Source: Ianthella basta
Taxonomy: Eukaryota; Porifera; Demospongiae; Verongiida; Ianthellidae
Direction of reading: 5' to 3'
Assembly: GCA_964019415.1 (NCBI GenBank)
Contig: OZ025879.1
Location: forward strand, 2,416,310-2,480,309
DNA length: 64,000 nt
The notes under the pieces are model-generated. The model was not told the origin of the DNA. It worked only from the letters and a program-made list of their open reading frames with translations, and made no database searches. Shown in pieces: positions 1-64,000 of the stretch. Each line of letters starts with the position of its first letter. Positions within the stretch are counted from its first letter, which is position 1. The position numbers and the translations under genes are program-made.

Positions 1-1380
1 ACTGTTGTTGGAAAAGGAAACACAAATGCCTCCCCCAAATTTCCCTCGGTTGTATGCAAAAATAGACTTTACAACTGTTACTCGGTTTTTAAATGCAATA
101 TCAGTGAATGCAATGATTAGCCCCACTCGCAATGGTATTGTCACTACTGTGCTCAGAGTTTGGTTGTAAATATGATTAGCCATAGGTTCATATGGCCAAT
201 GCCATAATTCAGATGGCACTGTAGCTGCAAAGCCGGGCCAGATTCGGCAGTGAGAAACAAGACTGTGTTCCACAGTTATATTATTGTCCTGTGCATCAAA
301 CTCCACCTGAATTTGTATTCCAGCACTGATAGTACTATTAGTCACTGTCTTATGTGTTGTGGGTTCTTCAGAAATGGTAGTTGAGTCTTTTTTACAGAAT
401 AGTGGTGTCTGTGATATTGGTTTAAATGCCATGTCCAGTTTCCTTTGCCACCCACTAACCACAGAGATGTTTTCTAGTGTGATAGTGGATATTTTGGCCC
501 GATATGAAACTAACACAGTGACACCTCCTGCACTGGAATGGTAGTCCCCAATGTCCAGGATGGCCACATTTGACACTGACACATTGTGAGAACCTGTGTT
601 CATATCTATCAGTATTCCATGATATTCACTTAGTGGCATGCCAGATTGCAAAATGTAACCTTGCCTCAAAATTCCCACATTGGTAATGGATATGATTGTT
701 CTGCACATGTCCTTTTTGCGAAAAAAGATGACCATTGAGATGGCATTACCCCATCCATTCACTTGTAAGACATAGATGTTGCTGAGATTAATGGAGGTCA
801 GTGGCATTTTGCATCCAATGCCATCACCATTGTTATTCTCAGTAAGGATGATTTCAACATCTCGCACTGAAATATTTGAACACATGTCAAAGTACAAGGA
901 ATAGAACCTGACACCAGTGCCTATGCCAACCTCTCGTTGAGGTCCTCTGCAATTGTGAAGCCTTAGCCCTTCCACTGTGATGTTTGCTACCTGAATAAAT
1001 GCTAAATGTGATCCATTGACACACTGCACCACAGGTAGCATACTACCTCCAATGCAGTACCCTTGTATGTGTATACCTACCAGTCTTCTGAATGGAGATG
1101 TCCAGGCATGGCTGTTGAGTAGCTTCAATTCATGGGTACCACAGCCAATGCGAATTGTAGTGTGATTTTGAATATGACTAAAGGCATAGAGCAGGGTCCT
1201 ACAAGGAACCACTGAGGTGGAGTGCATTGTGTCATGTGCACGTCTCCAACAGGTATGGTTGTCCACACCTGCTTGCTTAACATGTATCTCATTCCATCTT
1301 TGTCGTTGTGACCACAGTGTGGGCATCCAAATGCTTGCTAGCAGCAAGACTGCTACACAGTGGGTTGTGCGTGATGTCAT
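1..1380 (-). CDS. Secreted/membrane beta-helix-type protein, N-terminal part (cut by window edge)
   Basis: An open frame of 460 codons runs on the minus strand from an ATG at 1380 to the left edge without a stop, so the 3' part lies outside. The first ~22 residues form a hydrophobic signal peptide (VAVLLLASIWMPTLWS). The rest is rich in short Asn/Gly/Cys-containing repeats (GGGICVSF, HNCRG, GDGIGC) with many N-glycosylation sequons, as in parallel beta-helix ectodomains. It is a clear paralog of the first ~460 residues of the gene at 9311-14310, and their 5' flanks are also similar. That paralog suggests the missing part would add more helix, a Cys-rich segment and a multi-pass membrane region. 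An in-frame stop lies upstream of this ATG, which fixes the start. Function is unknown; a cell-surface recognition role is inference only. Confidence 0.75.
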   Translation of the reverse strand, partial: MTSRTTHCVAVLLLASIWMPTLWSQRQRWNEIHVKQAGVDNHTCWRRAHDTMHSTSVVPCRTLLYAFSHIQNHTTIRIGCGTHELKLLNSHAWTSPFRRLVGIHIQGYCIGGSMLPVVQCVNGSHLAFIQVANITVEGLRLHNCRGPQREVGIGTGVRFYSLYFDMCSNISVRDVEIILTENNNGDGIGCKMPLTSINLSNIYVLQVNGWGNAISMVIFFRKKDMCRTIISITNVGILRQGYILQSGMPLSEYHGILIDMNTGSHNVSVSNVAILDIGDYHSSAGGVTVLVSYRAKISTITLENISVVSGWQRKLDMAFKPISQTPLFCKKDSTTISEEPTTHKTVTNSTISAGIQIQVEFDAQDNNITVEHSLVSHCRIWPGFAATVPSELWHWPYEPMANHIYNQTLSTVVTIPLRVGLIIAFTDIAFKNRVTVVKSIFAYNRGKFGGGICVSFSNNS

Positions 1381-2311
1381 CTCCAAAGTGGGCACACCTG
1401 CAACTGGGAAGGAGAAGGCTTAATGACACTCACAGCTTACTCACTACACATGTACATGTAGAGTATACTCCTCAACTGATGTGATGACTCACCTTGCCCT
1501 TGGGTGTGTCCTGCTCGTGTTGCCTTCTTCAGAAGTAGTTCTTTTGCTGTTGTGGGTGTTCAAATGTGATGGAGTTACTTTGAAGAATTGTAGTACCACT
1601 GCTGTTGGGAGGAGAAGGCTTTGTATTGTTCACAGTTCGTAAATTATTGGACTGAAATATTCCTTAATGACGTGATGCCCGGATACCTTACCTTTGCTGT
1701 TAACAATCGTTTGTCCCCACCAGTGAAGTACCACTTGCTTCTGTTGTAGTACCCTTAACTACACTGATGTGCTGCAGTACCTTTGTACATATACAACTAG
1801 TATTCCTGTCTCAATATAGCCCTTCAGTCCATTTCACTTTCATGTACATACTTTGATTATTGCCTATTGTGTGCATGTTGTGTACTCTGTGTTTCATGTT
1901 CTGTTGTGATGCATGGGCCCATTCATCAACCCATCTGTGTGTAAACATGATATTGAATGGAGTTCAGTAGAAGTGAATTGGGAATTGAATATCAGTCGTT
2001 TCTATGCAAGACCATTCATGTAATCAATAGTGACTCACAGGGTAAACAGTGTGTGATAGGTACAGTACATACATGCACAAGCAGTGTTCATTCAACCAGG
2101 TACTGTAGGTGTATGGTGCCTACAGTATTAGTGCTTTAGCCAATTTCTTGCCAACACATGAAACTTTTGATGAAACGTACACACGGAAGAGTGTGTCTTG
2201 GGCAAAAATGTTGAATTGCTTGCTGGCACTCGAAAATATGCTGCAATTCCAAGATTGTTGTGTAGCAGCCAGTGAGATCCTTGGCATACTCTATTTCTTT
2301 CTCCTGTACAG

Positions 2312-2448
2312 AGAGTAATTGATGGTTGGGGTTTTTATATGTGTTTCTTTGTCAACAACGACTTTCTGCCTCAACTCCCATCCCTGGAGATTCGAGAAGG
2401 TGCCATTGACAGATTTCTTTATACAAGACAGTTGTACCTATATCAGGG
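2312..2448 (+). pseudogene. Decayed duplicate of an XRN2 exon
   Basis: This stretch copies the XRN2 exon at 3409-3546, including the upstream pyrimidine/AG acceptor and the downstream GGGGTGAG donor. It carries substitutions, a one-codon insertion near its start (an extra TAT before ATGTGTTTC) and a net 4-base deletion after the GCCATTGACAGA segment that breaks the frame. It cannot replace the intact exon in a mature message without a frameshift. Confidence 0.8.
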
Positions 2449-2699
2449 GTGAGTGTGGGTGTGTAGGTGACAGCAGCAGCAAAGCATCATGCTTGCACTG
2501 CTGAGTAGTGGATACAATGTTCTCCCCTGGAAATAGTTTAAGCAGGGTGCACTGGACCACTAGTCGTGTGAGGACTGGCTAGTGGATGGTGAAGTGTGGG
2601 AGAGGGTGCCAGCTTCCTTTGCACAGCACAGTAGAGAGGATGCATGGAGAGCCTTGTGACACAGAATGTAATGCATACAACCTGTGCCTCATGGCTAGT

Positions 2700-2840
2700 G
2701 TCACTGTGGGGGCAGGTGGGGGACAGGTGGGTGGGACAGGTGGGGGGGGACCGTTCATGAACAAGTGGAAAGGACAGGCAAAGGGAAGGGGGTCTGGCGT
2801 GGGGGACAGGAGGGGGGAAGAGGGAACAGGTGAGTGGTAA
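2700..2840. repeat. G-rich minisatellite (unit 1 copy)
   Basis: Runs of GGTGGGACAGG-like units, shorter than the homologous tract at 3811-4090. Part of the duplicated 1.1-kb unit. Confidence 0.7.
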
Positions 2841-3160
2841 AGGTGGTTGGGACACAATGTGCTACAGTAACTATGTGTGTATACATCTGCTGTTGAGGGC
2901 TGTTTATACATTAATGTAACAATAGCCCTGTCTATGTGTTGTCCTATTTCACTTTCTAGTATGTCCTTCTCTTTGATTATTGCCTATTGTGTGCATGTTG
3001 TGTACTCTGTGTTTCATGTTCTGTTGTGATGCATGGGCCCATTCATCAACCCATCAGTGTGTAAACATGACATTGAATGGAGCTCAGTAGAGGTGAATTG
3101 GGAATTGAATATCAGTCGTTTCTATGCAAGTCCATTCATGTAATCAATAGATAGTAGATT

Positions 3161-3316
3161 GGGGAGATGATTTTGAGCATTATGAAACACGTGGTACACT
3201 GTTCTTTGATCATGATTTGTTTTTTGTACAATTGAAGAAGGCCCTCTTGGGACCAAAATGTCTTGTATCAAAGAACAGTTTACCACGTGATTCTTAATGC
3301 TCAAAATCATCTCCCC
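3161..3316. repeat. 156-bp hairpin element (MITE-like)
   Basis: Arms at 3161-3210 and 3267-3316 are near-perfect inverted repeats of about 50 bases (GGGAGATGATTTTGAGCATT and its complement) around a 56-base loop. The element interrupts copy 2 of the duplicated unit just after ATGTAATCAATAG. Copies 1 (about 2040) and 3 (about 14995) continue without it, which marks it as an insertion. Confidence 0.8.
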
Positions 3317-3408
3317 TATCTATGCACCTGAAAATATGAAGCTATTGTAAGAGTTTTGATAGCAGCCAGTGAGATCCCTGGCTTATTCTACTTCTTTCTC
3401 CTGTGCAG

Positions 3409-8981
<5,573 letters not shown>

Positions 8982-9310
8982 CTCTTTCCATCATGATGAC
9001 ATACTGTAGATAATTTAGATGTAATGTATCGTTCAATAGAATGCAGTATAATATAATACCCTTATGTGTACGTATATGGATGTATGGCATATTTTGTTGT
9101 GATCTCATGTGCTAGGCTAGCTGTTTTAGGTGGTGTCTGCCCACCCTTGCAATCATATTATAAGAGCTGCATGGCCTAGAACCTGGATGTAAACATACCA
9201 CAATAGGGAGGACACATTGAACTAGGAGACAGCTACTCTAACAGTGACTGGTGTACCTTTGAGTGCATCTACACAAATGACTGTGCTTGCAGACTCACAT
9301 TAAACTTCAG
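8982..9310. other. Convergent intergenic region
   Basis: This is 329 bases between the stop of XRN2 (plus) and the stop of the beta-helix membrane gene (minus). It must hold both 3' UTRs. AT-rich stretches such as GTATAATATAATA near 9048 are present, but I see no canonical AATAAA for XRN2. Confidence 0.5.
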
Positions 9311-12300
9311 CTAAACTTTGAATAATTTAACAATGTACAGTAAAGTACAAAGTACAGTAATTGTACTAATATGCTCAAGCTGGTGTCCACATTTACATGC
9401 GCTGCAACACATGTTAGCTAGTGGTGTTATGTGTAATGCACGTATAAGTACCAAGTAATTATGAGTTGGACTACCTATATTGCTAGCTACATGTTTGTAT
9501 ATACTGTCCTCCTCCTCCTCCTGAATGTATCGACTGTCAGTCAGACTAGCACCAGTTGCGGTTGCAGTGACATCATCCTGAGGCAGTCCAGCACGCAGCT
9601 CTGTTATGTTAATTAGCCCTCCCAGTCTTTGCCTTGGGTCTTCAATGAGTAGCGACTCATTTAGTGGGGTTTCTGGTTCGTTTCTCTTCCAGCAACGTTT
9701 AGGTGGATACTTCACCCACACCTTATGTATGACAAGCCCAGCTAGGTATATGAGGGGTAGGTAGATGAGGACCAGCTGAATGATGCTGCATGCCTGCTTG
9801 TAGGGGAGAGTGGTGCTCTCCTTGCTCTTGTGCATGCTCAGCAATAGGATAAGTGCATAGTCAGCAGTAATGACCACATCTACAGTGTTAAGTAGCTGCT
9901 TCTTGTAAGGCTGACAAGCAGCTATCATTAACAGAAAGATGAATGCAGTGAGAAGCTGAATGAAGAATGCGTTCTCTGCTCTTGGTGTGAAGATGACTGC
10001 AAACAGCTGTACGATGCGGAAGAACAGAAAGAAAGATGCAAAACAGCGGCACCTATCCTTGTAGCAGCCTTGCAGGACATTCACAAAGTGGTACACCCAT
10101 CGGTCTGTATAGACATTGCTGCAGAATGTTGGTATGAACTGGAATTTCTTAATGCATTTGATCTTTGAGTAGAATATCAGTCTTCCGACAACTTGCGGAA
10201 AGAGTGGTAAGGAGAGGAGAAGAACTGATGGTAGAAGCACAAAAGTGCCGACAATGATAATAGCTGGAATGAGAGCAGCAATGTGATCGGCAGAGCCATA
10301 GTGTGTTGTCCCTTGCCACCACACTCTGTGCTCAGTTGTTCCATCATAAGCTGTGATGGTCTGCCTCACCAGGATGTAGGCTGAGGTGACCATGAATCGT
10401 GTGAATCCCAGGATGACAAAGTCTGCTAGTGCTCTGTCGTAAGACCTCTCATTTGATATCTTCGTCTTCCACTTCCGCAGACGTCTCAGGCATCGATCAA
10501 CTGGATGGCAGCAAATCCATTTTTCTGCTGAGCGATCGAGAACAACAAGGATTATAGTGACTGTGAGGGGAAATAGTCCAATGGCATAGTTGAGCAGCAG
10601 CATATGTAAAGTTGACAGACTTGCAGTGGGAGTGAAACAATAAGGAGGGAGAAGTACTCCACAGAACTCAAGGTTCCAAATGCCATAAAGAAAGCGATAT
10701 AGCTTAACAAACCAAGTATAGCCCTGTAATCCGATTTGCACCTCCCCCCTGATGTTGGAGAAGCTCAGTAATTGTGCAAATAACAGGAATGAATTGAGTT
10801 TACCTGAGATGAGGTCCACATTGAAGGTCAACATGAAGGCCAAGAGGATCAACATAGGCAACCACTCACTGACAATCCAGACAATTACCCCAACTTTGCT
10901 CAATGCTCCATCACATGCAGTGCACACAGGGTTGAGCCCATTGAGGTTGGCTGGCATACTGTATCCCTCCATGCATTCACCACACAGTACCCCTCTACGT
11001 TTGTTAGGGGCACACAAGAGGCCCTCCAGCAATTCCACTGATTGGTTCTGAGGAAGAGGCTGCACTGAAGGAGAGCAGTACCCTGGTGGACAGGGGGCTG
11101 TGAAGAACCTCAACCCATTACAAGTGTGTTGTGTAGTGCTGTCTGATTGAAGGTACCCTGCCCAGTGATCTTTGTCAAGAACTGCTTGGAAATTGTCTTG
11201 TTTGCACTCTAGTATGTCTGGTATTTCATTGTTGGCACAGATACATGTTCCAAGGTTGTCTTCATCTGTGTATACATACCCTGGAGGACAGCACTGCATT
11301 TCAATGTCCACCAGTATCAGGAGATTAGTGTTGTCTACTGACTGAAGAGTCAGTGTAGCTTTCCCATGGAGTTCTAAGCTGTTGGGCAGGAGTGTTGATG
11401 TTTGGTTAAGTGGAGTACCATGTAAGATGACTCTGAAATCAGAAGTGAACCTTGAAAAAGGATTCAGTTTGATCAAAGAATTCTGAGGAGTTACTTGTAC
11501 AGTAAATACAAAGCTTACAACATTCCCAATGTCATCAGTAACTGCTTCCACCAAAGGAGAAGTTTGCCTTCCTGGAATGAATGTTATACTGGACGTCCCT
11601 CCCATCACATGGCTGGGCCTGGAAACCACTTCTCCCTGAAAACTACAATTGGATATAGAAACATCCTCACAGGTGGATGCACAACCAGCAGGTATGAAGC
11701 AGAATGGAGATGATGGACATATGCAGCTACTGATATGTTCTTTGAATCTGTTATTTAGTCTAGAGTGTAAGCATGAATTTATGTCAGCAACATAGATGGA
11801 GTTCCCTGCTACTCTTGCACCGTTGTTGACAAATGTGATATTCACATGCTGCCAATTATTAACATGAGCTGGGAATTTTTCGTACTGGAGAAAACATATG
11901 AATGAATTGGCTTGAAGCTGCCAGTGGACAAAGTTGGCATAAATAGCCCCACCATGAAGGAAGGCATAGTTATTTATGAATTCCATGTGGATATTTTTAG
12001 GGATTCGAAGGTAACTGCCCCCAAGTAGTGCAACTCCACCTCCATGTGATGCTACACAATCTAAAACACGAAAATCACTTCCCTCCTCTATTTTTATCTC
12101 TGACTCATCTGCCACTATCCCCTGGTTAAAACCACCACAAAGCACAAATAGATACCCAGCTACCAGGACCGTGATACCTTTCATATATACTGAGCTTTGT
12201 GCAGATGACACTTTCTGTACTTTCTCATCAGAATCATAAACTCTGTTTACTTTCTCCATCATTTGTAGCTCTTGTTGATGCCATGTTTCTAGAAATTGCT

Positions 12301-14310
12301 TCTTACCACTTTTTGTCACTTGCTCTTGCCACTGAGTTTTTTGTGTCTGCAGTACATTGCGACTGCTGTATTGTACTGTAGTAGCAAATAACTGAATTCC
12401 ATTGTAAAATCTCTGTCCAGGCAATGGCAAAGCCTTCGTTGCAATAGCCTGGCCAAGTACGGCTGTGTTGTTGTTGAAGACACATCCTACCACATCTATG
12501 ATGTACTCATCACTCTTTTTAATATGCACTGACAGTCCACCTCCCTGGCCCCAACAGCTTGGTTATGAAAGAAGGCCGACCGCAACACTCTCACCATATT
12601 CATCTTTATTGATGAGGTGTCAAACCCAATATGAACTCCTCCACCCATTCTTTCCTGGGCGTACTCATTGGACTGAAGTAGGACGTTGTGCACAATGTTA
12701 GCTTGTGTAATATATACTCTGTTAAGTGACGTTTCTTCTTGAAGCATTAGGCACATCCCTGCCCCATAGTCCATGGCTCGGTTACCAATTATGTGTCCTT
12801 TCCGGAAGGTGGCCTTATTACGGGAACTAATGCTTTGATAGTTTATAAACACACCTCCTCCACTTTCTGCCCAATTGAAGGCTACTGCTGTCTGTTGTAT
12901 GTCAATAGAATTTTGAAAGGAATGTTGCGAAAAATTCACAGAAATGCCTCCTCCAAGTTTCCCACTGTTGTATGCAAAAACAGATGTTGTAACTGATATA
13001 CTGTTTTGTGGACTATATTCTTCCGCAAACATGACACTTAGCCCAACTCTCCTCGATGGTGGTGTCACTAATGTGTTCAGTGACTGGCTGTTGTAAGTGT
13101 GGTTCACTATTTGTTCATACGACCAGTGCCATAATTTAGGTGGAACTGTGGCTCCAAAGCTAGGCCAGATTCTACAGTGAGACACAAGACTGTGTTCCAC
13201 AGTTATAAAATTGACCTTTGACCTTTTCTTTGCTTCAATGTTCACCTGAATCTGTATTCCAGCACTAATAGCGCTGTTGGTTGCCACATTGTGCTCTGTG
13301 GGTTCTTTGGAAATGATAGTTGAGTTTTCTTCACAGAATAGTGGTGTCTGTGATATTGGCTTAGATGCTGTGGCAAGTTTCCTTTGCCAACCACTAACCA
13401 CGGAGATGTTTTCTAGTGTGATGATGGTCTTTTCTGTATGAACTGTAACTGACACCCTCCCAGCACTGGAATGGTAGACACCACTGTCCAGGATGGCCAC
13501 ATCTGACACTTCCAGTATATGAGTACCAGTGTACACCAATATCAATATGCCATAGTAGTCATTTGGTGGTGTGGCAGACTGTGGTAAATTGTAACCTTGC
13601 CTCAAGATTCCCACATTGGTAATAGATGTGGTTGTTTTGCATGCGAGGTTGCGACAAGAGAAAGCCATTGAGATGGCATTACCCCATCCGTTCATCTGTA
13701 AGACATAGATATTGCTGAGATGAACAGAGGTCAGTGGCATATTGCATCCAATGCCATCACCATTGTCAGTGAGGATGAGTTCAACATCTCGTATTGTAAC
13801 ATAAGAGCACCTGTCAAAGTACACAGAATAGAACTTAACACCAGTGTTTTTGCCAACCTCTCGTTGAATTCCTCTGCAATTGTGAAACCTTAGCCCTTCC
13901 ACTGTGATGGCTTCTGCCTCTTTGAATGCTAAATGTGATCCATTGACACACTGCACCACAGGTAGCATACTACTTCCAATGCAGTACCCCTGTATGTGTA
14001 TGTGTATCCCCTCCAGCCTCGTGAATGGTGATACCTGGATGTCACTGTTCAGTGGTTCTAATGTGTGAGTACCACAGCCAATGCGAATTCTAGTGTGACT
14101 TTCAACATGGCCGAAGGCATAGAGCAGGGTCCTACAAGGAACCACTGAGGTCGAATCCAATGTGCCATGGCTCCAGCATGTGTGGTTGTCCACACCTGCT
14201 TGCTCAACATGTATCTCCTTCCATCCCTCTGGCAGTGATGAGCACAATGAGGACATCCATGTGCTTGCTAGCAGCAAGACTGCTACACAGTGGATTGTGT
14301 GTGATGTCAT
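9311..14310 (-). CDS. Large beta-helix ectodomain, Cys-rich, multi-pass membrane protein (one frameshift)
   Basis: Two overlapping minus-strand frames (12496-14310 and 9311-12529) read as one single-exon gene of about 1,665 codons if the G-run at 12549-12552 is one base short. The GGGLSVHI-type repeat resumes across the junction. Order: signal peptide (residues 1-25); ~900 residues of Asn/Gly-rich beta-helix-like repeats (GGGISVNF, GGGVFINY, GAGMCLM, GGGVHIGF); a Cys-rich stretch (CCPPGY, CPPGYC, CGECMEGYS) at about 11300-10900; then nine or ten hydrophobic segments (for example WLPMLILLAFMLTF and IPAIIIVGTFVLLPSVLLL) and a ~120-residue tail. Start choice: the ATG at 14310 matches the paralog at 1-1380; an upstream in-frame ATG at 14361 is less likely. 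This looks like an uncharacterised animal cell-surface protein. Ligand and role are unknown. The frameshift may be a sequencing error or a real lesion. Confidence 0.75.
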
Positions 14311-15005
14311 CTCTCCAAAGTAGGCACACCAGCACTGGAGAAGGAGAGGGTTTAATGACACTCACAGCTTACTCAGTACATACGTACGTATGTACATGTT
14401 GTATGTAGAATATGTGCTCCTTAACTGATGTGATAACTCACCTTGCCCCTGAGTGGTGTTTCCTGCTCCACCCACTGTATGAAGCGTTGTCTTCTTCAGA
14501 AGTAGTACTCTTGCTGTTGTGGGTGTTCAGCTGTAATGGAGGTATATTCTAGTACTGCCACTTTTGAGAGGTAAAGGTTTGTATCGCTGATAGTTTTCAA
14601 AAATAGTGGGCTGAGATGTTCCTTGATGACGTGATGCCCTGATACACCTTACCTTTGTTCTTAGCAATTGTTTAATACCACATGTGAAGTATCACCGCGT
14701 CTGCTGTTGTGTATACCTGGATGTGCTGCAGTACCTTTGTATACACCTGCTACTCCTGCCTCAATACGGCCCTTCAGGCCATTTCAGTTTCATGTACGTA
14801 GTTACATCATTCTTCTTTGATTATTGCCTATTGTATGTTGTGTTGTGTACTCTGTGTTTCATATTCAGTTGTGTTGCATGGGCCCATTCATCAACCCATC
14901 TGTGTGTAAACAAGACATTGAATGGAGTTCAGTAGAGGTGAATTGGGAATTGACTAACAGTTGTTCCTATGAAAGTCTATTCATGTAATCAACAGTGACC
15001 CACAG
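14311..15005. repeat. 5' flank of the beta-helix gene, duplicated at 1381-2050
   Basis: This upstream region aligns with 1381-2050 at an offset of about 12,930-12,965 bases. Shared stretches include CTTGCCC(C/T)TGGGTG-like sequence, TTCTTCAGAAGTAGT and GGGCCCATTCATCAACCCAT. It probably contains the promoter and perhaps a 5' UTR of both paralogs. Confidence 0.75.
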
Positions 15006-15838
15006 GGTATTATGTTATGTGATAAATATGAAGGCCTAGCTATAGGATTGAGTGATAGAGGCATGTATGCATGCAATCCAAGCCTGCACAAATTAATATA
15101 ATCTATATGCGTTTTGCTGCATATGTGTACTGAACTATGCCATATAACTGTAGCTGTCACAAAGCACATGTACTGTACACTAACATGCACATATGCCTCT
15201 TGTCCAATACTAAGCCTATCCGCCAACAGCTATATAGTGCATACATTCAAAAAGGGGGGTCTAGGAAGACATATGCTGTGCCATTATAACATATTGAAAT
15301 TATAGCATTCACATGTGTAGCTGTGGACGTGCGATGTATACCTCATGCGCACTTGAAATTCAGGGCATATGCATTGCAAGGCTGCAGCAGGCCATCACAC
15401 TATGTCCCTGAATAAATGTACTACCAGTATGTGATTAAATGAAGAACAGCAAAGCTGCAACTATATATATATATAATGTGCATATATGCACAGTACTACT
15501 ATAGTATTATAGTGACTAACACAGACAATTAACAATGAATACAATAATTGATAAATGAGAAGTCCTATATAATCATCTGTGCACTGATGCAAGATGGTAA
15601 AATGTAAAAAGATTCACATTGCTATAATATTGTACAATGTCATGGAGTATGGAAGAGATAAATATGGTCATAAATTTGGATATTAAATACTGTACAATGG
15701 AAGTGAAAATACATAATATAAGATTAGTATAACATGTGTTCACATATACTGTACTGATTACATGTGGTGATACAAATACACATTGTAGCCACACATACTA
15801 AACGTATAAAAATTGAAAATGCAGCAGTACTGTTGGCT
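15006..15838. other. AT-rich intergenic region, no gene seen
   Basis: About 830 bases with short AT runs (TATATATATATA near 15463) and no supportable reading frame or structured repeat. It must contain the 3' UTR of the condensation-domain gene, which ends at 15839. Confidence 0.5.
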
Positions 15839-18800
15839 TCACACCTTTCTCTTGTGAAAAGGCGAGCGAATTAAAGATGCAAGCGTCCTCAGGTCATATT
15901 CCACATTATCTGCCACGATGGCCATCACTCGAAGGAGCTCCTCCCCAAATTGTTTCACCAGTTCCTGCCGAATCACACTGGTGTGGTACCGGAAGCCTCC
16001 CGCCAGAGAGCAGCCATCACTGCTCTCCCACATAATAAGCTGTAGGTATATAAATGAGAGAGATGCAGCAATGCATTGAGCGAAGGTACAGTGTGGCGTG
16101 TGTGTACATTACAAAGTGTGGTGGCTTTTGGGACTGCGATAGGTAAATGGGGTAAGGAGTGAAGGGCATAGATGGATGCCCACATGCAGCCTTATGCTGT
16201 ACCTGACTTAGAATTCTTAGAGTGCCACAAGTGTACACATACATACATGGCGAATAAAACCTATGTACCATGTTTGTTGGAATAGTGACCTGGGCCTCTA
16301 TTTCTTTCCAAGTATTAGCCCCGGGCTTCTATTTGTGCCTGGCTCTATTATTAAAACTGGCACTGATAGTGACAGCTTACTTCAAAGTAACAGTTGTCAT
16401 TCAGCTTTCCATTGAGCGGCTGCAAGTAGCAGGAACCCATTCTGGCCAGGGCCTGTCCCTCCACCCCCACAGCTGTCTCTGTGAAGTAGAAGGCGTTGGG
16501 GTCAGTAAGCTGTGCAATGTCGTAGTCATGAAGATAGGAAAACTTGATTGGGATGCCATTTAGGATGCCAATCTGGAGAAGGAGTAATAACATACGGCCC
16601 ATGGGGCTTGTTAATTAGACGCAGCCATAGCAAGATTGTTAACACACTTCTCCAGCTGTATCACACTGACACACACAAAGAATCAGATCTAGCAAGTTGG
16701 ACTAGGACACACCTCCTCAATGATCGTCTTGAACGGAAAGTGGGCATGCCGAGATGATATTCGCAGCTGTCTCTCCACGGCAACCATCAGGTCTGCAAAT
16801 GTCTCACAGGAGCTGAGGTTCACTCGAATTCCAACATCTGTGAATACAAGCCAAACCATAAACCGTACACTTTGCATACAGTCATATTATGTACACCCCA
16901 TACATACATAAGTATCAAGTTTCATGAGTCAGACAGTAACATCAATAATACCTCACGTCTTGAGTTTAAACCCAAAGTCTATTCCCATAGCTACCACCAA
17001 ACTGCATACTCTATCACCCCTACACGTGCAGCCAACAAACTACATGTATACTACACCAACCATTTGTTAAGGGGCCAAAAACCCCTGCCATTCTTTCTGG
17101 GTCCAAATCCCTTGCAGTAATCTCCACGCCAATGAGAAATGATCCCAGATCCAGTCTGCCTCCAGTCATAGAGCGATGTGCAGTTTTAGGTCTGCATTGA
17201 CCCTGCACCGGCTGCTGGGTTCTGCCTCGCACAAGCTGCGTCACTGTTGGCACTTTGGTTGAGGAGCCTTCCTGGGGTAGAAAGCATCCACTGCACCCAT
17301 CCGCCTGGCCTCGAAGCTGATTGGCCACCACCTCATCTTTGCCCCACCCCCTGCAGCACCTTCCGAGCATCACAGTGAAGGCACTAAGGCAGAAGATCTT
17401 CATCAGCTGTTGCTCTGGAATGTTAGAGATAGTGCTGCCTGGTGATGATGCTTTCAGTGCCTCACACACCACATCCTCCACCTGGACAGGGAATGCAGCA
17501 AAGAGTGCAACCAACCCAGGTAAAGTGCTCTCCATCCAATCCGGCACTGAACACACAAGTTGCATGCGTAATATGACAGTCATACGGCACATGTATAGTG
17601 GGTAACAGACCTTATGCTGCAATATTAATTGTATATTATGGTGTATAGTGGCAGGTATGTGTGCCATAAGATAGTCTTACAATTGTTACTGCATGTACAG
17701 TGGAAAGTGTACTAAATTACGGCTCTGTTATACCCAGCCAAATTGCGAGTGCACAAATGTAAATTCTTCGTCGAAATGAACTCACATGAATGAAGTGGAA
17801 TGCTGATGTGGGCCCTGCAAGGTTGTCATGGGCTGCACTGCTTTCCTGGTCTTTGCTGGCTATGAATCGTGCCGTTGCAGGACGCAAGCGTGAGGTCTTT
17901 GGGCGAGATTTCTTCAGGTGCTTCAAGTCACCTAGCTTGCTCTGCAATCGTGCTGGTGGCACCACCTTGATACGCGGTGGACCACGCTGTCGCTTGATAA
18001 TGGCTGTGACCATTGACTCCCAGAAGGCCCACAGCCCCTCCTTTGGGACAATTTGAAGGTGCTGTGTTTCACGATCAGCAATCTGGATACGAGATGACAA
18101 AGAGCACTATCAAAAGTGAAAACCAAACAAGAATATGGAATGAAGTGTCCATGCTGTAGGAATTATACGAGTTGCCAAATATGTTGGCAAGCAGATACGG
18201 ACAAGTACACTGCTAACCTGTTTAAAGTGCATCTGAGGTGGGAAGCGAACGTTGATCATACTAGCAGCCTTCTTCCCTGATTTGGTACGTGCGGAAGACA
18301 GCCTTGGGAACCGAGAAGCTCCACCAACTCCAGCTACGGCTCCCCTCCCCAGGGTATTTCCAAGACGACCGTACACTCCTCCCACCACTCCCCTATTCAT
18401 ACTGCTATGGATGGAAGTTCCAGGTGGACCGATTCTAATTTTCTGTCCTGGCCCTGCCTTTTTACTGTCTCCTGGCCTGTAGTGGGTCAAACCTGGGGCA
18501 TTTAGTTTCTCCAGTTGTGTGTAAGCGTCTGTCAGTTGCTGGGCAAATAGTGCAGAGGACCAATAGTCTGCTACAATGCGAGGGAAGGACAATATCAAGT
18601 AGTGTTCTTGAGGTGACTTTGATAGCAGCTTGGCATGCAAGAGGGTTGTAAATCTCGATCCCATGCTGAGAGTTGATTTCTGCTCTATTCCTAACGTTGC
18701 TTGGCTGTACTTCTCAGAGTCTCTCCAGCCGGGCCGTGATATCTGTGGGAGTCTCATCAAAGTGTCTTCCCCTCTTTGCTGCCAATCACCCTGCACTGCA

Positions 18801-20356
18801 GTGTTTGGGGCCACTGCAGTTTCCCTCTCAAAAGCTGCAGTTGCCTGTGTATCACAGACACCTAGAGTACTCAACCCTTTGGTCGCTGCTTCATGCTCCA
18901 CCTCGCCCTCACTGCTAGTTGCAATCTCTTGAATTGGAAGTTGGAAAAGCTTATGCCGTGCAAGAATAATTGCATCTTGGGGCTTCTCTCCGCTAAATGT
19001 AGGTGACTCCAATTGAACAGATGCTTCTTCTGTGGAGTAGCAGTAGAGAGATGAATGATACAGACAGCATACCTACGCATAGCTTAATGCAATTCAATGT
19101 GGGCTCATAAGAAGGCATTTCAAGGGGACTTTGCAATAATAAAGGGCATTAAAGATGTGCATCCGAGGCTGTGGTACACATCTACAAACACAAAAATGTA
19201 TGGCTGTACCTGGGTTGCATTGAATATAGACTTTGTTGTTCTTCCTGTAGAACTGCACAGTCAGCATTGGGTGCAGCCTAGCAACTGCATCCAGCGCCCT
19301 GGAGAGGGTGTCCTTATTTAGTAGGCCGCGTACCTGAAAGCCTCTCACAATGTTGTCCACCCGCTCGCTCAGCCCTGAGGGCCGTACACCGGCAGCATAG
19401 CGCTCTGTGTCCAACAAAGCATGCTCTTGGATTATAGTGGCTGGGAAGGGCTGCTCAGGTCCTAACAAGGGAGGGATCTCTACTTCGGACAGCAGTAGTC
19501 TGCGCTCCTTGTGGTGTAACTGCTCTTCAGAGAGGGCTGATGGGTCATCATCATCATCATCCTCAATCACTTCCTCCCCATACTCTGTGTCGGATAGGCT
19601 CTGCAAGGTGGCACAGAGCCAGCACAAGCCCCCATCACATCATGATCGCAAAATACGTATATGCTTACCATTATAGTGCAAACATAGGTTGAGTACTATA
19701 TCTAGGGTGCAAATAAGCTATAACTTTGTGGGTGCTATTATATGTACAGGATACCTACACAAAGTAGACACACTTGCACGCATGGATCCGCGGCACAGCA
19801 AGGAATACACTACCTCTTCACTGTCCTGACTGTCTCCTTCCGTGTCGCTGTCACACTGCGTCGTGCTGTCCGTCAGGCAGTCAAGTGGTTCAGTGGAGGC
19901 ACCTGCGATAGGTGGGAGGGGTTCGTGCGTGCTGGAAGCAACTTTAGACGTAGGTGGTCTTGATGGCAGGGGATTCAAGTATTTCGCGCCGTCAGAAAAA
20001 GGCTTTCCGGTGCTGGCTGCTGGAGGAGTGGGCGTGGCCATCTGACGGGAGTCTGAAGTAGTGCGCGGATGTCTTGTGCTCGTTATTCGGGGTATAGAGG
20101 GCTGAAAAGGATGCAACCCCGCATTCGGTGCAGCACTGATGGATATGTTTAAGTCGTCTCTTTGCCGCTGAGCGCCCCTTCTGTACAGCAGGAGGTTGGC
20201 TTGCTGGGATTGCTGGATGACACTCCCCTCTCCATGCTGCTGGGCCAATTGGGAGGGAGGTAAATGACCAGTAGCTCCTATGTGTCCGACGCGCTGTTGT
20301 GACGAGGTGGAACTATACTGCCTTCTGTTCCAAGAGTCAATCCGTACCTTCTTCAT
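15839..20356 (-). CDS. Condensation-domain (CAT-like acyltransferase fold) protein, catalytic His lost
   Basis: Exons: 15839-16039, 16381-16572, 16713-16837, 17052-17616 (both ends least certain), 17786-18082, 18218-19029, 19210-19600, 19814-20356; about 1,041 residues in frame. After a ~215-residue low-complexity, acidic N-terminus come hallmarks of NRPS condensation domains. These are a first half (RGFQVRGLLNKDTLSRALDA, HPMLTVQF), the C3 region (LHAKLLSKSPQEHYLILSFPRIVADYW at about 18560-18640) and the second half (VGIRVNLSSCETFADLMVAV, then HAHFPFKTIIEE). A C-terminal piece (LGGFRYHT-like, EELLRVM) matches the family's last strand and helix. The family's HHxxxDG motif reads F-P-R-I-V-A-D-Y, so the catalytic histidine is missing and only the Asp remains. 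Long Gly/Ser-rich inserts split the fold. It is probably a non-enzymatic derivative; partner and role are unknown. It shares a divergent promoter with AK5. Confidence 0.7.
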
Positions 20357-20507
20357 CACTCCACATTTCTTTGGGTGGTCGGACAAACAATGAATATAGG
20401 ATTGGTCACGTGGAGACCACGTGCACGAGACCTTAGAAACGAGGGAAATTCAGACAGCACTGAGGAAGTAATCCCTGAAAGTCAGACGGTGACCCACAAT
20501 CTCCGGG
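20357..20507. promoter_or_regulatory. Divergent promoter with paired E-boxes
   Basis: Only 151 bases separate the start codons of the condensation-domain gene (minus) and AK5 (plus). At 20407-20423 the sequence CACGTGG-AGA-CCACGTG is a perfect inverted pair of CACGTG E-boxes with a 3-base spacer. An ATTGG (reverse CCAAT box) lies at 20401-20405. bHLH factors of the USF/MYC/TFE class bind CACGTG. Their use here is inference. Confidence 0.65.
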
Positions 20508-25929
<5,422 letters not shown>

Positions 25930-26031
25930 GTGGGAGACTTCCATGAGAAGCTTTCAAGCACTCTACATACATTTGGTCATAATTATATTTATATGACATT
26001 TTATCACTGTCTATAACTCTAACGGGCAGTT

Positions 26032-26037
26032 ATTAAA
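26032..26037 (+). terminator. Likely AK5 poly(A) signal ATTAAA
   Basis: ATTAAA lies about 100 bases after the AK5 stop codon, in an AT-rich 3' flank. It is a common variant of AATAAA. Confidence 0.5.
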
Positions 26038-26171
26038 AGTTGTGTTTGTATAAATCCTTTTTATGAAATGGATATTATAGTGCACGTTTCACTGATGCCT
26101 CAGATTCTTGACATATTTTTGTATGCAGTGAGGTAGGGAGTGGATTTGTGTGGTGCACGTACATGTGAATG

Positions 26172-26210
<39 letters not shown>

Positions 26211-26947
26211 CATGATCGACACTAGCTGTGTAAGTATGGTATAATATTATTATACGTGCGCCATTTGCACTTGTTATGTAGCTCAACTGATAGTGATTCG
26301 CAAGCAGTTTCACTCCACCTTGGCATTTCCCCATGCTGTTCCAGTTCATGCTGTAGTGTGAGTTGGAGCTACCTACACACCTCCTATAGACTTACCTACA
26401 CTCCAATAGACTTACCTACACTCCTCCTATAGACTTATATACTGTTTCATGTTATACTTACCATACGTATGTTCAGTATGATGGCCACTGTTGAGCTAGT
26501 TTGTGTATACGTAGCCCTTAATTTGCTCAGATACTACCCTCCTGAGGAAGACATCTTTTGGGAGGGCAGAGTCTGCATGAGTAAATGGTGATCTGGCTAT
26601 GTGAGATTAATACTGTGAAGTTTAGGCCATAGCAGGTAACTCAAATTCCAGCTGCATGGCTGATGCATGGTGTACAGCCGGAATGTGTGGCTAGATTTGT
26701 TAAAAACGTTGGCTGAATTGTAGCTAGGGCAGGGTACACAGAAGCAAATGAGGGCAGGGCTCTTCTTCCTGTATAGATATCTCCTGGTCACATGATGAGA
26801 CGGTGCAGTAGGTATAGCAGGCTAGGCTAATGTGTTTCATAGCTGATGCACTGAACTTTGCATGCCGTACCATTGACACTTTCCTTGCCTTCAACAAGCC
26901 TATCCATCCTACGAATGGCTGCATATACAAATGTTTAGTGACCGACT

Positions 26948-27004
26948 AGTCTCACATAGCCACAATGCCATTTTGCAAGCTAAAATGGCCACTGGCTATG
27001 TGAG
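26948..27004. repeat. Short hairpin TCTCACATAGCCA...
   Basis: TCTCACATAGCCACAATGCC at 26948 and its imperfect complement ending TGGCTATGTGAGA at 27004 are separated by a few bases. A third copy of GGCTATGTGAGAT occurs at about 26594, which suggests a small dispersed element. Confidence 0.6.
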
Positions 27005-27247
27005 ATAAGTGACCAACAACACCAGTAGTTCGCGCACAGTGCACAGAAATTCATTATTCCAATAAAGATATTACTTATAAGATTCATTCTAATACAATTC
27101 TAGCTGCTCTGTGTACGTATACAAATGTGTGATGCAATATGTATGTATGTACACTACTATCGTTCTAGCATGCATTGGTCAACATGCGACAGTATGAGTC
27201 TATATAACAGTATTGCTACAGTGTGGTGTGCGTACAAATGGCTGTTG

Positions 27248-29286
27248 TTAGCAGACGAACTTGCAGTATCGACCTTTGTGCCACTTAGTTGCCTGCCACC
27301 ACCAGGAAAGGAAAGCCGTGACTGCCACCACAATGGCCAGGAGCCAGCTCACCACGCACAGGCCGAACCCTGAGGAGAGCTGGTAGAAGTTTGCACTGTT
27401 CTCCATCTCAAAGTAGTTTCGGCTGATGCTCAGGAAGATGCACATAGACAGGAAGTAGCAGAGACCTGCACAGAAGGGTAAGGAGTAGGTGTATGGTGGT
27501 GGGAATGAAAATGGGACTAGTAGCGCATATGTAGTTTTAACTGGAAGGTACAGTAATGCTGCTGTTCTAAGTGGCTTTGGCCCATTTACAGCAATGGCAT
27601 TTTGCTACACCCACTTTTTGCATGATACATGGTGACATGCAATTCACATGCAGGTAGCATGCTTGGCACATCATGACTCTTAGAGTCAGTCTGCCAGTGT
27701 GCATTCTGTATTGATCTGCATGTGACCATCTTGTGACAGGCATGTGATTGCATGTGACCAGCATGACATAAATGCCACAGGCATGTGACAGGCATGTGAC
27801 CACCATGTGACTGCCATGTGACAGGCATGTGACCACCATGTGACTGTCATGTGACAAGCATGTGGCCTGTACCATTTGTAGCTACAGTATGCAACTTTGA
27901 GTTATGAATGCACGGACAGTAGCTACTGTACATGCAGTGGCTCACTGGATGCCATGGCGATGGATGTTCCGAACCAGGCTATCCACCTTCCCAGTAGAAG
28001 TGGCATGCTCATGATAAAGCCTGCGATGCTCATCACAAAGGCCATCAGCATAAGGACTGCCACAGCTTGAAGGCGGCTCTTCACTGCAAACAGACAGACA
28101 GACACACACAGACTACATACATGGCATACAGTTTTCCTGTACATATTTGTTAAGTACATTAAAGTATGCACTAATGAACTATACTGTATTGCTAGGATAC
28201 ATTATGTGCATGTTAACTATGTACATGGGCCCTATCTATTATTAGTAGGCCTATTTATGGGTGCCCACAGGGGTGGCTACATAGGAATGCGCAGAATGCA
28301 GCCTTATCATAGTTGGTGAAGTCACAAATGCAACAGTTTCCTTTCAGGCAAACAGGGAGACAGGTAGTGTGAACCCATGCATGTGAATACAAGACAGTTG
28401 AAGAACTAGCAATACCAGTGATTGTGAGGGCACTAATTGTTTCCTACATTGCATCCATGCATGCCTGAATAACTTCATGGCTTTCTGATGATATGCACTA
28501 GAGAACATCATTCACCCACTGTATCATATGTCGTTCAACTCACAAGAGAGGCAGTCCACATTTGCATCACAAGACCTAGTACCAACTGGAATTGTGTCTC
28601 CATTCTGTAATGGAGAGATTCAAAAGTATATAATACATTTAGGTGAAGTAGAAACACATGCAGACAAAAAGGCACACACCAAGGATAAGAAGGCCTCCCA
28701 TGCGGCCACTCACCAAGTTAATGGTCTGTAGGAGGCCAATTCTTTCTACATCTCCTCGCCTTGCCCAATCATTCAGGAAGACAGACAAGGCATTTACTGT
28801 GATGAGCAATGCATACAGGGCGAGAGTCACTATCAACAGCTGCATGGGAGAGAGTACATGCGCAGTGAAGTGTGTACAAACATTAGTATTAACGTAACAC
28901 ACCGACCGATATGTAGCTACATATGTACTATATGGGAGTAGGGCACGCCAGGCCTTGTACGGCGTGGCCTGGGACAATAGCGACTCAATGACATGAGGTC
29001 TTACTGCTTGGAGACTGAACTCTATGCTACGTATATTAGAGGTGTAGTGCACACACTAAGGTCTATACGTACAGTAAGACACATTCTAGTATATGCACAA
29101 GAGATCAAGTGTAAGAAAACTTGGTCTGGCTGTGTACTAGCTATGTAGTTATCTGGTGTGATAAAGGATTCTGAAACTGTGGTACACCCAATACAGTTGA
29201 ACCTAGAAGTCTCTCAACACCCACTTCTGTACAGTGCACTGACTTACTGGTTGAAAAAGATGTTCCTTGATTGTAACCTTGGCCAT
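27248..29286 (-). CDS. Claudin/PMP22-like four-helix membrane protein (tandem gene 3)
   Basis: Exons: 27248-27465, 27946-28083, 28544-28604, 28714-28839, 29248-29286; 193 residues, phases consistent. A 13-residue leader exon (MAKVTIKEHLFQP) is followed by helix 1 (LLIVTLALYALLITVNAL) and an extracellular loop with a Cys pair (CDANVDC). Helix 2 (AVLMLMAFVMSIAGFIM), helix 3, a short second loop and helix 4 (VVSWLLAIVVAVTAFL) follow, with a basic tail ending KFVC. Topology and the W...GL motif of the first loop (DWARRGDVERIGLL) fit the claudin/PMP22/EMP superfamily, which acts in cell junctions or membrane organisation. The 138-nt exon for helices 2-3 has exactly the same length and phase in the two neighbours, showing recent tandem duplication. 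Exact function cannot be assigned. Confidence 0.8.
27700..27865. repeat. CATGTGAC minisatellite in claudin-like gene intron
   Basis: Around a dozen ~10-base units of the form CATGTGAC plus two variable bases (for example CATGTGACCA, CATGTGACAGG). Each unit contains a CACATG/CATGTG E-box-like core. Confidence 0.8.
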
Positions 29287-29789
29287 TTCTCCTTGTTGTC
29301 TAGTCAGCCCTGTAGTTAGTCCACTACAGAGGCACAAGAGAGACTTCAGTAGTCACCAAGGCTGAGAATTGGTTCTGTACAGCCTACAACCAGCAGTAGA
29401 GGTCCTCTGGCTTACCACTAGAGAAGGGAAGTTCTTGCCTCTAACTCAGAGGGACTGGAATGTCATGCCATAGAATGGGGCTTCTGGAATGCAACAATGG
29501 AATGCAATTAACTAGCAGTAAGTATGCCATCATCACTCTGAGACATTGCACAAATGGCCCCATTCTGAATCGGAAATGAGAATCAGAATCTTGAGTTCTT
29601 GGGTACACACAGTAGAGATAGGCCCATAGCAATGTAAATATATAAAAATGAGTGCATGTCTCATGTGCACAGTATAAAATGTGTGTAAAATGTGTGTGTA
29701 TACACTGTATATGTAAAATACTATGAATGTGATGGTGCCTGTTTGAACTGGTGTACATATTTTGCATAGGTACTGGTTCTTGATGACTC
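29287..29789. other. Intergenic gap between claudin-like genes
   Basis: About 500 bases holding the promoter of gene 3 and the 3' UTR of gene 2. I see AT-rich sequence with several ATGTGTAAAATG-like stretches near 29680 but no reading frame I can support. Confidence 0.5.
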
Positions 29790-32700
29790 TCAGTCATTAT
29801 CAGACTCTGTATCCTCATCTGATTCAAAGTAGATCTCCTCCATTGCAGGTTTCTTGTACCGCAACTCTGAGTACTGCCCGCCATGAAGCTTAATGGCTTG
29901 GTGACGCCAGGCTAACAAGGCCACACCTGCATTCAGCAGTGAGGTACCAGTGCATGCCACACAGAGGACAAACCCTGAGCCAAACTTGACCCCATCAATG
30001 AAGGACAGGTAAGAACGCTCAGTCAGGAGGAATAGCACGAATGCTCCAAGATACAGGAGGGCTACAAAGAATGAAGGTGCAAATGGCATGGAGTTGATAT
30101 TGTTTGAAATGGTACTATCCCTACCTCAAATAGCTGTGACATTACATACGTATGTATTGCTTTGATTGCTTCACATTGGTTGACCTGTCAGTTAGAAACT
30201 GTTTTATAATTAAATATTACAGCTTCATTTGCATGTGCCAATTGGAATCACAGGAAAGTACCTGTTGTCGTTGGCAATCCATGTGATGATACAGTGACTA
30301 TATTATAATGCATCCTCACTTGCTACGTGTATTAGCGATTGTGCATTCACCCATTGCCTATATAGTAGCAGATGCCATAATGTTTATGATCCAGCCCTGT
30401 TCTCTGTATGCTATAGGATGTTACTAGTGCACTGCATCACATTGTAGCATTCCATCCCTTTTGGTTTGTGTTTTTGCACACCTTACATACATAGCTACAT
30501 ACAAACTTACCTGAAAACAATGCTGCTAGACATCCAAATATGAAAATGTACCGTCCCAAGAGCCCGGGGGTGCTTACTACCAGGCCAAAGAGGGATACCA
30601 CCAGTGCAGTAGTCATGAGGATGCCACATCCTTGTAGGTTCAGCCGAGCTGTGGGAGTGAGTGGAAGGCCGGGGGGAAGAGTGGGAGGCCGGGTGTGAGG
30701 TAGAACAATGGTATAATTATACATAATAGCATTAAGAAAATGTGTGCATTGAAGCGGGCATCTATCTTCTAGACAGAGTGGGGGACATCAGACTGTCTGG
30801 CCTAATGGGAGGAACCTGCCATGCAGGTAGTTATGTACACATCTCTAAGGAGGTGGGACAGCTGACTATTGGAGACGTGTGAGGGCTTGTTCATAGGGTG
30901 TCTCGCCATGTAGCCCTAGATATGATTAGGTGTTACATGAGCATGTGACTATAAATAATGTGCTGACATAGGCTATCTATACTAGTCTAGCATGCTAGAC
31001 CCTCTCCACGCTGCCCAAGGAGGAGAGGGTCTAGCTTACTAGGCTATGTATACATTACGCTTAAAAATAGATGCTTGCTGAGAACTACATATGTACATAT
31101 GTACATACAAATTCTGTCACTTCTATCCTAATTTACAGGAAACTTACAAATATATACTTCAACCATGTATTCTGCATGTATGTTTACTGCATAAAGTGAA
31201 CTCATACACTACTAGCAATTCTGCATCCTCTACACTCTACAGTGTTCTGCCGTTCTGTGCAAGGAGCCCAGCATAGCTACATGCAACGGAGCTTGTGCGG
31301 GCTCTTCACGGCTACAAAGTCACTTGTTGAGGCATTCCTTACACCAAATCTTTAGCAGCTACATGACTAATGCCTTCTTCAGTGGGTTTGAAAAAGGCTG
31401 TGTGTGTGTGGCACCAACTAAAGTACAGTTGAATGCAAGGGCTTGTTGCAGGACACTTAATTAACAAGCATACAAAATGTATTCACTGCATCTACTGTAG
31501 CCTAACTTATGTATGTGATACACTGACAGAGTTTTGCCCGAGAAAGACTAGAGTTGTTACTAATAGGTAGATCAGACATGATAGAAGCATACATAGACCC
31601 TAGCCAGAACGAAAACTGTTACCATTAATGTTTCAGTAAATACATGAATGCTCTACTTGGCAATATATTCGCTGATGAAAGTAGCTGGATGCTGCTGAAA
31701 TGCTGGAAAGCAATCATCTACAGTATTCTGTCTAGTGTCTACTCTGATATACAGTATTGTACTGTACAAGGACCTGGCCATAGCCCATTTCCTCCAGTGT
31801 ATACTTGCCTGATTTAGTCATGTCAGTGCTTAGCAGAGATATGTCTAATAATCAAATTCAGCAATCAGTAGATACTGTACCAGTTAAGATAAACATGCAT
31901 GGGCCATGGGTGTCATGGCATGAAATGCCACTTAGTCATGCTTTGACCATACCTTAACCACTAAGCGAATTACTATGTGGAATCTCCTCTCATTATGGAC
32001 CCACCTTGTCTGCAGCTGTCCAAGGCCGTGATACTGCTGCAGTTGAATGTGTGAATTGATGTGCAATTTTCTTCTGTGCAGCACTCCAGCAGACCAAGGT
32101 GTGTGTTGCCACCAATAGCCCACTCATTGAGCAGGAATGAAGCAAGAGCCATTGTCAGTGTAGCAGCAAAAAGCACTGCCGTTAGTATGAGGTACTGAAG
32201 AGGGGACGAGTAAATGGAGAGAGGAGAGCCGTAAGACCTCCAGTAAACCCTCAGTGCACCAAAGCTGAATTTGTTACAGGAGTTAGGATTGGACGGGAAT
32301 CATATTTAAAGTGGGAAGTGGCTACCTGCACCCCATTCAATTGCTTATGTACATGTACTAAGTCTTTCACAGTTTAAAGATTGTTCTGTGCTTACATGTG
32401 CATTTGGAGGCCTCAGTCTGCAATACTGCACTAGTCCCCTTTTGGAGTGGAACAAGCATATACAGTGCAACTACATGCATATAATACAACAGCACATATA
32501 ATAATTATATGCTCTGTAGTGAGATTTAGATTCTAGCCCCCTAGAACATGTATAAGAACACTCTCTCGGTCTACAAAGGTGATGTTGCTATATGCATATG
32601 TCACGCGCAAACCTCCAACTGGGGCTATATTACAATGTAAGACTGACAGCCCATGCATGGGTGAGTTAGAGGCACTAGAGCATCAAAGATAATAGCTCAC

Positions 32701-32912
32701 ATTAGTCACGCACTGATCGAAACAGGAACTGTATATTTTCTCCTGAAGAGGTTGTGTATGATACACGTACACTGCAGTGGTAGTACTTGTGGCTCAGTTC
32801 AGGCTAGCTAGTGAAGTGGTAAATGTAGGTCAACTGTACTGTAGGTCAGGTACATGGTACTTACCGGTTGACAAAGATGATCCTTCAGAGTGACTCTTCT
32901 AACCTCAGCCAT
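29790..32912 (-). CDS. Claudin/PMP22-like four-helix membrane protein (tandem gene 2)
   Basis: Exons: 29790-30061, 30511-30648, 32005-32194, 32865-32912; 215 residues, phases consistent. The 16-residue leader exon (MAEVRRVTLKDHLCQP) resembles that of gene 3. Helix 1 (YLILTAVLFAATLTMAL) is followed by a first loop with the superfamily pattern W...GLL..CC....C (EWAIGGNTHLGLLECC) and two N-glycosylation sites. Helix 2 (ILMTTALVVSLFGLVV), helix 3, helix 4 (GSGFVLCVACTGTSLLNAGVAL) and a long acidic cytoplasmic tail ending FESDEDTESDND follow. The tail differs from the neighbours and could be a regulatory or trafficking segment. The intron 30649-32004 is large (~1.36 kb) and contains a palindrome at 30994-31035. 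Superfamily membership is likely; the exact role is unknown. Confidence 0.8.
30994..31035. repeat. 14-bp perfect inverted repeat
   Basis: GCTAGACCCTCTCC at 30994-31007 and GGAGAGGGTCTAGC at 31022-31035 with a 14-base loop, in an intron of claudin-like gene 2. Confidence 0.85.
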
Positions 32913-33584
32913 CCTCAGAGTTGACTGTGAACAGGACTGAACAAGGAGCTATACTATCCCCCCTTTGAATCTATTGTCCACTTTCACAGCAGTAAGAAAC
33001 CTATACCAGCCAACATCTTTTGTTGTTGAATATAACCCTACAATCGTTTCAAGAGCCTTATAAGTAGTAAGTTGGCCCAGCCTAGGTTCTTATCACATGG
33101 ACACCTGTATGTGTGGTCAGGTTGAAGTGAGGATCTTTTGACTAGCTTACAGCTGTACCAGCCCTCAGCCCCTCCTACTTGTAAGCTGGTTAACCAAGTG
33201 TGCATATCTGTTACAAGGTATTGAGTAGCTATAATGTGTGCAAGTATGTGACTCCTACTCCCACAGGTTGAGGTATGAGCGAACATGGTAAAATGTACAG
33301 ACTGATACATGTACATTCATGTGCACTTAATGGTATATAATGTTGCACAAGCATATACAATAATATACTCTACCTACATGCATGCCTCCACATAATAATA
33401 ATATAACTACATACACAAGTTATGTCATCACATGAGGCAGTTTGTTTGTGTATGTACAGAAATTATGATTTTACACTCAAACCACACTATTTGGTATGTG
33501 TGAGGTGTGCAGTTGTTGCAGGACGAACCACTCTATCTTGTTGCACAGATTTACTATTGGACACCTCTGACAAAGACAATGCCA
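32913..33584. other. Intergenic gap between claudin-like genes 2 and 1
   Basis: About 670 bases containing the presumed promoter of gene 2 and the 3' UTR of gene 1. AATAATAATATAACTAC near 33392 is AT-rich. No gene or clear repeat is visible. Confidence 0.5.
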
Positions 33585-35026
33585 TTATGTGCCTTTGAGT
33601 TGATTAATAATGGCGCTTTTGTCAAACTTGGACATTTGCCAGTTCAATGCCTGCAGGCTGACTCCTCCAGAGAGGAATGATGCAATCACAGCACAGACAC
33701 ACAGCCCAAAGGAGTAGTCTTCGACTGCCAATAGTGGTAAGTTGAGAAGGCGGAGGTCTGTAGCACTGAACACAATGACTGCTGCAAGATAGATCACACC
33801 TGTTAGGAGGGACATGCTTTAGTATAGGGTGCAGTCATGTACACTGTTACAGGACTAGATCAGTGATGAAAGTTACCATCATAGCATGCACCAATGAACG
33901 TGCACTCATGTGCAGGTCTTAATCATGCAATTGCATGTGAGCACTAACCAGTACAGAAATTGGCAGCGGAGCTCATGAATGTGAAAAACCATGAAATCCA
34001 TGCCAGAAGGATTAAAACAAGTGCAAACCCAGAGAGAATGAATCCAGTAAGGGCCAAAGCAGCTGCAGCATGGACTCCATATCTTGCTGCATGGACACAG
34101 GGTTGCATTTTGTGATATATACCACTGGGTATTGTCAGGGGGATATACACAACACATCATCATAGGTGGCGGGGCCTATAGGGCTGAAGGGCTGAAGCCC
34201 CCCCCAATGTTCTAGAAACCTAACTTAATACGCATAGCAGACATACTATAGCTGAACCAGTACAGCTCCCCCAAAGTTTGTAAGCTTCCTCCGCCTATGA
34301 TCATCATGCATCCTACAAGGGTTAAGTCAGGTCTCTTAGCATGAAGAATGCATGACAGTTAGTCCCGTGGGAATTGTGCCTACCTTCAAAACACTCATTG
34401 ATGGGGGTCCTGTTACACACAGCCATGCCATGCTCCACACATGCACTGGAGGTACCATTGCATGTTGTAAACAGTCCAACATGTGTGTCATTGAGGTTGG
34501 CCCAGCTGTTTGTGAACACTGACACTCCCCCCAGTGCCACAGCTATCACGCAGAATGCGAATGCAACTAACAGCCACTGAATATGGCGCATTGAATGCAG
34601 AAGGAAAACATCAACAAGAATGCATGGTAACCAAAGCCGCTGTCAGTAACTATAGCTAGTATTTAGCTGCTCAGCAAGGAGCTTGACTAACTGGCTGGAA
34701 GTAGATGCCGCAGAGGCAACGCGTCCCCCTTTCGTCGGCGAAATTGTCCGCCTCGCCAGTGCTGGCTGCGCCGTCGTTGTCGTCTTCGGCTGCACTGGCC
34801 ATGGACTCCCTGTCTTCTACATGAGAGACTGTCGTGTGCGTGTGTGTGTGGGGGGGGGGGGGGGGGGGGGGGGGCAATTAAGTCTGAAAAGCAAGACACA
34901 TGCGCTCTCAGCACGAGTGCGACGCTTACCTTCTTCTAGCTCTTCGGCATCTTTATCTATCGCCTCTCGCGAGTTCCACACCTCTATTGGAACTAGTTCC
35001 AGCGAATCTGTTTCCTCCTCCGCCAT
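33585..35026 (-). CDS. Claudin/PMP22-like four-helix membrane protein (tandem gene 1), long N-terminus
   Basis: Exons: 33585-33799, 33949-34086, 34384-34576, 34692-34816, 34930-35026; 255 residues, phases consistent. The last three exons match genes 2 and 3: helix 1 (WLLVAFAFCVIAVALGGVSVF), a first loop with W...GLF..C....C (SWANLNDTHVGLFTTC) and extra cysteines, helix 2 in the shared 138-nt exon, then helices 3 and 4. Two 5' exons add a ~74-residue acidic cytoplasmic extension (MAEEETDSLELVPIEVW, EEDDNDG-like) ending in IYFQP, which aligns with the FQP/CQP end of the short leaders in its neighbours. An internal Met at 34591 would give a shorter protein without the extension. A G25 run precedes the second exon's acceptor. 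Confidence 0.78.
34850..34874. repeat. G25 homopolymer
   Basis: Twenty-five G on the plus strand, read as a C-rich tract upstream of the acceptor at 34817 in the minus-strand gene. Confidence 0.95.
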
Positions 35027-35375
35027 TGCATGGAACAGGCCGTCTCTGAGATCTAGCGTCTTATGCTGTCGCGTCAACTTCGCGGTGAGCTCGGCACACC
35101 CACGCAGTTTACACCCTGCCCATTGCATGGCGTACACACCTGATGAACCAGGTGATACATAGTAAATAAGCTCATTTCATTAGCGTACGCCTCACTATAC
35201 CATGTGTCAGGGCAATTCAGCAAAGTGTTCAGATCTGAAGGTGAACCATGGGAAAGCTTAGTTTCGTCCTTTACTCCGGCCACACGTGAGACTTGCAGTA
35301 ATACACAAACAGAATGGGGCCAAGGTACTTAACTCTGTGGACAATAGACGCAATTACATTGTACCGCAGCTACTG
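35027..35375. other. Intergenic region upstream of claudin-like gene 1
   Basis: About 350 bases between the AnmK stop and the claudin-like start. The minus-strand frame stays open for ~37 codons above the chosen ATG, so an upstream start at 35137 cannot be fully excluded. Confidence 0.4.
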
Positions 35376-38039
35376 TTATGACTGCTGCTTGCTCTGGTGC
35401 AGGGAATTGGAAAGGAATGACGAGTGCACTGGAGGCAACGTAGGTGATAATGGCAAACACAGTTTGCCTAGCACTACTTCTCTCCCAGCTCCTGTGGCTT
35501 CTACATAGATAAAGAGAGAGACACTGTGTAGCTACATAGGTACATGATGCATTGAAGGACAGATCTATTGTTAACATTACTCCATACACGTGTCCATAAG
35601 GGCTGTAGGAGCAATGGACCGGAGAAATAGAAATAGCACTGTGCTAGTAGCTCCCTCCTACTCCCCAGATTGTTTGGTAGTGTTCAGCAGGGACCAAACT
35701 ACAGTGTACATTATTTGTTCTGATGCATAGCCCAGTGCCACACACTGAGTCTTGCAAATCAGCCAATGTCATGGTATCAGTCCTTGAGGATAAAACCTCT
35801 GATTAGTGTCTCTTTCTACAGCTAGAAAAGTGAAGTATATTGCCCACTTTACCCCTTTGGCACCCTGGACTTTACCTGGGACATTGCTGGGCCTTTGGTG
35901 TATTGTCTCATGAGCTAGGAGAGCGAAGCACACAGCCTGCAATGCAAGAGATGTAGGAAGGAGGAGACATTAGTATCATGCACTCATGCACATTAATATA
36001 TACGGACTTGACCCAGATCTCACAACCACGCCACACACCTCTTTGCCATCAGGGTCAATGCCAACAGCATCAGTAGTGCACACTTGAAACTTTTGAAACC
36101 TTCTCTGTAGACCTCTATTACAGAAAAACGAAACAATTCAAATCAGTGCAACTTCACTAAAAAAAACAGTCCTGACAACCATACCTGCAGGCTACACTCT
36201 ACTTACTTCATCATCATTGGATTCTTTGCTCCACCGCCACTTACAAACAGGTCAAGTCCACCTCTGAAGTCACCCAGAAGAGGCTCAATGAAGGAGGAAT
36301 AGTTTCGCACTACTGCCTCACAAGTGAACTCTGCATGGACCGGCCAGCAAGGACAACTGTTTTGAACTATGACTACAGTGCTGCAGGCATTCAGGGTAGT
36401 ACAGCAGGTTCATGTAATCTTGTAAACGTTCCCAGCTGTGGGCAGCTGTTGCCTAGGATATACGTTGAACAAAGCCATACACAACTATACATTATATGTC
36501 ACACAGTCTGTATCCTAGGTAACCACTACCAGTCCAACAGTGATTTCAAGACTATAGAAATCTGCTGTGTTATAATATTATTACCAAGATTGACTGATTC
36601 CTATCATTTCCTCCTTTATGCTTCTACTTTCCAGAGTTACAGGAATAACTTTCACCATAAATTATTTGGCATTTGGTACAAATGTGCTTGACTGGCAATG
36701 CCCCCCCCCCCCCCCCCCCCCACTGTAGGCTACCTGTTGCTGTTCTGACTACATCTGCCTGATGTAAATCCAGTTCTTTTGCTTTCTCACACAGTTTCTC
36801 AACATAATGCAGACCATATCTTTCCCTCCCTGTGCTTTTTGGTGGAGATTTCTTCAAGAAATCGTCATTGAGTATAAGAAAATCCAAAAGATCTTGTGAC
36901 AGTGAGCCTGCCATGCCCTGCAAGTGGGCAACACTAACAATTCACAATACAACTTCACATAAAGGCTACATCATTGCACTCACAATTTTCCCATCATTGT
37001 CATAAGGGAGGTTGAAGTAGCGCTCCATCAAAGAGTCCACCACCATATTGCCTGAGAAATACGTAGGTGAGATGAATGAAGTGTGACACATAGCATTGAG
37101 GTACTTTGCCAGTCACACTTGCAAACGTGTGTGGCAAGTCTTCAACTTGACTCCCACTTGTTTGGCTCCCTTCCAAATATACCGTGCTACCATTTATACT
37201 ACATCAGCTGTGATCGCCATAGCATCACTACCACTAGTAGATGCACACACAAACCTGGTCCACAGTCAAAGGCAAGGACCTGCTCTTTGCTGCTTGTGGC
37301 TGAATCAGTCCTGTCCCCCAAGCTCTCCTCCTTGCTAGGTATGGCAGGAAGGCACATGGTCAGATTGCTTATACCGCCAATGTTTAGCATCAACCCAAGT
37401 CGTCCACTGCTGGCAAAATGGCTTCTGAGAAGAATGCGGTCCAGAAATGGCACAAGAGGGGCACCCTGCCCACCCACACTCATGTCAGCCAAGCGGAAGT
37501 CACCAACAGTGGCAATGCCAGTCTCACATGCAATAGTGGAGGGGTCACCAATCTGCAACGTGGATGAGACAGTGTGGCCAAAGAGCACCTGAGGATCCGG
37601 CTGGTGCCATACTGTCTGACTGCAAAGGGGGGAGGGGAGGGGAGGAGTGCAATATAGCTAGCAGACTCACTTAATAGTGCTACTGATGAAAGACAGTTTC
37701 TAGTGGTTGGAGAGCTAAATTACTGTGGATTATCGCTGACCCGTGTGATCCTATAACAGACACCGTGTTCAAGGGAACGCCTGTATCTTGTGCTACTTTG
37801 CAGGCTGCTTCTGCAAATATCTTTCCCAGCAAGACGTTCCACACGCAAACGTCTCGCACACAACCGCAAACTGACAACTGGAGAAGTTGTTCTTTGAGCC
37901 CTGTGGGAAAGGAATATGTTCGAAAGCCAAGTGTACGTATGTTGTACGTCAGCGAGACGTCTCCAGTGGTCGTAATTTCCACGATACATGCATCAACTCC
38001 ATCCAGACTAGTTCCTGAAATTAGGCCAATACACAGCAT
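35376..38039 (-). CDS. anmK: Anhydro-N-acetylmuramic acid kinase homolog
   Basis: Exons: 35376-35500, 35876-35936, 36039-36114, 36207-36330, 36734-36917, 36984-37051, 37255-37619, 37741-38039; 433 residues, all phases consistent. Family blocks appear in order: GLISGTSLDGVDA (phosphate 1 loop), LLGKIFAEAA, IGSHGQTVWHQPD, LQIGDPSTIA, VGDFRLADMSVGGQGAPLVP, LNIGGISNLT, FDCGPGNMVVDSLM, YDNDGKIQG, PPKSTGRERYG, VSGGGAKNPMMM, TTDAVGIDPDGKEAVCFALLAH and TGAGREVVLGK. In bacteria AnmK opens and phosphorylates 1,6-anhydro-MurNAc in cell-wall recycling. In an animal it may salvage peptidoglycan sugars from food or symbionts. The eight introns-and-exons structure shows it is resident in the host genome, not contamination. 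The ultimate source may be an ancient bacterial transfer. It is divergently paired with VPS52. Confidence 0.93.
36701..36721. repeat. C21 homopolymer near an AnmK splice donor
   Basis: Twenty-one C on the plus strand, i.e. a G run 12 bases inside the intron after the donor at 36733 of the minus-strand gene. Confidence 0.95.
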
Positions 38040-38185
38040 ACTGATACTTGTACATAACTGAACATGAATAATTGTATTGTAACAACGCATGGCCTAAGTA
38101 TTATTGCATTTTATTACTATACGTAGATATGTTAGTCTATTTATATAAATCCTACATACACTCGCATATTGAGCAATTTGGTAAA
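38040..38185. promoter_or_regulatory. Divergent AnmK/VPS52 promoter
   Basis: Only 146 bases separate the two start codons. The region is AT-rich with a TATA-like TTTATATAAAT near 38138. No CCAAT or E-box is evident, unlike the divergent promoter at 20357-20507. Confidence 0.5.
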
Positions 38186-45993
<7,808 letters not shown>

Positions 45994-46649
45994 ATGCACA
46001 TAACAGGCACATATATAATTATGGTTCCTGCAGAACAATTTTTTGAATTTTTGACTGCTCATTGCAAATAAAATGTACGTGTAGGTCATCATACCAAGAT
46101 GCATATGTGCATGCTTAAAGTTTTAATATTGCATAATTTTGTGCATACAATTATATAGAAGTGTGTGCATGTGTTGCATGGCTTGTATTGGCTTGAACAT
46201 AGAAGCTAGTCTATATCCCTAGCCTATGCATGTATATATAATTATAATTATGCATAAAATTAATAATAGTAGAATCCAAATATATGTAAGAGATGCTTTG
46301 TCTAATTTCATCATAGTCAACTCATACGATACACACAAGTGCAATGTCATGCACTTTTAATACTTTAATTGGTTGCTTTCCACACTACATACCTATATAA
46401 TATACCTTCATCAGCGATGACAACCATTCACTGTACAGGTACACACACACATACAGACAAATATATGATGCAATATATACGTAATTATACTATTTTACTG
46501 CAAGCATCAATTCTGTTACATTCAAGAAAATAGTTGATCCTACACAATAGTCAATAAACACACAGCAATGTAATCCCCTATTGTACTATTGTGTGTTACT
46601 AATTCCTTATTCTGAAAGTGTTTCAGAAATATGTGTGGTTACTTGAATA
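45994..46649. other. Convergent intergenic region
   Basis: AT-rich 3' flanks of VPS52 (plus) and the sacsin-HEPN-PARP gene (minus). Contains TATATATAATTATAATTATG near 46231. No gene visible. Confidence 0.6.
46067..46072 (+). terminator. VPS52 poly(A) signal AATAAA
   Basis: AATAAA occurs 74 bases after the VPS52 stop codon. Confidence 0.7.
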
Positions 46650-47257
46650 TCATTTCTTGTAAGTTATCAGATACTCGGGATATGAGTGATCATTATCATA
46701 TGTGATATACACAGTGGACCCATTGGTCTCTCCATTGACACTGTCGTACCTCCGCCGCACTTCACCCTGCCACTGCCCAGTGCCCTCACGCTCCGGTGGG
46801 ACTTGAAACTTGAAAGGAGGACTGCGGTGGCTTGCTCCTGTCAGCACTCGTGCTACCAACATCTGATGATACCCGTCCCTTGTCTTGTGGCTGTAGTCAA
46901 CTGAATAAGCTGATTTGACGGCAAAGTAGTTCCCTCTGCCCCACATCCCATCTCCACTGTAGCGCATGTCAAAACCTGAGTCGCCTTCATATAACTCCAC
47001 AGGCTTTGTGTCTCTTGTTCCATGATACAGCATCTTCTCCCCACTGTTCTGCAGTGTGGGATCATTCTCCAGGGCAGTCTTCTTGCTTATGTACTTCCTC
47101 CACAGAAGTTTATTCTGAATACGTTGGATGTGATGGACTTGTGCTGCAGGGAGGGACTTTAGGAAGTGGGTCTTTCTCCTGGTAAACTCTCTACTCACAG
47201 GGTCCACCATGAAGACCTGACATTCTGAAATCTGTGTCTTCCAATCCTCTGGAAAGC
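46650..47257 (-). other. PARP catalytic-domain terminal exon
   Basis: The exon begins exactly at the PARP domain (FPEDWKTQ, then RIQNKLLWRKY). The H-Y-E triad is complete: His in LYHGTRD (near 47025), Tyr in GRGNYFAVKSAYS (near 46915) and Glu in YPEYLITY (near 46675). The last block resembles the tankyrase ending, so poly- rather than mono-ADP-ribosylation is possible. If it were a separate gene, its start would have to lie in the 2.3 kb up to 49551, where no convincing first exon is seen. Confidence 0.85.
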
Positions 47258-50200
47258 CTGCAGTACAGTGTGTCAGAAACCGTTAATACCTGATTGCACA
47301 TGCAAAACTAGGAGCTAACAACTATAGTTACACATATACATAATGACAGCACAGTACACATGTAACCAATGGTCAGTATGTAATGCAACGTGAGTGTAAA
47401 CTACAGTATACTCTATGCCAGGGTACACACATATTTACTTGCAGTCAGAACAAATTTGATGCCCATCATGCATTGCCCGGGAAACACTACATAGCAAACC
47501 TTCAGTATTTGGCCACATACAAGGGCTGTATACAATTAAGTTTAACTTCATTATCAGACAGCACAGTAGTGCTGTCTATATAGGGATGGTGGTGGTTGTT
47601 TGTATGCTGTACCGTAAAATTAATACTCTAAAAAATTGAAAATCTAAAAAAGTTCGCAAACTTCCAGCGATCTTGCCTTGACCTGCTCTAAAAATTTGAT
47701 ATATTGGTTGTCTCTAAAGTTTGGGAAAACATCTAATGTTATGTCGCTGTTAATTTTGCCTCCATGCTCGATGAACATGAATGCTTCTCCAATGCTGGGG
47801 TTCCACACCTCCTTGTAGACATGATATCCGCAAATAACACACGATACTGTTACAAAGAAAGCGCCAGCGGCAGCCATTTTCTGTACAAAGCCTTCCTGAA
47901 AATGGCGGCAGAGAACGCTCCAATTTTGCAAGAAGGCTCTAATTTTTGCAAGAGGACAGCAAAGAAGATGATATTGCCTCCTAAATTTCAAAGGTTAGAT
48001 TTGAAATGCAGATAAAGTTTACAAATTTTTAGAATATTTACGGTGGCTCATGAAAGAGAAGCGCGCACATGTACACACTTTCCCCAAGGATGCATTTACT
48101 CCTGGGAAATGAGTCAACACACAATTGGCGCCAATACACCGCATCCATTGTTCACCGCTTTGCTTCTGTTGTGGGCTGAGCCAAGCTTTCTAGCATGTGC
48201 AATCCAGCTGAGCCAAAGCAAAGCGCCAAAGCCTTCGTGATGTCTCCGCGTATTTGTGCGTCACTCGTTTTGTTGGGTACTGCGGCCACAGGTCTGCATG
48301 CGCACTGAATGTTCCTGGTCAGAGTGCGCAGGAACAGAAATCAGTGACACTGTTGCACAGCACTCAAAAGTACTACTGAGGCAGCGTGGAGAGGATACGA
48401 AGCGACTTTAGCCTTGTCCTATGGCGAGATTACCACCAGTTCCAATGCAGCTCCACAGCAAGACGCACTAAAATTCAAATTGGGGGCGATTCAATTTTTT
48501 TGATAAATCACTTACTACATGCCTTTGATGGTGTACAGCATATTTACTGCACTCGCCCTCGGGTCTCATGCAGTAAATGCCCTACGCCATTGAATGCGTG
48601 TAGTAACTACTACTTATGTCCCAGCGAAGGTGCTCCTACATGTAGAGAGCGCCCTCAACATTTCCCACGTTTTGTCTTCTTCTTCTTGTTCTTCTCTGAC
48701 AGCAGTAGTGCACGAACCAAAGAGTCCATCAAAACACTTCTAACACCATATTGCACCACAGTTTGCTGGCTGTATTCCTTTGTAGGTTAGAAGGCGGCGC
48801 AGCGTAGTGCAGAAAACGACACTTTCCAAGATTCCCATCGTCGTCATGCTGGCCAAGTAGCCTTGCATAGCTAGTCCCTATTTCATCACCCCCACTGATG
48901 AAATAGGGACTGGCTAAACAAGGACTGGCTAAACAAGGTTACTGGTCAAGGGGGGTGACGCCATTTTTGAATGATGTAATACAACTGGATGAAACCAAAG
49001 TAACTTGTGCCATTGTGAGCAGCTGCAGCAGTTAGCTTGTGTGCCGTCTGAAGGACATTTGCGGTTGTGCATTTCCCTGCCATTTTAATCACTGCATGGT
49101 TGGCTTCCGGTCACTGTTTTCTCGCTGGGTTAGCGCGGAACACCTAGGTGCTAGAGCTCCAGGATCACAAAAATGAGGTAAATGCCTGCACCATGCAATG
49201 CTCTATGGCTGAGACTGAGTGTGTTGTTTCAGCTTAGCTGCCCGCTATAAAAAGTACAGAAACTAGAAACAATAAAATTTTTCTACAAAAATTTTAAGGA
49301 TGTATGGATGGCATAAATAGGACAGATACAAGTAAAGTCTGTTACACAGCGGAGCATTAACCATCATCCCTACATTCAAGGGTGTAGGACTATAAGGTGT
49401 GACATTCTTGCATGCAGGGACAATGGTTAATGCTTCACCGTTTAACAGCCTTTACTTGTTTCTGCTCTTCATATGCTATTCCTACATCATAGAAATTTCT
49501 TGATATTTCTTTAGTGTTACACTAGAACTCTAGTGAACACAACCTACGTACCTGTGTCTTTGTCAATATCTGGTACTGACTTGGGAATAGCAGCCAGCTC
49601 CAAGTTGCCACGGAACACATCCAATGATCTAATCTGGGTAAAGAAGTGCGTTGTGGCTGTGAGTGCAGTGTTGACTGTGGTGTTGGAGTGTGTGAGGCAG
49701 GGAGGGCCTTCACAGGGGTCGGGATGGCGGCAGCAGTCACGGTGTTCATTAATGGGACTCACATACTCCTCCAGACCTTTGGCCTCTGGAGGACACTTTG
49801 GGTGCTTCTGCAGTTGTTTGTAGAGCTCGACAATGTCACTGGAGCGCTGAAGGTCATGAGGCAAACCACAGTAGTGGAAGAAGATGGCTTTCAGGCTCTT
49901 CTCCAATGCCTCATGGCAGAAGAAGCAAATGGCATTGGGAAATTTGTACTGCACTGTGGGTGCTTCCCCTCCACTAAAGAAAACTGCTCCCTCTTTTGCC
50001 TCCTTCTTGGAAGCATGCAAGTGCGTAGCCAGCTCAAGGTCATTTTCTGCTTGAAAGACCCACATGGCAGCATCCATTCTGCTTGTGCTAGGTCTTTCCA
50101 GTTGGCCAGTCTCCATCGCATTGCTCCACACACTTTGGGAACCCTTTCGCTCTTTCTCCTTAGAACAAGTGCTCCACTCAAGATACAGGCCAGTGAGATG

Positions 50201-53200
50201 AGAGATATCCCAGTTACTCAATAGGTATAGAATTTTATCTTCCCTAAAGAGGGTGTTTTTGATGAAGGCCAATCCATCTCCTGTGGGATTAGCAGCTTGC
50301 AGGATGACACCAAACCTTCTAATGAGCTCTCCACACTTCTGCTTTCTCTCAGCTGGTTCATAACACACACAGCAGAGGTAGTGCAGGTGAAACAGTATTC
50401 TCTCAAGGGCAAAGCAGACTTGCTTCACGTTACAGATTCTCAGGGCAGAGTGAACTATCTGCTTCAGATCTTCACCAATACTACTTTCACGGACAGGACA
50501 ACACAGCACTTTTGGTGCCTCCTGCACTACACTGTCTGAGAGTACCATTCTAACTTCACTTTCTGTGGACTGCCTGCAAACCACTAAACTACTTTCCTGT
50601 GCTGTCTTCTCTGGGGATACCTTCAGCTGGAGCTGTGGGGGAAGCCCAGGTGTGACACCAACCACCCTAGCACAAACAAGAGTGCCATCAGGCTGACAAT
50701 ACTTGACAATGTCATTCATCTTGAAGTCAGAGAACAGCAGGAAGTCAGCATTGCTGCTTAGAGCTACTGAAATGCCAGGATGGAATGGGACGGACCCCAC
50801 ATAGCTGAGGAGACCATGGTCATCTAGAGCTTGCTCAAATTGAGATGGATGGCTGCAGTTCAACATGGCTGACAAGTGACTGGACTCCACTGATTGAGTG
50901 AGTGCCTTACTCAACTCCTCCACAAAGTAACTTAATAGTTCATTGCCTTTGATATCTTTTGAGTGGCATGCAATGAACAGCGTACCCTTGTGAAGCAGAC
51001 AACATTGCTTTTGTTCACTGCCATTAACAGTCTCGCCCCTGTAGCTTAGTGTGGTGATGACTTCATTAACACACAAGAAGCGGAGCTGTTGCACCTTTAG
51101 GATTGCATCCTCCTCCTCCTTCAGAGGCTTACGCTTGGCCTTATTGTGAATGATGCGGCACACACCCCTTGCAAACTCACTGGACCGGATAAGACTGGCT
51201 ATTGTGCCAATAATGATGCAGCCATGATCACGGCCCTGCTGCTTTGCAAACAACTCATACATGCACTGGTTGTTGTCATCTTCAATGTATGGGTCCAGCT
51301 CTATTGAGATTACATCAGAGAGGAACTTCACTCCCAAGCAGCGGGGAAGAGTCACTACTCCAGTCTGTGCTTCTGGTGGAGGCTGAGAGACGTACTTCAT
51401 AAGCCCCAATGGCAATCGTCTTTGGATCCATGGGGCATCACTAAACACCAGCTGATCGGATAAGGCGATACCACCTCCCAGTGCTGGCAAGGGAATGGGA
51501 AGTTGGATGTTCCTTTTAGCAGTTTCCTCATCTTCCCTCACAAGTGACACTAGAGCCTCATAAGCTATTATGCTCTTCTGTCTCAGCAAATCAAACTGTG
51601 AATTAGGCATCCTTGTCTGTGTTTCATGTAACGCCTGCAACACATGGATGTAGTGGGTGACATTGGGGTCTTGCTTTAAACCCAGTACTTTCAATAGGGA
51701 ACTGAACTGCTGAAGAGAGGCAGGGAGAATCTGAAGGTATGGTAAGAGGCAACGTTGCTGGCTGGGAAGGTGCTCCACCACTTCAGAACCCTTCACTAGC
51801 CAGTAGGTTTTGCTGTCTTGATTTTCAAGAAATACACACTTTGCTGTGAACAGTTTTCTCTTCACCAACTCCTCATGTTGGCTTAGTCTTGCACATAGAT
51901 ACTTGTAATGTGCAAAGAAGATGTCCTTCAACAGTTGGTACAGGCGAGTTACAGCAGTAGATTTTGCCACATAGTCACATAGCTGGAGGAGGTTGTCACA
52001 GACCAGGGCTACTGTGACATCCTGGATGCCCAGAGACGATGTGACATATTTGGGATTGGCAAATGCCTTTGTATGGAACCTTTTTGTGATGACTCTCGCC
52101 TGAAACCCAACTACCACTGATGTCTCACATTGCACATCATTGGTGCACAACACTGAACCTTCAAATGTGATCCTCCTTGGAAAGTCTCTCACTCTGGCTC
52201 CAACTGCTGACAACTCTTTTACCACTTGTGACAGCTGCCTTGGCATCTCTGCAGGAACAAATCCTAGCTTGGACACCTTGCTGAGGAATAGTTTCATTTC
52301 CTTGTCTTGTTGACCACCTACTGGTAACCCACAGGGAAAACGGGACACTTTTGAAACAAAGCTATCCAAAAGCACTTCAGCTGCATTGGCTGGGTAACGG
52401 TCTGGAGACTGACAGAACTCACTTGCACACTTCAGCCATAGCTCATTATCTGGTACTGTCTTTAAGCCAAGCTGCCTTAGCAAAGGCAGTTGGTCAGGTT
52501 TGTTCCAAGGTGCAGGTGGTTGGTAAGATGCAGTGAGGAAATAAGACACAAAGGATTCTGTGGGGTCAAAGAAATCTGAAACCTTCTTTATGTTTCCTCC
52601 ACTTCCAATAAAAGCCTTCTTACTGAGTGTACTCATCAGCATGTCATGCTCTGCCGGAGGCAAGGTGTTCTTGCAAGACTCACACACAAAGTGCATTTGC
52701 TTCACTCTAGTGTTTTCTGGCATTCGGTGAAGGCTGGGAATGACTACAGTTTGGTAGAAGTTTGCAACAGCTAGGACCTGTACACCGAGACTGTGAAAGA
52801 AGTTCAGAAACCTATCAGCATAGTCCTTTTTAGTTGTGATGAACAAAATTGACAGCTCTGACTGTAGAGTGTCCAAACCCTCCAAATTCACACCTGCAGG
52901 CAGAAGAAACACCTCCTTGGCCTTGTCAATGGGCCTCCAACTATTTATCCTGCATCCCATGGCACTGAAGATAGGAAGACACTTCAGTTTCTCTATTGTT
53001 TTAGTGTCTCTCCTCTTCAGCAGTTGGCCTTGGCTGATGAAGGCAATGAAATCTGCTATTTCTTCTGCTGTTATCAATAAATCTTGAGGAAATTGAGAGC
53101 AATAATTCAGCAGATCAAGAATGTTGTCTGGAGATGAGGACTGTGCCAAGATTCTGTCCACCACTGAGCGTGCTACTTTAAGTTCACTTTGTGTAAGGTT

Positions 53201-56200
53201 TACTTCTGTAAAGTCCACGATTGGAACTCCAAGCTTCTCTAAAACAACAAACTGACACTTACTCAGTGCAAAGTTGGCCATGTGCACAGGCAGCAATACC
53301 TTCTTGGGAGGGTGAGACATTACAGCAGGAATTACTGCCACATTGCTGAAGTGAGGCTTAAGCAAAGCTGCACCGTCATGACTGGAAACAACCCAACTCC
53401 ACAGATGTGACAAGGTGGGAATGTGGCTCTTGTCTAGCTCCACAGGCTTACCATCTTTAGGCAGTTGGATGTGTTGGGCTATATACTGTGGAGATACAGG
53501 AGCCACAACATGCGCCCCGAGGAGGTTGCTTGTAGAAATCGTTGGTGACAGAAAGTCTACCCACCTTTCCTTGGGTACAAGATGAATATCTTTGTCATTT
53601 GGTAGAAACTTTGCCCCACCAACCAGTGAGAGGCATCCGTCATAGGTCAGCATGATGGGTAGGCCTTTGATGTCATTGAGAGTCAATGAGGAAGAACTGT
53701 TAAACAGAAAGCTCCAAATGTGATGAATGTGGTTCTTTATGACTTCTTCAAAGTCCTTCATTCTAGGAGCAATGCCCATCAAAAACTTAATTACCAACTT
53801 CTGAGTGACAAGGATGGACTGGACATGAGAAGCATCTACACTTTCAAGCAGGTTGTACAACCTCTTTGGAGCATCTGTAATGTCGAGACCCAACTCCAGC
53901 AGCACTTGACAAATGTCACGATGAAAGCAGAAGTAGCCTTTGGGTTCTTTACCTCCATCCTTTAGTGCCAACCACTTTGGTTTAGCAGACAGGGACATGG
54001 CAGGAGCCTTGGGCATCAGAGGAAGAATTGCTGCCTTGTCAGCCAGTAGGTATCTGTAAGTCGTCTTCACTACATTGAATGCTGTAATGGATTTGGAGCT
54101 GGTGTGGTGAGAAACAGCTGGAGGCTGCTTGGGAAATAGCCTGTAAAACCACTCCAACTTAGCCCTACTGCTGATGGTCAGTGTGCAGCACTGGAGTAAA
54201 GTTGAGTAGCACTGTGCCAATATGCTCTCTGCTAGCCTCTGGTTCCACTCCTTCAGTGGGCCCTCCTGAGTGTGCTGTAAGTGCCTGCGGGAGGGATCCA
54301 CCCAGAAGTGGCCATTCACATGAACTGGCAAAAGAGAAGGGTTGTCATCAAGCGGAAGGTACACAAACACTTGTCCTTCTCCTTCCTCTAAGTTCCGGAT
54401 AGTAGAGGCAGCTACCCCTGCTACAGGAAGAAGGGATTCTTTGTGCCCATTGTGCAACAGATCCTCAGAGATCTCCTTGCTACCAAACTGTTTACTCACA
54501 ATCCAGTCATTGACATTCCTCCCACCTTCAGCTGTCTGAATATTCACTCCAAGAGTGTACACTGCTGCAAAGCTTTCAGAGAGTTTCTTTGTACTATTTG
54601 CATGTGTCACATGCTGTGCAAACAACTCTGGTGAGTGGAGGAACTTCTGTGAAATGGATGCACTGGCAGATGAAAAGTTTGAGATACGGTTTCCAACAGG
54701 AGATATTTCATAGACTGAGATCCGCCTGATATTGTTAAGGAATACCAGCATTTGAGGTGCTTCATCCATCAGCTGCTTGGACAAGGTCTGTAGCCTCTGT
54801 ATGGTCATTGCACATCCTCGCGTCAGTTTGGACTCCCATTTCATAGCAGGGTTGCAGCGTGTCAATGGGAGACGAAACATGGCATAGCCATTCTGCCACT
54901 GAGATGTTAGGTCTTGAAAGCATCCTGGCACTTTTGCAGCCATGTCAGGGATAACATCAGCTAAGAAGGGGCTCATCTGGTCAGTCATATTCTTCAGCTG
55001 CATAGCTGGTTTGGATCGCCACATTCTGCCAGGTGTGTCTTTCTTTGTCAGACACGATCTGTTTGGATCCAAAACGCAGAAACACTCAGGGTCTCCTCCT
55101 TTACCATAGGAGATAAAGGTTGGTGTGTCTGTTACATGGTAGGCCACATTGATACCAATACCAAACCTTCCAATCTTTTCTGCCTGACCACTCTTTCCTC
55201 CTACTCCCAACTTTGTGATTCCATAAAGATCACTCTCACTGAATCTGCGGTTGTTGAAAACCAACAATGATGGCATTTTTTGCAGCCATCTCCAGTTGTT
55301 CTGTTCAGTAAAAAGGAGTGAATCAGGGAAGTTAGCTCTGTGGTCAATCACAAAGGCAATTTCAGATGCTCCTGCATCCTCTGCATTCTGAACAAACTCT
55401 CGGAATATGGAGACATTGGGTTCATACTGATCAAGAATGCCATTTAATCGATCAGTCAGGTCCTCCCATTGCCCAAAGTCTTGGCCACTGAAGAAGTCAT
55501 CGCTCACCATCTGGCTGGTTGCATGATCAAGTAGGTCAGTGACTCCCAAAGCAGTGGCAGTAGCAAGAGGAATGTCCTTGTGCAGAAAGTAGGTCCATCT
55601 TCCTGCTACTTGAAGAGGGAGTTGAACGTCTTCTCTTGCACAAGCAAGCACCTCAGGAGAACGTAACACATACTGGTTGTCTGGTAAGAAGACAGGCTTC
55701 AGGCCGCCTTGATTTGAGTTAGCAACTGTGTTGGCTAGCACCACGATACAGCTCATCAGATTCTCATCAATCTTATTTTCCATGAACACTTGCTTCATTT
55801 CCCTTAGTTTAGCAGCACAGAATACAGCATTTAGACTTTCTGCAACTCCCAATATCTTAAACAGAGACCAGTGTTGTACATTGGGCTCAGCAAGAGCAAT
55901 GACAAATGGTGGGGCTGTAACATGGGTAGAGTGCACCAGCTGATTGGGGCACAGAAAACTGCCGTCTTGCCATATGAAAGGTCTCCTAAGTAGTTTCTTT
56001 TGAGCTTCTTCCACTATTCCTCTTTCACATCTTCCTGAAGTGAGAGCATGCTCAAGACATTTATACAAGGACGGCATCCAATTTGTCAGAAATTCCTTTT
56101 CCTTCTCAAATTGAGCACTTCTGTGCTCTCCACACTGCTTCCACCAGTCTGTGACAGACAACAGGTTCTGTAGCATGTCTGCTACTGTAGGGGATTGCTT

Positions 56201-59200
56201 GAAATATTGGGAGAAGAGGTGCAAAATGTAAGGAGAGCATTTGTTACCATCTACTACACCAGCCACAGTGAAGACACTTCCAAGACAGTTAGCGGCAAAC
56301 AGGTCACAAGGAGCTCCCATGGGATACTTGGTATGGTGCCAGGGAAAAGTGGTGCCCTCTGGACGACAATGAACTGGGAGGAATGGAACAATGGACAGTT
56401 CCCTGATTAGTTTATTTCTTTGCTCAGATCGCTGTGTTCCATGTGATGTCTTGAAGTGAAATTCAATATACTGCAAAAGGTACTGACTTCTATTGACCAT
56501 TTCCACAGCTGAGTGTTGAGCCAACACACATCTGGCACACTCAATGATATCACTGTCTCTGAGGTACACTGTTGCCATACCAAGCTTCACCAGAGCACTA
56601 TGGCTTGCTTCATTGTCACTCAACTCTTGAAGGGGGAACTTGTCCTCAATTCCTTTGAAGAGAGCAACAAAATGGCCATTTCTTGGATCAATAAGCTCAC
56701 TGGCCTTCTTCATTCGCTTTCCTGATTTGCAAGGGACACATGGCACTTTAATCAGCTGGTCTTGCAGCCACATGTGTTGTGGCTGCAATGCATCAAACAG
56801 TAACAGGATAGCTATCATTTGGTTGTTCCTAAGACCTTCGTCCAGTTTCTGTAGGTTGGGAAGCAGTACTTGGACACAGTATTCCTTGAGGGACACACAC
56901 CAAAGACCAGGAGAATTTACTTGCTTCTGTCTGAATGATTGTACTAGTTGATCGGGAAGAACAGACATGGAGTAACCCATCTGCAACAAGATTTGAACAG
57001 CATGGTCAAGGAAAGGATGCATGCCGGAGCCAAACGGCATATTCTTAAAGTCTTCTCCAAGCACATGCACATCTGACACAGACTCCCAACTGCCTTTGCC
57101 TTTGTAACATCTCACAACTTTGGAGTTTTCGTTGAGAACATACTCTCGAAATGAAGGGATCAGCTTTCCTGCAAGTTCGGCTGCTCCTGTCTGACCCACA
57201 GGCCAAATGCTGTAGTAAGTTGTAAGAAAGTTATCTGATGGAGAGGGAGAATGAGTGAAGTGCACGAGAAGATTAACGCAGGCCCTCACAACAGCATCTT
57301 CAATGAGGATGGTGTTCCAACTGTTTGCATCATGAAGTTCCTTAAGATTTCTGCGATCAGTGGAAATGTCAAAGCATCCATTGATGTGAAAACGCAGAGG
57401 AGCCACAGGAATGGAGAGGGGCAAGAAGCAGAACACTCTTCCTCGGTCACAGCAGACAGGGGCACCTTCTGCACTGACAGGCAGGGCAACTTCAGCAAAA
57501 GGGAACAGTCCATCTTTTGAGCCTTCTGGTGAGGATGCTTTGGCCTGGCTCTTCCCAGTGCCCAGAGCAGAGGAGACAACCCAGGCTGTCTTGATAGTTG
57601 GGTTCTCGGCGTAGCTGTTGACAGTGATGGTGCACTGTTGGATGCTTCTGTCCTGCCCTTTACCACCTTTGTATGATGCTAGGATGTTCACCCTTGGTGA
57701 AACCAAAGTCTTCTTCATTGACAAGATGGGTTGCATGCTTGATGGAAGTGCATCTTGGTGTAGTTCAAAGAGCTCCACACTTTGCACATTCTGAAGGAAC
57801 AATGGTATCAGTGGGGCAGTGGTCACCAATGACTGCACTAGATTGCCAATGTTCCCTCTGTGGTATTCAAGTCCTCGTCCAATTTCACTTCTACTTGAGG
57901 TGTACTGGTTTCGATACGGGAATCTGAATAGCGTACCCCTATACTCTTTTGCTTGGGGTTGTCTTAAGGAGAAGCCAAAGATGCCCTCAAAAGGCTGCAC
58001 TTGGTCTGTGTAGTAGTTCAGAAGAGTGTCTCTCTCCCGCACAAAGTCAAAATACACTCCCGGGTCACCATGTGATACAATGCCCTGAAGGTACCTACAG
58101 TGAGGGTCGAACATGACCATCTTGTTTCTGCTGACAAAGCTTGGTACATCTGTCAATTGATATGTGGCACAGAAACCAACACCAAATCGGCCAATTTTGG
58201 TTGGATCTTCCTTCTTCGTGGCGCCAGCAAGTTCACAAATATCATCAAAGTCCTTGTCAGTAAAGACACTGTTGTTGTAGGCATACAGTGCTGGGCCCTG
58301 CCAGTGTTTCATGTCTTCACTGAAGAGCTTGCCCGTGTGTGTAGGGTGCTGCCTCCAGTCCAGGAGGAACTTGACTTCAGTTGCACCTGCATCATCAGCA
58401 TTCTGAATCAGCTCCTTAAACACATCAATATTGTCCTTGTAGTCTTCAATGATTCGCCTCAGACGCCTTGTCAGAGGCTCATGCTGACCTTTCTGCTGAT
58501 ATGCAATCTTGAGGGCCTGAGGTTTCCCGATTTTGCTGGAGAGAGGAGAGACTCCTAGTGACCGAGCAAGATCAGACGATACTCCAGAGTGTACTAGAGG
58601 TCCATAGTCACTCAATCCCTTCTCATTCCATTGCCTGTCATCATATGCACACTCTAGTGGAGACAGAAATTGAGCATCTTTTGTTGGGAGGAGAATGGTG
58701 CCGATCAACTGATCCCTGTTGGGGCTGCTTGACAGCATGTGTACAATTTCGCTCAGACACCTTACAATATTGCCCATGTGTAATGTTAACAGCTCAGGCT
58801 TGCCCTCACATTGCCTCTTGATTGTGTACAATGCCTGAATGCAGTCACTAACACCAGATGATTCTCTTATTCCGCATCTAAGCCAAAAGTCTTTACCAAG
58901 ATACTGCAAGCCCATCTCTTTAATGGATGACTGCAGAGACAGTCCTGGAATAGGCTCATATGCCACCTCACTGGCTCTAAGAAAGCAACCCAAGTTGTGG
59001 TTCCAAATGAAAGGGAGGCTGCTCTTGTGTAGCACCTGACAACCTTGAGGGAGTGTATGGAAATACTTATACACTTGGACCATGATGTCCCATACTAGCT
59101 TCTTCCCTTCGTCACTCTTCCTGGCTCTGTCTTGCAATTGCACCAGGTTTTTAACATGACTCAAGACATCCTGTGGCTCAATGGCCTTGAAGGAAGCAGC

Positions 59201-62200
59201 CATGGCAGAGTAATTTGCCTTGATGGAAACAACTGGAAGTACAGACCCTACAATGGCAGCAGAGTCAATGCCCTCTTTTGAACTTGGCAAGCAAGCTTGG
59301 TCAGGGCAAATTGGTGTTGTACAGAAATCTGAACCTTTCCAGAAAAGACTGATAAGCTCATAATCCCGTGGAGGTTGGCTACAGAACAGGTATCGAATGT
59401 GCTTTGTTCTGTGCCAGACTTCCTCCATGTAGCTACTGACGTTAGCAAGGTAGCCTAGTCTGAGGAGGTGAAAGGAACGATCATGAGCCAGTTGGACATC
59501 TACCTCTGCTAGTTTTGCCACAGACTGCGCCCTTTCCACCATAAACCCAATAAACCTTTCCTTGTTGCTTGTTACAGCTGACCACTGTTGCAGACCTAGA
59601 AGCAGTAGCTTGGCCAGAATGGTGGGATGCCAGAAGTCAGAGTGAGGAAACACTGCTTCATTTGCTGTATAAAACGAATTCAACACTTCTAAATCTGAGG
59701 GATCAAACAGCTCACTTGGCATGTGCAAATTACAATCACCATTCACATTAGAAGGCAAAAATTTGGTTCTCAAGAGAACACAATGCAAATCTCTATCATC
59801 TTTGTCAAACTGGGAAAGCATCCAAACCAGCATGGCATTAACCTGTTGAATGTCAGCAGCCTGCTGAACCCACGGTAAGATGTGCTGGCGCACAATGGAA
59901 GCTAAAGAATCTGGCTGCCTCTGCAACAACTTAGACAGGTCCCGCACATTTTGATTGGTTGTTTTCAGGATGAGACCTGACAGGTGGCTGTCAGGAAGGA
60001 AGCTGAGGTGTGGTTGGGGGAAGATCAAAGAGCCTGAAGTGCCTGCATCCAGAGCCACAAAGACACATGGCTTCACTGTCTCATACAGAGGCAAAGACTT
60101 TAGGAAAGTGGTGTCTGCAGGTTTAAGAGTCCGATCAGCTAGAACCTTACACAGAAAGATGAATAGTTCTCGCTTCTCCTCTACTTCCACGGTCTTCAAC
60201 TTGCTACGAATGTCACCAGAACACCTCTGCAAGTATGCCAAGAAGTGTGCCGGTGTCACAAGAGGAAGGAAATGAGAAAGTGCTGAGGGGTGTGCCAAAT
60301 CATGGTGATGAAACTGGGAGTAGTTCTCTACTAGACAACAACCCAGCTTCTGTGTTACCTGATAAACACCCACACTGACTGTTTCCTGCCAGTTCACTCT
60401 CATGATGGACCCATCATTTACCAAGGGCAGTAGGTGAGTACCTTCCACAAAATCATCTCTGTCCAGCGAATGGGTTGGCACTAGAGGCAAACCGCACACA
60501 TCATTCAAGTTGATCTCAGGTTGCAGAAGCCACTGCCAAATGCTAGCTAAGTAGTGCCTTCCTGGCTGTCCGTTCACACCAGGTGTCCATTCTTTTGGGT
60601 TTCCTCTCTCAGCACCCCATGTAGCTAGGGACTGAGGCAGTAGAGAAGTGCACACTTGCTGTTTAGTGGGAATTCTCAACTGAGACTGCTGTGATTCGGC
60701 TATACTAGTAAACACATGACTGATCTCACTGGGGAGTGATCGGCACAACAGTCTGCTGCCAAGTCCTCTGAGAACACTGGCAGTGAGGTCATCTTCAATG
60801 ACATATATCTGATCTCGTTCCTTGTCATTTGCCTTCAAAATTGCAGGAGCATACTGTTGATCTTCCAGAGGAATTATTGGCAGATCAAACAAAGCTTCCG
60901 GTGGAAGGCTTGACAGAAGGTACTTTAGCAGCATGAGTAGCAGTTTGGGCTTTCGCTTCAATTGCTGTGCAGCCATTTCAGAGTGCTTGCACAGTACACT
61001 GTGCACCATCTGTGGAGTGAGGCACTGAGGGAGCCAGTCAGTCTGAATGGATTCCACAATGGTCTGAGGAAGGTACACTACGGGCATGCCTAGATCCAAA
61101 AGAAGAGAAGCAAGTGTGTGATCCTCCTTGGTCAGTGTGAATATGGCTTGCCTGCTGTCAACCCATGTTCCTCTTTGCAGAGGAGACCAGAAAACTGGGA
61201 GAGCTGCACTTATCAGCATCCTCAGGAGGGAGGAATCGGGAACAAGAAGAAACTGCCACACATACACGTTGCGGAGTTCTTTCAACAAGGGCCACATTGC
61301 ATAAGCTCCTGGGCACTCCACACTACCGGGACTAGCAACAAATCTGAATAGCATAGTGTTGATGACTATGGCTAAACCATATGTAGGAATCAGCAACTCT
61401 CTCACAAGCAAAAGATTCCACCAAGCCTCTCTGTCACTTTCTTTCTCGCCTACAGGCCACTTGATACGCTGTCTGTCATCTACTGGGATGAAGTAGCCAT
61501 GTACATTCACTGGCAGTCCAGTGGTTTGTGGGAGAGGGAGAAAGCAGAAGGCCACACAGTCAGTGGTCCTGCCTTCACATTCCTGGTCTGAGGACAGTGA
61601 ATGGACAGCGGTTGAGCTAAGATGGGCCTGCAGTTCTTGGACTGCCCTCCTTATAATGTCTCGTCCTTGAATTGCATTGAGTTTGCATCTCTTAAAGGAC
61701 ACTGGTTTAGGGAGTGGAACTGCGGTACCCACCCAAGGGGATACCCGAAGATCCTTTGCCAAATGTTTCAGCTGGATGTTCTCACTACCAAGAGTCTGAC
61801 AGATCATCCAGTGGTACTTTTGAGGACTCTGTGCTATAGCAGATCCTTCTACACACACAGTGCATGGGTAGATCACTGATACAGAGCAGCCGTGGTCTTC
61901 TGCAGAAGCCTCGTCCATGTCTCTTTGTGCCTTCCGCACTTCATCGTAATTTGAGACATCCAATGACACCTTACCAACCAACTCCAGCATTGGCTTGGCT
62001 TGTCTGCCATCATTCCTGCTGTAGATCTCAATGCAAGTGACGTGTCTGAGGAAGAGAAGAATACGGCTTGCCTCACTCTTGAGGCATGAGCAGAGCTCTT
62101 TCAGCACCTGAGGAGGAGAGAACTTCTTGTCAGAGATGGATGACTCCTTCGTACGAAAGGGAAAGCGAAACAGAGTTCCATTGTAATCTTCTTTACCGTG

Positions 62201-63774
62201 TGAGAAACCAAACAATCCATCGAAGGGCTTGAGGTGGTTGTAGCGTTGGTGCTGCAACTCATTAAGGGTGAACTTCAATCCCGTGCGTTGGCTCCCATCA
62301 TCATTTCTTTCATTGACGTAATGGGTGTGAGGATCCAGTATGCCCATGTACTCACCGCTTAGAATGACGGGCAAATCTGTGAGAAAGAAAGCAGCTAACC
62401 AGGGTAATGTCAACACTTAATGCTGTTGAATATGTTTAACTCTCTAGTGACTGCAACATGCCATGTCAAGTTTGATTGGCATCTATTGTAACAGACTGTT
62501 GCAAACTGACAGGAGAAATGTCTGTGCTGGCATTCGGGTTTAGAGCTTACAACTATGCTATTTTCTCTTCATATGACCAAGCAACCATCCTTCACATGTC
62601 CTGACGGTATGTAGTTTTACCATTCATCAACAGTACAGGGGACTGCATCACCCACTGCACCCCACTGTAACAGTAATAATATAAGTATTGTACTTGTGTA
62701 TTGGCGCAGGGGTGCAGGGCTGGCCGGACAATATTAAATGCACTTCTCTTGTTTCAACCCAATAAATGCTAATGCCGATTTTACACTATGCTGGTACAGT
62801 ACGATATGATAAGCTAGGTTCGGTACGATAATCCAAACCATTTACATGTAGCAACGAATGACAGGGACAGTACTATTAGTGTTGGGTGATCCGAATGGAA
62901 AGTAATAACTGACTAGCTCACTCTCGCTGTTTTGCTGCAGTTTGTAGGGCCTAGTCGTCTGTCGTCTAGCCTTTCAGAGCCCTGAAACATCTGTATGTAG
63001 TCCAGCGAAATTGGTCTATGAGAGCGCATGCACAGCACAAGTGGCATATGGTACCATATACACTACAGTTGCAGAAGCAGACCGAGATATTCCAAAATCA
63101 TATGGTTCAGTATGGTACGATATCTGTTTAAATTTGCCATTTTTTCTGTACCATACCGTACCAAACCAGACTGTTCCGGAATATTGCGCTAGTGTAAACG
63201 GGGTATAAGCACCATATTTAATTGTCTTGTGTCACACACATATACATGCTTTTATATTCAATGTACCTGTGAGGTGGTGAACAGACTGGAATCCAATTCC
63301 AAATCTCCCAACCTTCATCTTGTCCTCCATTTTCTTGCTCTGATAGAGTTTTCCAATGTTACTCCAGTCTCCCTCTTTGAAAGTGGCATCGTTCCATGCT
63401 AACAGAGCGGGACCTTGAACTGATTTGAGACTGTCCTTTACTAAGCCTTCAGTTGGGTAGCGCTGAGAGTCCACAACAAACCGGACCGTACTAGCACCAG
63501 CGTCATCTGCATTCTGCACTATTTCCTACGAACATGCAGAAAACAGCATGCGAAACACAGAAAAGGTAGTACCCAATACATAGGTAACACAATACAGTAT
63601 GTGAAACAGAAACGATGTGCTCAATACCTGATGTTGGTGATGCCAACATGTCTGTACCATGTAGTGTGTGGTATTGGCACTGCAGCTCACTCACTTTCAG
63701 GATCTGTCCTTCTGTGTACTTCCCAAGTAGGTTCTTAATAAATTCAGTCAATGGTGGCACCGTAGTGCCAAAAT
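46650..63774 (-). CDS. Sacsin-like giant protein with HEPN and C-terminal PARP domain (5' end outside)
   Basis: Exons: 46650-47257, 49552-62376, 63267-63525, 63695-63774; about 4,590 residues in window, all phases consistent; the first exon(s) lie beyond the right edge. Three HSP90-type ATPase repeats carry EIVQNADDAGAS with VGRFGIGFQSV (63267-63525), ELIQNADDAGATE with IGRFGVGFCA (~58425-58150) and EFVQNAEDAGASE with IGRFGIGINVAYHVTDTP (~55410-55120). A HEPN domain of sacsin type (WVFQAENDLELATHL, CFFCHEALEKSLKAIFF, INEHRD) is at ~50090-49730. No J domain is evident. The 12.8-kb exon ends at a strong GTACGTAG donor in phase 1, and the only phase-1 acceptor with a coherent exon downstream opens a PARP domain. 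Unspliced, a TAG follows at once. Sacsin is a co-chaperone-like protein. The fusion suggests ATP-driven remodelling coupled to ADP-ribosylation. Confidence 0.82.
47644..47991 (-). pseudogene. Small frame with GYHVYKEVWNPSIGE motif (repeat-derived)
   Basis: A 115-codon minus-strand frame inside the sacsin/PARP intron contains GYHVYKEVWNPSIGEAF. I associate this pattern with HIRAN-like repeat proteins abundant in sponge and cnidarian genomes. The expected downstream half is absent and replaced by unrelated sequence, so a decayed fragment is likelier than a gene. Confidence 0.4.
49329..49458. repeat. 130-bp hairpin element
   Basis: Arms CAAGTAAAGTCTGTTACACA... (49329-49364) and their imperfect complement (49423-49458) enclose a 58-base loop. 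Located in the intron between the giant exon and the PARP exon. Confidence 0.75.
62774..63203. mobile_element. Possible MITE in sacsin-like intron
   Basis: GCCGATTTTACACTATGC at 62774 and GCGCTAGTGTAAACGGGG at 63186-63203 are imperfect inverted ends. Several GGTACGATAT / ATACCGTACC motifs lie between them in both orientations. No coding capacity. Confidence 0.45.
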
Positions 63775-64000
63775 CTACAGTGAAGAGTGGAGGAAGTGTT
63801 TATGAGCCTGTTGTTGGTGCCTTTGATGCATGACATCACCATGCAGTGTACCTATTCACACTTTGTGCATAAAGTGATGGTAGCGTGGTGTTACTCTTTT
63901 GCTTGTTCACTAGTGCAAATTAATACCTTGCCAGCCACCTGCCTGTACGTAGTGAGAAGTGGCAGTATTTGATTGGGTATGTTTGTATATGTGCAAGGTC
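63775..64000. other. Upstream intron of the sacsin-like gene, no exon recognised
   Basis: The exon at 63695-63774 starts in phase 1 after an AG, so at least one earlier exon exists. I cannot find it in the last 226 bases. Confidence 0.5.

Follow-up and report, generated by a model that had tools for sequence, protein, structure and literature searches.

The window, a stretch of 64,000 nucleotides from the sponge Ianthella basta, carries on its minus strand a gene predicted to encode SACS modules, a HEPN domain and a PARP catalytic domain. Its features are given below in window coordinates, with contig coordinates (C12) added for the SACS profile matches.

63695..63774, minus strand: 5' coding exon (FGTTVPPLTEFIKNLLGKYTEGQILK), acceptor TGTAG, donor GTGAGT
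63267..63525, minus strand: exon 2, the ATP-binding half of SACS module 1 (EIVQNADDAGA ... GRFGIGF); profile match C12:2479574-2479837, 107.6 bits
49552..62376, minus strand: giant exon, comprising the remainder of SACS module 1, SACS modules 2 and 3, a long linker and HEPN; Pfam SACS 513.7 bits
61991..62389, minus strand: profile match to the second part of SACS module 1; C12:2478300-2478698, 95 bits
57749..58483, minus strand: SACS module 2 (ELIQNADDAGA, GRFGVGF); C12:2474058-2474792, 256.6 bits
54698..55465, minus strand: SACS module 3 (EFVQNAEDAGA, GRFGIGI); C12:2471007-2471774, 179.3 bits
49712..49939, minus strand: HEPN core with an H-x4-R-[YFH]-P motif; Pfam HEPN, residues 4160-4235
47258..49551, minus strand: HEPN-PARP intron (GTACGTAG ... 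CTGCAG), phase 1, 2294 bases
48042..48616, minus strand: dispersed repeat of about 575 bp within the HEPN-PARP intron
46650..47257, minus strand: PARP catalytic-domain exon; Pfam PARP 60.8 bits, stop codon TGA at 46650-46652

Joined in order, the four predicted exons formed a single open frame of 4589 residues, in which the final codon was the sole stop. The giant exon lies in an open frame of 4290 codons (minus strand, 49544-62416). Its SACS score was distributed over three stretches and exon 2 added further SACS sequence, module 1 beginning in exon 2 and continuing into the first part of the giant exon. The 5' coding exon lies inside a DNA stretch common to the window gene and copy B34 of the gene family described below, and a similar stretch was found by tblastx upstream of copies A26 and D40. 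The phase in which this exon begins calls for at least one more exon upstream; start-codon exons were searched for 5' of it in the window gene and none was found. A Death-like exon upstream of the window gene (C12:2483824-2484114; Pfam E 0.03, below the cut-off) was considered as the N-terminus and rejected because it ends in a stop codon and falls beyond the DNA common to the window gene and B34. Death-like exons are numerous in this genome (150 of 730 candidates were scored).

All three domains named in the first-pass annotation were recovered by Pfam searches of the window and the genome, HEPN requiring a scan of the C-terminal part. The window HEPN scored 21 bits on the whole giant exon, against a Pfam cut-off of 22, and 29.2 bits when the C-terminal 176 amino acids were searched alone. 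HEPN was matched in all 16 sacsin copies of the genome (E<=1; best 8.3e-12), and a six-frame search of the genome returned only 9 HEPN matches. The similarity to the solved sacsin HEPN (3o10) was weak, with an E value of only 0.2. The motif across the family is H-x4-R-x-P. A literal Rx4-6H motif overlapping the RxP motif occurs in five copies, namely the window gene (RDCCRH) and A26, A28, A30 and A31 (RCRYPEH), and is absent at that place in the other 11. Judged by this motif, most copies probably have a HEPN other than a classical Rx4-6H RNase. No J domain was detected with the DnaJ profile in the window giant exon or near any of the 16 sacsin copies, so PARP here follows a sacsin without the usual J-HEPN end. 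The genome contains 26 DnaJ matches, the nearest on C12 being about 107 kb from cluster C. The N-terminal ubiquitin-like domain, a feature of vertebrate sacsin, was likewise not found in the giant exon, the one exon of the window gene scanned for it.

In the 209-Mb genome, 16 genes with SACS domains could be delimited, clustered on one 7.8-Mb contig, and each is followed directly downstream on the same strand by a PARP exon (16/16). The number of SACS modules per copy ranges from three to seven, with three in clades A and B and about seven in one copy. Clades A1, A2, B and C were common to the PARP tree and the HEPN-side tree. The 16 family PARPs formed one side of a branch (99/97) that separated them from seven other PARPs of the genome, a comparison that covers a minority of the genome's remaining PARPs: among 20 other loci examined, eight gave long matches and seven were used, and L055 (23.7 bits), 11 loci with short or weak matches and L058 (no match) were left out. 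Among the nearest genome PARPs examined, one sits in a macro-WWE (PARP14-like) frame on C5 and another in an RRM protein. Past its PARP end, copy B34 has a HEPN-tail-like stretch followed by GTAAAG. A second PARP after that of B34 was also considered and was unsupported (score -1.1). Relatives were not confirmed in IMG/VR (PARP and HEPN alignments) or in prokaryote genomes (PARP alignment), and none of the papers listed by the literature searches dealt with the sacsin-HEPN-PARP combination.

The junction between HEPN and PARP was read as in the first-pass annotation: the giant exon ends in phase 1 after HEPN, GTACGTAG comes directly after its last base (49552) and brings a TAG in frame, and the next exon opens in phase 1 at the PARP boundary (47257). 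A phase-1 donor could be placed 56-64 residues past the HEPN RxP motif in 16/16 copies, these donors being picked among candidate sites and not taken from transcripts. A phase-1 acceptor stands immediately ahead of the "PxxW" start of PARP in as many. The clade C donor is weak (G|GTTAGC), and in clade A1 the last exon base before the donor is A. HEPN-PARP introns measure 208-493 bases in nine of the 16 copies (the shortest 208, then 234, 336 and 338). The window intron has 2294 bases versus 336 and 338 in the sisters B34 and B35, whose sequence aligns with it only at the ends and over a short internal segment. It looks like the sisters' intron of about 336 bases enlarged by inserted DNA, including the dispersed repeat, which has at least 40 further genome copies at 85-90% identity (40 of 1381 candidates scored). 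Eight intron pairs were compared: in six, gap runs were mostly non-multiples of three, so that the gap looks non-coding there; in the other two they were mostly multiples. In ten copies, the window gene among them, no ATG occurs in the open frame that runs up to the acceptor. PolyA-like hexamers were non-decisive between one gene and two, as they occur in the intron of six copies, including the window gene, and within 600 bases past the PARP stop in only eight. The fusion that had been deduced from splice phase is well supported by comparison, since 15 paralogues permit the same reading of a phase-1 junction; they are relatives and not independent trials. The catalytic triad assigned together with the fusion was wrong.

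Aligned to PARP15, the window PARP has a triad of H (YHGT), Y (GRGNYFA) and V (STVYITY), the last residue aligning with the L of PARP15 (KLFVVFF). The PARP15 triad is presumably numbered H559, Y591 and L659, and counting along the 3blj chain with an assumed offset agreed with the H and L numbering. Instead of the intact H-Y-E triad claimed earlier, the alignment thus gives H-Y-V. It also ruled out the E of 'YPEYLITY' as the catalytic residue, PARP15 having that E too. Across the family the triad is H-Y-I/V in 15 copies and H-S-V in C36; the third position is I or V in all 16, so the glutamate of poly-ARTs was found in none. PARP15 is an H-Y-L mono-ADP-ribosyltransferase, and H-Y-hydrophobic is the mono-ART pattern, according to the available excerpt of PMC9189837. 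By its triad, the window PARP is therefore of mono-ART type and not a poly-ART of H-Y-E type. The domain was matched by Pfam in 16/16 copies, and the closest solved relatives of the window PARP were PARP15 (best, E 3.7e-21), PARP14 and PARP12, which together with the triad places it by sequence with PARP14/15-type mono-ARTs. No macro domain upstream of PARP and no WWE domain was found by Pfam in the window protein. The PARP exon is under purifying selection, with dN/dS of 0.09-0.56 across 22/22 within-clade pairs.

All copies share the same domains in the same order, with a frame that is open, as read from the DNA, across the HEPN-PARP junction. We propose, with confidence that is about evenly balanced, that these genes form a fused family of 16 members in which three to seven SACS modules and HEPN are joined to a C-terminal PARP14/15-like mono-ART domain for stress or immunity. 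The ATPase modules and the linker would act as a large switch that senses a client or ligand, and HEPN may bind nucleotide or RNA or aid assembly. The switch would bring the mono-ART to bound clients, or unmask it on them, and these clients would be marked with single ADP-ribose units during a stress or immune response. Since all copies have a stop codon past the donor, an unspliced transcript would encode a PARP-less sacsin-HEPN form, and the choice of splicing or polyadenylation could serve as an on/off switch for the enzyme. The role in conflict or stress response suggested at first reading fits the tandem expansion, the affinity to PARP14/15 and the published sponge sacsin-Death fusions. 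More tentatively, with no canonical J-domain sacsin found in this animal, the entire detected sacsin family may have diversified in tandem into intracellular receptors that depend on NAD. Their HSP90-like repeats would detect a threat or a damaged client and thereby activate the mono-ART, an NLR-like logic built on a chaperone ATPase, with the PARP-less form arising where splicing does not occur.

A role in proteostasis and not in defence, which we consider rather unlikely, would have mono-ADP-ribose tag misfolded clients on the sacsin modules, replacing HSP70 recruitment by the J domain. The J domain that was not found with the SACS genes is present in coral sacsin-like proteins and in human sacsin, as described in excerpts of PMC8626496 and PMC3710099, respectively, which agrees with such a replacement; however, 16 copies and an affinity to the PARP14/15 branch resemble more a lineage-specific expansion of defence genes. 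It is also improbable, and more so, that the fused PARP-type domain is a non-catalytic module for NAD or ADP-ribose binding or scaffolding, like PARP13. Its third triad residue V is the same as in inactive PARP13 (Y-Y-V in the excerpt of PMC9189837), C36 lacks the triad Y, and dN/dS of PARP exceeds the upstream value in 3/3 B pairs and 5/6 C pairs. However, H is retained in 16/16 copies and Y in 15/16, in contrast to PARP9 and PARP13, and dN/dS stays below 1 throughout. Finally, two adjoining genes duplicated as a pair, a sacsin-HEPN gene ending at the post-donor stop and a separate PARP gene, would agree with the stop codon in every copy, the matching PARP and HEPN-side trees, the intronic hexamers and the in-frame ATG just ahead of the acceptor in six copies, but this arrangement is very improbable, given that the 208-493-base gaps leave little room for a 3' end, promoter and start exon, that the acceptor phase is invariably 1, that the pre-acceptor ATG is absent in B, C and D copies, and that the sisters have no match for the extra intron sequence of the window gene, part of which is a dispersed repeat.

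Little is understood of how sacsin works, and loss of the protein leads to ataxia in humans. The fused mono-ART family would let a chaperone-like machine mark other molecules directly, with NAD as the substrate. With an enzyme domain past HEPN in every detected sacsin gene, ADP-ribose on targets could be used as a readout of the clients held by sacsin, and the family offers a way to test whether an output domain is gated by the ATPase repeats.

Compared with known systems, the window protein shares a sacsin-like ATPase region with prokaryotic TmtA-type proteins (PADLOC, E 1.5e-118), a label that comes from PADLOC only; the PARP exon had no PADLOC match, and the literature search gave no paper on TmtA among the matches listed. 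HSP90-like modules and a C-terminal HEPN are common to this family and to animal sacsins (human SACS and coral sacsin-like), whereas the present family numbers 16 copies, one of them with about seven modules, and has PARP past HEPN and no J domain that could be found. Several sacsin-like proteins of the sponge Amphimedon carry Death domains and were proposed to act in conflict or apoptosis (PMC3710099, in the excerpt available); an extra module on several sacsin-like proteins, a predicted one in the present family, is common to both, although no Death domain could be attached to the window gene. With PARP14 and PARP15 the window protein shares a catalytic domain that runs from "PxxW" up to the C-terminus and the H-Y-hydrophobic triad, but it lacks macro and WWE domains, has sacsin modules and HEPN attached, and the third residue is I/V and not L. 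Cnidarian TRADD-N proteins, predicted to act in immunity, unite HEPN, macro and PARP in a single chain (excerpt of PMC8195603); HEPN and PARP are common to both, and the cnidarian proteins as described there carry TRADD-N and macro instead of sacsin modules. The sacsin-HEPN-PARP arrangement would therefore be a chaperone-based addition to the PARP-containing stress and immunity architectures of animals.

The window gene was read on the minus strand of its contig (OZ025879.1, hereafter C12) in a 209 Mb genome of 96 contigs; the window covers C12:2416310-2480309. A 4290-codon open frame carries the sacsin and HEPN domains; Pfam SACS scored 513.7 bits on it in three stretches, and Pfam HEPN scored 21 bits at its C-terminal end against a cut-off of 22. 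SACS module 1 is split between exons, and its ATP-binding half was matched in the genome-wide SACS search as a 259-base exon (63267-63525). As the first-pass annotation had placed them, the last base of the giant exon is 49552, followed by GTACGTAG, and the PARP exon, preceded by CTGCAG, runs from 47257 to 46650. When joined, the four identified exons gave a single open frame of 4589 residues. The motifs E..QNA[DE]DAGA and GRFG[IV]G are kept in ATPase modules 2 and 3 and also in exon 2. The sacsin modules at 49547-62416 also match strongly the PADLOC models named 'TmtA', which stand for candidate defence proteins of prokaryotes, as well as NCBIfam P_loop_sacsin. Just past the window end, a Death-like exon ending in a stop (C12:2483824-2484114; 3625-3915 of fetched locus L041) is probably the last exon of a neighbouring gene; it is one member of a numerous family, for which a first look gave 730 candidates and 150 were scored.

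Genome-wide, 72 SACS matches were obtained, every one on C12. They were grouped by us into 16 genes, with module counts taken from the same matches:

Cluster A, C12 1.16-1.37 Mb: 8 copies, 3 SACS modules
Cluster B, C12 2.46-2.53 Mb: 3 copies including the window gene, 3 SACS modules
Cluster C, C12 2.55-2.64 Mb: 4 copies, 4 SACS modules
Cluster D, C12:3266860-3298856: 1 copy (D40), whose one open frame of 8367 codons, counted together with the 5' exon, holds about 7 SACS modules

PARP matches numbered 65, with 18 on C12; 16 of these lie directly 3' of the 16 sacsin genes on the same strand, and the other two at 4.47 Mb. In two copies, B35 (C12:2514381-2530000; 1595 and 2751 codons) and C37 (C12:2573426-2593528; 1235 and 4088 codons), the SACS matches fall in two giant frames, which would reflect an additional intron, a misassembly or decay of the copies.

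For each of the 16 genes the 3' region was retrieved and its frames were read. A phase-1 AG acceptor stands directly before the PARP start ([FLI]PxxW) in every copy, and a phase-1 GT donor, picked by us among several candidates, can be placed in each giant exon 56-64 residues past the HEPN RxP motif (A/GTGAGC in clade A1, a weak G/GTTAGC in clade C). The junction first proposed from splice phase in the window can also be read in the paralogous copies. Donor and acceptor are 208-2294 bases apart (below 495 in nine copies). A stop codon follows the donor within 2-152 bases in all 16, so without splicing the protein would terminate shortly past HEPN. As to a separate PARP gene, six copies have an ATG in the frame that is open ahead of the acceptor; the other ten, among them the window gene and every B, C and D copy, have none there. 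The long window intron is matched in the sister copies B34 and B35 only at its two ends and over one short internal segment, and part of its middle is a 575-bp dispersed repeat (48042-48616; 85-90% identity, 40 of 1381 candidates scored); any start exon hidden there would therefore be peculiar to the window copy. Polyadenylation hexamers, found in 6 of the 16 introns and within 600 bases after PARP in 8 copies, do not decide between one gene and two. We consider it very probable that sacsin-HEPN and PARP are fused in one protein. The repeat itself is spread over many contigs, has inverted matches near one end and looks like a MITE-type element. In B34 (fetched locus L034), the PARP frame continues into a HEPN-tail-like stretch (KIRSFELFSGDLEVATNPK...KDTG) and then GTAAAG, which suggests unequal recombination between copies.

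Both sides of the junction are under constraint. Nei-Gojobori dN/dS, estimated by script for 22 within-clade pairs, was below 1 in every pair for the PARP exon (0.09-0.56) and for as many as 400 codons of coding sequence before the junction (0.21-0.43). In six of eight intron pairs most gap runs had a length indivisible by three (3/3, 4/6, 2/2, 3/3, 6/8 and 7/10), and in two pairs such runs were the minority (3/7 and 2/5). In a PARP tree of the family and seven other PARPs, a minority of those remaining in the genome, a branch (99/97) set the 16 family members apart. The HEPN-side tree has the same clades A1, A2, B and C, with A2 under the star threshold there (93/99); D40 sits on a long branch, and its placement is unsure. 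These trees fit one fusion preceding the family expansion, and paired duplication would yield the same trees.

The PARP domain of the window is closest among solved structures to PARP15, then PARP14 and PARP12 (PARP12 and PARP14 with a profile). The E of the H-Y-E triad given by the first-pass annotation, in YPEYLITY, is also present in PARP15, whose actual third triad residue, L, faces the V of 'STVYITY'; the assignment was therefore corrected. It has been reported that mono-ADP-ribosyltransferases (mono-ARTs) are typically H-Y-hydrophobic, with H-Y-L in PARP14 and PARP15 and Y-Y-V in inactive PARP13 (PMC9189837). Since the family keeps H in 16 copies and Y in 15 (S in C36), with I (nine) or V (seven) at the third position, its pattern is that of a mono-ART with predicted activity; a poly-ART was set aside on this third residue. 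The nearest relatives among the genome PARPs fetched were seven on contig C5; of two frames scanned there, one encodes macro and WWE domains, a PARP14-like layout, and the other RRM domains. PARP gene clusters lie at C5:5.70-5.78 Mb and C5:8.50 Mb.

Pfam HEPN was matched at E<=1 in all 16 copies (best 8.3e-12), and a six-frame genome search gave 9 matches. Against structures, the HEPN profile found prokaryotic entries first (1o3u, E 1.3e-4) and human sacsin 3o10 only at E 0.2. The motif H-x4-R-x-P is invariant; literal Rx4-6H overlaps it in five copies including the window and is absent there in the other 11, so RNase activity is doubtful in most copies. In different lineages, sacsin HEPN domains may either be RNases or bind RNA without catalysis (PMC3710099). 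A genome-wide search gave no DnaJ match within the sacsin arrays.

The sequence shows the domains, their order, the splice frame and the constraint; enzymatic activity, gating, targets and biological role are inferred. Most likely, the sacsin modules form a large sensor or holder that depends on ATP, and whatever they bind would be marked by the C-terminal mono-ART in a stress or immune response; we give this proposal as a whole an even chance. No sacsin-HEPN-PARP fusion was found in the titles and abstract openings listed for open-licence papers, and the architecture may already stand unremarked in public predictions. The sole paper found with sacsin, HEPN and PARP does not report this fusion in the portion available (PMC8195603); it describes TRADD-N proteins of cnidarians that also contain HEPN, macro and PARP domains, as well as fusions of TRADD-N with sacsin. 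Elsewhere, sacsin-Death fusions are reported from Amphimedon (PMC3710099), and coral sacsin-like proteins have HSP90-like, J and HEPN domains (PMC8626496).
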